A stretch of DNA of 64,000 bases, from the NCBI GenBank assembly GCA_905235555.1, contig CAJOMD010000001.1:1-64000 (forward strand), written 5' to 3'. Source of the stretch: an uncultured Eubacterium sp. Lineage in GTDB: Bacteria > Bacillota > Clostridia > Lachnospirales > Lachnospiraceae. The position numbers and the translations under genes are program-made. Numbering within the stretch: the stretch's first letter is position 1; every line of letters starts with the position of its first letter. The notes under the pieces were generated by a model that was given only the letters and a program-made list of their open reading frames with translations, did not search any database and had not been told where the DNA came from. Below are positions 1 through 64,000 of the stretch, in pieces.

Positions 1-86
1 GATGGTTGCTGTTTAGTTATCAATGTTCTTATTATAAAAACTTTTTTGCTGCGCACAAAATCTGCTGATTTCGCGACAGCCTATTT

Positions 87-115
87 AATATAGCACAGCG
101 ATATTGCAGTGTCAA
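87..115 (-). promoter_or_regulatory. Putative sigma-A promoter of a leftward rRNA operon
   Basis: Read on the minus strand, TTGACA (110-115) and TATATT (87-92) are separated by exactly 17 bp. The downstream minus-strand sequence ends with TTGATAACTAAACAGC, which resembles the leader found before 16S rRNA genes in many low-GC Gram-positives. I infer that an rRNA operon begins just left of position 1. No rRNA sequence is visible in the window, so this rests on promoter quality and leader resemblance only. Confidence 0.6.
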
Positions 116-300
116 CAACTTTTTTCAAAAAATTTTAACTTTTTTCCCCTTATTTTATCGGCCTCATAGAAGATTTACAACATCTAGTGTTTCTCAATAT
201 TTTGACCACAATTCTTCGTGAAAATATAATATTTTTTATAAAATTCTCATAGATTTCTTCGTTCAGAAAATAATAGATTCTTTTGCCCTCTTATATTGGA

Positions 301-365
301 TGGGGGAGCGAAAAATGTTGGCGTCGAGCGACTTCCTAGCGAGCGTCTCATTTTTCGCTCCCCCA
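301..365. repeat. Long perfect inverted repeat (17-bp stem, 31-nt loop)
   Basis: TGGGGGAGCGAAAAATG (301-317) is perfectly complementary to 349-365. The 31-nt loop carries two CGAGCG words. No T-run follows on either side, so it is not an ordinary intrinsic terminator. The rest of 1-407, apart from the promoter and the terminator at 372-404, holds no gene that I can see. It may be an intergenic repeat family or a structured RNA. Confidence 0.75.
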
Positions 366-371
366 CATAAC

Positions 372-404
372 AAAAAAGAACAGCGGAATGAACTGTTCTT
401 TTTT
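372..404 (-). terminator. Intrinsic terminator of tRNA-Ser
   Basis: A 12-bp perfect stem, AAAAAAGAACAG with CTGTTCTTTTTT, has a 9-nt loop. It lies 3 nt past the 3' end of the leftward tRNA-Ser gene and gives a U-run on the minus-strand transcript. Confidence 0.85.
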
Positions 405-407
405 CAA

Positions 408-495
408 CGGAGAAGGAGGGATTTGAACCCTCGCGCCGCGTAAACGACCTACACCCTTAGCAGGGGCGCCTCTTCAGCCACTTGAGTACTTCTCC
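408..495 (-). tRNA. tRNA-Ser (anticodon GCT)
   Basis: The minus strand folds as a cloverleaf with acceptor GGAGAAG/CTTCTCC, discriminator G, an anticodon stem CCCCT with loop CTGCTAA (anticodon GCT), a long variable arm typical of class II tRNAs, and T-loop TTCAAAT. Length is 88 nt and CCA is not encoded. It reads AGC/AGU serine codons. It has its own consensus promoter upstream and a terminator immediately downstream. Confidence 0.95.
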
Positions 496-545
496 ATGCC
501 TGATTATTAAATCAGTATTTAATTTTCTGCTTTAGCGCAAAAGAT

Positions 546-574
546 ATTATATTATAGCACTTTGTACTTGTCAA
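546..574 (-). promoter_or_regulatory. Consensus sigma-A promoter for tRNA-Ser
   Basis: On the minus strand, TTGACA (569-574) and TATAAT (546-551) are spaced by 17 bp, both hexamers perfect, about 50 nt upstream of tRNA-Ser. It sits between the fumarase beta stop codon and the tRNA, so the tRNA need not depend on read-through from the gyrase operon. Confidence 0.8.
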
Positions 575-593
575 CTCAGCATCCCGCGCCTAT

Positions 594-1124
594 CTATTTC
601 CCAATCTCTTCGTAAAGGTTATTGCCATTTCTATCAATAACAACTATCGCTGGGAAGTTTTCCACTTCCAATTTTCTAATAGCCTCTGTTCCCAAATCTT
701 CGTACGCTACCACTTCACTTTTCTTAATGCATTTTGAAAGCAACGCTCCAGCCCCACCCACGGCCGCAAAGTAAACTGCCTCATTTAAAACGATAGCATC
801 TATCACTTCCTGCGATCTTTTTCCTTTACCTATCATTCCAGATAAACCAAGTTTCAAAAGTTTTGGTGCGTACTTGTCCATTCTGCTAGCTGTAGTTGGT
901 CCAGCAGATCCAATGACCTGCCCCTCTTTAGCTGGAGTTGGCCCCATGTAATATATAACTTGGTCCTTCACATCGATTGGCAACTTTTCGCCACGAGCTA
1001 ATGCCTCACTCATTCGTTTGTGAGCAGCATCTCTTGCCGTATAAATAGTTCCTGTTATATACACATAGTCTCCACTCTTTAGAGACTTTATTTTTTCTTT
1101 TGTTAGTGGTGTTTTAATTTCCAT
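594..1124 (-). CDS. fumB: Fumarate hydratase class I, beta subunit (C-terminal domain)
   Basis: This is the smaller subunit of an oxygen-sensitive iron-sulfur fumarase, which interconverts fumarate and malate in the cytoplasm. The 176-residue length fits the beta domain of the class I fumarase/tartrate dehydratase family, and the conserved glycine-rich GPTPAKEGQVIGSAGPT stretch is present around residues 60-78. The start follows a GGTGAG ribosome site and lies 8 bp after the alpha-subunit stop, so the two are translated from one transcript. L(+)-tartrate dehydratase is the alternative; fumarase is more likely for a core chromosomal copy next to gyrA. Confidence 0.85.
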   Translation of the reverse strand: MEIKTPLTKEKIKSLKSGDYVYITGTIYTARDAAHKRMSEALARGEKLPIDVKDQVIYYMGPTPAKEGQVIGSAGPTTASRMDKYAPKLLKLGLSGMIGKGKRSQEVIDAIVLNEAVYFAAVGGAGALLSKCIKKSEVVAYEDLGTEAIRKLEVENFPAIVVIDRNGNNLYEEIGK

Positions 1125-1132
1125 ATTCTCAC

Positions 1133-1975
1133 CTATATTGTTCTAGTCACATGACGATTCACATGACAACAAATATTTACTGCCACTGGAAGTCCTGCAA
1201 TGTGTGTTGGATAAGTTTCCACATTTACTCCAAGTGCTGTCCGTGTTCCACCCAACCCGCCAGGACCAATTCCAAGCTTGTTAATCTTCTCTAAAAGTTC
1301 ATCTTCCAAATCTGCATACAGCTTATTTTCATTTTTTGAATTTAAATCCCTAGCCAAAGCTTTCTTTGCAAGGAGTGCACACTTTTCAAAAGTTCCGCCG
1401 ATACCAACTCCCACTACCATTGGAGGGCAAGCATTAGGTCCGGCCTCCTTCACTGCATTTATAACTACATCTTTCACACCCTCTATTCCGTCAGCAGGCT
1501 TAAGCATAACAATTTTGCTCATATTCTCGCTACCGAAGCCCTTTGGCGCTAGCGTAATTTTAATCTCATTTCCATCCACAATATCATAGTGAATGATGGC
1601 GGGCGTGTTATCGTTTGTGTTCACTCTCTCAAGCGGATCAGAAACCACACTCTTTCTAAGATATCCTTCCACGTAGCCTTGCCTAACGCCCTCATTAATA
1701 GCCTCCGTCAAAGAACCTTTAACTTTTACATTTTGTCCTACCTCTACAAAGACCACCGCCATTCCAGTGTCTTGGCAAATTGGGATGCTCTCATTTTTTG
1801 CAATCTCTAGATTTTCTTCTAGGTCTGACAAAATTTTACAACCCACTTCGGAAGTTTCATTTTCCTTTGCGCTAATTAACGCCTTTTTCATATCCGGCGC
1901 TAGTTCAAGATTTGCTTCAATGCACATCTCTTTAACTGTATTTATAATTTTGTCTGCTTTTACTTTTCTCAACAT
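1133..1975 (-). CDS. fumA: Fumarate hydratase class I, alpha subunit (Fe-S domain)
   Basis: This is the catalytic iron-sulfur subunit of the two-piece class I fumarase. At 280 residues it has the usual alpha-subunit length. Conserved cysteines occur in CQDTG (Cys67), in NACPP near residue 183 and in the late ICCHVNRH segment; in this family three cysteines hold the 4Fe-4S cluster, but I cannot assign them exactly. GIGPGGLGGTRTALG near residues 235-249 is also typical. It starts 14 bp after the gyrA stop behind AGGAAG, which suggests co-transcription with gyrase genes, and it pairs with the downstream beta gene. Confidence 0.87.
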   Translation of the reverse strand: MLRKVKADKIINTVKEMCIEANLELAPDMKKALISAKENETSEVGCKILSDLEENLEIAKNESIPICQDTGMAVVFVEVGQNVKVKGSLTEAINEGVRQGYVEGYLRKSVVSDPLERVNTNDNTPAIIHYDIVDGNEIKITLAPKGFGSENMSKIVMLKPADGIEGVKDVVINAVKEAGPNACPPMVVGVGIGGTFEKCALLAKKALARDLNSKNENKLYADLEDELLEKINKLGIGPGGLGGTRTALGVNVETYPTHIAGLPVAVNICCHVNRHVTRTI

Positions 1976-1989
1976 TCTACTTCCTATTG

Positions 1990-4458
1990 TTATTCAGATG
2001 TTTCTTCTTCCACATCTTCTTTCACTCTCATAACACTTGCTACCACGATATCTTCATCGGCTCCCGTGTTCATAAGTTTAACACCGAGAGTGACTCTTCC
2101 TAGAATTGAAATGTCATCCACTGCCATTCTAATAATGATGCCCTCATTTGTAATCATCATAATCTCAGTGCCAGGGTTCACAGTCTTCGCGCCCACTACT
2201 TCGCCTGTCTTGTCTGTGACTTTGTATCCCTTCACTCCTTTGCCGCCGCGGTTCTGAAGTTTGAACTCCTCTATCTCAGTTCGCTTACCCATGCCGTTTG
2301 CAGAAACGATTAGTAAGTGTGAACCTCGTGACTCAGCTTGCATAGCAACCACTTCATCACCTGAGTTAAGTTCAATACCCTTAACACCCATAGCTGAACG
2401 TCCAGTCTCTCTAACATCAGTAAGTTTAAATCTGATAGCATGTCCATCTTTAGTAACAATCATAATGTTATCGTCGTCATCTAAAATATGAACGTCTTGT
2501 AGTTCATCTCCTGGACGAAGATTAATAGCCTGGATGCCGCTCTTTCTAATGTTCTTATATTCTCTAACGGCAGTCTTCTTAATAGTTCCTTTGCGTGTTG
2601 ACATTACAAGATATTTGTCTTCCTCAAAGTCATGAATTGGAACCATTTTTGAAATATACTCATCCGATTTAAGCTGAAGCAAGTTAACTACAGCCACGCC
2701 TCTAGCCGTTCTTCCTGCCTCTGGAATCTCATAACATTTTGTCTTGTAAATTCTTCCGGTGTTTGTGATAAACAAAATGTAATCATGAGTAGAAACCATA
2801 AACATTTCCTTCATAAAGTCGTCGTTTATAGTTTGCATTCCCTTTATGCCCTTACCACCACGATTCTGGCTCTTAAAATTGTCTGTAGTCATTCTCTTGA
2901 TGTAACCAAGATTTGTCATGCAAACCATTGTCTGCTCTTCTGGAATTAAGTCTTCGTTTGAAAGATCTCCTGGGTCTATTCCAATCTCAGTCTTTCTCTC
3001 ATCACCAAACTTATCTCTAACTTCTTCTAGCTCTTCTTTAATAACTCCAAGCAATTTTTTCTCGTCCGCCAAAACACCTTTTAAGAAAGCAATAAGTTCC
3101 ATCAACTCTTTTTGCTCATTCTCAAGGTCTTCTCTAGCCAAACCAGTTAGCTGTCTAATTCTCATCTCAACAATAGCGCTAGCCTGTGCGTCTGATAGAC
3201 CAAATCTTTTAATCAATCCATCCTTTGCATCTTGAGTAGTGTGAGAATTACGTACAATCTTAATTACTTCATCAATATTATCAAGAGCAATCAAAAGGCC
3301 CTCAATAATATGCTCTCTCTGCTCTGCTTTTTCTAATTCAAACTTAGATCTTCTAGTTACAACTTCCTTCTGGTGATTCAAATATTCTGTTAGCATCTCT
3401 AAAAGATTTAAAACCTTTGGCTCGCCATTAACTAGCGCAAGCATAATCACACCGAATGTATCCTGAAGTTGTGTGTGCTTGTAAAGTTGATTTAGAATAA
3501 CATTTACATTTGCGTCTTTTCTAAGTTCAATAACAATTCTGATACCGTCTTTGTCGGACTCGTCTCTTAAGTCTGTAATGCCTTCTATTTTTTTATCTCT
3601 GTGAAGCATCGCTATCTTTTCTACTAGCTTTGCCTTATTAACCATATATGGAAGTTCTGTTACGATAATTCTAGACTTTCCATTGTCCATCATCTCAACA
3701 TCAGTCACGGCTCGTGTCACTATCTTCCCGCGTCCTGTTCTGTATGCCTCATTGATTCCAGCTCTGCCTAAAATCACGCCACCTGTTGGATAGTCAGGTC
3801 CTTGGATAATCTGCATCACTTCGTCTATCTCAGTGTCTCTATCTTCGTCCACCTTGTTATCAATCATCTTGATAATAGCATTAATAGACTCCGTCAAATT
3901 ATGTGGCGGAATGTTTGTAGCCATACCTACGGCAATACCTGTTGTTCCATTTACCAAAAGGTTAGGAAATCTAGCAGGCAAAACTGCTGGCTCTTTTTCG
4001 GTCTCGTCAAAGTTAGGAACAAAGTCCACTGTATCTTTGTTCATATCTTTAACTAGCTCCATAGATATTCTGCTTAAACGCGCCTCTGTGTAACGCATAG
4101 CAGCTGCACCGTCGCCGTCTTCCGAGCCGAAGTTACCTTGGCCGTCCACTAGTGGGTATCTAATGTTCCACTCCTGCGCCATGTTAACCAACGCACCATA
4201 GATAGAACTATCGCCGTGTGGATGATATTTACCCATTGTGTCTCCGACAATACGCGCACATTTTCTGTGGGCTTTATCTGGACCATTATTTAATTCAACC
4301 ATCGCATGAAGGATTCTTCTCTGAACCGGCTTTAGTCCATCGCGAACATCTGGAAGCGCACGTGATGCGATTACGCTCATCGCGTAATCTATATATGAAC
4401 TTTCCATCGTATCCTTTAAGTCTACACTACTTATTTTGTCAAAAATATTTTCTTCCAT
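1990..4458 (-). CDS. gyrA: DNA gyrase subunit A
   Basis: This is the DNA breaking and rejoining subunit of gyrase. The catalytic tyrosine is Tyr123 in [10 protein letters not shown]. The C-terminal half holds the beta-pinwheel, with gyrase-box motifs [10 protein letters not shown] and a second [10 protein letters not shown], which separates it from ParC. Length is 822 residues, normal for the family. The quinolone-determining region reads [12 protein letters not shown]: Ser84 matches E. coli Ser83, but the acidic residue of E. coli Asp87 is Gly88 here. The start follows CAGGAGA. It lies 96 bp downstream of gyrB in the leftward replication operon. Confidence 0.97.
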
Positions 4459-4554
4459 TATTTTCTCCTGTTAGAAAATCTATTGATAATTACCTTTTAC
4501 TGGTTTTTATACTATTGTTAAATATATAAAATCTGAACAAATCTCATGTCCTTG

Positions 4555-6486
<1,932 letters not shown>

Positions 6487-6513
6487 TTAAAAACTCCCTT
6501 TCAAATTATAAAG

Positions 6514-7605
6514 TTAATTAATTTTTTTCTCTTTTACTTTTGCATTATCAACATTAAATACTCTGTCGATATTTATACTGTTTTCTATAAATTCATCTAG
6601 TCCTGTACAAGTAACAATCGTTTGTATATTTTCTAGTCTTTCTAGTAAATGATTTTGTCTATTTGAATCAAGTTCTGATAGCACATCATCTAAAAGTAAA
6701 ACGGGTGTGTCATTAATAATTTTTTTAACAAGCTCAATCTCCGCTAACTTCAAAGACAAAGCAATAGTTCTTTTTTGTCCCTGACTTCCATAAGTTCTAA
6801 TATTAATATCTTTATTAAAGAATAAAATGTCATCTCTATGTGGCCCCACCGAAGTACTCTTATTTTTAAGATCAATATTTCTGTTTCTTTTTAGATTTCT
6901 TTCAAAATCTCTAGCTTCAGTATTTTTATGATAGTCTATTTTTATTTTTTCTTCTTTGTTTGTTAAATCTTCATGGATAGGTTTTATAATCTTACTAATC
7001 TGATTTATAAATTCTTCACGCTTTTTGATTATCTCTTTTCCATAAATAACAAGTTGTTCATCCCAAACGTCCAGTGTCTCTTCTTCTTTTGGATTAAAAC
7101 TAATTTCTTTAAGAAGTCTATTTCTTTGAGTTAAAACTTTATTATAATTAATTAGATTATGAACATATATTTTATCTAACTGACAAAGTTCTAAATCCAT
7201 AAATCTTCTTCTCTCCGCCGGACCATTTTTTATAATATTTAAATCTTCCGGTGCAAAAAAAATGACATTAAATATTCCAAACAATTCACTCGCTCTTTTA
7301 ATTGGAATTCCATTTATTGCAATTCCCTTAGTTTTATTTTTTCTTAAATGAACATCTATCCTATATTCTTTTTCTTTTTTCTCAATAAATAATTTTATAT
7401 GAGCTTCTCTCTCACCAAATTTAATTAATTCAATATCTTTATTACTTCTATGAGATTTAGTAGTACTACAAATATATATAGCTTCTAATAAATTTGTCTT
7501 ACCTTGTGCATTATTTCCATATAAAATATTTTTCTTTGGGTCTAACTCTAAATCTAATGATTTATAATTTCTATAATTTTGTAATTCTAATTTTTTTACT
7601 AACAT
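6514..7605 (-). CDS. recF: DNA replication and repair protein RecF
   Basis: RecF is an SMC-like ATPase that helps load RecA at single-strand gaps with RecO and RecR. The Walker A motif is YGNNAQGKTNLLEAI near residue 34. The ABC signature region is near YGSQGQKRTIALSLKLAE and Walker B is VLLLDDVLSELD. Length is 363 residues, as expected. The start follows GAGGG and lies 12 bp after the yaaA stop, consistent with translational coupling in the dnaN-yaaA-recF-gyrB string. Confidence 0.95.
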   Translation of the reverse strand: MLVKKLELQNYRNYKSLDLELDPKKNILYGNNAQGKTNLLEAIYICSTTKSHRSNKDIELIKFGEREAHIKLFIEKKEKEYRIDVHLRKNKTKGIAINGIPIKRASELFGIFNVIFFAPEDLNIIKNGPAERRRFMDLELCQLDKIYVHNLINYNKVLTQRNRLLKEISFNPKEEETLDVWDEQLVIYGKEIIKKREEFINQISKIIKPIHEDLTNKEEKIKIDYHKNTEARDFERNLKRNRNIDLKNKSTSVGPHRDDILFFNKDINIRTYGSQGQKRTIALSLKLAEIELVKKIINDTPVLLLDDVLSELDSNRQNHLLERLENIQTIVTCTGLDEFIENSINIDRVFNVDNAKVKEKKIN

Positions 7606-7617
7606 TTTACCCTCAGA

Positions 7618-7821
7618 TTATTTAATTTTTACTAATTCCCCATTAAATTCAAAATTATCACCTGAATATAATTTCTTACCTCTTCTAGTATCTACCTCCC
7701 CATTAACTTTCACTTGTCCTTCTTGAATAACCACTTTTGCCTCAATGCCTGAAGATACAAGCCCAGCTAATTTCATTGCCTGTCCTAATTTTATATATTC
7801 ATCTCTAATTTCTATTTCCAT
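7618..7821 (-). CDS. yaaA: S4-domain RNA-binding protein YaaA
   Basis: This small S4-fold protein is found between dnaN and recF in firmicutes. Its 67 residues contain little beyond an S4 motif (IKLGQAMKLAGLVSSGIEAK...VNGEVDTRRGKK), which in this family binds RNA. Its exact role is unsettled, with ribosome-associated functions suggested for homologues. The start follows AAGGGAA and it lies 62 bp downstream of dnaN. Identification rests on the domain and the strongly conserved position. Confidence 0.9.
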   Translation of the reverse strand: MEIEIRDEYIKLGQAMKLAGLVSSGIEAKVVIQEGQVKVNGEVDTRRGKKLYSGDNFEFNGELVKIK

Positions 7822-7883
7822 AATCTATTCCCTTACTTTAAAAATGAAAAATGAATTTCTTCACTTTCCATTTTAAAAAATAT

Positions 7884-8984
7884 TTACTGTACTACTGGAA
7901 GTACAATATAAATATATGAATTATTCTCATTTCTGATGAAACATGGTGCTTTTGAATTTGTCATATACAAAGTAATTTTTTCATCTTCCAAAACTTTCAA
8001 AATATCTAAAAGGAATTTTGGATTAAAACTAATCATTAAATCTTCACCTTCTTTGGCGATGTCTATCTTTTCATCCATTGTTCCAATAAATGTATTAATT
8101 GATAAATCTAAAACTCCATCCTTAATTGTTAAGAATACTGGTTTACTTTCACCTTCTTTAATAAGAAGTGTAGCTCTATCTATACAATCCATAAACTCTC
8201 TTTTATTTATTTCAATCTTTGTCTTATAATCAGAACTAATCATTTTGTCTGTGTCAAAGAAATTAGTATCTTCAATCAATCTAGAAACAACAACTGTATC
8301 TCCTAGATCAAATAGAATATGATTGTTTGTAAAATAAATCATTACATCATCTTCCATTCCACCATTTAAAATCTTACTAATTTCATTTAATGATTTTCCT
8401 GGAATAATAACTTTACCTAAATCATATTCTTCTTTTAATTCTATATTTCTAATTGCAATTCTAAACTTATCTAATGCTACTACTTTTAATTTATTTCCTT
8501 TTATTTCAAAAAGTTCACCAGTTAAAACTTTATTTTTTTCTGCATCATTAATTGCAAAAATAGTTTGATCAATAATATTTTTAAGTGATAACTGTGAAAT
8601 ACTAACTTTATTATTTTTTTCTACTCTTGGTAGTGGAGAAAAATCTTCTGGATCCATTATCTGAATGTTAAATTTTGAATTTTCACATGTAATTAATGAT
8701 TTAGTATCATCTTCTATTTCAAATGTAATTTCACTGTCTGGAAGTTTTCGAACAATTTCTGAAAAAATTCTTGCTTCTATTGCAACCTTTCCAGCTTCTT
8801 TAATTTCACCTTTAACTTTAGTTTCTATTCCTAGATCCATATCGTTTGCAGTAAATTTAATAAATCCTTCAGTAGCATCAATTAAAATACATTCTAAAAT
8901 TTTCATAGAAGATTTAGTTGACACTGCTTTCATTACAACATTGATTCCTTCAATTAAATCTGATTTTTTAAATAGTAATTTCAT
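7884..8984 (-). CDS. dnaN: DNA polymerase III sliding clamp, beta subunit
   Basis: The beta clamp is a ring dimer that tethers DNA polymerase to template and docks many replication proteins. The 366-residue length matches three repeated clamp domains. The start MKLLFKKSDLIEGIN and the C-terminal end YIYIVLPVVQ are close to the family pattern (usually ending LPMRL-like). The start follows AAAGGAGAAG. It is separated from dnaA by a 319-bp AT-rich spacer that probably forms one arm of oriC. Confidence 0.96.
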   Translation of the reverse strand: MKLLFKKSDLIEGINVVMKAVSTKSSMKILECILIDATEGFIKFTANDMDLGIETKVKGEIKEAGKVAIEARIFSEIVRKLPDSEITFEIEDDTKSLITCENSKFNIQIMDPEDFSPLPRVEKNNKVSISQLSLKNIIDQTIFAINDAEKNKVLTGELFEIKGNKLKVVALDKFRIAIRNIELKEEYDLGKVIIPGKSLNEISKILNGGMEDDVMIYFTNNHILFDLGDTVVVSRLIEDTNFFDTDKMISSDYKTKIEINKREFMDCIDRATLLIKEGESKPVFLTIKDGVLDLSINTFIGTMDEKIDIAKEGEDLMISFNPKFLLDILKVLEDEKITLYMTNSKAPCFIRNENNSYIYIVLPVVQ

Positions 8985-9303
8985 CCTTCTTCTCCTTTAA
9001 AATAAAAGTATAAATAAATATATATTTTTAATAATGATAATAAGGACAGTCAATATGATAAAAAGTATCAAAAATCCTTTATTTATCGTATATATATAAT
9101 AAAAATTAAGGTTAATAAATTTTTAAATAATTAACAAATCACGTAAGTTATTATCAATATTATTTTATTTATAGATTATTTATGTGAATTTTTATTTATA
9201 AATCAACAAACTACAAATTTTTATTATCATTTTATTGACATAGTTATTTACTAATAAATAATAGTTATTGATAGTTTATTAATAAAGTTATTAAAAATAA
9301 AAA
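8985..9303. other. dnaA-dnaN spacer, probable second arm of oriC
   Basis: This 319-bp, extremely AT-rich spacer has no ORF. It contains one exact TTATTGACA (9232-9240), the near copy TTATTGATA (9265-9273) and TTATGTGAA (9180-9188). I find no TTATNCACA box on either strand by eye. In B. subtilis both the dnaA upstream region and the dnaA-dnaN spacer carry DnaA boxes, so a bipartite origin is plausible. The dnaN promoter should also lie here but I cannot place it reliably. Confidence 0.55.
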
Positions 9304-10677
9304 TTATTCGTTATCAATTTTTTTCTTTAAAACATCTACGGTAGCCTTAACATTTGGGTCTGACTCCATTTTTTTATTTACCCTACTTATTCCATAGATT
9401 ATATTACCGTGAGTTTTACCTAATGATTTAGCAATAGTCTCCAATTTATCATCAGTAAAATATTTACAAAGATACATACAAAGTTGACGAGGCCATGCTA
9501 GATCAGCAGTTCTCTTATCTGAAATTAAATCTTTAGTAGTTAAATCAAAATGTTCAGCTACTATCTTAATAATAGATTCGCAGGTAATATTTTTTTTATT
9601 ATCAGGATCAATCATATCCTTCAAAGTATCTTTAGCAAAATCTAAATCAATAATAGTGCCAGGTTGCATTTTTGCATAAGCAACTAATTTATTAAATGAA
9701 CCTTCCAATTCTCTAATATTGGAAGTAAAGTTATTGGCAATAAAATCAAGTGCACTATTATCTATTTTAATTTCAGATTCTTGTTTAGCTTTATTAAGTA
9801 GAATAGCCATTCGTGTTTCATAATCTGGATTTTGAATATCTACAGTAAGTCCCATTTCAAAACGATTAATTAATCTTTCAGAAATACCTTCCATATCCTT
9901 TGGAATTTTATCAGATGTGATAACTATCTGTTTATGTTTCATATGTAAATCATTGAAAATATTAAATAATTCTTCTTGACATCTATCTTTATTAGAGAAG
10001 AATTGAATATCATCCAATAATAATACATCTACATTCCTATATTTATTTCTAAAACGTTGGATATCTTCTTGCACAGTATGTTTACCAGCAAGCAAATCAA
10101 TTACTTCATTAACAAAGGACTCACTATATGTATAAAGAACAGTAGCCTCTGGATTTTGTTCCAAGACAAAATTACCAATAGCTTGAAGTAAATGAGTTTT
10201 ACCTAAACCTACACCACCATAAATATAAAGAGGGTTGTAAGTTTCACCTGGTGATTCAGCCACCGCCAAAGCAGTAACTTGCGCTGCATTATTATTAGAA
10301 CCTACTACAAAAGAATCGAAAGTAAATTTATCACTTAAATTAGATTCTTTAATGCGATCTAGAAGTTGAACTTTACTTTCATTTACAGTAGCAATTGAAC
10401 TGCCCATTTCGCCATTTGGTAAAATGATTTGTAAATCCAAATCTTCATCTAATATTTCACAAATAGAAACTTTCAAAAAAGAAAGATATTTTTTGTTTAT
10501 ATATTTAAGACCTTGGGATTCACTAGGTCCAGTAAAAACAAGAGTTACTAAACCATCTTCCACTGATTTTATTTCAAGTGGAAGAATCCATGTTTTAAAA
10601 GAAACATCAGAAACTTCATATTCATTTTTAAAGAAATTTAAAATTTCAGGCCATTTTTCACTTAAAATATTAAACAT
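9304..10677 (-). CDS. dnaA: Chromosomal replication initiator DnaA with divergent recognition motif
   Basis: DnaA is the AAA+ initiator that opens oriC. Its 457 residues include domain I, a short linker, an AAA+ core with Walker A GGVGLGKTHLLQ and Walker B VDVLLLDDIQFF, and helix-turn-helix domain IV. The basic loop and first helix of domain IV look normal (DKRTADLAWPRQLCMYL). The recognition helix reads LGKTHGNIIYG where most DnaA proteins have GGRDHTTVIHA, so residues that contact box bases in E. coli DnaA are replaced: Asp by Thr and Thr-Thr by Gly-Asn. The DnaA family signature pattern would not match. The frame is intact and the start follows AGGGAGGGG. Confidence 0.96.
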   Translation of the reverse strand: MFNILSEKWPEILNFFKNEYEVSDVSFKTWILPLEIKSVEDGLVTLVFTGPSESQGLKYINKKYLSFLKVSICEILDEDLDLQIILPNGEMGSSIATVNESKVQLLDRIKESNLSDKFTFDSFVVGSNNNAAQVTALAVAESPGETYNPLYIYGGVGLGKTHLLQAIGNFVLEQNPEATVLYTYSESFVNEVIDLLAGKHTVQEDIQRFRNKYRNVDVLLLDDIQFFSNKDRCQEELFNIFNDLHMKHKQIVITSDKIPKDMEGISERLINRFEMGLTVDIQNPDYETRMAILLNKAKQESEIKIDNSALDFIANNFTSNIRELEGSFNKLVAYAKMQPGTIIDLDFAKDTLKDMIDPDNKKNITCESIIKIVAEHFDLTTKDLISDKRTADLAWPRQLCMYLCKYFTDDKLETIAKSLGKTHGNIIYGISRVNKKMESDPNVKATVDVLKKKIDNE

Positions 10678-10977
10678 AGCCCCTCCCTAAAAAAAATGCG
10701 AAATATCGTAAAAATTCGCACATAGATATAATACACTAAAATAACAATTATTTCAATAATATTATAATTATAATAGGAAGAAACTAATAACAAAAAAATA
10801 GCTGTTTGATTTACATAATAACGATAATTGGTATACATAAAATAGTTACAAATAATAACTAAAAATATAAGTTATTGACATTATTTTATTTAAAACAATT
10901 AAAAAACCGATAAAATAAGCATATTTTTATTAACTTATTAACAATTTATTGACATAATGTATATAACCTTAACCAAA

Positions 10978-10997
10978 TTATGTAAAATTATGTAAAT
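10978..10997 (+). repeat. Tandem TTATGTAAA motif in oriC
   Basis: Two copies, TTATGTAAAA and TTATGTAAAT, sit head to tail with a 10-bp period, one helical turn. A third copy in reverse orientation is at 10809-10818. The same core followed by C recurs at intergenic sites to the right. It is a candidate initiator or regulator binding site. Confidence 0.5.
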
Positions 10998-11147
10998 TAT
11001 TAGTAAAAATAAGGAAAATTATTTAAAAATGTTAATAAATCACAAAAATCTATGTGATTTTTAAAATAATCTACTTATTTTGAATTAAAAAATCCTTTGG
11101 CTGAGGCTCCTGATTATAAAAAAATCATTGTATATAGTAAAAAGTCA

Positions 11148-11176
11148 TTGAAAAATATAGGAAAGTATGGTTTAAT
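11148..11176 (+). promoter_or_regulatory. Putative promoter of the rpmH operon
   Basis: TTGAAA (11148-11153) and TTTAAT (11171-11176) are separated by 17 bp, about 75 nt upstream of rpmH. The match is fair, not perfect. Confidence 0.45.
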
Positions 11177-11251
11177 TTATAACTAGCTACGAATTCTTAC
11201 ATTTATATAGTAAAGATGTTTTGCTATTAATAATGAAGGAGGTAAATTGTT

Positions 11252-11386
11252 ATGAAGATGACTTTTCAACCAAAGAAAAGACAAAGATCAAAAGAACATG
11301 GTTTTAGAAAAAGAATGAAAACTGCTGGTGGACGTAAAGTTTTAGCTTCAAGAAGAGCTAAAGGTAGAAAGAAGATATCAGCTTAA
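11252..11386 (+). CDS. rpmH: 50S ribosomal protein L34
   Basis: L34 is a small basic protein of the large ribosomal subunit. The 44-residue product reads [20 protein letters not shown] and ends GRKKISA, the standard L34 pattern. It is too short for the ORF track. The start follows AAGGAGG at ideal spacing. It is the first gene to the right of oriC, and a hairpin directly after its stop codon separates it from rnpA. Confidence 0.98.
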
Positions 11387-11420
11387 GGTTGCATTCTTGG
11401 GAATGTGACCTTTTCTTTTT
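11387..11420 (+). terminator. Hairpin plus T-run between rpmH and rnpA (partial terminator)
   Basis: GGTTGCATTC pairs with GAATGTGACC (10 bp with two wobble pairs, 4-nt loop) and is followed by TTTTCTTTTT. It begins at the base after the rpmH stop. It probably attenuates read-through so that L34 is made in excess over RnpA. Confidence 0.65.
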
Positions 11421-11431
11421 GAGGGAGTATT

Positions 11432-11767
11432 ATGAAAAATTCTTTGAAAAAGAATGAGGACTTTAAGAAAGTCTTTGATGAAAAGAAGTCATGTGCTAAC
11501 AAGTATTTAATCTTGTACTACAAAAGAAACGAATTAGATGTTAACAGATTAGGTATCCAGGTAAGTAAAAAAGTAGGAAATAGTGTAGTGAGACATCGCC
11601 TAACAAGACTTATTCGTGAAAGTTATAGATTAAATGATAATAGTTTTAAGCACGGCTTAGATTTGGTAGTAATCGCAAGAAGCGATGCTAAGGGTAAAAC
11701 TTACAAAGAGATTGAAGATGCCCTACTTCATTTGGGCAAGCAATCACGTATTTTGTCTGAAAACTAG
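11432..11767 (+). CDS. rnpA: Ribonuclease P protein component
   Basis: RnpA assists the RNase P RNA in removing 5' leaders from pre-tRNAs. The 111 residues match the family, with the central basic motif VGNSVVRHRLTRLIRESYR in place of the classical RNR motif (Asn to His, Lys to Thr). The start follows GAGGGAG. It lies 45 bp after rpmH, as in nearly all bacteria. Confidence 0.95.
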   Translation: MKNSLKKNEDFKKVFDEKKSCANKYLILYYKRNELDVNRLGIQVSKKVGNSVVRHRLTRLIRESYRLNDNSFKHGLDLVVIARSDAKGKTYKEIEDALLHLGKQSRILSEN

Positions 11768-11894
11768 GTGGTAGTTTTTATATTCAAAATATAAGACTGA
11801 TTAAAAACCGGACGTAAAGAATCGGATAATCAGTAGCAAATTGAAAGATTTGCAAAGCAAGAAATTTGAAGATAAACCTTTTTGTATAGAAGAG

Positions 11895-12134
11895 ATGAAA
11901 GTTTTAAAAATGATAAAAAAAGGAATTAGCTTCCTTTTAATCGGATTAATAAAATTTTACAAAAAAGCGATATCACCATATACACGTAGTAAATGTAGAT
12001 ATATACCTACGTGCTCTTCTTATGCAATAGAGGCTATACAAAAATATGGACCGTTCAAAGGATCTAGATTAGCAATTAAAAGAATTGCAAGGTGTAATCC
12101 TTTGCACGAGGGTGGATACGACCCTGTTCCTTAA
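11895..12134 (+). CDS. yidD: Membrane protein insertion efficiency factor YidD
   Basis: YidD is a small membrane-associated protein that helps YidC-dependent insertion. The conserved block is [25 protein letters not shown] followed by [17 protein letters not shown], with the family cysteines. The ORF track starts at a TTG at 11841, which would add 18 untypical residues. I prefer ATG 11895 (79 residues); ATG 11910 is also possible because the family core begins near there. The stop is directly followed by the AAGGAGG of yidC, so the two are tightly linked. Confidence 0.9.
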
Positions 12135-12145
12135 GGAGGTAAAAA

Positions 12146-13429
12146 TTGTTTTTATATAACAACCCATTAGTAAAAGGTTTAGCTAGTCTTATGGGATACA
12201 TTATGGAGGGAATCTACTTTATATTCTCTCAAATAGGAATTTTAAATATTGGGCTTTGTATTATTGTATTTACAATTGTAATTAGAATGTTCCTACTTCC
12301 AATGCAGGTTAAGCAACAAAAATTCTCAAAGCTTAATGCTATAATGTCACCAGAGATTAAAGCTATTCAAGAAAAATACAAAGGAAAAAAAGACCAGGAA
12401 TCTCAGATGGCACAACAAGCTGAGATTAAAGAAGTATATGCTAAGTATGGAACTTCTCCTACTGGCAGTTGTTTACAATTATTAATTCAAATGCCTATAC
12501 TTTTTGCTTTGTATGCAGTAATCAGAGATATTCCGCACTATGTTTCATCAGTACATCAATCATATGAGAAGTTTATCTATGGAATGAATGTGCAACAAGT
12601 AAAAGAATATTTCGGAACTAAGCCAATATTAGGAAAATATGTAAATGCAAAGCTCTCAGGACAAGATTTAGTAAAACCAAAATTTAAAGATCAACTAGAC
12701 AATTGTATTGCCGCTATGACCGGAACAAATTCCTCAGGAGCAACACTTAAACTAGCGCATGGGCATAAGCTACAAGATCTATTTGACGCAGTTCATGGTG
12801 CAGCCACAGAAGTAATTATTCAATTGAATAATTTTTTAGGGCTAAATGTAGGAAGTTCACCATCTGATAATATTGGTAATTTTAAAACTGCAGCCATTGG
12901 AATAATTATAGCGGGAATAGCTATCCCACTATTGTCAGGTATATTCCAGTTTATCAGTGTTCAATTAACAACAAGAATTAACAAAAATGCACAGGCTGCT
13001 GATGTGCCAGGAATGGGCGGATCAATGAAGATAATGAACTTCATTATGCCAATTTTTTCAATTTACATGTGTTATATTCTTCCAGTAGGTATCGGTATTT
13101 ACTGGTGTATTGGTTCACTTGTTATGATGGTACAACAGTTATGCATAAACAAATACCTAGACAAAAAGGGTATGGACGCAATCATTGAAGAGAACAGAAA
13201 GAAAGCTGCCAAGAAGGCTGAAAGAAAGAAAAATAAAAAAGGTATCTATAGAAATAATGTTATAGACGCAGCTCAGAACAAAGCAAAAGCTAAAGACGAA
13301 GGTGGAATGAGCGCAGCTGAAAAAGAAGCTAAGGTTCAAAAAGCTAAGGAGTCAGCAGCCAAGAAACAAGGATCTCTCGCGTCAAAAGCTAACTTAGTAA
13401 GCGACTTTAATAAGAAGAATAATAAGTAA
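12146..13429 (+). CDS. yidC: Membrane protein insertase YidC/OxaA
   Basis: This Sec-associated insertase integrates proteins into the cytoplasmic membrane. Conserved features are the first membrane segment with IVIRMFLLPMQVKQQ, the cytoplasmic loop rich in charged residues, and later segments LLSGIFQFISVQL and IYMCYILPVGIGIYW. At 427 residues it is much longer than the roughly 260-residue B. subtilis paralogues. Extra length comes from a hydrophilic insertion of about 100 residues (roughly 130-245) and a Lys-rich tail. The start is TTG, placed 5 nt after AAGGAGG. Confidence 0.93.
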   Translation: MFLYNNPLVKGLASLMGYIMEGIYFIFSQIGILNIGLCIIVFTIVIRMFLLPMQVKQQKFSKLNAIMSPEIKAIQEKYKGKKDQESQMAQQAEIKEVYAKYGTSPTGSCLQLLIQMPILFALYAVIRDIPHYVSSVHQSYEKFIYGMNVQQVKEYFGTKPILGKYVNAKLSGQDLVKPKFKDQLDNCIAAMTGTNSSGATLKLAHGHKLQDLFDAVHGAATEVIIQLNNFLGLNVGSSPSDNIGNFKTAAIGIIIAGIAIPLLSGIFQFISVQLTTRINKNAQAADVPGMGGSMKIMNFIMPIFSIYMCYILPVGIGIYWCIGSLVMMVQQLCINKYLDKKGMDAIIEENRKKAAKKAERKKNKKGIYRNNVIDAAQNKAKAKDEGGMSAAEKEAKVQKAKESAAKKQGSLASKANLVSDFNKKNNK

Positions 13430-13490
13430 TTAATAAACATTATCAATTAAAAACAATATTACGGATTGCCGTAAAGAATAGAGGTAAAAA

Positions 13491-14120
13491 ATGGATTTCA
13501 AAAATTTTGAAGGAAAAAATGTAGACGATGCTATCACTAATGCATGTCAGGAGTTAGGCATCACATCAGATAAGCTAGATTACGAAGTGGTGGAAGAAGG
13601 AGGAAGTGGCTTTCTAGGAATAGGAAAAAAGGCGGCTGTCATCAAGGCTAGAAAGAAAGGCGATGTAGACGAGATTGCAGCAGACTTCCTACACAAAGTA
13701 TTTGACGCAATGGATCTTACAGTAAAGCTTGATGTTAATGTGGAAGATCAAGAAAATGAGCAGACAATTAACATTGATATAGTGGGTGATGATATGGGAG
13801 TTTTGATTGGTAAGCGCGGTCAGACACTTGACTCACTTCAGTATCTTACAAGCTTGATTGTAAACAAGGAGTCAGATGATAAGTTTTCAAGAGTTAGACT
13901 TGATACAGAAAACTACAGAGAGAGAAGACAGCAGACTCTAGAAAATCTTGCAAAGAATATTGCTAAGAAAGTTAAGAGAATTAAAAAGCCAGTAGCGCTT
14001 GAGCCAATGAATCCTTATGAGAGAAGAATTATTCACTCAGCACTTCAGGATGACAAGTACTGCACTACTCGCAGTGAGGGCGAAGAGCCATACAGACATG
14101 TAGTAGTTGTTCTTAAATAA
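13491..14120 (+). CDS. khpB: RNA-binding protein KhpB/Jag (SpoIIIJ-associated)
   Basis: Jag/KhpB is an RNA-binding protein usually encoded beside yidC. The 209 residues contain an N-terminal Jag domain (FEGKNVDDAITNACQELG with GFLGIG), a KH domain with GKRGQTLDSLQYL near residue 109, and a C-terminal R3H domain (PMNPYERRIIHSALQD...TRSEGEEPYRHV). Start ATG follows AGAGG. A strong terminator ends the yidC-jag unit. Confidence 0.95.
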   Translation: MDFKNFEGKNVDDAITNACQELGITSDKLDYEVVEEGGSGFLGIGKKAAVIKARKKGDVDEIAADFLHKVFDAMDLTVKLDVNVEDQENEQTINIDIVGDDMGVLIGKRGQTLDSLQYLTSLIVNKESDDKFSRVRLDTENYRERRQQTLENLAKNIAKKVKRIKKPVALEPMNPYERRIIHSALQDDKYCTTRSEGEEPYRHVVVVLK

Positions 14121-14135
14121 TTAGAAACAAATCAG

Positions 14136-14168
14136 AAAAAGAACTAGAGAATTTCTAGTTCTTTTTTT
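14136..14168 (+). terminator. Intrinsic terminator after jag
   Basis: AAAAAGAACTAGA pairs perfectly over 13 bp with TCTAGTTCTTTTT, with a 5-nt loop and further T residues. It lies 15 bp after the jag stop. Confidence 0.9.
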
Positions 14169-14204
14169 GTGTGCAATTCTCATATACTATTCTTTTTGTT
14201 ATTG

Positions 14205-14213
14205 TGTTATAAT
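14205..14213 (+). promoter_or_regulatory. Extended -10 promoter for mnmE
   Basis: TGTTATAAT (extended -10 with perfect TATAAT) lies 25 bp before the mnmE start, with no clear -35. An almost identical sequence, ATTGTGTTATAAT, precedes mnmG. Confidence 0.6.
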
Positions 14214-14238
14214 TCTTTCAGAAAAAGAGGACATATTT

Positions 14239-15612
14239 ATGACTTACGAAACTATAGCAGCTATCTCTACTGCCCCAGGCTCTTCGGGTATTGGAATTAT
14301 TCGAGTGAGCGGTGAAGATGCAATAGAAATTGCTGACAAAGTATTTAAATCATATAAAGATATAAAACTAGCCGATGTGGATACACATACAGCTCATTTT
14401 GGTTGCATAAAAGATGGAGACAAAGTAATAGACGAAGTTTTAGTGTTAGTGATGAAAGACGGAAAGTCCTTCACAGGAGAAAACACTGTTGAGATTAACT
14501 GCCACGGTGGAATGCTAATCTTAACTAAGGTCTTAGACTTAGTTATCAAAGCAGGTGCTAGACCTGCAGAGCCAGGTGAATTTACAAAGAGAGCTTTCTT
14601 GAATGGAAAGATGGATTTGTCACAAGCCGAGGCTGTTATGGATTTGATTAATGCAAAAAATGATTTTGCACACTCTTCTGCTGTTAAGCAATTAAAAGGA
14701 AATGTATCAGACAAGATTAAGGAACTTCGCGCAGAAATCATTTATCATATTGCTTTTATTGAGTCTGCATTGGACGACCCAGAACACATCAGCATTGATG
14801 GATATTCTAAAAAAATAAAGGATGCTGTAGAAAAAGAGTTAAAAGAAATTAAGAAACTAATTGATAGTTTTGATAACGGTCGCGTGGCTAAAGAAGGAAT
14901 AAAGACTGTAATTTTAGGAAAGCCTAATGCTGGAAAGTCTTCTCTTCTCAACTTGTTGCTTGGCGAGGAACGTGCTATTGTTACAGAGATAGAAGGTACT
15001 ACTAGGGACACTTTGGAAGAGTATATAAACTTTAACGGCCTTAGTCTTAACATAGTAGATACTGCTGGTATTCGAGAGTCCGACGATAAAGTTGAGCAGA
15101 TAGGTGTTGAGAAAGCGAAAGAGATGGCTGAAGATGCCGACCTAATTTTATATGTGGTGGATGGCCAAAAAGATTTGGACGAGAACGACAAGCAAATCAT
15201 TGATATTATAAAAGATAAGCAAGCAATCGTTTTGGTGAACAAAACCGACCTTGATATGACAGTTAATATAGAAGAAATAAAATCTTTGTCGGGGCTTGAT
15301 GTTATACTCTTCTCCGCTAAAGAAGGAACTGGTCTTGATAAGCTAGAGAAAGATATTCGTCAGAAATTCTACGAGGGTAAAGTTACATTAAATGATCAAG
15401 TCTACATTACAAATGCCCGCCACAAAGAATGCTTAGACGCAGCGTACAAGAGCTTAGAAAATGTTTTAGATTCAGTGAGCAAAGATTTGCCGGAGGACTT
15501 CTACTCTATAGATTTGATGGACGCTTACGAGAAGTTAGGACTTATTATTGGAGAGAGTGTGGAGGATGATTTAGCGAACGAGATTTTCTCAAAGTTCTGT
15601 ATGGGGAAATAA
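14239..15612 (+). CDS. mnmE: tRNA modification GTPase MnmE
   Basis: MnmE works with MnmG to install the 5-carboxymethylaminomethyl group on wobble uridine 34 of certain tRNAs. The N-terminal folate-binding domain starts MTYETIAAISTAPGSSGIGIIRVSG. The inserted GTPase domain has GKPNAGKSSLLN, DTAGIRES and NKTD. The C-terminal Cys motif is FCMGK. I chose ATG 14239 (457 residues) after AGAGG; the longer ORF-track start at 14167 would begin inside the preceding terminator and add 24 untypical residues. Confidence 0.96.
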   Translation: MTYETIAAISTAPGSSGIGIIRVSGEDAIEIADKVFKSYKDIKLADVDTHTAHFGCIKDGDKVIDEVLVLVMKDGKSFTGENTVEINCHGGMLILTKVLDLVIKAGARPAEPGEFTKRAFLNGKMDLSQAEAVMDLINAKNDFAHSSAVKQLKGNVSDKIKELRAEIIYHIAFIESALDDPEHISIDGYSKKIKDAVEKELKEIKKLIDSFDNGRVAKEGIKTVILGKPNAGKSSLLNLLLGEERAIVTEIEGTTRDTLEEYINFNGLSLNIVDTAGIRESDDKVEQIGVEKAKEMAEDADLILYVVDGQKDLDENDKQIIDIIKDKQAIVLVNKTDLDMTVNIEEIKSLSGLDVILFSAKEGTGLDKLEKDIRQKFYEGKVTLNDQVYITNARHKECLDAAYKSLENVLDSVSKDLPEDFYSIDLMDAYEKLGLIIGESVEDDLANEIFSKFCMGK

Positions 15613-15689
15613 AATTTTCTCGAAGTTTTCATTGGAAATAAAAATCTATAGAAGTATTTAAGAAAAATTATTTTAATAATATAATGTAT

Positions 15690-15733
15690 AAAAAAGAAAT
15701 TGTGTTATAATCTTATAGCATAATTTCTTTTTT
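15690..15733 (+). promoter_or_regulatory. mnmG promoter inside a 12-bp inverted repeat
   Basis: An extended -10, TGTTATAAT (15703-15711), is flanked by a perfect 12-bp inverted repeat, AAAAAAGAAATT (15690-15701) and AATTTCTTTTTT (15722-15733). On a transcript arriving from mnmE the repeat would form a stem followed by Us, so the same DNA could end mnmE transcription and start mnmG transcription. Confidence 0.55.
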
Positions 15734-15745
15734 TAGGAGAAACAT

Positions 15746-17620
15746 ATGGGCAAAGTTGTGGAACAACATGATGTCGTGATTGTGGGTGCGGGCCATGCTG
15801 GATGTGAAGCAGCGCTTGCTTCTGCACGACTTGGAATGGACACTATCGTTTTTACTATCAGTATCGATAGTGTTGCTTTGATGCCATGCAATCCTAATAT
15901 TGGTGGAACATCTAAGGGACACTTAGTGCGCGAGGTAGATGCGCTAGGTGGCGAGATGGGAAAAAATATTGATAAGACCTTTATTCAGTCTAAGATGTTA
16001 AACAAATCTAAGGGCCCTGCTGTTCACTCACTTCGTGCTCAAGCAGACAAGCATGACTACACAAAAGAAATGCGCAAAACCCTAGAAAATACGGACAATT
16101 TAACAATCAAGCAGGCCGAAGTTTCAGATATATTAGTGGAAGATGGTATAATAAAAGGCGTTAAGACTACTACTGGAGCTATTTATTATGCGAAGTCTGT
16201 GGTGTTAGCGACAGGTGTTTATTTAAAAGCTAAATGTATCCACGGCGATGTTTGCCAGGAGACTGGTCCCAATGGTTTGGCGGCAGCGAGTTTCCTAACG
16301 CAGTCACTGATAGATAATGGAATAGAGATGAGAAGATTTAAGACAGGAACTCCTGCCCGCGTGGATAAGAGGACTGTCGACTTTAGCAAGATGGAGGAGC
16401 AATTTGGCGATGAACGAATTGTGCCATTTTCATTTACTACTGATCCAGAAAGCATCCAGAAAGACCAAGTGTCTTGCTGGCTCACATATACTAACGAAGA
16501 GACGCACGAGATTATAAAAGAAAACATCGAGCGCTCTCCCCTATTTTCAGGGATGATAGAGGGAACAGGCCCTAGGTACTGCCCTTCTATCGAGGACAAA
16601 GTGGTTAAGTTTGCAGATAAAAATAGACATCAGGTTTTCATTGAACCTGAGGGATTATATACAAATGAAATGTACTTGGGTGGAATGTCATCTTCTTTGC
16701 CGGAGGATGTTCAGTATGCGATGTACCATACTGTGCCGGGCTTGGAGAATGCGAAGATTGTACGTAACGCATATGCCATCGAGTACGACTGTATTGAGTA
16801 TGGACAGTTGCTTCCAGACCTAGAGTTTAAGGCAGTTAAAGGGCTGTTCAGCGCAGGACAATTTAACGGAAGTTCAGGCTACGAGGAGGCTGCGGCGCAG
16901 GGAATCGTGGCAGGAATAAATGCGGTTAAATATGCTAAAGGTGAAGAGACCTTGGTCATTGATAGATCCGTGGGTTACATAGGCGTGTTGATAGACGACC
17001 TTGTGACAAAAGAAAGTCATGAGCCATACAGAATGATGACTTCGCGCGCAGAGTATAGACTCTTGCTTCGTCAAGACAATGCGGACTTGAGACTTACTCC
17101 ACTCGGATATGAAGTAGGACTTATTTCTAAAGAGCGGTATGATTCTGTGGTGGCAAAGGAAAAAGCAATTGATAAAGAAATCGCTAGGTTGGAAGAAACA
17201 TATGTGGGAGCAAACAAGAAAGTGCAAAAAGTTTTAGAAAAACTAGAAAGCACTACTTTAAAGACTGCTACTTCTTTGGCAGAGCTAGTTAGAAGACCAG
17301 AACTTGATTATGAGAAGATAAAAGAGTTAGATATAGAGCGCTCAGAGCTTCCAGAAGATGTTAAGGAGCAGGTAAACATCAATATAAAGTATTCTGGATA
17401 CATTGAGAGACAGAAAAAACAAGTTGAAAACTTTAAAAAGATAGAAAGTAAAAAAATCCCAGAGAATTTAGATTACGATAAGATAAGTAGTCTTCGAATA
17501 GAAGCTAGACAAAAACTTCAACAATATAGGCCAATAAATATTGGACAAGCATCAAGAATATCTGGAGTTTCTCCTGCAGACATTTCTGTGCTACTTATTT
17601 ATATGGAACAGAACAGATAA
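15746..17620 (+). CDS. mnmG: tRNA uridine-5-carboxymethylaminomethyl modification enzyme MnmG
   Basis: MnmG (GidA) is the FAD-dependent partner of MnmE in wobble-uridine modification. The FAD-binding motif is [18 protein letters not shown] near residues 14-31, and [24 protein letters not shown] is the family signature. The C-terminal helical domain interacts with MnmE. Length is 624 residues, as expected. The start follows TAGGAGA and the gene lies 133 bp after mnmE. Confidence 0.97.
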
Positions 17621-17635
17621 ATTTTTACTCTAAAG

Positions 17636-17690
17636 TTATGTAAACCGTTTAATTTTTAACAATAGGCAAAGTCATAATATTATGTAAACC
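17636..17690 (+). repeat. Two TTATGTAAACC motifs upstream of rsmG
   Basis: TTATGTAAACC occurs at 17636-17646 and 17680-17690, in the same orientation and 44 bp apart, close to four helical turns. They fill the mnmG-rsmG spacer. The same word recurs at the parA/parB junction, after the DUF4446 gene and upstream of the tagG-like gene. Confidence 0.6.
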
Positions 17691-17707
17691 AAGAGAGGTT
17701 CTGAAAA

Positions 17708-18427
17708 GTGGATAAAATAGGGCTTTTAGAGAAAATCCTAAAAAAACTAAATATTTCTATAGACGAGGACCAAAAACAAAAATTCTCTGACTACTACTCT
17801 CTTCTTATCAAAAAAAATAAGGTCATGAATTTGACCAGAATTACAGATGAAGAAGAATTTATAGTTAAGCATTTTGCGGACAGCTTGATAATTAATAAAG
17901 TGATCGAAATGGAAAATATAGATAGTTTGATTGATGTAGGAACTGGAGCAGGTTTTCCAGGGATTCCTATCAAAATAATCTATCCAAATATAAAGGTGAC
18001 ATTATTAGATTCTTTAGAAAAAAGAGTTGAATTTCTAAAGGAAGTAATTGATCAATTAGAGTTAGAAGGCATAGAAGCCATTCATGGACGCGCGGAAGAT
18101 TTAGGGCAGAATGAAAACTATAGGGAAAAATATGATTTGTGTGTTTCTAGAGCTGTGGCAAACTTATCAGTATTATCGGAATACTGCATTCCATTTGTGA
18201 AGAGACAGGGGGTGTTTGTGAGTTATAAGGCCGAGGGTTCTGATGAAGAAATTTATGCAGCTAGAACAGTTATAGAGATTTTGGGCGCCGGACTTAATAG
18301 TGTTTGCACAGAACAGATTCCAGAGACAGATATTAATAGACAATTTGCAATTATAAAGAAAATTTCTAAGACTAATGTTAAATACCCTAGAAAAGCTGGA
18401 AAGCCTTCAAAGAAACCGTTGAAATAA
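17708..18427 (+). CDS. rsmG: 16S rRNA m7G527 methyltransferase RsmG
   Basis: RsmG (GidB) uses S-adenosylmethionine to methylate G527 of 16S rRNA. The SAM-binding glycine motif is IDVGTGAGFPGIPIKI near residues 77-92, and SRAVANLSVLSEYC follows. The 239-residue length is standard. The start is GTG at 17708 behind AGAGAGG; no ATG fits the expected N-terminus. A Lys-rich tail (YPRKAGKPSKKPLK) ends the protein. Position between mnmG and parA is conserved in firmicutes. Confidence 0.95.
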   Translation: MDKIGLLEKILKKLNISIDEDQKQKFSDYYSLLIKKNKVMNLTRITDEEEFIVKHFADSLIINKVIEMENIDSLIDVGTGAGFPGIPIKIIYPNIKVTLLDSLEKRVEFLKEVIDQLELEGIEAIHGRAEDLGQNENYREKYDLCVSRAVANLSVLSEYCIPFVKRQGVFVSYKAEGSDEEIYAARTVIEILGAGLNSVCTEQIPETDINRQFAIIKKISKTNVKYPRKAGKPSKKPLK

Positions 18428-18542
18428 TATAAATGTAAATTTACAATAGTAAGAAGAAATTGATTCGAACTTTACAAAAAAAGAGCGCATGAGATCAAAG
18501 AGTGATTTATAATATAGTAAGAAAATACGTTGAGGAAAAAAT

Positions 18543-19043
18543 ATGATTAAGAAGTATTTAAAACACAGAAAAAAATTGTTAGAAAATGAAATAGAAAAGA
18601 TCGAAGAATTATCTGAGATGAGCCAGGTATCTATTAAGCAGATTGATGCGCAGATAAACAATCTTAAGAATGAGATTGATGAGAGTTCGGAAATGTTGTC
18701 AGTTAGTGTGAGAAATAACATATCTAAAAAAGCGGAAGAAGTTGAACATATGGAGCTTAGCAAAAAAGATACATATAATCAGCTTGACAAGTACGCAAAT
18801 GAGATAGCTGAAAAAATGAAAGAAATAAAAACTATCAACGAATGCTTAAATCAATTAGATGGCGAAAATGTTTCACATGAAACATTTAAAAGAACTCCAG
18901 CAGAGCAAGTTTCGGTGAGTAGCCAAACGGAAAGAGCTATCGACCAAAGTTTAAAAACAAAATTAAATTTCTGCAAAGGGCTAGTTGGAGTTGATGATAT
19001 TAGAGTTAAGATGGAACTGGAAGAAATAATTAAAGGTTTATAG
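18543..19043 (+). CDS. Hypothetical coiled-coil protein carrying a parS site
   Basis: I do not recognise a family for this 166-residue protein. Residues 1-110 are rich in Glu, Lys, Leu and Ile with heptad-like spacing and no prolines, so a long coiled coil is likely; there is no signal peptide or membrane segment. Codons for NVSHETF at 18867-18887 contain a parS-like sequence. It lies between rsmG and parA, where it could be a cytoplasmic accessory to chromosome organisation, but that is inference from position. Its start ATG follows TGAGGAA. Confidence 0.7.
   Translation: MIKKYLKHRKKLLENEIEKIEELSEMSQVSIKQIDAQINNLKNEIDESSEMLSVSVRNNISKKAEEVEHMELSKKDTYNQLDKYANEIAEKMKEIKTINECLNQLDGENVSHETFKRTPAEQVSVSSQTERAIDQSLKTKLNFCKGLVGVDDIRVKMELEEIIKGL
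18869..18884. other. parS: parS site 1 (one mismatch, intragenic)
   Basis: TGTTTCACATGAAACA differs from the consensus TGTTTCACGTGAAACA at one central position. It lies inside the coding region of the coiled-coil protein. ParB spreads from such sites to form the origin-partition complex. Confidence 0.8.
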
Positions 19044-19063
19044 AAAAGCAAATATAACACAAG

Positions 19064-19097
19064 AAAGATATGTTTCACGTGAAACATATCTTTTTTT
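19064..19097. other. parS: parS site 2 embedded in a 30-bp palindrome with T-run
   Basis: The exact parS TGTTTCACGTGAAACA is at 19071-19086. Flanks AAAGATA and TATCTTT extend the symmetry to a perfect 30-bp palindrome (19064-19093), followed by TTTT. It would also act as an intrinsic terminator for the upstream coiled-coil gene, 20 bp after its stop. Confidence 0.92.
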
Positions 19098-19105
19098 GTG
19101 AAAAA

Positions 19106-19121
19106 TGTTTCACGTGAAACA
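19106..19121. other. parS: parS site 3 (exact)
   Basis: An exact TGTTTCACGTGAAACA lies 35 bp from site 2 and about 150 bp upstream of parA. Three sites within 260 bp mark the locus as a chromosomal partition centre. Confidence 0.95.
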
Positions 19122-19272
19122 TCGTTTCTATTATTTTTTATGAGAATAGATAATGGGAGTGTTTTACAAAGTCAAATATAAATATAGAAACTATTTTTGC
19201 ATATTTATATAGAAATAAATCATTCGGTGTGATAAAATATGTAATTGGAAACACAGAGATTCGAGGTACAAA

Positions 19273-20046
19273 ATGGGAAAAATAATAGCAATTACAAATC
19301 AAAAAGGCGGCGTGGGCAAAACCACAACGTCTATTAATGTGGCTGCATGCCTGGCAGATCAAGGAAAGAAGGTCTTGCTAGTGGACATGGATCCACAGGG
19401 AAATGCAACTAGCGGAGTTGGAATTATAAGAAACGAACTAGAGAATACAGTGTATGAACTTCTCTTAGGAGAATGTTCAAGCGAAGACTGTAAAACAGAA
19501 TGTGCAGTGAAGAATCTAGACGTTTACCCATCTAATGCCAATTTGTCCGGTGCAGAGATTGATCTTATAGGAATGGATGAAAGAGAATTCATTCTCAAGG
19601 AAGAATTGGATAAGGTAAAGAGCAATTATGACTTTATAATTATAGACTGCCCGCCAGCACTTAATTTACTAACAGTAAATGCGCTTGTGGCTGCCGACTC
19701 AGTCATGGTTCCAATTCAGTGCGAGTATTATGCACTAGAAGGACTAACACAGTTGCTCCATACAATCAACTTAATTCAAGAAAGGCTTAATGACAAACTA
19801 GAGATCGATGGTGTGCTATTCACTATGTATGATACTAGAACAAACTTGTCGGCTGAGGTTGTGGAGAACGTTAGAGATAATATCCACCTACATATCTACG
19901 GAACAATCATTCCTAGAAATGTTAGACTAGCTGAGGCGCCAAGCTATGGACTTCCAATTCATATGTACGATAAGAAGTCAGCAGGAGCAGAGGCGTATGA
20001 GAATTTAGCGAAGGAATTAATTGACAAAACAACTATGTTTACATAA
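19273..20046 (+). CDS. parA: Chromosome partitioning ATPase ParA/Soj
   Basis: ParA is a deviant-Walker ATPase that dimerises on DNA and moves ParB-parS complexes; in B. subtilis Soj also regulates DnaA. The deviant Walker A is KGGVGKTTTSIN at residues 11-22, and IIIDCPPALNLLTVNAL is the Walker B region. The 257-residue length matches chromosomal Soj, lacking the N-terminal HTH of plasmid ParA. The start ATG follows CGAGG. Its stop codon lies in a palindrome shared with the parB leader. Confidence 0.96.
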   Translation: MGKIIAITNQKGGVGKTTTSINVAACLADQGKKVLLVDMDPQGNATSGVGIIRNELENTVYELLLGECSSEDCKTECAVKNLDVYPSNANLSGAEIDLIGMDEREFILKEELDKVKSNYDFIIIDCPPALNLLTVNALVAADSVMVPIQCEYYALEGLTQLLHTINLIQERLNDKLEIDGVLFTMYDTRTNLSAEVVENVRDNIHLHIYGTIIPRNVRLAEAPSYGLPIHMYDKKSAGAEAYENLAKELIDKTTMFT

Positions 20047-20063
20047 TAATTTATTATGTAAAC
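20037..20063. repeat. Palindrome at the parA stop made of two TTATGTAAAC motifs
   Basis: GTTTACATAATA (20037-20048) and TATTATGTAAAC (20052-20063) form a perfect 12-bp inverted repeat around a 3-nt centre, and include the parA stop codon. Both arms contain the TTATGTAAAC word. No T-run follows, so a protein-binding site or mRNA hairpin is more likely than a terminator. Confidence 0.65.
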
Positions 20064-20132
20064 TTGTAATAATTATGCAAATTAATAGGTGATTCATTTA
20101 AATAGAAGAAACAATTATTAGTGGAGGGTGTT

Positions 20133-21086
20133 ATGGCACTAAGGAAAGGTTTAGGAAGAGGCGTTGATTCGCTTATTCCTACAGCAGAAGACAGGAAAGC
20201 GGCAGCAAAGAAACCAGCTGTAAACAAAGCTGAAGAAAAACCAGAAGTTCAGGTTGTAGAAAAAGAAGTGGTAAAAGAAGTGGTAAAGGAAGTTAAGGTT
20301 CCTGCAGAGACTACTTTGCCGGTATCAAGTATTGAACCAAACAGAAATCAACCTAGAAAGAACTTTAATAAAGCGGAGCTAGAAGAATTAACAGATTCTA
20401 TTAAAAGATACGGAGTGATTCAGCCGCTTGTCGTTCAGAAGAAAAATGATTATTATGAAATTATTGCTGGTGAGCGTAGATGGAGAGCTGCTAAGTTAGC
20501 AAAGTTAAAAGAGGTTCCCGTGGTTATAAAAGAGTACGAACCACAGGAAGCTTCAGAGATTGCGCTTATTGAAAACTTGCAAAGATCAGATTTAAATCCT
20601 ATAGAGGAAGCAAAGGCATATAAAAATCTTATTGAAGAATATGATTTGCGCCAGGAGGATGTTGCTACTAGACTTTCCAAATCAAGAAGTGCTATTACTA
20701 ACTCTATGAGGCTTCTCAATCTTTCTCCAAAAGTGCAAGAGATGATAAAAGCTGATGAATTGCAGATGGGACATGCTAGGGCATTGCTTGGATTAGAGAT
20801 AGAGGATTTGCAAGAGAAGACAGCAAAGACAGTGGTGGATAAAGGACTAAGTGTTAGAGAGACAGAAAAACTGGTTAAGAATATTTTACATCCTAAACAA
20901 AAGAAACTTCCAATCCCAACACAGAATTCTGCAGAGATGCAAAGGCTTGCTGATAAGCTTAAGGAAAAATTTGGAACAAAAGTTTCTATTAATCACAAAG
21001 CAAACGGTAAAGGAAAAATTGAGATAGAGTATTATTCTACAGAAGAATTCGAGAGATTGTTTGAATTGTTCGAAAGTATTAAATAG
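20133..21086 (+). CDS. parB: Chromosome partitioning protein ParB/Spo0J
   Basis: ParB is the CTP-dependent clamp that loads at parS and spreads along DNA. MALRKGLGRGVDSLIP is the ParA-stimulating N-terminal peptide. The CTP-binding region includes NRNQPRKNF and IIAGERRWRAAK, and the central HTH lies near EDVATRLSKSRSAITNSMRLLNL. The C-terminal dimerisation segment ends the 317-residue protein. I chose ATG 20133, which follows GGAGGG, over GTG 20121, which overlaps the ribosome site. Confidence 0.96.
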   Translation: MALRKGLGRGVDSLIPTAEDRKAAAKKPAVNKAEEKPEVQVVEKEVVKEVVKEVKVPAETTLPVSSIEPNRNQPRKNFNKAELEELTDSIKRYGVIQPLVVQKKNDYYEIIAGERRWRAAKLAKLKEVPVVIKEYEPQEASEIALIENLQRSDLNPIEEAKAYKNLIEEYDLRQEDVATRLSKSRSAITNSMRLLNLSPKVQEMIKADELQMGHARALLGLEIEDLQEKTAKTVVDKGLSVRETEKLVKNILHPKQKKLPIPTQNSAEMQRLADKLKEKFGTKVSINHKANGKGKIEIEYYSTEEFERLFELFESIK

Positions 21087-21097
21087 GGAGACAACGT

Positions 21098-21568
21098 ATG
21101 AGAGATTTTATATATTTAGGAACGATAGTATTAGTTATAATTGTTTTTGTGACAGTAACTTTTTTACAGAATCTTAAGATTAAAAGATTAATGAACAGAT
21201 ATGAATCTTTTATGAACGGCAAAGATGCTGAAAATTTAGCAGATGCTATTGAAGAAAACTTCAAGCAGATGAACGAAATACAGGAAGATTATGAAGCGAC
21301 AAAACAAGATATAGATGAGACGCTTCAAAGAATGAAATCTACATTTCACAAAATTGGAATTGTTAAGTACGACGCCTTCAAAGAGATGGGCGGAAATCTA
21401 AGTTTCACGCTCTGTCTTTTAGATGATGTGAATACAGGATTTATTCTAAACACAATGCATGGAAGAGACAGTAGTTATACATACGTAAAAGAAATAATTA
21501 AAGGTGAAGCATACGCCACATTGGGAGAAGAAGAGAAAGAAGCTCTAGAAAAAGCAATTAATTCTTAG
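21098..21568 (+). CDS. DUF4446 family membrane-anchored protein
   Basis: The protein has one N-terminal membrane segment (residues 4-24), a charged helical stretch, and the conserved DUF4446 domain (GIVKYDAFKEMGGNLSFTLCLLD...GRDSSYTYVKEIIKGEA). Family function is unknown to me. In clostridia it often follows parB, and here it starts 11 bp after parB behind GGGAGA, so it is almost certainly in the parAB transcription unit. A role near the partition complex or membrane is inference only. Length 156 residues. Confidence 0.85.
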   Translation: MRDFIYLGTIVLVIIVFVTVTFLQNLKIKRLMNRYESFMNGKDAENLADAIEENFKQMNEIQEDYEATKQDIDETLQRMKSTFHKIGIVKYDAFKEMGGNLSFTLCLLDDVNTGFILNTMHGRDSSYTYVKEIIKGEAYATLGEEEKEALEKAINS

Positions 21569-21577
21569 TTTACATAA
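21568..21577 (-). repeat. TTATGTAAAC motif between DUF4446 gene and serS
   Basis: GTTTACATAA begins on the last base of the DUF4446 stop codon, so TTATGTAAAC reads on the minus strand. It lies 63 bp before serS. Confidence 0.5.
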
Positions 21578-21640
21578 AAAAGAGGGAAGGAGAGTGTATT
21601 CCATATTACTAAAAGTAATAAATGGTTTATATGAGATAAG

Positions 21641-22921
21641 ATGTTAGACATTAAATTTTTAAGAGAAAATCCAGACATCGTCAAAGAAAACATAAAGAAA
21701 AAATTCCAAGACGAGAAACTACCTCTAGTGGATGAGGTAATTGACCTAGATTTAAAGAATAGAGAAAATAAGCAAGAAGTTGAAACAATGCGCGCCAATA
21801 AGAATAAACTTTCAAAAGAGATTGGCGGGCTTATGCAACAAGGCAAAAAAGAAGAGGCTGAAAAAGTAAAAGCTGAAGTGGCTGCAGGCAATGACAAGAT
21901 AGATGAACTAACTGAAAAAGGTCGCGAGATTGAAGAAGAAATAAAGAAGAGAATGATGGTTATTCCAAACATTATCGACCCATCGGTTCCTATCGGAAAA
22001 GACGATAGCGAAAATATGGAACTTGAGAAGTTTGGCGAGCCAGTAGTTCCTGAGTATGAAATCCCATATCATACAGATATTATGGAATCATTTGATGGTA
22101 TTGATTTAGAATCTGCTAGAGATGTAGCTGGCAATGGTTTCTACTATTTGATGGGAGACATTGCAAGACTTCACTCAGCTATCCTTTCGTACGCTAGAGA
22201 CTTTATGATTGATAAAGGATTTACATATGTGGTACCGCCATTCATGATTAGAAGTAGCGTGGCTACAGGAGTTATGAGTTTTGAAGAGATGGATGCTATG
22301 ATGTATAAGATTGAAGGTGAAGACCTTTACCTCATAGGAACTAGCGAGCACTCAATGATTGGTAAGTTTATCAATACTCATACAAAGGAAGAAGATTTGC
22401 CCAAGACTTTGACTAGTTACTCACCATGCTTTAGAAAAGAGAAGGGTGCACACGGCATAGAAGAGAGAGGGGTTTATAGAATTCACCAGTTCGAAAAACA
22501 GGAAATGATAGTTGTTTGTAAACCGGAAGAGAGCATGGATTGGTATGAGAAGATGTGGAAGTACACAGTAGATTTATTTAGAAGTCTAGACATCCCGGTT
22601 CGTACACTGGAGTGCTGTTCGGGTGATTTGGCGGATCTAAAAGTTAAGTCTGTGGACGTGGAGGCATGGTCCCCTCGTCAAAAGAAGTATTTTGAGGTAG
22701 GAAGTTGTTCTAACCTTACAGATGCGCAAGCTAGAAGATTAAATATTAAGATTAAGGGAGAAGATGGAAATTACTTCGCTCATACATTAAATAATACAGT
22801 GGTAGCACCACCTCGTATGCTAATTTGTTTTTTAGAAAACAATTTGCAGGAGGATGGAAGTATTGCTATACCTAAAGCTTTAAGACCATATATGGGAGGA
22901 ATGGAGAAAATTACTAAATAA
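21641..22921 (+). CDS. serS: Seryl-tRNA synthetase
   Basis: This class II synthetase charges tRNA-Ser. The N-terminal coiled-coil arm that binds the tRNA variable arm spans roughly residues 30-105. The catalytic domain shows motif 2 CFRKEKGAHGIEERGVYRIHQFEK and a motif 3 region near HTLNNTVVAPPRML. The 426-residue length is normal. I saw no T-box leader in the 72-bp upstream spacer. The start MLDIKFLRENPDIVKENIKKK is typical, although its ribosome site is weak. Confidence 0.97.
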   Translation: MLDIKFLRENPDIVKENIKKKFQDEKLPLVDEVIDLDLKNRENKQEVETMRANKNKLSKEIGGLMQQGKKEEAEKVKAEVAAGNDKIDELTEKGREIEEEIKKRMMVIPNIIDPSVPIGKDDSENMELEKFGEPVVPEYEIPYHTDIMESFDGIDLESARDVAGNGFYYLMGDIARLHSAILSYARDFMIDKGFTYVVPPFMIRSSVATGVMSFEEMDAMMYKIEGEDLYLIGTSEHSMIGKFINTHTKEEDLPKTLTSYSPCFRKEKGAHGIEERGVYRIHQFEKQEMIVVCKPEESMDWYEKMWKYTVDLFRSLDIPVRTLECCSGDLADLKVKSVDVEAWSPRQKKYFEVGSCSNLTDAQARRLNIKIKGEDGNYFAHTLNNTVVAPPRMLICFLENNLQEDGSIAIPKALRPYMGGMEKITK

Positions 22922-22990
22922 ATGGTACTGGAGTATGGCGCTATTTATTATTTATAAAAAAGAATGACAAAACAATATGTTTTGTCGCAA

Positions 22991-23064
22991 GTCTCGTTAG
23001 CTCAGTTGGATAGAGCGCTCGCCTCCTAAGCGAGAGGCCGGAGGTTCGAATCCTCTACGGGACG
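22991..23064 (+). tRNA. tRNA-Arg (anticodon CCT)
   Basis: The 74-nt cloverleaf has acceptor GTCTCGT/ACGGGAC with one G-T pair, D-arm AGCTCAGTTGGATAGAGC, anticodon loop CTCCTAA (CCT), T-loop TTCGAAT and discriminator G. It reads AGG. CCA is not encoded. A small hairpin, GACAAAAC/GTTTTGTC, lies just upstream. Confidence 0.95.
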
Positions 23065-23137
23065 TTCGTGTGAAAGACAAATAATCTGATAGTCAAAGAA
23101 GAGGGTTTGAAATCAGAGAAAGTATATTGGAGAGAAT

Positions 23138-24160
23138 ATGGACTACATAGTTTTAGACCTCGAGTGGAATCAAAATCCCTATGGGAAGAGAAACTATCAT
23201 CCAGAAATGCCGTTTGAGATTATTGAAGTGGGCGCGGTGCGAATGAATTCCAATCTTGAAATTGAAGATTCGTTTCATCAGATTGTCAAACCGCGAGTTT
23301 ACAAAAAACTTCACTACAAAATTAAGGAAATTACCAACTTTACAAATGAAGAATTGGCCCGGGGATCAGACTTTAGAAAAGTGATCAGAGAATTTCTTGA
23401 ATGGTGCGGAGATGATTTTATGTTTTGCACTTGGGGTTCAATGGATTTAACAGAATTACAAAAGAATATGAGGCACTACAAGTTAGAGAGGGTGCTAGAT
23501 TTTCCTCTTTACTATCTAGATTTACAAAAGATTTACAGTTTGCGATATGACGATGGAAAGAATAAAAGCACACTTTCGGACGTGGTGGAAGAACTGCACA
23601 TTAAGGAAGACAAAGACTTTCACAGAGCGATAGATGACGCATTCTACACAGCAAAAGTTTTTCAAAAGATGGAACCAGGTAGATTTATAAAAAGATTATC
23701 AATTGACACATTCTATCCACCTCGAATAAAAGAAGAAGAAATATTTGTAGAGTTTGACGATTACAATAAGTTAGTTACCAGAGAATTTCTTTCAAAGGAT
23801 GAAATGTTTTCTGACGAAGAAATTGAGCAACTGAGATGCAATAAGTGTGGAGAAAGAATTAATCCATATATCGATTGGTTCTCAGACAGTGGGAAAACAT
23901 ATTTTTGTTTAGGACGATGTCCAGAGCATGGAGAGGTCCGAGGGAAAATTAAAATCAGAAAATGTGAAAAGGATAGTTTTTACGCCATAAAGATTGTTAA
24001 ATTAGCGGATGAGACAAGAGTTCAAAAAGTAAAAGATAAGAAAGAAAGCATCAGAGAAAAGAGAAGAGAAAAAAGACATCGCTTGTTAGAGCGAGAAACG
24101 ATGCAAGAAACATGGGGAAGTTCGGCTATCGATGACGACGATGCAGAGGACGATTACTAA
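23138..24160 (+). CDS. DEDDh 3'-5' exonuclease with Cys-rich C-terminal domain (KapD-like)
   Basis: The N-terminal 180 residues form a DnaQ-like exonuclease domain: DLEWN (residues 7-11) supplies the first acidic pair, and HRAIDDAFYTAKVF near residue 165 gives the DEDDh His and Asp. It resembles KapD-type sporulation-inhibitor exonucleases, but the substrate is unknown. After residue 225 comes a Cys-rich module, RCNKCGERINPY...YFCLGRCPEHG, with zinc-ribbon spacing, then a basic coiled tail. Start ATG follows TTGGAGAG. Total length is 340 residues. Confidence 0.85.
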   Translation: MDYIVLDLEWNQNPYGKRNYHPEMPFEIIEVGAVRMNSNLEIEDSFHQIVKPRVYKKLHYKIKEITNFTNEELARGSDFRKVIREFLEWCGDDFMFCTWGSMDLTELQKNMRHYKLERVLDFPLYYLDLQKIYSLRYDDGKNKSTLSDVVEELHIKEDKDFHRAIDDAFYTAKVFQKMEPGRFIKRLSIDTFYPPRIKEEEIFVEFDDYNKLVTREFLSKDEMFSDEEIEQLRCNKCGERINPYIDWFSDSGKTYFCLGRCPEHGEVRGKIKIRKCEKDSFYAIKIVKLADETRVQKVKDKKESIREKRREKRHRLLERETMQETWGSSAIDDDDAEDDY

Positions 24161-24175
24161 AAATCATGTTTTAGA

Positions 24176-24214
24176 AAAAATGAGTTTCAGCAGAAAATGC
24201 AGAAACTCATTTTT
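24176..24214. terminator. Bidirectional terminator after the exonuclease gene
   Basis: AAAAATGAGTTTC and GAAACTCATTTTT form a perfect 13-bp stem with a 13-nt loop and A/T tails on both sides, 15 bp after the exonuclease stop, between convergent genes. Confidence 0.85.
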
Positions 24215-24224
24215 ATTGAAATAA

Positions 24225-24253
24225 AAAAGCGACTTCAAAATGAAATCGCTTTT
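24225..24253 (-). terminator. Terminator after the recombinase-like gene
   Basis: AAAAGCGA pairs with TCGCTTTT, extended by TTC/GAA beyond one mismatch. It lies 5 bp beyond the stop codon of the leftward recombinase-like gene, with a U-run on that strand. Confidence 0.75.
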
Positions 24254-24258
24254 ATTAT

Positions 24259-24996
24259 CTATTCAGACTCATGATAAGAATCTAGTAGTTGCTCTAATTC
24301 TTCTAGTAAGCAATCTACTTTGCCGTAGAAGGCATCATTATTTTTTGGACTGTCAAAATTCTTTTCAATAGTAGAAATCTCTTTAATAACCTTTTGCAAA
24401 CGCTTTTTGCCACTATTATTTAGATAGAGCAAGTAACGACTACGCTCGTTCTCTTTTGGAGTAAGTTTTCTCATAAATAGCTCAACGTTAGGCTTCTCAC
24501 CAATAAATCTATATGTGATAGAAGGTGATGCGTGGTTAAACAATGCTTGCAAATGATAAATATCACCTGTTTCTCTGTAGTATCTATATGCATAAGTTTT
24601 ACGCATAGTCTGAGCGCCGATAGAGTGTAGTCCCACATGGTGTCCAGCACTTCTCAAAACTCTGTACGCTTGTTCACGTGAAACCGGTTTATTCTTTGTT
24701 CTGTGACCCAAAATTAAATATTCATTTGCAGGGCGGTCTTTAATAAATTCCTTGATTTCCTTTTGTAATTTAGTAGGGACCTTGAATGTGATCTTCTGTT
24801 TGTGCTTTCCAATCTTTACATGGATTTCTTTTTTGTCCTTAACATCTTTTACTTTGAAAGCCAATATATCTTGTAGCTGAAGACCAGTGCCTATTCCCAA
24901 CTCAAATAATATATAATATTTTTCATCAATTTCCTTTAAGGCTTCGCCAAAAGCCTCCAATGTTTCTTCATCTTTGATAGGTGCAACCCAATTCAT
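24259..24996 (-). CDS. Tyrosine-recombinase-like protein lacking catalytic residues
   Basis: The 245-residue protein aligns with the catalytic domain of tyrosine recombinases and lacks the usual N-terminal core-binding domain. Key positions are changed. The first Arg is Gln (GTGLQLQDIL, usually TGLR). The His of HxxR is Gln (QTMRKT). The nucleophile is Phe: LFNHASPSITYRFIG has Phe nine residues after the His, where Tyr is expected. The second Arg and the third-box His remain. Strand transfer is therefore unlikely, and a DNA-binding or regulatory role is possible. It starts 11 bp after the dac gene behind TAGGAGG, in the same operon. The last 60 residues look helical. Confidence 0.85.
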   Translation of the reverse strand: MNWVAPIKDEETLEAFGEALKEIDEKYYILFELGIGTGLQLQDILAFKVKDVKDKKEIHVKIGKHKQKITFKVPTKLQKEIKEFIKDRPANEYLILGHRTKNKPVSREQAYRVLRSAGHHVGLHSIGAQTMRKTYAYRYYRETGDIYHLQALFNHASPSITYRFIGEKPNVELFMRKLTPKENERSRYLLYLNNSGKKRLQKVIKEISTIEKNFDSPKNNDAFYGKVDCLLEELEQLLDSYHESE

Positions 24997-25007
24997 ACCT
25001 ATACCTC

Positions 25008-26393
25008 CTATTCATTATTTTGATATCTATTTCTATTTCGTTTCATTTCACGAATTTGGTCTAACTTTTTCTTTCTCTTAACGATTAATACAATAAGTAA
25101 GATTAAAACTATAGCGCAAACTACAATCACGATAGTTGGGATAATCTTTTTTATAGAAACTCCAGAACTCTTTTCCGCTTTAGTTTTTGTAGTAGGGGCA
25201 GCAGTAGTTATCTTTACGATTGTTTCCTGCTCTACAGCCTCAGCGGATTTGATGTTCTTTCCCTGTTTATATGTAAGATTAGCAGTTCCCACCAGTTTAT
25301 TGCCGTAGTGATAGTTCATCTTTGAAAAAACTCCGCGTGCCACATTGAATGTAGTAGTAACTTTTAAGTTTGAATAATTGGCGCCTTTTGGAATAACTGC
25401 TGTAGCCATTTTATCAAGCTGCAATGTGCCGGCTTTTTTCATAAAGGGAGACGATAAAGAGTAATCGTTTTCATCGTTAAACCTGTTATCATTCTCTGAA
25501 ATATTTATGGTTTTAAAATTTTTAAAACCATAATTAAAAAGTTTTTTGGTATCTGTATAAACATTGTTTGAATTTGACTTCAAGACAACTGCAATTAATG
25601 TAAGACCATTCCTTTCGGCAGCGGTTACAAGAGTGTTTCCGGCTTGATCTGTAAATCCAGTCTTACCTCCAATAATTCCATTGTAATAGTAAGGACCGCC
25701 CTCCCAAATCATCTTGTGTCTCATAGTTGCCATGAAACGATGTTTTCTTTTGTTGTTTTTCTGAATTGTATATTGAGTGGTTCCAAGCACTTCCCTAAAC
25801 AAAGGGTATTTCAGAGCGGCTCTCATAATCATTGCCATATCGTAAGCGGTAACGTAATGATTGTCGTTGTGTAAACCATTACCATTCACAAAATGCGAAT
25901 CCTTTGCACCGGCCTGCTTAGCGCGTTCGTTCAATTTTTGAGCAAAGGCTTTCTCTGTGCCAAACATATGCTCCCCAAGCGCAGTGGCACATTCGTTACC
26001 CGATTGAAGCATCATTCCGTAAAGAGTGTCCCTAACAGACATCTTCTCACCCGTTTTAGCACCAATGTTTGCTGCACCATCTCTTATGCAAGACAAAGCA
26101 TTTTTTGAGTAAGTGACAGTCTCATTCATATCACAATTCTCGATGGTAAGAAGCGCCGTCAAAATCTTTGTGATACTAGCGGGAAATCTTTTCTTATGAG
26201 ACTTTGATTCATACAAAACAGTACCCGTGTTGTAGTCTATCAAACAAGAAGACTTCGCAACGGTATCCACATGGCTATTTGGCCATGCTGGAGCACTGTC
26301 CGCGGCCACTTGCTTTGGCACAAAAATGATGCTAGAAATAACGAGTCCTACAATAGTTATGCCGACAATAAGCTTTTTAATTAGTGATTCCAT
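25008..26393 (-). CDS. dacF: D-alanyl-D-alanine carboxypeptidase (DacA/DacF type PBP)
   Basis: This low-molecular-weight penicillin-binding protein removes the terminal D-Ala of peptidoglycan pentapeptides outside the cytoplasmic membrane. A signal segment (residues 8-30) leads to the mature enzyme. Catalytic motifs are SITK near residue 69, SGN near residue 128 and KTG in IGGKTGFTDQAG. An extra domain follows, then a Thr/Lys-rich linker and a C-terminal membrane segment (IVIVVCAIVLILLIVLIV) with a basic tail. The 461-residue length is within the family range. The recombinase-like gene is immediately downstream. Confidence 0.92.
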   Translation of the reverse strand: MESLIKKLIVGITIVGLVISSIIFVPKQVAADSAPAWPNSHVDTVAKSSCLIDYNTGTVLYESKSHKKRFPASITKILTALLTIENCDMNETVTYSKNALSCIRDGAANIGAKTGEKMSVRDTLYGMMLQSGNECATALGEHMFGTEKAFAQKLNERAKQAGAKDSHFVNGNGLHNDNHYVTAYDMAMIMRAALKYPLFREVLGTTQYTIQKNNKRKHRFMATMRHKMIWEGGPYYYNGIIGGKTGFTDQAGNTLVTAAERNGLTLIAVVLKSNSNNVYTDTKKLFNYGFKNFKTINISENDNRFNDENDYSLSSPFMKKAGTLQLDKMATAVIPKGANYSNLKVTTTFNVARGVFSKMNYHYGNKLVGTANLTYKQGKNIKSAEAVEQETIVKITTAAPTTKTKAEKSSGVSIKKIIPTIVIVVCAIVLILLIVLIVKRKKKLDQIREMKRNRNRYQNNE

Positions 26394-26564
26394 AAACCCT
26401 CTTTAATATATTTTTTATATCATCTAGTATTGTAACAAAAATACAGTATAAATCAACAAATATCACAAACAATTTGTAAAAAAGATAATCATATAAAAGA
26501 GACCAAATCACTTGAAAAAAAGTAGATTTGAAATTAAAATGCTACTTGGACAAAGGAGGTTTCT

Positions 26565-27203
26565 ATGAGATTAAGAAACGTGCCAGGTGCGAGAGAAGAT
26601 ATTGCAAACCACGAATTAGCGATCAATGAGCCTGAACAAATCAAAGGAAAATGGAATAAAGAGTTTGGAAACGTCAATCCAGTTCAGTTAGAAATAGGAA
26701 TGGGAAAGGGATTGTTTTTGACTACACTTGCACAGGAAAACCCAGATATTAACTATGTGGGGATAGAGAAGTATTCTAGTGTTTTGGTTAGGGCGCTTGA
26801 AAAGTGCGAAGATCTAGAACTTGATAATATTCGTTTTATCCGAATGGAAGCAGAGTATATAGAAGATGTTTTTGACGAAGGAGAAGTAGATAAAATTTAT
26901 TTGAATTTTTCAGATCCTTGGCCAAAAGATAGACATGCTAAGCGCAGACTTACATCGAAACAGTTCTTAGGAAGGTATGATCATATTTTAAAGAAGGATG
27001 GAGTAGTAGAATTTAAGACAGATAATGATGACTTGTTTAATTTCACTGTAGATCAAATACCTGAGGCAGACTGGAAACCGATAGCAGTGATTTGGGATTT
27101 GCATAGTGATGAGAAACATGCCCAAGGAAATGTTATGACGGAATATGAGACTAAATTTTCAAAGCTAGGGCACCCAATTCATAAAGTCATTATGGAAAGA
27201 TAA
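26565..27203 (+). CDS. trmB: tRNA (guanine-N7)-methyltransferase TrmB
   Basis: TrmB uses SAM to form m7G46 in tRNA variable loops. The SAM site is LEIGMGKGLFLT near residues 46-57, and the signature NFSDPWPKDRHAKRRL is complete. The C-terminal TEYETKF segment is also conserved. The 212-residue length is typical. The start follows an ideal AAAGGAGG. It is a single-gene unit, since flanking genes point away and a terminator follows. Confidence 0.96.
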   Translation: MRLRNVPGAREDIANHELAINEPEQIKGKWNKEFGNVNPVQLEIGMGKGLFLTTLAQENPDINYVGIEKYSSVLVRALEKCEDLELDNIRFIRMEAEYIEDVFDEGEVDKIYLNFSDPWPKDRHAKRRLTSKQFLGRYDHILKKDGVVEFKTDNDDLFNFTVDQIPEADWKPIAVIWDLHSDEKHAQGNVMTEYETKFSKLGHPIHKVIMER

Positions 27204-27206
27204 AAG

Positions 27207-27243
27207 AAACGACTAGAGAAATTAATCTCTAGTCGTTTTTTTT
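27207..27243 (+). terminator. Terminator after trmB
   Basis: AAACGACTAGAGA and TCTCTAGTCGTTT form a perfect 13-bp stem with a 6-nt loop, followed by a T-run, 3 bp after the trmB stop. It may also serve the convergent permease gene. Confidence 0.9.
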
Positions 27244-27255
27244 AAATTATTTTAA

Positions 27256-28506
27256 TTAATCTTCATCAGACTTTTTAGCCAACTCTTTCAACTCTGCCAA
27301 TTTTTCCTCTGACGTAGGCTTATCAAGTGATGGCATTTTAATATTTTTTCTATCTAGTTTTATTTCTACTGCATCATTTAGAAGTCCAGTGATAGTAGCC
27401 ACAATAGGAACACCTATAAGCATACCAACTACGCCAAATGCCCAGCCACCAATTGTGATGGCGAAAATAATCCATAAAGGTCTAAGTCCAGTAGAGCCTC
27501 CCAAAATCTTTGGTCCAATAACGTTTCCGTCTACCTGCATAATTACAATGATAAATATTGCAAATACTAAAGCACCTTGCCATCCCGAAGCAACTAATAA
27601 TATCAATATACTAGGAACGGCACCAATGAATGGTCCAAAGTAAGGAATCATATTTGTAACACCAATAACAATAGCTATCAACAATGCGTTTGCAATAAAT
27701 CCCTGGAAGAAGATACCCATAATTAACATTGAAATATAGGTAATAATACCCATAATCAAAGAGTCTAACATTTTGCCGTCAAAGAAGTTACTGAAAATAG
27801 AAACTGATCTTTTTGCGACATAACAAATTCTTTTAGCATTGTGCTCTTCAAAGAATGCATATAAAACTCTTTTAATACTTCTAGTCTGAACTTTTTTATC
27901 AATGATAAGGTAAATTGAAACGATAAATGCGATAATAATATTAATAACAGCACCAATAACAGCCGAACCTGTTGATATAACCGTAGAAGTTATATCTTTA
28001 GCATAATCTGAAACTAAACCTTTTAGATAACTGGCATTAAGATACTTATTAACTGTGTCTACTAAACCTACATCCACTTTCTTATCTACCCAAGCGGCTA
28101 ATTTTAATACAGAGTCGCGTGCGCCATCTATTTGCTTAACAAGATCATATGCAGTATTCGCAATACTTGGAACAATAAAGAATATAGCACTGATAATTGC
28201 CGCCAAAACTAAAATGTAAGAAATAGTGATTGATAAAGCATTGTTCAAACCAGGGTTTTTTATTTTAATTAATTTTCCAAACAAGAATCTACGCATCCAG
28301 TTAACTAGAGGATTGATTAGGAACGCAATTAAGATTCCTAGAAAAAATGGCTCTAGAGTAGATGCTAAGTTACCTATGAAAGTGGCTGAGTCTTTCCAGA
28401 AAAAAATTAGTTTAAAGGCAATTCCCAAAAGACACAAAGTTCCAAAGGCATAAGCAGAAATTGTAAAGTATTTGCTGCTAGATTTAAATTTGCTATGTTT
28501 ACTCAT
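27256..28506 (-). CDS. AI-2E family membrane permease
   Basis: This is a 416-residue polytopic membrane protein of the AI-2E/PerM (YdbI-type) family. About eight hydrophobic segments are visible: two near the N-terminus, a pair around residues 90-115, and a dense C-terminal block. NMIPYFGPFIGAVPSIL is the family hallmark. Members have been linked to autoinducer-2 or sodium/proton export, so the substrate cannot be assigned. The start follows CGGAGG. It is a single-gene unit. Confidence 0.88.
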   Translation of the reverse strand: MSKHSKFKSSSKYFTISAYAFGTLCLLGIAFKLIFFWKDSATFIGNLASTLEPFFLGILIAFLINPLVNWMRRFLFGKLIKIKNPGLNNALSITISYILVLAAIISAIFFIVPSIANTAYDLVKQIDGARDSVLKLAAWVDKKVDVGLVDTVNKYLNASYLKGLVSDYAKDITSTVISTGSAVIGAVINIIIAFIVSIYLIIDKKVQTRSIKRVLYAFFEEHNAKRICYVAKRSVSIFSNFFDGKMLDSLIMGIITYISMLIMGIFFQGFIANALLIAIVIGVTNMIPYFGPFIGAVPSILILLVASGWQGALVFAIFIIVIMQVDGNVIGPKILGGSTGLRPLWIIFAITIGGWAFGVVGMLIGVPIVATITGLLNDAVEIKLDRKNIKMPSLDKPTSEEKLAELKELAKKSDED

Positions 28507-28626
28507 AATAACCTCCGTTTAATTGTTCTATAAATAAGTATAAAATTATTGCTACTTAATATCAAGAATGAATTAAAAAAAATAAAAAAGGAGAGTTTTT
28601 ATTTGGAGAAAAAGAGAAAATAATTC

Positions 28627-28655
28627 TTGAAAAAGATAATAAACTGTATTATAAT
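28627..28655 (+). promoter_or_regulatory. Promoter of tRNA-Lys
   Basis: TTGAAA (28627-28632) and perfect TATAAT (28650-28655) are separated by 17 bp, about 32 nt upstream of the tRNA. Confidence 0.8.
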
Positions 28656-28686
28656 ATTTCACGTTCACGTTGTGAACAACATATAA

Positions 28687-28759
28687 CCGCCTCTAGCTCA
28701 GTTGGAAGAGCACCTGACTCTTAATCAGGGTGTCCAGGGTTCGAGCCCCTGGAGGCGGA
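28687..28759 (+). tRNA. tRNA-Lys (anticodon CTT)
   Basis: The 73-nt cloverleaf has acceptor CCGCCTC/GAGGCGG, D-arm AGCTCAGTTGGAAGAGC, anticodon loop CTCTTAA (CTT), T-loop TTCGAGC and discriminator A. It reads AAG. CCA is not encoded. A complex repeat element starts about 40 bp downstream. Confidence 0.95.
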
Positions 28760-28800
28760 CGCGGGTACCGCTTCGAGCACTATATAGCTTGGGGTGGTGC

Positions 28801-28943
28801 TTTTGTTTAGCAACGAGAATTATAGGAAATAAAAAAATGTAGAAACAAATCAATTTGTTTCTACATTTTTTATTGAGTATGAGGCGACTGCCTCCACGAA
28901 AGAGACCGAAGGTCTCTGAGTGAATTCTCGTTGCTAAACAAAA
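28801..28943. repeat. Nested inverted repeats downstream of tRNA-Lys
   Basis: A 21-bp perfect inverted repeat (28801-28821 with 28923-28943, arm TTTTGTTTAGCAACGAGAATT) encloses a second perfect 19-bp hairpin (28832-28850 with 28853-28871, 2-nt loop, then T residues). The inner hairpin looks like the tRNA-Lys terminator. The outer pair encloses it and one copy of the 39-nt repeat described separately. The stretch has no ORF. It may be a small non-autonomous element or a structured RNA. Confidence 0.85.
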
Positions 28944-28990
28944 ACTGTGTTGCGACTGCCTCCACGAAAGAGACCGAAGGTCTCTGAGTG
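28884..28990 (+). repeat. 39-nt exact direct repeat, two copies
   Basis: The 39-nt unit starting GCGACTGCCTCCACGAAAGA occurs at 28884-28922 and 28952-28990, a 68-bp period. Each unit contains the small hairpin AGAGACC-GAA-GGTCTCT. The first copy lies just inside the right arm of the nested inverted repeat and the second just outside it. The second ends 9 bp before the gtrA stop codon. Confidence 0.9.
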
Positions 28991-28999
28991 CGCTAGTTG

Positions 29000-29467
29000 C
29001 TATTTTTCTTTTTTTGTAAATATAAATAATTTACTAAACACATAATTGGCAACAATAACTATAAAGCTAATTATTATTACTGCCCATAAACCTTCAACGC
29101 CAAACAGTGTCTGATCCAGTCCGATACTAACAAGAAAAGGAGTTCCAAACACTTCTAACAATCCAGTTAATGCTCTAGCCCCTATGAAACTTATTAATTC
29201 TCTCCAGAAAACCTTAGGGGCCCAAGATCTACTTTCAAATACCCATATCTTATTAGTAAAGAAAGCAAATAGAACGGCCACGACCCAAGCAATTAACTTA
29301 GCAATACCAATATAAAGAGGCTTGTTAGTCATAAACTCTGCAAGGGCTTTAACGCTAATAGAATAAACAACCAAGTTTACTACTGTGGCCAATACTCCCA
29401 TGATAATATACATTATCATTTCTTTATTGAGTATATATTTTTTTAATAAGTTAAAGATTTTCTTCAT
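29000..29467 (-). CDS. GtrA family membrane protein
   Basis: This 155-residue protein with four membrane segments is of the GtrA type, thought to flip or assist transfer of polyprenyl-phosphate-linked sugars. Family features are an early segment MYIIMGVLATVVNLVVYSIS, FFTNKIWVFES near the middle, and a final segment ending with NYVFSKLFIFTKK. No GtrB partner is adjacent. Its start is 3 bp after the stop of the upstream hypothetical gene, so the two are co-transcribed. Confidence 0.85.
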   Translation of the reverse strand: MKKIFNLLKKYILNKEMIMYIIMGVLATVVNLVVYSISVKALAEFMTNKPLYIGIAKLIAWVVAVLFAFFTNKIWVFESRSWAPKVFWRELISFIGARALTGLLEVFGTPFLVSIGLDQTLFGVEGLWAVIIISFIVIVANYVFSKLFIFTKKEK

Positions 29468-29470
29468 TCA

Positions 29471-30160
29471 CTATCTACCTACCGATTCATAAGATAAAAC
29501 AGTGCCACCTTGTGGACTATAGTTTAGAGCCAAAATAGTCTGCTTATCAGTCTTCTTGGCAGCTGTTCTCCAAGAATCTCTCCAAGAATCGTTTGAGTAT
29601 TTGATAGTAAATGTTGGCTTTCCATATTTATTTCTCAATTTCTTTGAAAGCTTATCTTGCTCAGCCTTCTTGATGTCTCCAAATTGGATTCTGATATCAA
29701 ATAACTTTTTATCTTTAAAAACATATTGTAGTAAAGCACCTGATGGAGCTTTTGCTGGTTTTACGCCAAAGAACTTAGCCTTTGGTGAGTATGTATATGT
29801 AAGATATGTGTAACCATCTTTAGTGGTGGCCTGAGAAGGATTATCTAAAGTATCCTCCTGTGTCTTCTCAAACTTTTTAACCTTCTTAATCTTATCTCCA
29901 AATTTCACATCTCTTACGCTGATATTCAGTTTTTTAGTTTTGCCTTCGTTACCTTTAGTCTCTTCAACATTAATAGTAGCAGGAATTTGTCCCTTCTTGC
30001 TGTCGTCCTTTGAAGCACCTTTGCCACCAAACCAGCCGAGTGAAATTCCCAAAATTACAAAAGCTGCAACTAAAATAGCAATAACTACTGACGCAATAAT
30101 AATGAGTTGCTTGTTGCTTTCTTTAGGCTCAGGAGCCTGCGTGTTGTTGATGTTATCCAT
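29471..30160 (-). CDS. Hypothetical single-pass membrane protein
   Basis: I do not recognise a family. The 229-residue product has a short cytoplasmic N-terminus, one membrane segment near residues 19-42 (LIIIASVVIAILVAAFVILG), a Lys/Gly/Ser linker and an extracytoplasmic domain of about 150 residues. The domain has repeated aromatic and Lys residues (SNDSWRDSWRT, GYTYLTYTYSP). Lacking a lipobox, it is membrane anchored rather than a lipoprotein. I chose ATG 30160 behind GGGAGG; the track start, TTG 30175, overlaps that ribosome site. It is co-transcribed with gtrA. Confidence 0.75.
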   Translation of the reverse strand: MDNINNTQAPEPKESNKQLIIIASVVIAILVAAFVILGISLGWFGGKGASKDDSKKGQIPATINVEETKGNEGKTKKLNISVRDVKFGDKIKKVKKFEKTQEDTLDNPSQATTKDGYTYLTYTYSPKAKFFGVKPAKAPSGALLQYVFKDKKLFDIRIQFGDIKKAEQDKLSKKLRNKYGKPTFTIKYSNDSWRDSWRTAAKKTDKQTILALNYSPQGGTVLSYESVGR

Positions 30161-30244
30161 AATTACCTCCCACAATTCTTAATTACTATCGACAATTATA
30201 TCATCATATATACTAAATATAAAGAAACAAAATGTGAAAAAAGT

Positions 30245-30272
30245 TTGAATTCTAATATGTATTTGATAGAAT
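30245..30272 (+). promoter_or_regulatory. Putative promoter for the ATP-grasp gene pair
   Basis: TTGAAT (30245-30250) and TAGAAT (30267-30272) are spaced by 16 bp, about 30 nt before the first ATP-grasp gene. The match is moderate. Confidence 0.45.
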
Positions 30273-30303
30273 TAATAGCAAGACAACGACAGGAGAAACA
30301 TTG

Positions 30304-31179
30304 ATGAAACAAGGTTGGTTGATAGTAAATGGGTTTTTAGAAAATCCAAAATTTGATGAAATTTATAACTGGATTTTGACAGCAGCAAAGGAAAATGATG
30401 TTGAACTTCGAAAGCTTACAAATGACCAAGTGACGTCTATTCTGCCAATAAGCACTGGCGAGACGGACTGGAAGGCAAGACCAGATTTTGTGTTATTCTG
30501 GGACAAAGACGTGAAACTTGCTAGAATGCTAGAGGCAGAAGGGTTCAAAGTGTTCAACAGCGCCGATGCCATAGAGGCGTGCGATGACAAATCGCTAACC
30601 TTTATCAAACTAAAAGATACTGATATCCCAGTGCCAGTTACTTTTAATGCGCCGCTTTGCTTTGAATCGAAATATCCTGACTACACATTCTTGCTCCAAA
30701 TAGAGAACAAAATTGGATACCCAATGATTATAAAGAAAAATGAGGGATCATTTGGGAACGAAGTATACTTGGCCAAAGACTTTAATGAGGCAGTTGCTAT
30801 AATAGAGGGGATTGGACCAAATTCTTTTATTATGCAAGAATATATTGAGGCCTCTAAGGGTCAAAGTGCTAGACTTCAAGTGGTGGGAAATGAAGTTATT
30901 ACATCTATGAAGCTTACCAACGAGGAAGACTTTAAATCGAACGTGACTGGTGGCGGAAAGATGGAACATTATGAGCCCACAGATGAAGAAATTCAAATCG
31001 CACTTAAGGCTTGCGAAAAGTTAGACCTAGATTTTGCCGGAGTGGATATAATTTGGGATAAAAATGGAAAACCATTACTTTGCGAGATAAATTCAAATGC
31101 ACATTTTAAAAATATTTTTGACTGCACCCAAGTGGATGCAGCAGACGCCATTTTAAAATATATTTTGAAGAAGATTTAA
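30304..31179 (+). CDS. ATP-grasp ligase, RimK-like (first of a pair)
   Basis: The 291-residue protein has an ATP-grasp fold of the RimK/alpha-L-glutamate ligase type, enzymes that join an amino acid to a carboxyl group through an acyl phosphate. Seen are a variable N-terminal domain, IIKKNEGSFGNEVYLA (nucleotide-binding loop), FIMQEYIEAS, and the metal-binding end FAGVDIIWDKNGKPLLCEINSNAHF with the ExN motif. The substrate is unknown. ATG 30304 is preferred over TTG 30301 because of spacing from AGGAGA. Only 1 bp separates it from the second ATP-grasp gene. Confidence 0.85.
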   Translation: MKQGWLIVNGFLENPKFDEIYNWILTAAKENDVELRKLTNDQVTSILPISTGETDWKARPDFVLFWDKDVKLARMLEAEGFKVFNSADAIEACDDKSLTFIKLKDTDIPVPVTFNAPLCFESKYPDYTFLLQIENKIGYPMIIKKNEGSFGNEVYLAKDFNEAVAIIEGIGPNSFIMQEYIEASKGQSARLQVVGNEVITSMKLTNEEDFKSNVTGGGKMEHYEPTDEEIQIALKACEKLDLDFAGVDIIWDKNGKPLLCEINSNAHFKNIFDCTQVDAADAILKYILKKI

Positions 31180-31180
31180 T

Positions 31181-31939
31181 ATGAAGGGTTGGATAATTTA
31201 CGAAAAAAAAGATGCGGAGAAAAATATCGCATTTATAAGCAGACTGACAACAGAACTAGCCAAGTATAACATAGAGGCTAGGTTAGTTTTTGCGGGCAAC
31301 GAGCAAAAAAAGGAAACCCCTTCATTTGCAATCAATAGAAGTAGAGATTATAAGATAGCAGAGCGTCTAGAGAACAAGGGCGTCAAAGTCTTTAACGAGA
31401 GCAACCTCACAAAACTTAGCAATGATAAAAAAAGAATGCACCAGTTTTTTGATGGGAAAGTTCCACAGATGAAATTGGTTGAGGAGTATCCGTTCGTTCT
31501 AAAAAGTGTAGATGGACACGGAGGCCACGAAGTGTTTATGGTGGGTTCTAGAGAAGAAGAGGATAAGGCCGTTTTAGCGCTTGGGACAAAGGACTATATT
31601 AAGCAAGAAGTTTGTTCAGATTTAGGCAAAGACAAAAGAGTTTATATAGTAGGAAATAAAGTAGTTTCTTCTATATTAAGAGAGGCAGATGATTTTAGAA
31701 GCAACTATTCGCTTGGAGGAAAAGCAACTGTATGTGATCTTGATACAAACGAACTAGAGATAGTAGATAAGATTTTGAAAATCATCAATATAGATTATGC
31801 GGGAATAGATTTGATTTATAATAATGGTAAGCCTGTATTTAACGAAATAGAAGATCCAGTGGGCGCTAAAATGCTCTACGAAAACACGGATATAGATATA
31901 GTAGAAATTTTTGTAAAATATATTATAGATAATTTATAA
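31181..31939 (+). CDS. ATP-grasp protein, RimK-like (second of a pair)
   Basis: This 252-residue paralogue of the preceding ligase shares the layout and motifs DFRSNYSLGGKA (first copy DFKSNVTGGGKM) and YAGIDLIYNNGKPVFNEIEDP. The usual ExN metal ligand is ExE here (NEIED), so activity or specificity may differ. The central loop is VLKSVDGHGGHEVFMV. The paired arrangement suggests successive ligations or a heteromeric enzyme; this is inference. A DUF5662 gene follows after 9 bp. Confidence 0.8.
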   Translation: MKGWIIYEKKDAEKNIAFISRLTTELAKYNIEARLVFAGNEQKKETPSFAINRSRDYKIAERLENKGVKVFNESNLTKLSNDKKRMHQFFDGKVPQMKLVEEYPFVLKSVDGHGGHEVFMVGSREEEDKAVLALGTKDYIKQEVCSDLGKDKRVYIVGNKVVSSILREADDFRSNYSLGGKATVCDLDTNELEIVDKILKIINIDYAGIDLIYNNGKPVFNEIEDPVGAKMLYENTDIDIVEIFVKYIIDNL

Positions 31940-31948
31940 GGTTAATAG

Positions 31949-32503
31949 ATGAACACATTAAGAAAATTGTTTGGACATTTTCATACAGTTACACGGCACA
32001 GACATATAGTGATTAAAAATTGTGCAAGAGCAGGTATACTTTGGCAAGGTTTAAAGCACGACCTATCGAAGTATTCACCTACAGAGTTTATTCCTGGAGT
32101 GAAATATTACACGGGCGACAGAAGTCCTAACGAGGGTGAAAGAAAAGAGTTAGGATATTCAAAGGCATGGATTCATCACAAGGGCAGAAACAAACACCAC
32201 TTTGAGTATTGGCAGGATATAAGCCTACAAACTCATAAGTACGAATATATGCCGATGCCTTACAGATATGTGGCCGAGATGTTTTGTGATAGAGTAGCGG
32301 CCAGCAAAATTTACCGTGGCAAAGAATACATAGACAGTGACCCACTTAATTATTTTGTAGGACGACATGCGAAGTCTATTATGGCGCCAGAGACGGCTGA
32401 AGAATTGGAAGAACTATTAAGTATGCTTGCTGAAAAAGGAGAGAAGCAGACGTTTAAATACTTGAAAAAAGAAATTAAAAGGAGAAAGAAAAATGAAAGA
32501 TGA
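31949..32503 (+). CDS. DUF5662 family protein
   Basis: The 184-residue soluble protein matches the DUF5662 pattern as I know it: an N-terminal FGHFHTVTRHRHIVIKNC, GLKHDLSKYSPTEF near residue 37, HHKGRNKHHFEYW and YVAEMFCDRVAASKIYRGKEY. The repeated His and Asp residues suggest a metal-dependent phosphohydrolase fold similar to HD proteins, but function is not established. Its 3' end overlaps the HIT gene by 11 bp, so translation is coupled. Confidence 0.8.
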   Translation: MNTLRKLFGHFHTVTRHRHIVIKNCARAGILWQGLKHDLSKYSPTEFIPGVKYYTGDRSPNEGERKELGYSKAWIHHKGRNKHHFEYWQDISLQTHKYEYMPMPYRYVAEMFCDRVAASKIYRGKEYIDSDPLNYFVGRHAKSIMAPETAEELEELLSMLAEKGEKQTFKYLKKEIKRRKKNER

Positions 32504-32903
32504 TTGTATTTTTTGTAAATTAGCAAACGGAGTTTTTGAAACAAACACTTTATACGAAGATGATCAGTTCAGAGTAATCTTTGATGCATCACCTGCCACG
32601 AAGGGTCACGTATTAGTGATTCCTAAAGAACACTATGCAAATGTATTTGAGATACCAGAGGACTTGATGGCAGATGCATACAAGGTTGCAAAGAAAGTGG
32701 CTACAGTATTAAAAGAAGTGACAGGGTGTGATGGAATTAATATTTTACAGAATAATGGCGAAGTGGCAGGACAGACAGTTTTCCACCTACACATCCACAT
32801 CATCCCTAGATACGAAAAGGGAGAAATGGTGCAATGGACTCCAGGCGAACTAGATGAAGCAGCAGTAAAGGAAATAATAGCAAAATCACAAACGCTTCTA
32901 TAA
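32493..32903 (+). CDS. HIT family nucleotide hydrolase
   Basis: The 136-residue HIT protein has the hallmark HLHIHIIP near residue 97 and N-terminal CIFCKLANG, a possible zinc half-site with the first cysteines. The family hydrolyses nucleoside phosphoramidates and dinucleoside polyphosphates; the natural substrate here is unknown. It overlaps the DUF5662 gene by 11 bp, its ribosome site AAAAGGAGA lying within that gene, and ends the four-gene ATP-grasp operon. Confidence 0.92.
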   Translation: MKDDCIFCKLANGVFETNTLYEDDQFRVIFDASPATKGHVLVIPKEHYANVFEIPEDLMADAYKVAKKVATVLKEVTGCDGINILQNNGEVAGQTVFHLHIHIIPRYEKGEMVQWTPGELDEAAVKEIIAKSQTLL

Positions 32904-32925
32904 AAATAATCAATATTTGGACAAG

Positions 32926-32975
32926 AAAAAAGAGGTTTGGTCAATAAGCTTTTTAGCGAAACCATCCTCTTTTTT
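32926..32975. terminator. Bidirectional terminator between HIT and DUF6273 genes
   Basis: AAAAAGAGG pairs with CCTCTTTTT, with further imperfect pairing (GGT/ACC) around a loop. A- and T-rich tails suit termination in both directions between convergent genes. Confidence 0.75.
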
Positions 32976-32994
32976 CTACCTTAAAAAAGGAATT

Positions 32995-34074
32995 TTATTT
33001 TATCTTTACCCACATACATGGGCGAGTGTTTATATATCTGTCATTTACTGGATATCCAGATTCTTTCACTTGGCCATATGATACGAACTGCGCTTCTCTT
33101 TGAGTTTCTCCAGGTCCAATCAACCAGTAATCTCTCAAAAATAAATTTAAGTCTGCTCCATACTTATAGGCCTGATCCTCATTTAACATAAATATTTTAT
33201 CTTTGGTAGTAGAACCTTTTGTACCAAATTCTTTGTTATCTTTTACTATAACTTTAGTTTTTATAATACTGTCTTTCATAGCATCAGTAAAAGTATCATT
33301 CATATAGGAAGAGTTTAGATATTCCCGCATGCTACAACTTTCCCAAGTGACCTTATCATCAGTAGTGTTATATGCTATGCCAGGTATAGGTTTAGTTTTA
33401 ATAAGAAAAGCCTTGTCCTTTTTCTTTTCTGCCACTACCCAATGTGCTTCGCCAAACAAAATATCACCGTGTTTTTTAGTCTTCTTCAAAAGGTTAATTT
33501 CGCATGTTGCAAGTTTATCCCCGCTGTCTTTATAATCTCTGATTTCTCTGAAAGCATCGCGGGCTTTCTCATAATTTTTTGCCTTTAATTGTTCCACGCC
33601 GTGTTGATATCTGTTGTTTATATATCTTTTCTCACTGTCACGGTAATCTTTTAAATGTAGGAACATCTTGTATGCCTTTTCATGATTTCCAATATTCTCA
33701 TAAAATGAAGACCTCATATATGCTCCGTGATTAGTCTGTCTAGTATAGAAGAAACCGATAATGCCCACAATAACCAACAAGACAACAATTCTCAAAAGCC
33801 ATGTAGAAACCTTACTTGGTTTTTTTAAGTCCATAGGATTCTTTGGTGCAGGTGGAAGATTATCCTCCATTTTAGAATAATTCTCTGCCTCAGTCCTACA
33901 CTTGGTAGCCATTTCTTCTGAATCGGCATAACCACCTAATGCCTCAAATCTTTTGGCAGCTCTTTGCAAGGTCTTTGCCTTATCAGAATTCTTAGTCAAA
34001 CATTCAATAGAATTTACTAGAGCTTTGGCATTGTTATATTGATTTTGTAATTCCACATCATTTACTTCAGCCAT
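32995..34074 (-). CDS. DUF6273 membrane protein with N-terminal helical repeats
   Basis: The 359-residue protein has a cytoplasmic N-terminus with a TPR-like helical unit (residues 1-72), one membrane segment (residues 90-109, LLRIVVLLVIVGIIGFFY), then helical repeats (HEKAYKMFLHLKDYRDSE and YEKARDAFREIRDYKDSG) and a C-terminal DUF6273 domain (ILFGEAHWVVAE to RPCMWVKIK, with CSMREYLNSSY). DUF6273 is common in clostridia and of unknown function; the fold looks like a lectin or sulfatase-modifying-like module. It is third in an operon with the LCP and murG genes, 15 bp behind murG, suggesting an envelope role. Confidence 0.8.
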   Translation of the reverse strand: MAEVNDVELQNQYNNAKALVNSIECLTKNSDKAKTLQRAAKRFEALGGYADSEEMATKCRTEAENYSKMEDNLPPAPKNPMDLKKPSKVSTWLLRIVVLLVIVGIIGFFYTRQTNHGAYMRSSFYENIGNHEKAYKMFLHLKDYRDSEKRYINNRYQHGVEQLKAKNYEKARDAFREIRDYKDSGDKLATCEINLLKKTKKHGDILFGEAHWVVAEKKKDKAFLIKTKPIPGIAYNTTDDKVTWESCSMREYLNSSYMNDTFTDAMKDSIIKTKVIVKDNKEFGTKGSTTKDKIFMLNEDQAYKYGADLNLFLRDYWLIGPGETQREAQFVSYGQVKESGYPVNDRYINTRPCMWVKIK

Positions 34075-34089
34075 AAAATCCTCCCCAAA

Positions 34090-35151
34090 TTACTTTACCT
34101 GTTCCAAAATAGTTTCAATTATTGAATCAACCCCACCACTAAAATTAGAAGACTTCATAGCCTCAATATACTTATCTTTGTTTGAGTAGAGTTCATTTAC
34201 TTTATTTGATAAATCTTCGCTAGTGGCGCCGTCCTCTTCCAAAACTACACTAAATCCTTGGTTTACAAATGACTTAGCATTTAAAATCTGATCGCCTCTG
34301 CTAGCGTTTGCTGATAGAGGAATTAAAATATTAGGCTTCGCCAAAGCAACAATCTCAAAGATGGAGTTTGCACCCGCTCTTGAAATCATCAAATCAGCCA
34401 TAGCAAAGAAATCTTTCATTTCATCTTTTATATATTCAAACTGTGCGTAACCAACGGTGTCTTTTAAAGAATCATCAGTCTTTCCTTCGCCGCAGAGGTG
34501 AGCCACATTAAATTTCTTAAGTAAGGTAGGAAGAGCATCTCTAACTAGTTTGTTTACATTTTCTGCACCCAGACTTCCGCCAGTGACCATAATGATTGGC
34601 TTATCGTCTGTGAAGCCGCACATCTTCTTGGCAACATCAGGATTACCCTCAAACAACTCGGCCCTAATAGGAGAGCCAGTAAACTTTCCCTTGCTTCCTA
34701 AGTGTTTTGCAGTCTCTGGGAAAGAATAGCAAACTAATGATGTCTTTTTAAGAGCAAGTCGATTCGCCAAACCTGGAGTGATGTCTGATTCGTGACTGAT
34801 GACAGGTATATTGTACTTAGCTGCAGCATACACTACAGGAACAGTTACAAAACCGCCTTTTGAGAAAACCACATCAGGTTTAAACTTCTTAATAATTCTT
34901 TTGGCCTGGAAATATCCCTTGACAATCTTAAATGGGTCAATGAAATTTTGGAAACTAAAATATCTTCTCAATTTACCAGAAGAAATGCCAGCATAATCTA
35001 AGCCAGCATCCTCCACCAATTGTTTTTCCATGCCCTTTTTAGAGCCAATATATTTAATTTCAAAATCAGCGGCCTTAAGTTTTGGAACCAGTGCGATGTT
35101 AGGAGTCACATGACCCGCAGTTCCGCCGCCTGTTAAAATTATTTTCTTCAT
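34090..35151 (-). CDS. murG: UDP-GlcNAc:undecaprenyl-PP-MurNAc-pentapeptide GlcNAc transferase MurG
   Basis: MurG converts lipid I to lipid II on the inner face of the membrane. The N-terminal GGGTAGHVTPNIALVPKL is the hallmark and GGSLGAENVNKLV opens the UDP-GlcNAc-binding domain; ISRAGANSIFEI and PLSANASRGDQILNA complete the donor site. The 353-residue length is normal. It stands apart from any division/cell-wall cluster here, lying 3 bp after an LCP ligase gene and before a DUF6273 gene. Confidence 0.94.
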   Translation of the reverse strand: MKKIILTGGGTAGHVTPNIALVPKLKAADFEIKYIGSKKGMEKQLVEDAGLDYAGISSGKLRRYFSFQNFIDPFKIVKGYFQAKRIIKKFKPDVVFSKGGFVTVPVVYAAAKYNIPVISHESDITPGLANRLALKKTSLVCYSFPETAKHLGSKGKFTGSPIRAELFEGNPDVAKKMCGFTDDKPIIMVTGGSLGAENVNKLVRDALPTLLKKFNVAHLCGEGKTDDSLKDTVGYAQFEYIKDEMKDFFAMADLMISRAGANSIFEIVALAKPNILIPLSANASRGDQILNAKSFVNQGFSVVLEEDGATSEDLSNKVNELYSNKDKYIEAMKSSNFSGGVDSIIETILEQVK

Positions 35152-35154
35152 ATG

Positions 35155-36606
35155 CTATTGTCCTTGTGCTTTTGTATATTTTTTAGACAATCGTTTGAGT
35201 GTCTTAGAGTCTGTACCAGATAAAGCATTGTTTAATAGTTTGCGACCATAACCAACAGATGTATCGTTCTTCAAAACAACAGACAATGCTTGTCCGTTCC
35301 AAAGAACACTTTGTCTAGAGGACTCACCAATCACTCCAAATGAAACTATCTTCCAACCATCATAGTTTTTGTGTCCAGATACTTTTGATTGAAGAAGAGC
35401 CATAGATGAAGCATCTATGTCTGTCTCCAAACAATCATTAACTGCATTCAATACACCACTGTATTTAAGTAGAATAGTAGGTGATAGAGCTTTGTTGGCC
35501 ACACCTTTTAGCACAGCAGTTTGGTTTCTGTTCCTTTGCAAGTCGCCATCAGCAAAGGCCTTACGAGTTCTAGCGAATGTTAGAGCCTCGTTTCCGTCCA
35601 TTTCCATTCTACCTTTTTTGAATGTATATTTCTTTCTCTTACCATCGTCTTTGGAGTAGTTTGCGTAAGTAGTATAGGAAAAACTTTTTTCAACATCTAC
35701 ATCAATTCCACCCAACTCGTCAATAAGTTTTCCGAAACCAGTGAAGTTAAGTTGTGCGTAATGATAATGATTTTTATTAATATTAAATTTGAATTGCTTC
35801 TTTAGAGAGTCCATAAGGGCATTCTTGCCGTGGTCCCAATGAACTTCGCATGCATAATTCCAGCCTGAAGCCCCCACTTTTTCTCCACTATTGTTTCTAG
35901 CCTGGCCATTTCCATATAGACCAATATGGGTAAGCTTGTCAGAATTTAGAGAAGTGTTGATAGAAACACTCTTTGCAATTACTGGAATGTAGTAATCTCT
36001 AGGAACTGAAACCATCATAACAGTGTGAGTCTTAGGATTAACAGCTGCTAAAATGTTAGTATCAGATCTCTCGTTTCCTTCTTTATTTAAATCACCGAAA
36101 GTATCTGTAGCTGAGACAAATACAACGAATGGATTTTCATCTACTTTACTTTTTCCACCCAATGTGAGGAATGGAAGAACAAAGATACACACTAATAATG
36201 CAATACTTACTAAAATTGAAATAAGTTTGCCCACACGTTTAGTAGAACGTTTCTTTCCAACTGTCAAAATAAGTGCAAGAATAAGTAAAAATGCTAAAGC
36301 GCCACATATTCCGATAAATATAGGGTCTGGGACATTAGGCATAAATAACCACTTGTGAGACATTAGCAAATATACGAAATAACCAGAAAGAGCCAACTGA
36401 ATAATTACAAGAATGATACTGATAATAGTACTATTTCTTAACTTTTTAGCATCTCTCTTGGTAGGTCTAGAATCGTTTCTAAGAGAGGAATCTGTTTTTC
36501 TAGATGCTCTTGTAGAACCCTGTCTAGATGAACCCTTTGACAAAGTCTCTGAACTGTATCCATAATCTCCCTTTTTTATACTGTCTGGACCGTTTAAATT
36601 ATTCAT
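35155..36606 (-). CDS. LytR-CpsA-Psr (LCP) family cell-wall glycopolymer ligase
   Basis: LCP enzymes transfer teichoic acid or capsule from its lipid carrier to peptidoglycan. A basic, Ser-rich cytoplasmic region of about 60 residues leads to three membrane segments (roughly 60-82, 92-114 and 125-148). The LCP domain follows, with SVPRDYYIP, LNFTGFGKLIDELGGIDVDVE and EALTFARTRKAFADGDLQRNRNQ, including the conserved Asp and Arg residues that bind polyprenyl pyrophosphate. Length is 483 residues. It fits the polyol-phosphate glycan genes divergently encoded just to the right. Confidence 0.92.
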   Translation of the reverse strand: MNNLNGPDSIKKGDYGYSSETLSKGSSRQGSTRASRKTDSSLRNDSRPTKRDAKKLRNSTIISIILVIIQLALSGYFVYLLMSHKWLFMPNVPDPIFIGICGALAFLLILALILTVGKKRSTKRVGKLISILVSIALLVCIFVLPFLTLGGKSKVDENPFVVFVSATDTFGDLNKEGNERSDTNILAAVNPKTHTVMMVSVPRDYYIPVIAKSVSINTSLNSDKLTHIGLYGNGQARNNSGEKVGASGWNYACEVHWDHGKNALMDSLKKQFKFNINKNHYHYAQLNFTGFGKLIDELGGIDVDVEKSFSYTTYANYSKDDGKRKKYTFKKGRMEMDGNEALTFARTRKAFADGDLQRNRNQTAVLKGVANKALSPTILLKYSGVLNAVNDCLETDIDASSMALLQSKVSGHKNYDGWKIVSFGVIGESSRQSVLWNGQALSVVLKNDTSVGYGRKLLNNALSGTDSKTLKRLSKKYTKAQGQ

Positions 36607-36676
36607 AAAATCCTCCTAAATGTGGACTGTTTTTTCTATTAAAAAGTCGCTTGTATTATAGCATTATTGCGTTTGA

Positions 36677-36705
36677 TTGACAAACAAAATGCCCTTTGAT
36701 AGAAT
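36677..36705 (+). promoter_or_regulatory. Promoter of the glycan operon (sugar transferase onward)
   Basis: TTGACA (36677-36682) and TAGAAT (36700-36705) are separated by 17 bp and lie about 31 nt upstream of the sugar transferase start. Confidence 0.7.
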
Positions 36706-36735
36706 TTTAATTGATTCAATAAGAGGTAGTATTTT

Positions 36736-38169
36736 ATGAGAAAATCAAGAACATTCAGAAGGATAGTTGTCTTGTTTTTGTTGGCAATAGCTGTTGCTGC
36801 GCAGACTGCTATCTTTATCTATTATTGGAATATTTATTACACCGAAGGTACAGGATTGTACGAAGCTTTCTTCTCAAGAGGAAAGGTTGTACTCTATTTT
36901 ATGTACGGTTTAATGTTCCTGGTATTCTGTAATGTTTATGGAGCCTTTAAGCTTGGAACATTGCAGTTTTCCAATCTATTTTTCTCACAGGCACTTGCCA
37001 TATTATTTACTAACCTATTTATTTATCTACAAGCATCCTTGCTTTCTTTGAAGATGGTTAATGTAGCGCCATTACTTGGCATGACATTTATCAATATGTT
37101 ATGTGCGCTCATTTGGTGCGCGCTAGCCCTGTTAGTTTATCGATGGCTATATCCTCCAAGAAAGTTATTGCTAATATATAGTGATAGGGATCCAGATAAT
37201 TTAGTTAAGAAAATTGAAACTAGAGAAGATAAATATTTGATTGATGATAGAATTCACTGTGATTCACCAGCGGAGGAACTTCGTAACGCAATTAGAAGGC
37301 ATAAGGCAGTTTTGCTTTGTGATATTCCTAGCGGAAGAAGAAACAAAATCATAAAGTATTGTTATATGCATGATAAGAGAGCATATGTTACACCAAAACT
37401 TTCAGATTTGATTATTCTAGGCGCTGGACAAAACACATTGTTCGATTCACCGCTTCTTGTCACAAAGATTAAGGGACTCAAGTGGGAGCAGGCAGTGTTT
37501 AAGAGGTTGCTAGATATTGTTATCGCACTTATTTTGTGCGTTCCTACTATACTTATAACTATTCTTGTTGCCATTGGAGATTTGATTTGGGATAGAGGAC
37601 CAATATTTTATCTACAGCCAAGAATTACTCAGAATGGCAAAAAATTTAAAATAATTAAGTTTAGAAGCATGAAGGTGGACTCCGAAAAACAAGGAGCTCA
37701 GCTTGCAAAGAAAGATGACGATAGAATTACTAAGGTAGGTAGAGTTCTTCGTGCCACACACTTAGATGAACTACCACAAGTATTCAATATACTTATTGGA
37801 CAAATGTCTGTAGTAGGACCTCGTCCAGAAAGACCAGAAATAGCGGAAGAGTATCTAGCAGACATTCCAGAATTTAAGTTTAGACTTAAAGTGAAAGCTG
37901 GACTGACTGGATACGCACAAGTTTATGGAAAGTACAATACTACTCCATACGATAAATTAAAACTAGACTTGTACTACATTCAAAACTATTCATTCTGGAG
38001 AGATCTTCAGCTGCTCTTAATGACATTTAAGATTCTCTTCATCAAAGAAAACAGAGAAGGTGTAGAACAAGATCAAAAGACAGCAAAGGTTGAAAACCCA
38101 AAGAAAAAAGCAGAGTATGACCTAGGTGAAGTTGAACCACCTATGGATGAATTATATAAAGGTGAGTAA
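36736..38169 (+). CDS. Polyprenyl-phosphate hexose-1-phosphate transferase (WcaJ/PglC family)
   Basis: This membrane enzyme starts glycan synthesis by moving a sugar 1-phosphate from a nucleotide sugar to undecaprenyl phosphate. Four N-terminal membrane segments and a soluble domain precede a fifth hydrophobic segment (VIALILCVPTILITILVAIGDLI) and the catalytic domain. The catalytic domain shows FKIIKFRSMKVD, RVLRATHLDELPQVFNIL, MSVVGPRPERPE and KAGLTGYAQVYG. Length is 477 residues. The sugar cannot be told from sequence. It occupies the place that TagO would take in a classical teichoic acid locus. Confidence 0.92.
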   Translation: MRKSRTFRRIVVLFLLAIAVAAQTAIFIYYWNIYYTEGTGLYEAFFSRGKVVLYFMYGLMFLVFCNVYGAFKLGTLQFSNLFFSQALAILFTNLFIYLQASLLSLKMVNVAPLLGMTFINMLCALIWCALALLVYRWLYPPRKLLLIYSDRDPDNLVKKIETREDKYLIDDRIHCDSPAEELRNAIRRHKAVLLCDIPSGRRNKIIKYCYMHDKRAYVTPKLSDLIILGAGQNTLFDSPLLVTKIKGLKWEQAVFKRLLDIVIALILCVPTILITILVAIGDLIWDRGPIFYLQPRITQNGKKFKIIKFRSMKVDSEKQGAQLAKKDDDRITKVGRVLRATHLDELPQVFNILIGQMSVVGPRPERPEIAEEYLADIPEFKFRLKVKAGLTGYAQVYGKYNTTPYDKLKLDLYYIQNYSFWRDLQLLLMTFKILFIKENREGVEQDQKTAKVENPKKKAEYDLGEVEPPMDELYKGE

Positions 38170-38170
38170 A

Positions 38171-38986
38171 ATGGCAGACTATTCGGTATTGATGTCGGTT
38201 TACAAAAAAGAAAACCCAAAATATTTAAAGACTGCCATTGAGAGCATGCTAGACCAAAGCGTGGAGACAAATGACTTTGTATTAGTGTGCGATGGACCAT
38301 TAACAGATAGCTTGGATAAAGTGATTTCTAATTTTGAAAGAACTAATCCGGGCTTATTTAATGTGGTTAGACTCACAGAAAATATGGGGCTTGCGCTCGC
38401 ATTGAATGAAGGAATAAAATATTGTAAAAACGAGATAGTTGCCAGAATGGACAGTGATGATTTTAGTAAGCCTGACAGAATAGAAAAGCAGCTAAAAGCG
38501 ATGGAAGAGAATGGTGCTGATATAGTGGGCACAAACATATTCGAGTTTAATGAAGACATTACGAGACTTACGGGCGAGAGAAATTTGCCAGAGACTGACG
38601 AAGATATAAGAGAGTTTGCAAAATCTAGAAGTCCTTTCAATCACCCATCAGTAGTTTATAAAAAATCCAAGGTTGAATTAGTGGGCGGATATGGAAAGTT
38701 TGATTACTTTGAAGATTATTATCTTTGGGTTACACTTCTTCAAAACGGATGCAAAGGATACAATGTGCAGGAGGCACTTGTTCTGATGAGAGCTGGAGAT
38801 GATTTGTATTTACGACGTGGAGGAAAAGCCTACGCCAAATGTGTGATAGCATTTGAAAAACATATGTTAGGCATTGGATACATTTCAAGGTTTACTTATT
38901 TGAAGCAGACTAGTGCGAGAGTTTTAGTTGCGATTGCACCAAATAAGTTTAGAGAAAAAGTTTATAAGAAAAAACTAAGGAGTTAG
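38171..38986 (+). CDS. Glycosyltransferase family 2
   Basis: This 271-residue GT-A enzyme probably adds the second sugar on the lipid-linked glycan in the cytoplasm. The N-terminal SVLMSVYKKENPKYLKTAIESML is typical, the metal-binding motif is ARMDSDD near residue 96, and NHPSVVYKKS with EDYYLWVTLL completes the acceptor side. I use ATG 38171 behind AAGGTGAG; the track start 38126 lies inside the upstream gene. Only 1 bp separates the genes. Confidence 0.88.
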   Translation: MADYSVLMSVYKKENPKYLKTAIESMLDQSVETNDFVLVCDGPLTDSLDKVISNFERTNPGLFNVVRLTENMGLALALNEGIKYCKNEIVARMDSDDFSKPDRIEKQLKAMEENGADIVGTNIFEFNEDITRLTGERNLPETDEDIREFAKSRSPFNHPSVVYKKSKVELVGGYGKFDYFEDYYLWVTLLQNGCKGYNVQEALVLMRAGDDLYLRRGGKAYAKCVIAFEKHMLGIGYISRFTYLKQTSARVLVAIAPNKFREKVYKKKLRS

Positions 38987-38988
38987 CG

Positions 38989-40131
38989 ATGGACAAGGCT
39001 GAATTAAAAAAATCATTATTAAAAATTGCATTCAAGCCACTCACACTTCTCAATAAAATAAAGAAGAAGGACAAGAGGCTTGTATTCTTTTACTCCAATT
39101 TAGGATTTAGAGATAATGTAAAAGCCTTTTACGACTTTCTAATTGAACACGGCTACAACGATAAATATTATTTTGTAGTCAGCATTAATGATTATGAAGA
39201 CTATCAGTTTAATTCACCTAAGCACGTTAAGTTTGTAAATAACAAAGAGGGCATTAAATATTTCTTGAAAGCAAAGTATGCGTTTTACTGCTTCGGCAAA
39301 TACCCTATCAAACCGGCCAAAAACCAGATGGTAGTAAATCTTTGGCACGGAACTCCTTTAAAGAGAATTGGGAATTTAGAAGATGGAAAAGAGCAAGTAG
39401 ATTATAACTTCTTCACAAAAGTGGTTGCATCTTCTCCTTTGTATCAGCCAATAATGGCAGATATTTTTGGATGCAAAGAAGAAGATGTAGATGTTTTGGG
39501 AAATCCTAGAAACGATGAGATGTTTAAGGTAAATCAGATACTAGATACGGCCATTCTTCGCGGAGCTAGAAGGCTGATTGTTTGGCTTCCAACATATAGA
39601 GAGTTCAATGATAATATGCTGGTTCCTCTATTAACTACTGATGAGTTAGAGGACTTGAATAAATTTTTAAAAATGAAAAACTGGAGAATGATTATTAAAC
39701 TCCATCCGCTCCAGGAAGCATCGCTTTCTGACATGAAGTATTCACATATAGATATTTATAACGAAAAGCAGCTTAAAGACAACGATATGAGCGTCTATAC
39801 AATTTTGAGAAATGCGGATGCGCTTATCACTGATTATTCATCGGTATTCTTTGATTACTTGATGCTAGATAGACCTATTGCCTTTGTGACAGAAGACTTT
39901 GAGGAATATAAAAAGAAGCGTGGATTCATTTTTGATAAACCTGAAGACTTTATGCCAGGTCCGATTATCAAGGATTTAGATCAAATGAAGAATTTTTTAA
40001 GTTCTGTGGATTACGGAATTGATACTTACAGAGACGACCGCCACGAAGTAAATGCAATGGTTAACACTTATAATGATGGAAGAAGTGCGATGAGAATTGC
40101 AACTAATTATTTAGATAATGAAGACAATTAA
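38989..40131 (+). CDS. CDP-glycerol glycerophosphotransferase family protein (TagB/TagF-like)
   Basis: TagF-like enzymes transfer glycerol phosphate, or another polyol phosphate, from a CDP-activated donor to the lipid-linked chain at the inner membrane face. In this 380-residue protein the catalytic motif LWHGTPLKRIGN is near residue 117 and the donor-binding motif ITDYSSVFFDYLMLDRPIAF near residue 280; IIKLHPL carries the second catalytic His. No membrane segment is present, as in monotopic family members. It starts 2 bp after the GT2 stop and overlaps the next gene by 14 bp. Confidence 0.88.
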   Translation: MDKAELKKSLLKIAFKPLTLLNKIKKKDKRLVFFYSNLGFRDNVKAFYDFLIEHGYNDKYYFVVSINDYEDYQFNSPKHVKFVNNKEGIKYFLKAKYAFYCFGKYPIKPAKNQMVVNLWHGTPLKRIGNLEDGKEQVDYNFFTKVVASSPLYQPIMADIFGCKEEDVDVLGNPRNDEMFKVNQILDTAILRGARRLIVWLPTYREFNDNMLVPLLTTDELEDLNKFLKMKNWRMIIKLHPLQEASLSDMKYSHIDIYNEKQLKDNDMSVYTILRNADALITDYSSVFFDYLMLDRPIAFVTEDFEEYKKKRGFIFDKPEDFMPGPIIKDLDQMKNFLSSVDYGIDTYRDDRHEVNAMVNTYNDGRSAMRIATNYLDNEDN

Positions 40132-41302
40132 AAATATATTAAGAGCAATTAAGCTCGCTGGAAAGAAAATACTTTATAAAATGGCCTGCGCTACCACAAA
40201 GGTGGATAAGCGCGTGGTGTTTTTTGAGAGTTTTCAAGGACGAAATTTTAGTTGCAGTCCAAAAGCCATATTCGAAGAAATGAGAGACTCAGGTGATTAC
40301 GATGACTATGAGTTTATCTGGTCTTTTAGAAATGTTCATAAGCCAGGAAAGATTTTTGAAAAACTAGTAGGTAGCGACAAAGGACCAAAAATTTCTATAG
40401 TAAAATATGAAACATTTTCATATTATAAAGCACTGGCTAAAGCGAAGTACTGGGTATTAAATTCTAATACTAGAAAATTTTTAAAACCTAGACCAGACCA
40501 AATGTATATTCAAACATGGCATGGAACTCCTTTGAAGAAAATTGGACTAGATGTGCCGGGAAGTGATTTAGATTACGCTTATGAGGGAGAAAAGTTTTCA
40601 TATATGATTTCTCCTTCCAAGTATTGCAGCGAGAAATATATTTCTGCGTTTGGCTTGGAAGGAAGAGAGGATATAGTTTTAGAAACTGGCTATCCAAGAA
40701 ACGATGCGCTATTTACATTTGATCAAGCAAAAGTAAATTCAGTTTTAAGAGAGCTAGATGTTCCACGAGGAAAGAAGATAATTCTCTATGCCCCAACTTT
40801 TAGAGATAATAAGCATTCACAAGTTAGTGGATATGAGAATGCTTCGGGATTAGACTTTGATAAGTTAAAAGAACAGATAGGAGAAGAATATATAATTTTA
40901 TTTAGAGCGCATTACTTTGTGGCCAAGAATATGAATTTTGAAAAGTATAAAGACTTTGTGATAGATGTTTCAGACTACGAAGATGTGAATGACTTATACA
41001 TAGTAAGCGATATGTTGGTAACAGACTATTCATCTGTATTTTTTGACTATGCAAATCTCAAACGTCCAATAATCTTTTATATGTATGATTACGAAGACTA
41101 CAAAGCAAATGCTCGAGATTTCTATTTAAATAAAAATGAACTCCCTGGCCCAATTACTAAAACTCAAGAGGAACTGGTTGAAGCAATTGATGAAACAAGG
41201 ATATTTATCCCAGACGCCAGATACTCGATGTTTAACCAAAAGTTTAATCATTTAGATGGAATCAACAAGGGATTGGATGTTGCAAAGAAAATTATTAAAT
41301 AA
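40118..41302 (+). CDS. CDP-glycerol glycerophosphotransferase family protein (TagF-like)
   Basis: A second TagF-like polymerase or primase, 394 residues. VVFFESFQGRNFSCSPKAI opens the domain, TWHGTPLKKIGLD and VTDYSSVFFDYANLKRPIIF are the active-site motifs, and the second His is in LFRAHYFV, where Tyr follows instead of Pro. With the previous enzyme it may divide the task of primer addition and chain extension, as TagB and TagF do; which does which is unclear. It overlaps the preceding gene by 14 bp. Confidence 0.88.
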   Translation: MKTIKNILRAIKLAGKKILYKMACATTKVDKRVVFFESFQGRNFSCSPKAIFEEMRDSGDYDDYEFIWSFRNVHKPGKIFEKLVGSDKGPKISIVKYETFSYYKALAKAKYWVLNSNTRKFLKPRPDQMYIQTWHGTPLKKIGLDVPGSDLDYAYEGEKFSYMISPSKYCSEKYISAFGLEGREDIVLETGYPRNDALFTFDQAKVNSVLRELDVPRGKKIILYAPTFRDNKHSQVSGYENASGLDFDKLKEQIGEEYIILFRAHYFVAKNMNFEKYKDFVIDVSDYEDVNDLYIVSDMLVTDYSSVFFDYANLKRPIIFYMYDYEDYKANARDFYLNKNELPGPITKTQEELVEAIDETRIFIPDARYSMFNQKFNHLDGINKGLDVAKKIIK

Positions 41303-41321
41303 TATAGAAAAATATTCAGGC

Positions 41322-41378
41322 AACGAAAAAGAGAGCCAACCGAACGACTTTTCTAGTGGGATGGCTCTCTTTTTCGTT
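41322..41378. terminator. Bidirectional terminator between convergent TagF-like genes
   Basis: AACGAAAAAGAGAGCCA and its exact complement form a 17-bp stem around a 23-nt loop, with U-runs in both directions. Confidence 0.88.
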
Positions 41379-41412
41379 TAATCCTACCTTCTTTTTCTTT
41401 TTATTAAAATTA

Positions 41413-42606
41413 TTATTCTTCAATATTTGATAAATAACTATTCTCAACAATCAAGTCTACGATAGCCTTAGACGCAGTGCCCTCATCACAGTGATTATAC
41501 TTATTATGGAAAGCTTCATATTTCTCGGTCCATTCTTCTTTGTCGTAGTTATTAATAGATTCTATTAATTCATCATTGCTATAAAGCAATGGGCCAGGGG
41601 CTTCTTCTTTGAAGTCGAAATAGAAGCCACGAAGGTCATTCATATATTCGTCGTAGTCGTAAGTAAAGAATACGATTGGACGGTTCAGAACGCTATAGTC
41701 AAACATTACAGAAGAGTAGTCAGTAATTAACATATCTGAAACTAAGTATAGATCTGCTATATCACACTCCTCGCCGTACTGATATACAAATCCATCGTAT
41801 TGGCTCCAATCTACAGAATCTTTTATTAGGTAGTGATATTTAACAATCATCACATACTCATCTGAAATGGATTCTCGCAAAGCATCAAAGTCCATCTGAT
41901 TAGCAAATTTATATTCTCCCAACTTATAAAACTGATTATCTCTCCATGTTGGAGCATACAAAATAACCTTTTTATTAAGAGGAAGACCCATCTTACGCTT
42001 TAGTTCATAGATTTGGCTGGCAGTAGTGTTGAGTAGTTTATCATTTCTAGGATATCCAACTTCTAGTATTGTTTTGTCAAAGTCAAAGCATTTCCTAAAA
42101 ATCTTTGTAGAGTACGAATTCTGGGACAAAAGGTAATCCCATGCAGCAATACTCTTTCTAAAGTGCTTGTGATATCTACTAACATCAGTATTTCCTGCCA
42201 TATCGATAGATTCCATATCTAGCGCAAGTTTCTTAAGAGGTGTTCCGTGCCATGTCTGGATGTATGTGCCCTTTCGGTTCTTGTGAAGATACCTTGGAAG
42301 TCTAGAGTCTGATACTATAAAGGCAGCAGACGAATAAACCTTAAAGAAAGGCATTGTTTTGTATGTAACAGTCTTAAATTTACCAGGAATCAAGCTGAGA
42401 TCTATATCATTTACATTTTTGAACACCCAGTAAACTTCAAACTTCTCATCCAAACCCTGTCTTACGAATTCTTCATATATATATCTAGGGTTTCCTGTAT
42501 AATTTCTAAACATGTTACTCTCAAAAACTATTACATTCTCTTTAAACCGAATAGTCATCGCGAATAACTTATAAAAATTGGTCAAAAACTGCTTAATATA
42601 CTTCAT
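41413..42606 (-). CDS. CDP-glycerol glycerophosphotransferase family protein (TagF-like)
   Basis: A third TagF-like enzyme, on the opposite strand. Motifs are VIVFESNMFRNYTGNPRYIYEEF, TWHGTPLKKLALD and ITDYSSVMFDYSVLNRPIVF, with the second His in IVKYHYLI. I prefer ATG 42606 (397 residues, starting MKYIKQFLTNFYKLF), which follows GGAGG at a rather long spacing; the track start 42675 adds 23 residues of uncertain value. The gene stands alone between convergent and divergent neighbours. Confidence 0.85.
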   Translation of the reverse strand: MKYIKQFLTNFYKLFAMTIRFKENVIVFESNMFRNYTGNPRYIYEEFVRQGLDEKFEVYWVFKNVNDIDLSLIPGKFKTVTYKTMPFFKVYSSAAFIVSDSRLPRYLHKNRKGTYIQTWHGTPLKKLALDMESIDMAGNTDVSRYHKHFRKSIAAWDYLLSQNSYSTKIFRKCFDFDKTILEVGYPRNDKLLNTTASQIYELKRKMGLPLNKKVILYAPTWRDNQFYKLGEYKFANQMDFDALRESISDEYVMIVKYHYLIKDSVDWSQYDGFVYQYGEECDIADLYLVSDMLITDYSSVMFDYSVLNRPIVFFTYDYDEYMNDLRGFYFDFKEEAPGPLLYSNDELIESINNYDKEEWTEKYEAFHNKYNHCDEGTASKAIVDLIVENSYLSNIEE

Positions 42607-42726
42607 AAAAAGTAAAAATCCTCCAGTAGTTTTTTGCATAGGTGCTATTTTAACATATATAAGAAAAATTTCCACTTATTAGCCAGTCTTACCCAAAAAT
42701 ATGTTCGCCCCAAAGTCCCATATTTA

Positions 42727-42755
42727 TTGATTAAACCCCATGTATAAGTTATAAT
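42727..42755 (+). promoter_or_regulatory. Promoter of tagD
   Basis: TTGATT (42727-42732) and perfect TATAAT (42750-42755) are separated by 17 bp, giving a leader of about 60 nt before tagD. Confidence 0.65.
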
Positions 42756-42779
42756 ATTACAAGGCTATGAAAGGAGATA

Positions 42780-42797
42780 ATGCCTTTTTATTTTTAG
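42780..42797 (+). other. Possible five-codon leader ORF before tagD
   Basis: A perfect ribosome site AAAGGAG precedes ATG and codons for MPFYF, then TAG, 26 bp before the tagD ATG. The tagD start itself has a weak, distant ribosome site. Translation of this mini-ORF could influence tagD, but it may be chance. Confidence 0.3.
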
Positions 42798-42823
42798 TGC
42801 AAAAAGGTATTGTTTTATTAATT

Positions 42824-43216
42824 ATGAAAAAAGTAATTACATACGGAACATTTGATATGCTTCACTATGGACATATAAATTTACTTCGAAGAGCAAAGGA
42901 ATTGGGAGACTATTTGGTAGTAGTTCTTTCTACTGATGAGTTCAACTGGAATATGAAACAGAAAAAATGTTATTTTACATATGAAGAGAGAAAAATGGTG
43001 CTTGAAGCCATAAAATATGTGGACGAGGTTATCCCTGAGAACAATTGGGAGCAGAAGGTAACTGATGTTCAGGAAAACGATATTGATGTTTTTGTTATGG
43101 GCAATGATTGGGAAGGTAAATTTGACTTCCTAAAAGACTACTGCGAAGTAGTTTACTTGCCTCGAACAGAGGGGATCTCAACCACACAAATTAAGGATGA
43201 CTTAAATAATAAATAG
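42824..43216 (+). CDS. tagD: Glycerol-3-phosphate cytidylyltransferase
   Basis: TagD makes CDP-glycerol from CTP and sn-glycerol 3-phosphate, the donor for the TagF-like enzymes around it. The nucleotidyltransferase motif YGTFDMLHYGHINLLRRAKELG and the C-terminal RTEGISTTQIK are complete. At 130 residues from ATG 42824 it matches family length and the usual MKKVITYGTFD start. The track start at 42767 adds 19 residues but has no correctly spaced ribosome site. Confidence 0.95.
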   Translation: MKKVITYGTFDMLHYGHINLLRRAKELGDYLVVVLSTDEFNWNMKQKKCYFTYEERKMVLEAIKYVDEVIPENNWEQKVTDVQENDIDVFVMGNDWEGKFDFLKDYCEVVYLPRTEGISTTQIKDDLNNK

Positions 43217-43235
43217 ATTTAAGTCAGGAGGATTT

Positions 43236-45428
43236 ATGCTAAGCATTATTGTTACACATAAAACAAATACAGGTTACCTAACAGATTGTCTAGAAAGTAT
43301 AGCGGAGCAAGACTATAAAGACTTTGAAACTATACTTGTACTAGACCACACAAAGGATAACTTGGATGCACTAATAGAAGAATATACTGATTCCATCAAC
43401 CTAAAAGTCTTTGAATTAGAGGACAAAGAGGGAGTTTCGGCGGCTAGAAACCTTGGTTTAAGCAAGGCTTCTGGCGATTTTATTACATTCATTGATAATG
43501 ATGATTATATAATGCCAGAGACTCTATCAGGGATGATGGAATTATTTAATGATGAGACAGATATGGCATACTGCAAGTTTAAAACTACGTGGTTCCAAAA
43601 GAAAGCCTTTAACGAAGCCCAAGCCGAAGAAGGCGAAGATGAAGATGATGAAATAATAGAAGTAGATTTTGAAGATGTATTCGACTACAAAGTAGAATAC
43701 TTCAAAAAACTAGAGAAAGAATCTGTGCTTGGTGCAATCTATAGAAAATCACTATTTACAGATAACGGTATTGTATTTAACGAAGAACAAAAGTACTTTG
43801 CAGATGCCAAAGTATTGATGGGGCTACTTGATAATGCTAGAGAAATCAAGACATCCCATAAGGGAATGTATGTTAAGCGCTCACACAATGACAAACTTAA
43901 TAACCCATCTCTAAATCAGATAGAAAAAGAAACAACTATGCCATTTTATTTTGTGTCATATGATAATGCGATAAAGGCCACAGAAAATAATAAGAGACTT
44001 CGAAATCATATGTATGTGATTTTGGCGAAGTTTATCACGAAGCCATATCTTAGAAAGATCCGCGACAAAAAAGAAGAGTGGGGAGATGTTTGGGAGAAGG
44101 AATTTTTCAGGGAACTAGCTAAGAGAGCAAAAGATGTGGATTTAAAAGCCCTAAAGAAAAAAGACTTTACTAGAGCGGAGAAAAAACTTGTTAAAGTGAT
44201 GGGAGAGGGCAACTTTGATAAAGCCTATAAACAAGGGCTTAAAGTGCTTGCTAGAAGAAAATTGGTTAAGATGATCATAAACAAGAGAGTTCGAAATAAG
44301 ACATTTGCTCTCTACGTCTTCAGCAAGATGAAATTTAAAACTAACTGGATTGTGTTCGAGAGTTTCATGGGAAGAAATTGCTCGGGCCAGCCTAAGTACA
44401 TATATCAATATTTGCAAAAGCATTATCCAGGCAAATACAAATGCATATGGGTAGTGGATAGACGTGGAGTGAAGATTCCAGGCAAGTATAAAAAATGTAA
44501 GAGATTTGGAATTAAGTATTTCTACTATATGAATAGAAGTAAATACTGGGTAATCAATATGAGACAGCCTCTAAGTGTTCCAAAGAGAGATGACACTATT
44601 ATCCTTTCTACATGGCACGGAACTCCGCTTAAGAGATTAGTGTTTGATATGGATGATGTACATTCAGCTACACCTCAGTATAAAAATATTGTTTACAGTC
44701 AGACTAGAGAGTGGGATTACCTACTATCTGACAATCCATTTTCCACAGAGAAATTCCAGAGCTGCTTTTTGTTTGATAAGGAAAAGATTTTGGAGGCGGG
44801 CTATCCAGCCAACGATCCACTATACGCCGAAGACAAGGAAGAATACGCAGCAAAGATTAAAAAGAAACTTGGAATTCCAGAGGATAAGAAAGTTATTCTA
44901 TACGCACCTACTTGGAGAGACGACAATTTCTTTGAAGCGGGCCAGTATGGATTTGATCTAGATTTAGATTTGAATCGCTTGCAGAAAGAGTTTGGTGATG
45001 AGTATGTAGTATTGCTTCGTCTTCACTATTTTGTCGTTGAGAAGATGGATCTATCTAAGTATGGAGACTTTACAGTAAATGGCTGTGATTATGATGACAT
45101 TACAGATCTTTACTTAGTTTCTGACATTTTAATGACAGACTACTCATCGGTATTCTTTGACTACGCAAACCTAGAAAGGCCAATATTGTTCTTTACATAC
45201 GATATTGATAAATATAGAGATGTGTTAAGAGGCTTCTATTTGGACATGGAAAAGGATTTGCCTGGACCATTGCTACTTACAAATGAAGATGTGGTAGATG
45301 CTATTAAAAACATCGATCAGATTAAAGAAAAATACAAAGACCGCTATCAAGAATTCTATAATAGATTCTGTTGCATAGATGATGGAAATGCTGCTAAGAG
45401 AGTAGTGGAAGAAGTATTTGAAAAGTAA
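43236..45428 (+). CDS. Fused GT2 glycosyltransferase and CDP-glycerol glycerophosphotransferase
   Basis: This 730-residue two-domain enzyme joins an N-terminal GT2 domain (IIVTHKTNTGYLTDCLESI, metal site FIDNDDYI near residue 86) to a C-terminal TagF-like domain starting near residue 365 (WIVFESFMGRNCSGQPKYI). The latter has TWHGTPLKRLVFD near residue 460 and MTDYSSVFFDYANLERPILF near residue 633. An acidic stretch (EEGEDEDDEIIEVDFED) lies within the GT2 half. A fused enzyme could add sugar and polyol phosphate alternately, giving a repeating polymer; this is inference. The start follows AGGAGG, 19 bp after tagD. Confidence 0.88.
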   Translation: MLSIIVTHKTNTGYLTDCLESIAEQDYKDFETILVLDHTKDNLDALIEEYTDSINLKVFELEDKEGVSAARNLGLSKASGDFITFIDNDDYIMPETLSGMMELFNDETDMAYCKFKTTWFQKKAFNEAQAEEGEDEDDEIIEVDFEDVFDYKVEYFKKLEKESVLGAIYRKSLFTDNGIVFNEEQKYFADAKVLMGLLDNAREIKTSHKGMYVKRSHNDKLNNPSLNQIEKETTMPFYFVSYDNAIKATENNKRLRNHMYVILAKFITKPYLRKIRDKKEEWGDVWEKEFFRELAKRAKDVDLKALKKKDFTRAEKKLVKVMGEGNFDKAYKQGLKVLARRKLVKMIINKRVRNKTFALYVFSKMKFKTNWIVFESFMGRNCSGQPKYIYQYLQKHYPGKYKCIWVVDRRGVKIPGKYKKCKRFGIKYFYYMNRSKYWVINMRQPLSVPKRDDTIILSTWHGTPLKRLVFDMDDVHSATPQYKNIVYSQTREWDYLLSDNPFSTEKFQSCFLFDKEKILEAGYPANDPLYAEDKEEYAAKIKKKLGIPEDKKVILYAPTWRDDNFFEAGQYGFDLDLDLNRLQKEFGDEYVVLLRLHYFVVEKMDLSKYGDFTVNGCDYDDITDLYLVSDILMTDYSSVFFDYANLERPILFFTYDIDKYRDVLRGFYLDMEKDLPGPLLLTNEDVVDAIKNIDQIKEKYKDRYQEFYNRFCCIDDGNAAKRVVEEVFEK

Positions 45429-45451
45429 AAAATAGGCCTAAAATACTAAAT

Positions 45452-45462
45452 TTATGTAAACC
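45452..45462 (+). repeat. TTATGTAAACC motif upstream of the tagG-like promoter
   Basis: The motif ends 8 bp before the TTGACA -35 element of the exporter genes, a position suitable for a regulator. It is the same word found near rsmG and parAB, about 25 kb away. Confidence 0.55.
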
Positions 45463-45470
45463 AGATTTTG

Positions 45471-45498
45471 TTGACATTAGTGTATTATGCATTATAAT
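45471..45498 (+). promoter_or_regulatory. Promoter of the tagGH-like exporter genes
   Basis: Perfect TTGACA (45471-45476) and perfect TATAAT (45493-45498) are spaced by 16 bp, 37 nt before the permease start. Confidence 0.75.
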
Positions 45499-45535
45499 TT
45501 AAAGGCTAGTCTAAAATGGCTGGTTTGGAGGTAAT

Positions 45536-46324
45536 ATGAAGAAGTATTGGGAAGGTTTTATGAGATATCGTTACCTGCTAAATGAACTGGTACGAAAAGG
45601 CATAAAACTTAAATACAGAAGATCATATCTGGGATTAGTTTGGACATTGCTTGAGCCGCTACTTACCACACTAGTTTTGTGGTTCGTATTTGGCACCTTG
45701 TTAGGTAGAGGAGATGCGCTATATCCAGTGTACATTCTATCTGGTCGTTTGATTTATAGTTGTTTTTCAAGTTCGAGTAAGATCGCTATGAGATCAATTA
45801 GATCAAACCAGGCTATGATAAAAAAGGTATATGTACCAAAGTATTTATATCCTCTTTCAAGTGTGCTTTATAACTATATTCTATTTTTGTTATCGCTTAT
45901 TATTTTGGCGATTACATCAGTAGTTTTAAAAGTGCCATTTACATGGCATATAATAGAGGCGGTTATTCCTCTATTAGTTCTATTTATCATGTGTATAGCA
46001 GCAGGTCTTATCTTATCTACTGTCTGTGTATTCTTTAGAGACTTGGAGTACTTGTGGGACGTCTTACTAATGCTTATTATGTACTGCTCAGCTATTTTCT
46101 ACTATTTAAAGACTATTGGTCCTGCAGCAAAAGTGATAGAGTGGAATCCACTTTATTGCATAATCGCCAACTTTAGACATGTACTTATGGAACAAGGTTC
46201 AATCTTCACGAATGGTGATAATCTATTTATGTTGATATACTCAGCAATATTCAGTATTGTAGCGCTTCTATTTGGTATTTGGATATTCAAAAAGAATCAA
46301 GATAAATTTATCTTGCATATTTAG
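45536..46324 (+). CDS. tagG: Polysaccharide/teichoic acid ABC exporter permease (TagG-like)
   Basis: This 262-residue ABC-2 permease moves the finished lipid-linked polymer across the membrane. YRYLLNELVRKGIKLKYRRSYLGLVWTLLEPL is the family N-terminal amphipathic signature, and six hydrophobic segments follow. It pairs with the ATPase gene 9 bp downstream. Sequence alone does not separate a wall-teichoic exporter from an O-antigen type exporter; the TagF and TagD neighbours favour the former. Confidence 0.9.
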   Translation: MKKYWEGFMRYRYLLNELVRKGIKLKYRRSYLGLVWTLLEPLLTTLVLWFVFGTLLGRGDALYPVYILSGRLIYSCFSSSSKIAMRSIRSNQAMIKKVYVPKYLYPLSSVLYNYILFLLSLIILAITSVVLKVPFTWHIIEAVIPLLVLFIMCIAAGLILSTVCVFFRDLEYLWDVLLMLIMYCSAIFYYLKTIGPAAKVIEWNPLYCIIANFRHVLMEQGSIFTNGDNLFMLIYSAIFSIVALLFGIWIFKKNQDKFILHI

Positions 46325-46333
46325 GAGGGAATT

Positions 46334-47077
46334 ATGGCAAAGAAAGCTTTAGTAGTACAAGATGTCAGTATTCTCTTCAACCTAAGCAAAGAGAATGTAG
46401 ACAACTTAAAGGAATTATTAATAAAGAAGATAAAGGGTGAAAAAATTCGCTTCAATGAATTTTGGGCTCTTAAAAATATTAACTTTGAGTTAAACAAAGG
46501 AGACAGGCTTGGAATTCTTGGACTTAACGGTGCAGGAAAGTCCACTCTTCTAAAAATTATAGCCGGAGTTTACAAACCAACTACCGGTAAGGTTATAAGA
46601 AACGGACATATCGCTCCTATGATTGAGTTGGGTGCTGGCTTTGACCCTAACTACACAGGAAGAGAAAATATTTTCCTATACGGTTCAGTACTTGGTTTCT
46701 CAAGAGAGTTTCTTGAGTCCAAGTATGAGGAGATTTTAGAGTTCTCAGAACTTGGGGACTTTATAGATGTTCCAATTAAAAACTACTCATCAGGTATGAG
46801 AGCTAGACTTGGTTTCTCAATAGCCACTGTGGTAGAGCCGGAGATTTTGATTTTGGACGAGGTACTATCTGTAGGTGATGCTAAGTTTAGAAAGAAGTGC
46901 GAGAAGAAGATGCAAGGTATGTTTGATCACGGCGTAACAGTTCTTTTCGTATCACATAGTTTAGAGCAGGTTAAAAGACTTTGTAATAAAGCCATTTTAC
47001 TAGAGCATGGAGAATTGATAGCCGAGGGTGATATTAATGAAGTGGCAGAAATATATGATTCAATGCTAAATGATTAG
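46334..47077 (+). CDS. tagH: Polysaccharide/teichoic acid ABC exporter ATPase (TagH-like)
   Basis: The 247-residue ATPase energises the exporter. Walker A is GLNGAGKSTLLKIIAG near residues 64-79, the signature is KNYSSGMRARLGFSIA, Walker B is EILILDEVLSVGD and the switch His is in FVSHS. An N-terminal extension before Walker A (FWALKNINFELNKGDRLGILG) is typical of polysaccharide exporters. It lacks the long C-terminal carbohydrate-binding extension of some Wzt or TagH proteins. Confidence 0.92.
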   Translation: MAKKALVVQDVSILFNLSKENVDNLKELLIKKIKGEKIRFNEFWALKNINFELNKGDRLGILGLNGAGKSTLLKIIAGVYKPTTGKVIRNGHIAPMIELGAGFDPNYTGRENIFLYGSVLGFSREFLESKYEEILEFSELGDFIDVPIKNYSSGMRARLGFSIATVVEPEILILDEVLSVGDAKFRKKCEKKMQGMFDHGVTVLFVSHSLEQVKRLCNKAILLEHGELIAEGDINEVAEIYDSMLND

Positions 47078-47100
47078 TATATGAAGAAAAGAGGTTAGTT

Positions 47101-47364
47101 ATGACAAGAGAAGGACTTAGACATGAGAACAAGGGCACATGCTCAAGAGCGGTGCGTTTTGACATAGTAGATGACAAGGTACGAAACGTTAAATTTGAAG
47201 GTGGATGTCATGGAAACACTCAAGGAGTGGCAGCGCTAGTAGAAGGGATGGATGTGGATGAAGCTATCTCAAGAATGAAAGGAATAGATTGCCAGGCCAG
47301 AGGGACTTCTTGTCCAGACCAGTTGGCAGAAGGCCTAGAACAAGCAAAGGAAGGTATTATATAA
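47101..47364 (+). CDS. TSCPD domain protein (TIGR03905-type)
   Basis: The 87-residue protein is a stand-alone TSCPD domain with four conserved cysteines (GTCSRAV, GGCHGN, IDCQ, GTSCPDQLAEGL). The same domain occurs at the C-terminus of class II ribonucleotide reductases, where the cysteines may bind metal. Its free-standing role is unknown. Its stop codon abuts the mtnN ATG directly. Confidence 0.85.
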   Translation: MTREGLRHENKGTCSRAVRFDIVDDKVRNVKFEGGCHGNTQGVAALVEGMDVDEAISRMKGIDCQARGTSCPDQLAEGLEQAKEGII

Positions 47365-48060
47365 ATGATAGGAATTATTGGAGCAAGATTTGACGAAGTC
47401 CAGGGATTAAAGGACATAATGAAAAATGTAAAAGTGGAAGAAAAAGCAGGAATGCAATTTTACTCAGGAGACCTCTGCGGCAAAGACGCTGTGGTTGTTC
47501 GCTGCGGAATAGGTAAGGTTAATGCTAGTATATGTGCACAGATTTTAGTGGACGATTTCCACATTGATTATTTGATAAATACTGGAGTGGCTGGTTCACT
47601 AAATAATGATATGAATATTTGTGATATCGTTATTTCAAGAAAAGCTATTCAGCATGATTTTAATACAGGAACTTTGGATGATTGTGATCCAGGCGAAATA
47701 CCAAATATAGGAACTAAATTCTTTGACGCGGACGATAGAATGATTGAAATGGCAACAAGGAGTGCGCAGCGCTTGAACTTAGGCGTTAAAGTTATTGAGG
47801 GTATTATTGCTACAGGCGATCAATTCATTAGCGATAAGGACGCGAAAGATTATTTGGTAGAAGAGTTTGATGCAGATTGTTGTGAGATGGAGGGAGCATC
47901 TATAGCACAAGTGGCTTATCTAAACGATGTGCCTTTTGTAATCTTAAGAGCAATTTCAGACAAGGCTGATGGATCTGCTAGAATGTCTTTCGATGATTTT
48001 GTAAGTACAGCAGCAGAGCATTCAATGCAATTGGTTAAGGAAATGGTTGTATCACTATAG
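47365..48060 (+). CDS. mtnN: 5'-methylthioadenosine/S-adenosylhomocysteine nucleosidase
   Basis: MtnN cleaves methylthioadenosine and S-adenosylhomocysteine to adenine and the thioribose product, recycling by-products of SAM reactions. MIGIIGARFDEVQGLKD begins the fold, NTGVAGSLN forms the purine-site loop, CCEMEGASIAQVAY holds the ribose-binding Met-Glu and SDKADGSA supplies the catalytic Asp. Length 231 residues. ATG follows the TSCPD stop without a gap; the ribosome site lies inside that gene. Confidence 0.93.
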   Translation: MIGIIGARFDEVQGLKDIMKNVKVEEKAGMQFYSGDLCGKDAVVVRCGIGKVNASICAQILVDDFHIDYLINTGVAGSLNNDMNICDIVISRKAIQHDFNTGTLDDCDPGEIPNIGTKFFDADDRMIEMATRSAQRLNLGVKVIEGIIATGDQFISDKDAKDYLVEEFDADCCEMEGASIAQVAYLNDVPFVILRAISDKADGSARMSFDDFVSTAAEHSMQLVKEMVVSL

Positions 48061-48087
48061 ATAGATTTTTATTTGGAGGAAATATTG

Positions 48088-49434
48088 ATGAGTAAAGTAA
48101 CATTTGATTATTCTAAGGCTACGCAGTATGTGTCAGAGGCAGACATTAAGGCTATAATGCCAAAAGCAGAAGAAGCTAAAAAGGCATTGGTGGAAAAGAC
48201 AGGCGAGGGAAATGATTTTCTTGGTTGGATTGATTTGCCAGTAAATTATGACAAGGAAGAGTTTGCAAGAATAAAAGAAGCAGCAGAGAAGATTAAGAAC
48301 GATTCAGAGGTTTTAATCGTAATCGGTATTGGTGGTTCATACCTAGGTGCAAGAGCAGCTATCGAGTTTCTAAGACACGATTTCTATAACAATGCGCCAA
48401 AGGAAATTAGAAAGACACCAGAAATCTACTATGCTGGAAACAATATTAGTTCTTCTTACTTGAATGCGCTATTGGATGTGGTAGGAGAAAGAGATTTCTC
48501 AGTAAATATTATTTCCAAGTCAGGAACTACTACAGAGCCTGCTATCGCATTTAGAGTATTCAAAGAAAAACTTGAAAAGAAATATGGAAAAGAAGAAGCA
48601 GCTAAGAGAATTTATGCTACTACAGATGCTAATAAGGGAGCTCTAAAGAGTCTAGCTACAGCTGAAGGTTACGAGAGTTTTGTAGTGCCTGATGATGTAG
48701 GTGGAAGATTCTCAGTTCTCACTGCAGTAGGTCTTCTTCCTATCGCAGTTAGTGGCGCTGATATAGACAAACTTATGGAAGGTGCAGCAAGCGGAAGAGA
48801 GATGGCTCTAAATAATGATGCTATGGGAAATGACGCTATGCTATATGCTGCAGCTAGAAACGTAATGCTAGGCAAGGGTAAATCTGTAGAGATTACAGCT
48901 AACTATGAACCAAGTCTTCACTACGTAGCTGAGTGGTGGAAACAGCTTTATGGCGAGAGTGAAGGAAAAGATAGAAAAGGTATTTTTCCAGCAGCAGTTG
49001 ACTTGACAACAGACTTACATTCACTAGGTCAGTTCATTCAGGATGGAACTAGAATTATGTTTGAGACAGTTCTAAATGTAGAAGAACCACAAAGCAGTGT
49101 GGTAATAGGTGAAGATCCAGAAGATATTGACGGACTAAATTACTTAGCTGGAAAAGATATGGATTTCGTAAACAAGTCGGCTATGAATGGAACAATCCTT
49201 GCACACACTGACGGTGAAGTTGCAAACTTCATTATAAATATTCCAAAGCAAGATGAATTTAGTCTTGGACAGTTGTTCTATATGTATGAATTCGCTTGCG
49301 GTGTTAGTGGATATATGCTAGGAGTTAATCCATTTAATCAACCAGGTGTTGAGAGTTACAAAGCAAATATGTTTGCACTACTTGGTAAACCTGGATTTGA
49401 AGATAAAACAGAAGAGTTATTGAAGAGACTATAA
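48088..49434 (+). CDS. pgi: Glucose-6-phosphate isomerase
   Basis: Pgi interconverts glucose 6-phosphate and fructose 6-phosphate. The 448-residue size is that of the short Gram-positive form. [29 protein letters not shown] and [22 protein letters not shown] are the substrate-site motifs. I use ATG 48088 after TGGAGG; the track start 48073 includes that ribosome site. It ends with a strong terminator. Confidence 0.96.
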
Positions 49435-49453
49435 AAATTTTAAATAATAAAGG

Positions 49454-49488
49454 AAGCCCTCAAATGTAAAAACATTTGAGGGCTTTTT
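49454..49488 (+). terminator. Terminator after pgi
   Basis: AAGCCCTCAAATGT pairs perfectly over 14 bp with ACATTTGAGGGCTT, with a 4-nt loop and T-run. Confidence 0.92.
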
Positions 49489-49528
49489 GTTGTTTTAGAA
49501 CAGTATTTCAAATAGAAAGTTGTAAAAA

Positions 49529-51673
49529 TCAATCTTTTATTTTTATCAAAACTAGCATAGACAGTAATTCTAGTATCATAAACGCTCCGATTATAAAAAT
49601 GTATAGAAAGCTACTTATAATGACGTTTTTCGATTCAAGGTAAGCCCTTAATAAAAGATTCGCACTTTGCTTATCATTATTAATATATAAATCACCGTTG
49701 TATTTCGGCATAGCCGTATAATTATCAACTGCAAAACTTAATCCATTTTGATTGGATTGTGGTTTAATAGTTACAGTGTATTTTTTTAAATTGATTGGAT
49801 GCTGTGGCTTAATAGAAAATATCAACTGATCACCTTTTATAAATGAGGAGTCTATAGTCTTCTTGCTACGGGTTTTATTACCCGATGTAAGAGTGACATC
49901 ATATTTGCTATTTGGTGATTCTAATCTAAAAGACTTAAATTCTAGCGTATTAAAGTCATTTTTTGTATAAAATGATTGCTTTATAATCTTATTTTTGGAA
50001 GCAGCATCATCCAATTGATATTGCCAATTGGATCCATATGAATAAATGGCCATATTTTTTGCAGTGTATTTTTTCTGTGTGAAATCACTGTAGTAGGTAA
50101 ATCCAATAATTAGAGTAGCGATTTCAATTATGCATAAAAGAGGTAATAGTATTACTTTTGAACTGACAGAACATTTGCTCTTTAAAAACTTAATAGAGTT
50201 GTCTATACCTAAACATTCCATCATTAATAACAAAGGAATAAAAGGAACAGAATAACACTCTTTTGCCTCCCAAATCATATAGAAAACAATTGCACCCAGT
50301 ATGGAAATAGACACAAGCATACTAATATTGGATTTCTTTTTAGTAAATTGAATTAAGACAAGTATAGCTGAAAACAATAAGGTTAATATTCGGAACAATT
50401 GACTGTATATTAAAATAAAATCATTTTTTTCGCCAAAAAGGTAATTATAAAGAGAGTCTTCGTTTTCCACAAATTTTGTAAAACCTGGATATGCAGCACT
50501 TCCGTCCGCCCATGTAGTTTCTGCTTTATTTAAATAGAGTTTTGAAACCCCTAAAAAACCAAGGTCATTGACCAGCCTCTTTATTTCCTTTATATGGTAT
50601 TCTTGTTTTTCTTCTTTGGTCTTGTACTTAGCAGTATTGTGAACAACATCTGCTGAGAACTTCCCGTCGTTTGATAAACCAAGCATTATATAGTGAGTCA
50701 CAGGAAAGTAACCAGATGTATCATCCACGTAACTATATACTAGTTTGTTAATTCCCAAAAATGATAAAAAGCCAACCATAATAAAAATAACAAGAGAGAC
50801 TGATATCCTTCTTAAATTGTTTTTATTAATTCTAACAAACAAGATAAAGCATAGTACGGTAGCGATAATAGGAATAAGAACTGTAGGTCTTAGAAAGAAT
50901 CCTACTACACCTATTAGAGATATCAAACCAACCTTTATGTTATTTTTTATTGGATTACTATTACCTGATTTCCATATGGATGCCACCAAATATATAATTG
51001 CCGTGGTAAGTGGCATCGAAAATGTTGCGGAATAAACCCAAAAAATTATAAAGTAGTTAATTGGATTAAGCAGAGATAGTATCATATATTTTGTAGCTAC
51101 GGTTCTGTTAAAACAAATCTTCAAAGTCTTATAAACAAAAAAGATAGAAAGATCTATTAAAAGAGCATTAAATAATGTTAATATAGCCACATAATTTGTA
51201 GTTCCGAAGAAAAGAAGAATCTTATATATAAAAGCCAAAAAAATCACAATAAAATTATTATTAGAAATATAGTAATAGTATAGATTAGTAGTATCGATAC
51301 CCTTGTTAAGTCCTTTAGCTATGGATAAAGCTTGATCGTTTATCATATAGGAATCTGTAACAAAGTGAATATTGAATTTAAATGAAATGAAAATTTGTAG
51401 AATAACGATAAAAGCAAAAATAGAAATTGTAATAATTGTTAAAGCCTTTTTACTACATCTGTTTAATATTTTAAAAATCGCAAAAATAATAAAGATTAAA
51501 GTAATTGAAAAAATGATTAAAACAAGAGTTTTTGGTTGAACAATATCATTAAAATGAGTTGCAAAAATACTTGTTTTAAATAGCGATTTTACAAAAAGGA
51601 ATCCTAGTAATGCAAAAAGTATTACCAATATTGTCTTAACGCATATTTTTGAAAATTTACTATTAGGAATCAT
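49529..51673 (-). CDS. Polytopic membrane glycosyltransferase-like protein (GT39/ArnT-like)
   Basis: I only partly recognise this 714-residue protein. It has about a dozen membrane segments and an acidic first outer loop with TDSYMINDQALSIAKG, the layout of polyprenyl-phosphate-sugar dependent GT-C transferases. A C-terminal extracytoplasmic beta-rich domain (residues about 540-690) is followed by a final membrane segment. It could decorate the glycan outside the membrane. Start ATG 51673 lies after GTGAGG; the GTG at 51685 overlaps that site. Base composition is more AT-rich than neighbours, which may point to acquisition. Confidence 0.6.
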   Translation of the reverse strand: MIPNSKFSKICVKTILVILFALLGFLFVKSLFKTSIFATHFNDIVQPKTLVLIIFSITLIFIIFAIFKILNRCSKKALTIITISIFAFIVILQIFISFKFNIHFVTDSYMINDQALSIAKGLNKGIDTTNLYYYYISNNNFIVIFLAFIYKILLFFGTTNYVAILTLFNALLIDLSIFFVYKTLKICFNRTVATKYMILSLLNPINYFIIFWVYSATFSMPLTTAIIYLVASIWKSGNSNPIKNNIKVGLISLIGVVGFFLRPTVLIPIIATVLCFILFVRINKNNLRRISVSLVIFIMVGFLSFLGINKLVYSYVDDTSGYFPVTHYIMLGLSNDGKFSADVVHNTAKYKTKEEKQEYHIKEIKRLVNDLGFLGVSKLYLNKAETTWADGSAAYPGFTKFVENEDSLYNYLFGEKNDFILIYSQLFRILTLLFSAILVLIQFTKKKSNISMLVSISILGAIVFYMIWEAKECYSVPFIPLLLMMECLGIDNSIKFLKSKCSVSSKVILLPLLCIIEIATLIIGFTYYSDFTQKKYTAKNMAIYSYGSNWQYQLDDAASKNKIIKQSFYTKNDFNTLEFKSFRLESPNSKYDVTLTSGNKTRSKKTIDSSFIKGDQLIFSIKPQHPINLKKYTVTIKPQSNQNGLSFAVDNYTAMPKYNGDLYINNDKQSANLLLRAYLESKNVIISSFLYIFIIGAFMILELLSMLVLIKIKD

Positions 51674-51730
51674 TGTTTTCCTCACCTATAATTAATCAAG
51701 TAGATTATAGCAAATAATCAAGAATAATGT

Positions 51731-51736
51731 TATAAT
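51731..51736 (+). promoter_or_regulatory. Extended -10 promoter for the tarI-like gene
   Basis: TGTTATAAT (51728-51736 including TG) lies about 41 bp before the chosen start. The same TGTTATAAT word precedes the tarJ-like gene, mnmE and mnmG. Confidence 0.5.
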
Positions 51737-51776
51737 TTTTCTAGCAAAATGAAGATTATTTATGAAAGGAAAAGTA

Positions 51777-52493
51777 ATGGTTTTTGGGGCGATACTGGCT
51801 GGAGGTATTGGAAGCAGAATGGGAAATGTGGACAAGCCAAAGCAGTTTTTAGAAATTAATAAAAAACCAATATTAATACATACTTTAGAGAAATTCTATT
51901 TGGATGATGCTTTTGAGAAAGTTATAATTCTTTGCCCAAGAGAATGGGTTGATTATACAAAAGAATTAGTTGAAAAGCACATTGGAAAGCAGGATAAAGT
52001 AGTAGTGATAGAGGGCGGAAGCACTCGCAATGAAACTATTATGAATTCTATAGCTTATATAGAAGAAAACTATGAATTGACAGACGATGATATTATTGTT
52101 ACACACGATTCAGTTAGACCTTTTATAACAGATAGAATTATTAAAGAAAACATAGAGGCGGCTAAAGAATATGGCGCTTGTGATACAGTGTTTGGAGCTA
52201 CTGACACTATCGTGGTGAGTGAAGACAACAAGATTATTTCAGACATTCCAGATAGAACAAAAATGTATCAAGGTCAAACTCCTCAGTCTTTCAAAATTAA
52301 GAAGTTGAAAGAACTCTACAATGGACTTACAGATAAGGAGAAAGCCATCCTAACAGATGCAGCTAAGATTTTTGTTATCAAAGGACTTCCAGTTAGTTTA
52401 GTGGAAGGCGAAGAGACAAATATTAAAGTGACATATCAGTATGATCTTAGAGTAGCGGAAGCACTTATTCACGAAGACAGCGATGTTTCTTAA
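51777..52493 (+). CDS. tarI: Cytidylyltransferase, IspD/TarI family (probable ribitol-5-phosphate cytidylyltransferase)
   Basis: This 238-residue enzyme couples CTP to a polyol phosphate. The motif ILAGGIGSRMGNVDKPKQFL binds CTP, and VTHDSVRPF and DRTKMYQGQTPQSF are shared by IspD and TarI. The next gene is a TarJ-like dehydrogenase, which favours CDP-ribitol synthesis over isoprenoid synthesis. I use ATG 51777 behind AAAGGA; the track start 51762 would place that site inside the gene. Confidence 0.82.
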   Translation: MVFGAILAGGIGSRMGNVDKPKQFLEINKKPILIHTLEKFYLDDAFEKVIILCPREWVDYTKELVEKHIGKQDKVVVIEGGSTRNETIMNSIAYIEENYELTDDDIIVTHDSVRPFITDRIIKENIEAAKEYGACDTVFGATDTIVVSEDNKIISDIPDRTKMYQGQTPQSFKIKKLKELYNGLTDKEKAILTDAAKIFVIKGLPVSLVEGEETNIKVTYQYDLRVAEALIHEDSDVS

Positions 52494-52508
52494 AAGTTCA
52501 GGTTTTGT

Positions 52509-52514
52509 TATAAT
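52509..52514 (+). promoter_or_regulatory. Possible extended -10 before the tarJ-like gene
   Basis: TGTTATAAT ends 15 bp before the ATG, in the 36-bp gap after the tarI-like gene. It would give a very short leader. Confidence 0.35.
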
Positions 52515-52529
52515 TGATTTGGAGGGTGT

Positions 52530-53555
52530 ATGCTAAATCATATTTATAGATTAATTAAACCGGGTATTTTTGAATATTCATGCAGTGATATTGCTGTAAA
52601 CACAGACAAAGCAATTGTTAGACCAATTTATTTGTCTATTTGTCATGCGGATCAAAGATACTATAGAGGAGAAAGGTCAGAAGAGGTTTTGAAAAAGAAA
52701 CTTCCAATGGCCCTTATTCATGAGGCTATAGGAAGAGTGGTTAATGACCCAACTGGATTTTTTAAAAAAGATGATTTAGTGGTAATGATTCCAAACACCC
52801 CAGTGGAGACTGACGATGTGATAGCAGAAAACTACTTAAGAAGCAGTAAGTTTAGAGCTAGTGGATACGATGGATTTATGCAAGAGTATGTGGAGATAGA
52901 TGCTGGCAGACTAGTTAAGATGCCAGAAGATATAGATTTGGAAGTGGCGGCATTTACAGAACTACTCACAGTAAGTGTTCACGCCATTATTAGGATGGAT
53001 AGATTTGCTCATTCTAGAAGAAATGCTGTAGGTGTTTGGGGAGATGGTAACCTAGGTTATATTACAGCAGTTTTATTTAAAGCAATGTTCCCAGACATTA
53101 AACTGTATGTGTTTGGAATAGATGATGAGAAACTTAAAGACTTTGATTTTGCAGATGAAGTGTTTAAGACAGATGCTATACCAGAAGATTTAAGGGTAGA
53201 TCACGCTTTTGAGTGTGTGGGAAATGAGTTTTCAGGTGATGCTATCAATCAGATAATTGATTATATTAACCCTGAAGGAACAATTTCTATTCTTGGTGTA
53301 TCAGAAAATCCAGTTCCTATTAACACAAGAATGGTTTTGGAAAAGGGACTTAGAATTTTTGGTAGCAGCCGAAGTGGATATGATGATTTTGTAAAAACTA
53401 TTAATCTTTACCAGACTAATCCTGAAGTGATAGAAAGACTTAAGAAGATAGTGGGCGAGGTTATTATCGTTAGAGATATAGAGGACGCCAAAGAAGCATT
53501 TGCAAAGGACTCCACCAGAGGCTTTGGCAAAACTATAATGAAGTGGGAGATATAA
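52530..53555 (+). CDS. tarJ: Zinc-type alcohol dehydrogenase, probable ribulose-5-phosphate reductase (TarJ-like)
   Basis: TarJ reduces ribulose 5-phosphate to ribitol 5-phosphate with NADPH, feeding TarI. The 341-residue medium-chain dehydrogenase has SICHADQRYYRGER with the zinc-site Cys, LIHEAIGRVV with the second ligand region, and a nucleotide-binding GVWGDGNLGYITAVL. The ISILGVSENPVPINTRMVLEKGLRIFGSSRSG region is typical of TarJ. The start follows TGGAGGG. Pairing with the upstream cytidylyltransferase supports the assignment. Confidence 0.85.
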   Translation: MLNHIYRLIKPGIFEYSCSDIAVNTDKAIVRPIYLSICHADQRYYRGERSEEVLKKKLPMALIHEAIGRVVNDPTGFFKKDDLVVMIPNTPVETDDVIAENYLRSSKFRASGYDGFMQEYVEIDAGRLVKMPEDIDLEVAAFTELLTVSVHAIIRMDRFAHSRRNAVGVWGDGNLGYITAVLFKAMFPDIKLYVFGIDDEKLKDFDFADEVFKTDAIPEDLRVDHAFECVGNEFSGDAINQIIDYINPEGTISILGVSENPVPINTRMVLEKGLRIFGSSRSGYDDFVKTINLYQTNPEVIERLKKIVGEVIIVRDIEDAKEAFAKDSTRGFGKTIMKWEI

Positions 53556-53561
53556 TACTAG

Positions 53562-54962
53562 ATGTTTAAAGTCATTATCCCAGTATACAATGTGGAAAAA
53601 TATTTGAAAGAGGCAGTGGATAGTGTGATAGCACAGTCACTGCCTTTTAGTGATAATGTAAAAATATATTTGATTAATGATAAGAGCACGGATGGTTCTT
53701 TAGATATTTGTAATGAGTATCAGAAAAAATATCCTGATAATATATTTGTTCATGTTTTTGAAAGAAACCAGGGTGTGGCAATAGCCAGAAACTATGGATT
53801 AAAGATGGCAAAGCAAGATGAGTCAGATATTGTGGTGTTCTTAGATGCCGATGATAAGTTTGACAAGGATATGCTAAAGAAAGCAAAAGAGTTTTTCCAA
53901 AAATATCCTAACATTGACATGGCTACTACTGAAAGATTTTTCTTTGATGCACAGGAAGGTCCCCATAAGGCTAATGGGAGATTTGAAGACAAAGAAATAG
54001 TAGATATAAATGTAGACTTTACATATCCACAATACTTTGTGGGTGGGCTTTTCATAAAAGGAAAAGCGTTAAAGAAATTTAGGTTTAATAAGAAGATGGA
54101 CTTCTGGGAAGATGCTTTGGCGGTGAACAAAGTATTGTTGAGTTGTGAAAAATATGGTTTGATAAAGGATGCAATCTACTACTACAGAAGAAGAGGAGAC
54201 GAGACTTCCCTTGTGGATAGTTCTTGGAGGTCAAAAGATAGATATGACAAATTCTTAAGACAGGGATATAAAAAGTTGATGAGATATTGCCGTCTTAAAA
54301 AAGGAAAAGTTATTCCATATATCCAGTTTGTGGTAGCTTATCACTTGAGAACATATTTGTTAGAGAACAATCAAGAAGTGATTATGGAGATGATATCTGA
54401 AGAAGAGATGCCTAAGTTTAAGAAACGTCTACAGAATGTTCTTAAGAGTGTTGATGACGATGTTATCCTAAGTATAAACACTAGAATGCCTGTGATAGAA
54501 GGACTCCTATCTCTTAAATATGGAAGAAAAATAACAATGGATACTGAATACAAAGATGGGGACTTAGTATTCTCATATAAAGGACAAGAGTTTGATAGAC
54601 TTTCAGAGAAAACTATTAGAACTCTAGGCTGGCAAGACAAAGAAGGATACGAGGGAATGCTTAGAGGTAGATTTAGCACCCCAGTTTATGCTATGAAAGA
54701 AGATGACTATATCTTTGCCGAAAGCAATGGCCAGAGAATAAAGTCCATAAGACATGGATGTAAGAAAAGAATCAAGATATTTGGGAAAAATGTTAGAAAT
54801 TATAAGTACGCTGGTTTTGCGATAGACATTCCAGAAGATTGGACATCATTTAGATGGGGCATTCATCTAGAAGATGGTGATGTTATGCTAAATGAAGTAG
54901 ATGTAAAAGATCTGGGTGAGCGCACAGTGAAAGAAGAGGGTAATGATGGAACAGATAATTGA
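53562..54962 (+). CDS. Glycosyltransferase family 2 with C-terminal extension
   Basis: The 466-residue protein has an N-terminal GT2 domain (IIPVYNVEKYLKEAVDSVIAQSL, metal motif FLDADDKFD near residue 91) and a long C-terminal part that includes a region of beta character (residues about 330-460). Such extensions occur in teichoic acid glycosyltransferases such as TarS-like enzymes. It probably glycosylates the polyol-phosphate chain or its linkage unit. It starts 6 bp after the tarJ-like stop and overlaps the next gene by 20 bp. Confidence 0.82.
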   Translation: MFKVIIPVYNVEKYLKEAVDSVIAQSLPFSDNVKIYLINDKSTDGSLDICNEYQKKYPDNIFVHVFERNQGVAIARNYGLKMAKQDESDIVVFLDADDKFDKDMLKKAKEFFQKYPNIDMATTERFFFDAQEGPHKANGRFEDKEIVDINVDFTYPQYFVGGLFIKGKALKKFRFNKKMDFWEDALAVNKVLLSCEKYGLIKDAIYYYRRRGDETSLVDSSWRSKDRYDKFLRQGYKKLMRYCRLKKGKVIPYIQFVVAYHLRTYLLENNQEVIMEMISEEEMPKFKKRLQNVLKSVDDDVILSINTRMPVIEGLLSLKYGRKITMDTEYKDGDLVFSYKGQEFDRLSEKTIRTLGWQDKEGYEGMLRGRFSTPVYAMKEDDYIFAESNGQRIKSIRHGCKKRIKIFGKNVRNYKYAGFAIDIPEDWTSFRWGIHLEDGDVMLNEVDVKDLGERTVKEEGNDGTDN

Positions 54963-55797
54963 TTTGGGTGAAGTCAATTCATTAAAAGAAAACAAGATAT
55001 TATTTGGTGAAAATAAAAAGACCACTTTGGTTAATTCAAAGATTGTGTTTAAGGGGAAGAACAACATTCTTTTCTTAGAGGATGATGTAAACATTAAAGA
55101 TTCTACCTTATCCTTTGAAGGAGATAATAGTGTTATTTATTTAAGTAGTAATCATAATATTTATCTTTTAAATGTAATGGTTCACAGTGATAGTGTTTTC
55201 TATATGGGAGAGAAAAATTATATGAACGGCAAATTGAATGCCATTTGCTCTGAGAGAAAACACATAGTTATTGGAAACAGGGGCTTGTTTTCTTTTGGAA
55301 TTTGGCTAAGAATGGCAGACCCTCATATTATCTATGATATAGAATCAAGAAAGAGAAAGAATTTAACTAAAAGTATTTTCTTAGGAGACCACATTTGGGT
55401 GGGTCAGAGCGCAATGATTCTTAAAGGAACAAAGATGGGATCAGGAAGTATATTAGGTGCAATGTCACTTATTTCAAACAAGACTATTCCATCAAACACT
55501 ATTTGGGGAGGAAATCCTGCTAAGCAAATAACAAGCGATATTTTCTTTACAAATGATGTGGTTCATAGATACAGTCCTGAACAGACTGAGCAGAGCATGA
55601 CTAATGGGGATGATATTTTTATTTATAAGAAAGATGAATCTACATTGTCGTTTGATGAAATAGACAAGGCATTAACTGATGCTAAAAATGCAAATGAGAG
55701 ACTAGATTATATTTTAAAAAATATTCGCGGATACAAGGAGAAGAATAGATTCTTTGTGGGAGAAATGAAAAGTAAAAAGAAAAAGTTTGTAAAATAA
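54943..55797 (+). CDS. Left-handed beta-helix acyltransferase
   Basis: The 284-residue protein has hexapeptide-repeat character in its middle (IFLGDHIWVGQSAMILKGTKMGSGSILGAMSLI) ending in the acetyltransferase motif TIWGGNPAKQI. The N-terminal half contains extra parallel-beta-like strands. It probably O-acetylates a sugar of the surface glycan using acetyl-CoA. The C-terminal tail is basic. ATG 54943 is used; ATG 54946 is equally possible. It overlaps the GT2 gene by 20 bp and closes the tarIJ unit. Confidence 0.85.
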   Translation: MMEQIIDLGEVNSLKENKILFGENKKTTLVNSKIVFKGKNNILFLEDDVNIKDSTLSFEGDNSVIYLSSNHNIYLLNVMVHSDSVFYMGEKNYMNGKLNAICSERKHIVIGNRGLFSFGIWLRMADPHIIYDIESRKRKNLTKSIFLGDHIWVGQSAMILKGTKMGSGSILGAMSLISNKTIPSNTIWGGNPAKQITSDIFFTNDVVHRYSPEQTEQSMTNGDDIFIYKKDESTLSFDEIDKALTDAKNANERLDYILKNIRGYKEKNRFFVGEMKSKKKKFVK

Positions 55798-55806
55798 ATA
55801 TTAAAC

Positions 55807-55841
55807 AAAGAAGGAGTTTGAATTATTCAAACTCCTTCTTT
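55807..55841. terminator. Bidirectional terminator after the acyltransferase
   Basis: AAAGAAGGAGTTTGAA and TTCAAACTCCTTCTTT form a perfect 16-bp stem with a 3-nt loop between convergent genes. Confidence 0.88.
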
Positions 55842-55850
55842 ATGAAAATT

Positions 55851-56933
55851 TTATATTTTAATTTTGCTCCATAGTTTTTTGAAGAATGCATCAAATACTA
55901 TTGCCAATGCTACGGAAGCAATCAATGAAAGAATAACAAAAAGATATTTGTATTTATCTAGACCAATTTGTTGGAATATAATCATAGGGACTCTTTGTAG
56001 CATATAAACAGTAAATATATGCTCTCCTAACCACTTATAGATAAAACTTTTAATGCGCAGTTTCATAGTTAGCAATACTATAAATAGTGTAAATGCAAAA
56101 GACCAAAGTGTGTATGGAAGCGATAATGTATAATGTAACCCATTTTCAATGTAAGGCTGGCCTAGGGCATGTTCATGAGTGTAGATAAATGCTGCAAGTC
56201 CAATCATAAGAACTACAAAATAGATTATATGATTTTTCATAACAAATTTGTCTATGTATATTTTGAGTATGGAGAACCACATTCCTAGAGGGTAAATCAA
56301 CAGAGTGTTATAGTAGTAAGACTCTTTGTCTGCATTAAATAATAGAAATGCTGCCACCACAGTTAAAATTGTCATGATGCTGGCACACAATATATGCATA
56401 TATTTTTTATTGGAAAATTTGATTGGTAAAAAGGCAAGGAAAGATAGTGCATATAGAATTAATATTGCCAAAATATACCAGCTTGAATTACCAACACTTT
56501 TCCAACCGACAAATGACCACAAAAGGTCTGACCACGTATAGTTAATTTTGAATATCAAGTCAATAATATAGTATAGAAGAACTATAATATCGAAGTTAAT
56601 CAAGGTTTTAAGTATTCTCCTAACAGGGATTTTTTTCACATAATCAAATGATTTGGCCTTGATAGATTCCATTATGCCGTAGCCAGAGTAGAACAAGAAC
56701 ATGGCCACTATCATTTGCCCAAGGAAAGACCTAACGGCTAAGTAAGGGTCATCATAAATGCCTCCCAACTTCAAATACTGAGAACAGTGAGAAAAGAAAA
56801 CAAACACCACGAAGACACCCTTGATAATGTTCGTGTTATCTTTGCTCATGTAGTCCGTATTAAATTCTTTGATAGAAGTTGCCCTACATCCGATAAGTAA
56901 GATAACCGCAAATATGGACAAGAAAATAATCAT
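55851..56933 (-). CDS. Membrane acyltransferase family 3 (OafA-like)
   Basis: The 360-residue polytopic protein has about ten membrane segments. NTNIIKGVFVVFVFFSHCSQYL near residue 35 resembles the acyltransferase-3 start with its conserved His, and SSWYILAILILYALSFLAF fits the family. Such enzymes acetylate or otherwise acylate exported glycans. The start follows AGGGAG. It is a single-gene unit opposite to the flanking glycan genes. Confidence 0.78.
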   Translation of the reverse strand: MIIFLSIFAVILLIGCRATSIKEFNTDYMSKDNTNIIKGVFVVFVFFSHCSQYLKLGGIYDDPYLAVRSFLGQMIVAMFLFYSGYGIMESIKAKSFDYVKKIPVRRILKTLINFDIIVLLYYIIDLIFKINYTWSDLLWSFVGWKSVGNSSWYILAILILYALSFLAFLPIKFSNKKYMHILCASIMTILTVVAAFLLFNADKESYYYNTLLIYPLGMWFSILKIYIDKFVMKNHIIYFVVLMIGLAAFIYTHEHALGQPYIENGLHYTLSLPYTLWSFAFTLFIVLLTMKLRIKSFIYKWLGEHIFTVYMLQRVPMIIFQQIGLDKYKYLFVILSLIASVALAIVFDAFFKKLWSKIKI

Positions 56934-57065
56934 TTATAACTCCCTATTTTATCAATTCATCAATGATTGGTTCCTCATCAGAACACCGACATAATTATAA
57001 CATTTTTCCCTTAAATATGTTATTATTTAATGCGTAGATTCATATAAAAATAAATGGAGAATTAA

Positions 57066-59879
57066 GTGAAAGCATCAATTATTATACCGGCATATAATTC
57101 GGAAGAATTTATATCTGAGACACTAGACAGTGCTGTGGCTCAAACTATAGATGATTTTGAAATCATCTGTATTAATGATGGTTCAAAAGATTCCACTATA
57201 GACATTTTGCGTGAGTACGAGCAGGAAAATGATAATCTTATCGTCATCGACAAAGAAAACGAGGGAGTGGCAGCAGCTAGAAATGACGGAATAAAAATAG
57301 CGAAGGGAGAGTTCCTTTATTTTTTAGATGCAGACGATTTGCTAGAGAGTACAGCGCTTGAGCATATGTATGAAAAGGCAAAGAAATATAAGGCCGATTT
57401 AGTAATAGCTCAGTACGATATTTTTGACGAATCTAGAACGTATATGATTAAGGATTTAGAAGATACTGTTTTAAAACCTACTATAGATAAGTATGATCTT
57501 GATATTATCAATACATTTTCTCTATGTAATAAATTCTTTAAAAAAGAAATAATAGATAAAAATGATATGAAGATTCCACCACTCACATATTCTGAGGATG
57601 GAGTCTTTACTATGCAGTTTGTTTTTAACAGTAAGACTATTGCCACGCTAGAGGACAGAGTGTTCCACTACAGACGTTTGGTGGATAATGAAAACTCTGC
57701 TACTACGGTAATATCCGATACAAAGATAGAGGATTATATAGAAGCTCACAAGCAAATTGCTAAGCTGGCAAAGGAAAGTTTGCTTAGGGATAATCCTAAG
57801 TATAAGACTATAGAGGAAGCTTGCGAGGCAGAAACTTGGATTAAGCAGTATGTAAATGCTATTTATGGAAAAGAGTTACGTATTTTAGCAGGACAGTTCT
57901 ACTCAAAGTATTGGGTTCAAAGTCCTGATATTAATAATAAGATAGTGGAAGAGATAAAATCTATCGTATCGAAGTTAGATGTTTATACTCTGGCTATGAT
58001 TTCTGACGAAATTCCTGATGTGACATTCCAAAATATTGGCCTAGAAGGAAAAGAAATATTAGATAGTGCAGCATTTACTTTTGCTATTTATGGAAATCCA
58101 CAGAACGAGGAAGGTTTTGTTAAAACTATGCAGAGCGTAGTCTATCAAAACTTTATTAGAACTAAAGTTACTGTTAATAGTGAAATGAAAGAGATAGCAG
58201 AGAAGAATGATGTCTGCACTCACAATGTATTCTTTGTAGATGCCGCAGATAAAAACTCTTTCTATTATGAGCAGATAAAAAACTGCGATACAGACTATAT
58301 AATCTTGGGTGATGATCAGTTCTCTTACGGAACAAGTATGCTTAAGTGGATGTTTAAGAGAGACATTAGAGGCGGAAGAGACTTTAGAGTGGAGCAAGTA
58401 TTTACAGGTGATGGTAATTCTATTCCTATATTTGCAAACAAAATAGCAATCTCATCTGTTAGAGAAGTGGAATCATACAACGATGCACTTAGCCTTGATA
58501 ATATAGTAGCAAACAAAGTTTTCAATACAGACTTTTTGAAAGGCTTTGATTTTGATGAGAGTAAGCCTATTACTGACTATGTGAAAGATTTCTATATTAA
58601 AGGGTCTTTCCAGGCGTATGATACGGAACTTGTTTTCTTTAACGAGGATAAGAAAGAGTATATGAAGTTGGTTGATTCATCTTTGGCTAGTAAAACTATG
58701 GAAGAGGCGTTTGAGGAAAAGAGCGCTGATTTGAAAGACGATGAACTAGTGGTTAACCAGGGCTGGGAACTTAAAAAACTTTTGGATGTTCATAATGATC
58801 CAAACTATATGAATGATAAGAAGTTCATTAAGTGGATTAATAAGGCAACAGAACTTCCGGTGAAGAATCAGACACTTTTCATTACTATAAGAAAAGATGG
58901 CGAACTAGAGGGTAATGCAAAGGCTTTGTATGACCACATTAAGGGTGATAAAAAGATAGTGGCAGCCATGCTCCCACATAAAAATAAAGATATAAAAAAG
59001 ATGGTGATGGAGCTTGGCTCTAGCAAGGTAATAGTGACAGATGATTACGTGAAGTATTTGAGATACTTCCCACTTAAACCAGAGCAAAGATTCATTCAAC
59101 TATGGCATGCGTGTGGTGCGTTCAAGATGTTTGGAAAGCACGGCACCAATATGAGTCCTGTGACAGATGCAGCCACACATGCACAGTACAATTTAGTTTG
59201 CGTGAGTGGTAAGGCGGTTAGACCTATTTATGCTGATGCATTTGAGGTGGATTTAAAGAAAGTTAAGGACGTGGGAGTTCCTAGAACAGATATGTTCTTT
59301 GACGAGGAATATATTAACAGTGTTAGAAAAAAAGTTTATGCTAAGCGCCCTAACCTTAAGGGCAAAGAAGTGATTGTGTATGCCCCTACATTTAGAGATG
59401 CCAGGGGTGGAAGAGCAAACTTCCAGCCAGAACTTGATTTTGAGAGACTTTCTAAAAACTTGAAGGACAATCAGGTGTTTGTAGTTTGCCCACACCCTGT
59501 CATGAAAAATGACATAGTGGATGGCAAGTACGATAATGTCTATGTGGAGAGAGATTTCTCAACTAACGATATGATGCTAGTTTCAGATATGCTAATTACG
59601 GACTACTCATCAGTAATATTTGAATATGCATTGCTAAATAAGCCTATTGCATTCTTCTGTTACGATTTGGAAAAATACAACAGAGGTTTCTACTTATCTT
59701 ATCCTGATGATTTGCCGGGTGAAGTTTATATGAATCAAGATGAGTTAGAAAAATTTATCACTGATGACAGTTTGCATACAATTTCTGATAAACACAAGGA
59801 CTTTGTCGAAAACTATATGACAGGTTGTGACGGACATAGTACTGAGAGAATTGCTAAAATTATTAACGATTATTTTTAA
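57066..59879 (+). CDS. Fused GT2 glycosyltransferase and TagF-like transferase (large)
   Basis: The 937-residue enzyme has an N-terminal GT2 domain (IIPAYNSEEFISETLDSAV; metal motif FLDADDLLE near residue 92), a middle region of about 350 residues without a domain I recognise, and a C-terminal TagF-like domain. There the usual HGTPLK reads WHACGAFKMFG near residue 679, and ITDYSSVIFEYALLNKPIAF is normal; CPHPV carries the second His. The His of the first motif is kept, so activity is plausible with different acceptor or donor choice. Start is GTG behind TGGAGA. Confidence 0.85.
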   Translation: MKASIIIPAYNSEEFISETLDSAVAQTIDDFEIICINDGSKDSTIDILREYEQENDNLIVIDKENEGVAAARNDGIKIAKGEFLYFLDADDLLESTALEHMYEKAKKYKADLVIAQYDIFDESRTYMIKDLEDTVLKPTIDKYDLDIINTFSLCNKFFKKEIIDKNDMKIPPLTYSEDGVFTMQFVFNSKTIATLEDRVFHYRRLVDNENSATTVISDTKIEDYIEAHKQIAKLAKESLLRDNPKYKTIEEACEAETWIKQYVNAIYGKELRILAGQFYSKYWVQSPDINNKIVEEIKSIVSKLDVYTLAMISDEIPDVTFQNIGLEGKEILDSAAFTFAIYGNPQNEEGFVKTMQSVVYQNFIRTKVTVNSEMKEIAEKNDVCTHNVFFVDAADKNSFYYEQIKNCDTDYIILGDDQFSYGTSMLKWMFKRDIRGGRDFRVEQVFTGDGNSIPIFANKIAISSVREVESYNDALSLDNIVANKVFNTDFLKGFDFDESKPITDYVKDFYIKGSFQAYDTELVFFNEDKKEYMKLVDSSLASKTMEEAFEEKSADLKDDELVVNQGWELKKLLDVHNDPNYMNDKKFIKWINKATELPVKNQTLFITIRKDGELEGNAKALYDHIKGDKKIVAAMLPHKNKDIKKMVMELGSSKVIVTDDYVKYLRYFPLKPEQRFIQLWHACGAFKMFGKHGTNMSPVTDAATHAQYNLVCVSGKAVRPIYADAFEVDLKKVKDVGVPRTDMFFDEEYINSVRKKVYAKRPNLKGKEVIVYAPTFRDARGGRANFQPELDFERLSKNLKDNQVFVVCPHPVMKNDIVDGKYDNVYVERDFSTNDMMLVSDMLITDYSSVIFEYALLNKPIAFFCYDLEKYNRGFYLSYPDDLPGEVYMNQDELEKFITDDSLHTISDKHKDFVENYMTGCDGHSTERIAKIINDYF

Positions 59880-59889
59880 GGAGAAGTAA

Positions 59890-60894
59890 ATGAAAAAAAT
59901 TTCATTTATTGAATCTAAAGGCCGTGGCCTAAATCCAGATTTACAAATACTTAAAAAATACATAGAAGAAAACAGCGACATTGAGATGGAGATGTACTTT
60001 TCTAATGAGAATTCCAAGAACGATATGATAGGCTTGGGCTCCAAAATAGGAAAGGAAAACTATTGCAAGAAAGCTGTAGATTTGGTGTGCGTGGACGGTT
60101 CGCTTCCTGCAAAGAAAAAGTTGGTTAATCCTAAAGGGACCAAGGTGTTGATTGCCACGCCATATGATTTTCTACTCAAGGCACTAAATAGAGGAGATTC
60201 AAATAAGAAGACTTTCCAAAACTTCACACATATAATGGTCAATTCTCCTATTGAGAAGAGGATAATAGACAATGTCTACAAGACAAAGGGCATTGAAGTG
60301 ATAGAAGGTTACACTTCACCTATGGCATATGATATTTATAAGCAGACTAATATAGAAGAAAAACGTGAAAAATTGGAATCATATTATCCGGCTGCTAAGG
60401 GCAAAAAGATTTTAACAATCTTGCTTTCTGGCAAGTTTGACGACGATGAAGAAAATCCTTACAAAGATCTAGATTGGAAGGTGTTAGCCGACAATGTGCC
60501 AGATGATTGGTTTATCGTTACTAATTCTGAAGAGCTAATGGAAAATGCTGTTCATCTAGGCCCTGAGTATCAGAAAAAAATTGGATTTATGAAGCAGATG
60601 CTAGATTTCAGAAAGGTTCTTTATTTGGCGGACGCTTTGGTTACAAATACATTTATGTTTGCGACATGTTTTGCTGCAGTCAGAAAGCCGGTGTATGCTA
60701 TATTCAACAAAAACAACGGTTTCGAACAATATATACATAATAATTATCCAAATCTTTGGATTTCTGACTTAACTACAATAGGCGATAAAGTGGCTTCGTC
60801 AAAGACAGTGGATTTTGAAAAATTCTGGGATGAATTTTCATATAAGCCAGATAAAAATCCGTGTGCGAAAGTATTGGAGATTTTGGCGAAATAA
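59890..60894 (+). CDS. TagF-like GT-B protein, degenerate active site
   Basis: The 334-residue protein looks like a reduced relative of CDP-glycerol glycerophosphotransferases. RKVLYLADALVTNTFMFATCFAAVRKPVYAIF aligns with the usual VSDMLITDYSSVFFDYANLKRPI block, but DYSS is replaced by NTFM and no HGTPLK motif is present. Loss of both motifs suggests a non-catalytic partner or a different reaction. It starts 10 bp after the large fused enzyme behind AAGGAG, so the two are co-expressed. Family assignment is tentative. Confidence 0.6.
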   Translation: MKKISFIESKGRGLNPDLQILKKYIEENSDIEMEMYFSNENSKNDMIGLGSKIGKENYCKKAVDLVCVDGSLPAKKKLVNPKGTKVLIATPYDFLLKALNRGDSNKKTFQNFTHIMVNSPIEKRIIDNVYKTKGIEVIEGYTSPMAYDIYKQTNIEEKREKLESYYPAAKGKKILTILLSGKFDDDEENPYKDLDWKVLADNVPDDWFIVTNSEELMENAVHLGPEYQKKIGFMKQMLDFRKVLYLADALVTNTFMFATCFAAVRKPVYAIFNKNNGFEQYIHNNYPNLWISDLTTIGDKVASSKTVDFEKFWDEFSYKPDKNPCAKVLEILAK

Positions 60895-60902
60895 TGTATA
60901 AT
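60874..60902 (+). promoter_or_regulatory. Possible promoter for gdpP
   Basis: TTGGAG (60874-60879) and TATAAT (60897-60902) are separated by 17 bp, with the -10 just after the preceding stop codon and 39 bp before the gdpP ATG. Confidence 0.4.
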
Positions 60903-60941
60903 TTTCTGTACGTATAACACGAAATGTGTTTGGGAGTTTTT

Positions 60942-62981
60942 ATGAGTGAAAATACAAAAGTAAAAGGAAAAATCATGCGTTTCATAAAATTGCCGCTGTA
61001 TTTTTTACCTTTGTGGGTAGTACTTACAGTGGTTAGTTTTTGGTATGACTATACAGGCGGAATTTATATGGCTGTGGGCACTGTTATTTATGCTACAGCT
61101 GTTTTGGTAATTTACACTAGATATAAATCTGTTTTTGTGAAGGATTTGGTGGAGTTTGGTGCAGACTATAGTCACATTCAAAAGCAGATGTTAAATGACT
61201 TGGATGTACCATTTGGTCTTCTAGATGAGACCGGACGCATTCTTTGGGCTAACAATATGCTAGAAGATGTAGTGCAGGGCGAGAATATTAACAATAAAAA
61301 TGTCATATCAGTTTTTAATAAATTCGATAGCTCAAATATTAAATTTGACGAGTCTGGCAGAAATGAATTTATGATGACTTACAATGACAGAGAATACAAA
61401 GTTGTTTTAAAAGAGTTTTTTCTAGACTATAATTGGAATGAAAATAAATCGGATGAGGGTAGAAAGGCAGATATGATTGCTTTCTATCTATTTGATTACT
61501 CATATATTAGTCAGTTAGAAAAAGAAAATGCAGATGAAAAATTGATTGTAGGACACATATATTTAGATAACTATGATGAGTTGATGCAGGAAGTAGAGCC
61601 AGCCAGAAGAACGCTTACTCTTGCGCTTATTGAAAGAAAGATTGCTAAGTACTTTGGTGATTACGACGGAATTGTTAGAAAAGTTGAAACTGATAAGTAC
61701 TTTGTATTCTTTAAAGCAAAATATTTAAACCAGATGCAGAGCAATAAGTTCTCTGTGCTAGATGAAGTAAAAGAAATTCATACGGGCGACAATATGGATG
61801 CCACTTTAAGCATTGGATTGGGTCGTGGAAATGAAAAACTGATAGATAATTATGAACTAGCAAGTTCGGCCATTGACTTGGCACTTGGACGCGGTGGCGA
61901 TCAGGCAGTGCTAAAAGACGGAAATAAAGTTTACTACTACGGTGGTAAATCTAAATCTGTAGAAAAGAACACTAAAGTTAAATCTCGTGTTAAGGCTACA
62001 GCATTTAGAGAACTACTTATGGACCATGCAGATGTTTATATTATGGGACATCACTTGGCGGACAACGATGCCTTTGGTGCAGCCATAGGTTTTTATCGTA
62101 TCGCTAAGACCTTGGGTAAGGAGGCTCACATAGTTTTGGGTGAGTATACAAGTACAGTGGCTCCGTTAGTGGATGATTTCAAGAGAGATGAAGAGTACCC
62201 AGACGATATGTTTATGAAGGGCTCTGAGGCGCTAGATGAGATTACAAAGAACGACGTTTTGATAGTGGTGGATTGTCACAGTGCAGACTACGCCGAAGAA
62301 CCTATGCTCGTTAATAGAGCGCAGACCAAGGTGGTAGTGGATCATCACAGACAAAAAGAAGATGCTATTGAAAATGTTCAACTTTCATATATAGAACTTA
62401 CTGCCTCATCATCATGTGAGTTGGTGGTTGAGATTATGCAGTATGTAAACGAGACAGTACGCTTGACGGTGAAAGAAGCAAATACTATGTACGGTGGAAT
62501 AATGGTTGATACTAACAACTTCACTAGGCGAGTGGGAGTTAGAACTTTTGAGGCGGCAGCCTACCTAAGAAGAAAAGGTGCAGAGATTGCCACTGTCAAC
62601 AAAATGTTTAGAAATAAATTGGAAGATTACAAGGCAAAAGCTGATACTATCAGCAATGCAGAAATATATAAAGATGTCTATGCTATTTCAGTTTGTACTG
62701 CTAAGGATGTAGATTCACCTACTACAGTGGGTGCGCAGGCAGCTAACGAGTTACTTACTGTTAAGGACATCAAAGCATCGTTCGTGCTTACACCATACAA
62801 TGACCAAGTATATATTAGCGCTAGAGCAGTTGATAAGAATGTACAGGTTCTTATGGAAGAATTTGGAGGCGGCGGTCATATGACTTTGGCGGGTGCCCAA
62901 GTCAAAGGTGCAAAAGTGGAAGATGTAGTAAAGGATTTGAAAAAACTTATTACGGCTAAGATAAAGGAGGGAGAACTATAA
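60942..62981 (+). CDS. gdpP: Cyclic-di-AMP phosphodiesterase GdpP/YybT
   Basis: GdpP degrades c-di-AMP and so influences osmotic and cell-wall balance. Domains in order: two membrane segments (about residues 13-60), a PAS-like domain, a degenerate GGDEF domain lacking the GGDEF motif, a DHH domain ([38 protein letters not shown]) and DHHA1 ending [14 protein letters not shown]. From ATG 60942 behind GGGAG it is 679 residues; the track start 60924 covers that site. Its TAA overlaps the rplI ATG by one base. Confidence 0.94.
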
Positions 62982-63427
62982 TGAAAGTTATCCTATTAGA
63001 AGATGTGAAATCTCTCGGCAAAAAAGGAGAGATAGTAGAAGTAAATGACGGTTATGCTAGAAACTTTATCCTACCTAAGAAGAAAGGTGTGGAAGCAGAC
63101 AGCAAAAACCTTAATGATTTAAAACTTCAGAAGAAAAACGATGAGAAAGTGGCTCAGGAAAAGTTGGATGATGCCAAGGCATTGGCAGATAAATTAGCCA
63201 CTCAGTCTATCACTATTAAGATGGATGCAGGAGTGGAAGGAAAACTATTTGGATCAATTTCAACCAAAGATGTGGCCAACGAAGCAAAAAAACAGCTAAA
63301 CTTAGAGTTTGATAAGAAGAAAGTAGTTCTACCTGAAAACATCAAGTCACTTGGAACATATGATGTAAAAATCAAGTTACATCCAGAAGTACAGGCAACA
63401 CTTACCATAAAAGTAGTAGCAAAATAA
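62981..63427 (+). CDS. rplI: 50S ribosomal protein L9
   Basis: L9 binds 23S rRNA and has two globular domains joined by a long helix. [34 protein letters not shown] is the classical N-terminal domain. Length 148 residues is normal. ATG shares a base with the gdpP stop, and the AAGGAGG ribosome site lies inside gdpP. The order gdpP-rplI-dnaB is widely conserved in firmicutes. Confidence 0.97.
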
Positions 63428-63473
63428 TGAATATGTACTATAATAGATAACATCATGAACTAAGGGAAATATT

Positions 63474-64000
63474 ATGGACGAAGTAGTAAAAAGAGTAATG
63501 CCACATAGTAATGAAGCTGAACAAGCAGTCATTGGATCTATGCTTATGGATTCCAATGCTATTTCTGTTGCGGGTGAAACTATTAACGCAGATGATTTTT
63601 ATAATAAAAACTACGCAGAATTGTTTAAGGCAATGATGAAATTGTCATCAGAGGGAAAAGCGTGCGATTTAGTTACTGTAAAAGCGCAGTTAGAAGAACA
63701 GGGCGTTCCTTCAGAGATTGTTAGTTTGGACTTTATTAAAAACATTTTAGATATGGTAACCACATCAGCTAATGTAAAAGAGTATGCTAGAATAGTGCAT
63801 GACAAATCTGTTATGAGAAAACTTATAAAGGCTACAGAAGATATTACTAATAGATGCTATGCTGGAAACGAAACATCAGATGAACTTTTAGAGTTTACAG
63901 AAAAAGAAATATTTGATTTAGTTCAAAAAGGACATTCAAGCGAAGTAAAAGATATTAAAGATATAGCACTTAGTGTTATCAATAAAATAGATAAAGCATC
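63474..64000 (+). CDS. dnaB: Replicative DNA helicase DnaB (5' part, cut by window end)
   Basis: The open frame runs from ATG 63474 to the window end, giving 175 complete codons, and is absent from the ORF track because it has no stop. MDEVVKRVMPHSNEAEQAVIGSMLMDS is the N-terminal domain signature of the replicative helicase, followed by AGETINADDFYN. Only the N-terminal domain and the start of the linker are in view; the RecA-like core lies beyond. Its start follows AAGGGAA. Position after gdpP-rplI supports the call. Confidence 0.95.
   Translation, partial: MDEVVKRVMPHSNEAEQAVIGSMLMDSNAISVAGETINADDFYNKNYAELFKAMMKLSSEGKACDLVTVKAQLEEQGVPSEIVSLDFIKNILDMVTTSANVKEYARIVHDKSVMRKLIKATEDITNRCYAGNETSDELLEFTEKEIFDLVQKGHSSEVKDIKDIALSVINKIDKA

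Follow-up and report, generated by a model that had tools for sequence, protein, structure and literature searches.

DnaA and its box are regarded as all but universal among bacteria, and origin finders look for TTATNCACA. In E. coli DnaA, helix 434-451 reads the TnCACA part of the box and Arg399 reads TTA, and a T435M mutant is defective in box binding (PMC5742627). The basal unwinding system combines boxes with DnaA-trios, of which three or more lie no farther than 16 bp from a box (PMC8287927). Putative TTATTAACA DnaA boxes have been described for Mycoplasma hominis, M. arthritidis, and M. mobile (PMC2751442). The boxes of Epsilonproteobacteria have a TTCAC core and reflect a preference unlike that of E. 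coli, for which the authors suspect substitutions at positions 435, 438, and 439 of recognition helix 5 (PMC5043019), and in Thermotoga maritima DnaA the base-reading residues are not conserved save one arginine (PMC7561715).

We analyzed a 64-kb stretch of DNA (the window) from a draft genome of 1.41 Mb in 65 contigs, whose closest relatives with a name are assemblies of Lachnospiraceae, for example Lachnospira sp. UBA3790, and compared it with 126 distinct dnaA loci from the family and order. The window carries rpmH, dnaA, and dnaN (Table 1), and the chromosome origin is placed at dnaA because the GC skew switches sign there. The dnaA product belongs to the DnaA family, with matches to PF00308 (AAA+ domain, E 3.8e-61) and PF08299 (C-terminal Bac_DnaA_C helix-turn-helix, E 4.7e-20). 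It is the single full-length DnaA found by a search of the genome.

Table 1. Features of the dnaA region (window coordinates) and of the second box cluster (genome and locus coordinates).
Feature	Position	Strand	Basis or remark
dnaN	7884-8984	-	
dnaA-dnaN spacer, further boxes	8985-9303	.	
Predicted DnaA box TTATTGACA, dnaA-dnaN spacer	9232-9240	+	Clade relatives have CTACTGACA
Box-like TTATTGATA	9265-9273	+	Kept in clade; weaker candidate
dnaA	9304-10677	-	Pfam Bac_DnaA + Bac_DnaA_C
Codons G-K-T-H-G-N-I-I-Y-G, turn and start of altered recognition helix	9391-9420	-	Alignment; model
rpmH-dnaA spacer, main part of oriC	10678-11251	.	GC skew switch and box triad
Inverted TTATGTAAA	10810-10818	-	Conserved in clade
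Predicted DnaA box TTATTGACA	10872-10880	+	Invariant in six clade genomes
Triad box1, TTATTAACA	10935-10943	+	TTATTGACA in 4/5 clade relatives
Triad box2, TTATTGACA	10946-10954	+	Invariant in clade
Triad inverted box3, TTATATACA	10958-10966	-	Homologous to inverted TTATCCACA/TTATCAACA in relatives
TTATGTAAAATTATGTAAATTATT, two TTATGTAAA copies (10978 and 10988)	10978-11001	+	24-bp block fully conserved in clade
Predicted DnaA box TTATTAACA	11030-11038	-	Relatives have TTGTTGACA there
rpmH	11252-11386	+	
murC-dnaD cluster	G000:C5:64612-64843 (L141:6613-6844)		Same spacer in L155-L194

The recognition helix of the window DnaA is altered at its start. E. coli D433-H434-T435-T436 is replaced by T-H-G-N and the turn before the helix is one residue shorter, so that the base-reading residues D433-H434-T435 (E. 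coli numbering) become T-H-G and only the His is retained. In an AlphaFold2 model of domain IV (mean pLDDT 91), the recognition helix begins at this conserved His, and the model superposes on the DnaA-box complexes of E. coli (1J1V, rmsd 0.9) and M. tuberculosis (3PVP, rmsd 0.8), showing the same fold. The helix starts with DH[ST]T in 98 distinct loci of the family and order, with NHAT in 12 loci of the same genus, with THAT in one species of the same genus, and with THGN, together with the one-residue loss in the turn, in the window and five close relatives. The THGN group is referred to as clade A and the NHAT sister species in the same genus as clade B. In a tree of 61 DnaA proteins, the THAT species is basal in the genus, and the THGN and NHAT groups are sisters. 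The genomes of the THGN clade (G000, G001, G003, G011, G020, and G021) are about 1.1-1.7 Mb in size, versus 1.8-2.9 Mb in those NHAT and THAT species for which dnaA was read, so the second step in specificity falls together with a reduction of the genome. One genome, G002, has two dnaA loci, L019 (G002:C140) and L017 (G002:C48), one with an altered and one with a canonical helix; the second is probably foreign sequence, because G002 is listed at 8% contamination. Four other Lachnospiraceae loci (L128, L130, L138, and L140) have the helix KR[KN]NH[ST]TVIH and very few recognizable boxes near dnaA.

Given the contacts in E. coli, of helix 434-451 with TnCACA and of Arg399 with TTA, a change of residues 433-436 is expected to affect the TnCACA half of the box and to spare TTA. 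The boxes match this expectation, with the TnCACA half altered and TTA unaltered. As the first-pass annotation had stated, the spacers flanking dnaA contain no canonical box. TTATNCACA is absent from both spacers and also from the rest of the 64-kb window. The recurrent nonamers that it had picked out instead are all present where it had placed them, namely three copies of TTATTGACA, each followed by T, the near copies TTATTAACA (10935) and TTATTGATA, and two direct copies and one reversed copy of TTATGTAAA; it had overlooked two minus-strand sites, TTATATACA at 10958 and TTATTAACA at 11030 (Table 1). In the spacers of the six clade genomes, which are close kin so that the counts are not independent, TTATTGACA occurs 17 times, where dinucleotide shuffles give a mean of 0.20 (maximum 2), and TTATGTAAA occurs 18 times, where they give 0.64 (maximum 3). 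The enrichment is local, since the genome-wide counts in 1.41 Mb (24 for TTATTGACA and 54 for TTATGTAAA) are not above those of reversed-pattern controls (41 and 58, respectively). TTATTGACA and TTATTAACA are enriched at dnaA in all relatives sharing the altered helix.

A triad of boxes lies upstream of dnaA throughout the family (box1, box2 at +11, and inverted box3 at +23), and its sites in the window start at 10935, 10946, and 10958. Alignment of the six clade genomes shows that the sites at 10872 and 10946 are invariant, and the others turn over, mostly to related spellings. Base 6 of TTATNxACA differs between helix types, and in the dnaA spacers it is C547 A157 G9 with DH[ST]T, A57 C11 G2 with NHAT, and G17 A8 C0 with THGN. 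The majority base per genome is C in 78 of the 98 DH[ST]T genomes, A in 12/12 NHAT genomes, and G in 5/6 THGN genomes (one tie); an A majority is also seen in 10/98 genomes with ordinary DnaA. At box1 and box2 of the triad, base 6 is mostly C with DH[ST]T, A in 22/22 NHAT sites, and G in 10/12 THGN sites, while box1 shows no difference at positions 1-4 and 7-9 across the NHAT and THGN sites of this homologous triad. In a reading by eye of the sequence after box2, no clear run of DnaA-trios was seen. One relative, L022 (G038), has 28 TTATCCACA copies in its dnaA-flanking spacers, far above the others.

Such a shift could also come about if the altered DnaA merely tolerated other bases at position 6 and AT-rich spacers drifted away from TTATCCACA. 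The spacers of this genus are the most AT-rich of the set, ordinary DnaA tolerates A at base 6, and clade A uses both A and G. However, in thirty DH[ST]T loci whose spacers have at most 27% GC, base 6 stays mostly C (C177 A54 G2), and these GC-matched canonical relatives show that AT drift is insufficient and lead us to reject it as the sole cause. Moreover, a change from C to G adds no AT, the C at position 8 and the rest of box1 are invariant, random drift would not keep A in 22/22 sites, and the same shift is found at a second locus (see below). We therefore regard relaxation combined with drift as an unlikely explanation of the whole, and favor a change of DnaA specificity.

A search of the genome with TTATTRACA reveals one other dense cluster, of four sites in 232 bp outside the window, which sits between murC and a DnaB_2/DnaD-like gene that is followed by a DnaI-like ATPase gene. 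Because this locus played no part in forming the hypothesis, it is the strongest test that we ran. The murC-dnaD spacer of relatives with ordinary DnaA contains tandem TTATCCACA copies at 9-bp steps, and the homologous positions are occupied by TTATTAACA in the NHAT clade and by TTATTGACA-TTACTGACA-TTATTRACA in the window clade. Base 6 at this locus is C in 63/72 sites of the family, A in 36/38 sites of clade B, A18 G17 C0 in clade A, and A4 G2 in the THAT species. In both the triad and the murC-dnaD alignments, related 9-mers are thus repeated at places homologous to known boxes, as DnaA boxes in the broad sense are. No canonical cluster is found elsewhere in the genome, where the 24 TTATCCACA copies are scattered with no two within 5 kb. 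The murC-dnaD cluster is itself family-wide and lies in the promoter region of the dnaD-like and dnaI-like helicase-loader genes, where DnaA may control loader expression or be titrated.

These alignments bear on two further explanations of the TTATTGACA sites. The sites contain TTGACA and could be -35 promoter elements rather than DnaA boxes, and the TTGACA at 9235, followed by AATAAT after 16 nt, is the best promoter-like match of the region. This copy is antisense into the 3' end of dnaA and reads CTGACA in sister genomes, and a promoter scan finds no -10 partner for the two other TTATTGACA copies; since the only copy with a -10-like partner is antisense and not conserved as TTGACA, the -35 reading fails and was rejected. 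The tandem arrangement of the murC-dnaD copies at 9-bp steps and the homology of the TTATTGACA sites to TTATCCACA also speak against it, and we consider it extremely improbable. Alternatively, a different protein could have taken over the re-spelled sites, the change in the DnaA helix being unrelated. The association does amount to two changes on one tree, and the binding of DnaA to the sites is a prediction; however, the TTAT..ACA form, the orientation, and the spacing are retained at two loci, the only full-length DnaA is the altered one and no canonical cluster remains for it, and the changed bases fall in the part of the box that is read by the changed helix (PMC5742627). A takeover by another protein is accordingly given very little weight, and TTATTRACA is almost certainly, judging from its homology and its match with the helix, the DnaA box of the window organism.

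The first-pass annotation had proposed that, of its two nonamers, one serves as the true DnaA box and has changed along with the recognition helix. This proposal holds for TTATTGACA/TTATTAACA, which take the place of TTATCCACA at homologous sites of two loci and track the helix type, and fails for TTATGTAAA, which is unchanged between helix types. A reversal of these roles, with TTATGTAAA as the changed box and TTATTRACA as something else, might be argued from the local enrichment of TTATGTAAA, from its fully conserved 24-bp block at 10978-11001, from its retained TTAT, and from its place, in relatives, within the spacing series of the boxes. But TTATGTAAA starts 11 bp past the start of box3 in 21 of the 71 canonical triads, beside intact TTATCCACA, and the base-by-base consensus at that offset in 63 canonical origins is TTATGTAAA itself; in the window clade it is found 20 and 30 bp past box3, not 11. 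Single and inverted TTATGTAAA copies also occur in the murC-dnaD spacer of both canonical and altered relatives, and the spelling is constant between helix types, whereas TTATTRACA sits where TTATCCACA sits in relatives. Because TTATGTAAA is shared with relatives that have canonical DnaA, it was rejected as the changed box, and we find the reversed assignment highly implausible. On the pattern of its occurrence, TTATGTAAA is a separate, older, family-wide origin element next to the box triad. It may be bound by another protein, or else be a weak site for DnaA, recognized chiefly via TTAT.

Taken together, the sequence at these sites has changed, the sites are homologous one by one, and their spelling matches the helix type. 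The reading that we favor, at a probability of about 85%, is that this lineage uses the box TTATT[G/A]ACA, its specificity having moved with a rewritten helix and both oriC and the second cluster having been re-spelled. Domain IV would still read the TTAT half and the A-C-A end. The start of the helix would have been rewritten from the usual DHTT, to NHAT in the sister species and to THGN with the loss of one turn residue in the window clade, and the preference at base pair 6 would have shifted first from C to A and later to G or A, base 5 also changing from C to T. The origin architecture would be unchanged, with the same sites and the same spacings in a new spelling, at oriC and at the cluster upstream of the dnaD/dnaI operon, and DnaA is predicted to bind the re-spelled sites. 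We only infer that the shift is due to residues 433, 435, and 436 together with the shortened turn, since T435A alone does not force the switch and the picture in distant NHAT lineages is mixed or uninformative. Taken by itself, the NHAT step could in part be relaxation, because ordinary DnaA already goes with A at base 6 as a common second form. Each helix step occurred once in the genus and the genome counts are not independent, so the case is carried by the agreement of two loci and many homologous sites.

Repeats of the helix change were also sought with DNA patterns in the order and phylum, and no clean second origin of the switch was found among the order and phylum matches, in which the DHAT lineages are mixed or canonical and the distant NHAT lineages have few or no boxes. 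Among the lineages with DHAT, that is T435A alone, L147 stays canonical with 10 TTATCCACA copies, and L148-L151 and L154 are mixed. Base 6 is C3 A2 G1 in L146, which has a distant NHAT DnaA. Two distant phylum members, L201 and L202 (G784 and G483), whose DnaA has NHAT (GGRNHATVLHAC), show no TTATNNACA in the available flanks, and they are a possible independent case with a different box.

In a single genus of gut bacteria, an almost universal protein-DNA code of bacteria thus appears to have been spelled anew by nature. An essential initiator seems to have changed along with its main sites, and the starting, intermediate, and final states can be aligned at two loci within one family. It can therefore be tested by what route a regulator that serves many essential sites alters its specificity, which residues determine base 6, and whether there are DnaA/oriC pairs blind to each other; in such genomes, a prediction of origins from boxes can fail. 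We lean, with some reserve, toward a change of DnaA specificity that took place naturally and in steps, from C to A to G at position 6, with living intermediates and carried through in parallel at both box clusters that the genome shows, and with DnaA/oriC pairs within one family that perhaps no longer recognize each other. A literature search, which covered few subscription papers, listed no paper that has TTATTGACA as a DnaA box and one relevant precedent for TTATTAACA, that of M. hominis; for the G6 form and the aligned stepwise series, no precedent was found. The window clade resembles the canonical system of DnaA and TTATNCACA, as in E. coli (1J1V) and B. subtilis (8btg), in its domain fold, which superposes on 1J1V at rmsd 0.9, in the TTAT half, and in the tandem and inverted layout near dnaA; it differs in having G or A rather than C at base 6, THGN rather than DHTT, and a turn shorter by one residue. 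The M. hominis group, compared by box spelling only, has the spelling of the sister clade, with T at base 5 and A at base 6, but it is an unrelated group with one or two predicted boxes, no G6, and no aligned stepwise series. In Epsilonproteobacteria, base 5 is fixed as T, base 6 is still C, and D433 and H434 are kept, whereas the window clade changes base 6 and residue 433. In Thermotoga maritima the change is ancient and the box is different and longer, whereas the genus of the window has changed one or two positions within a genus, with living intermediates.
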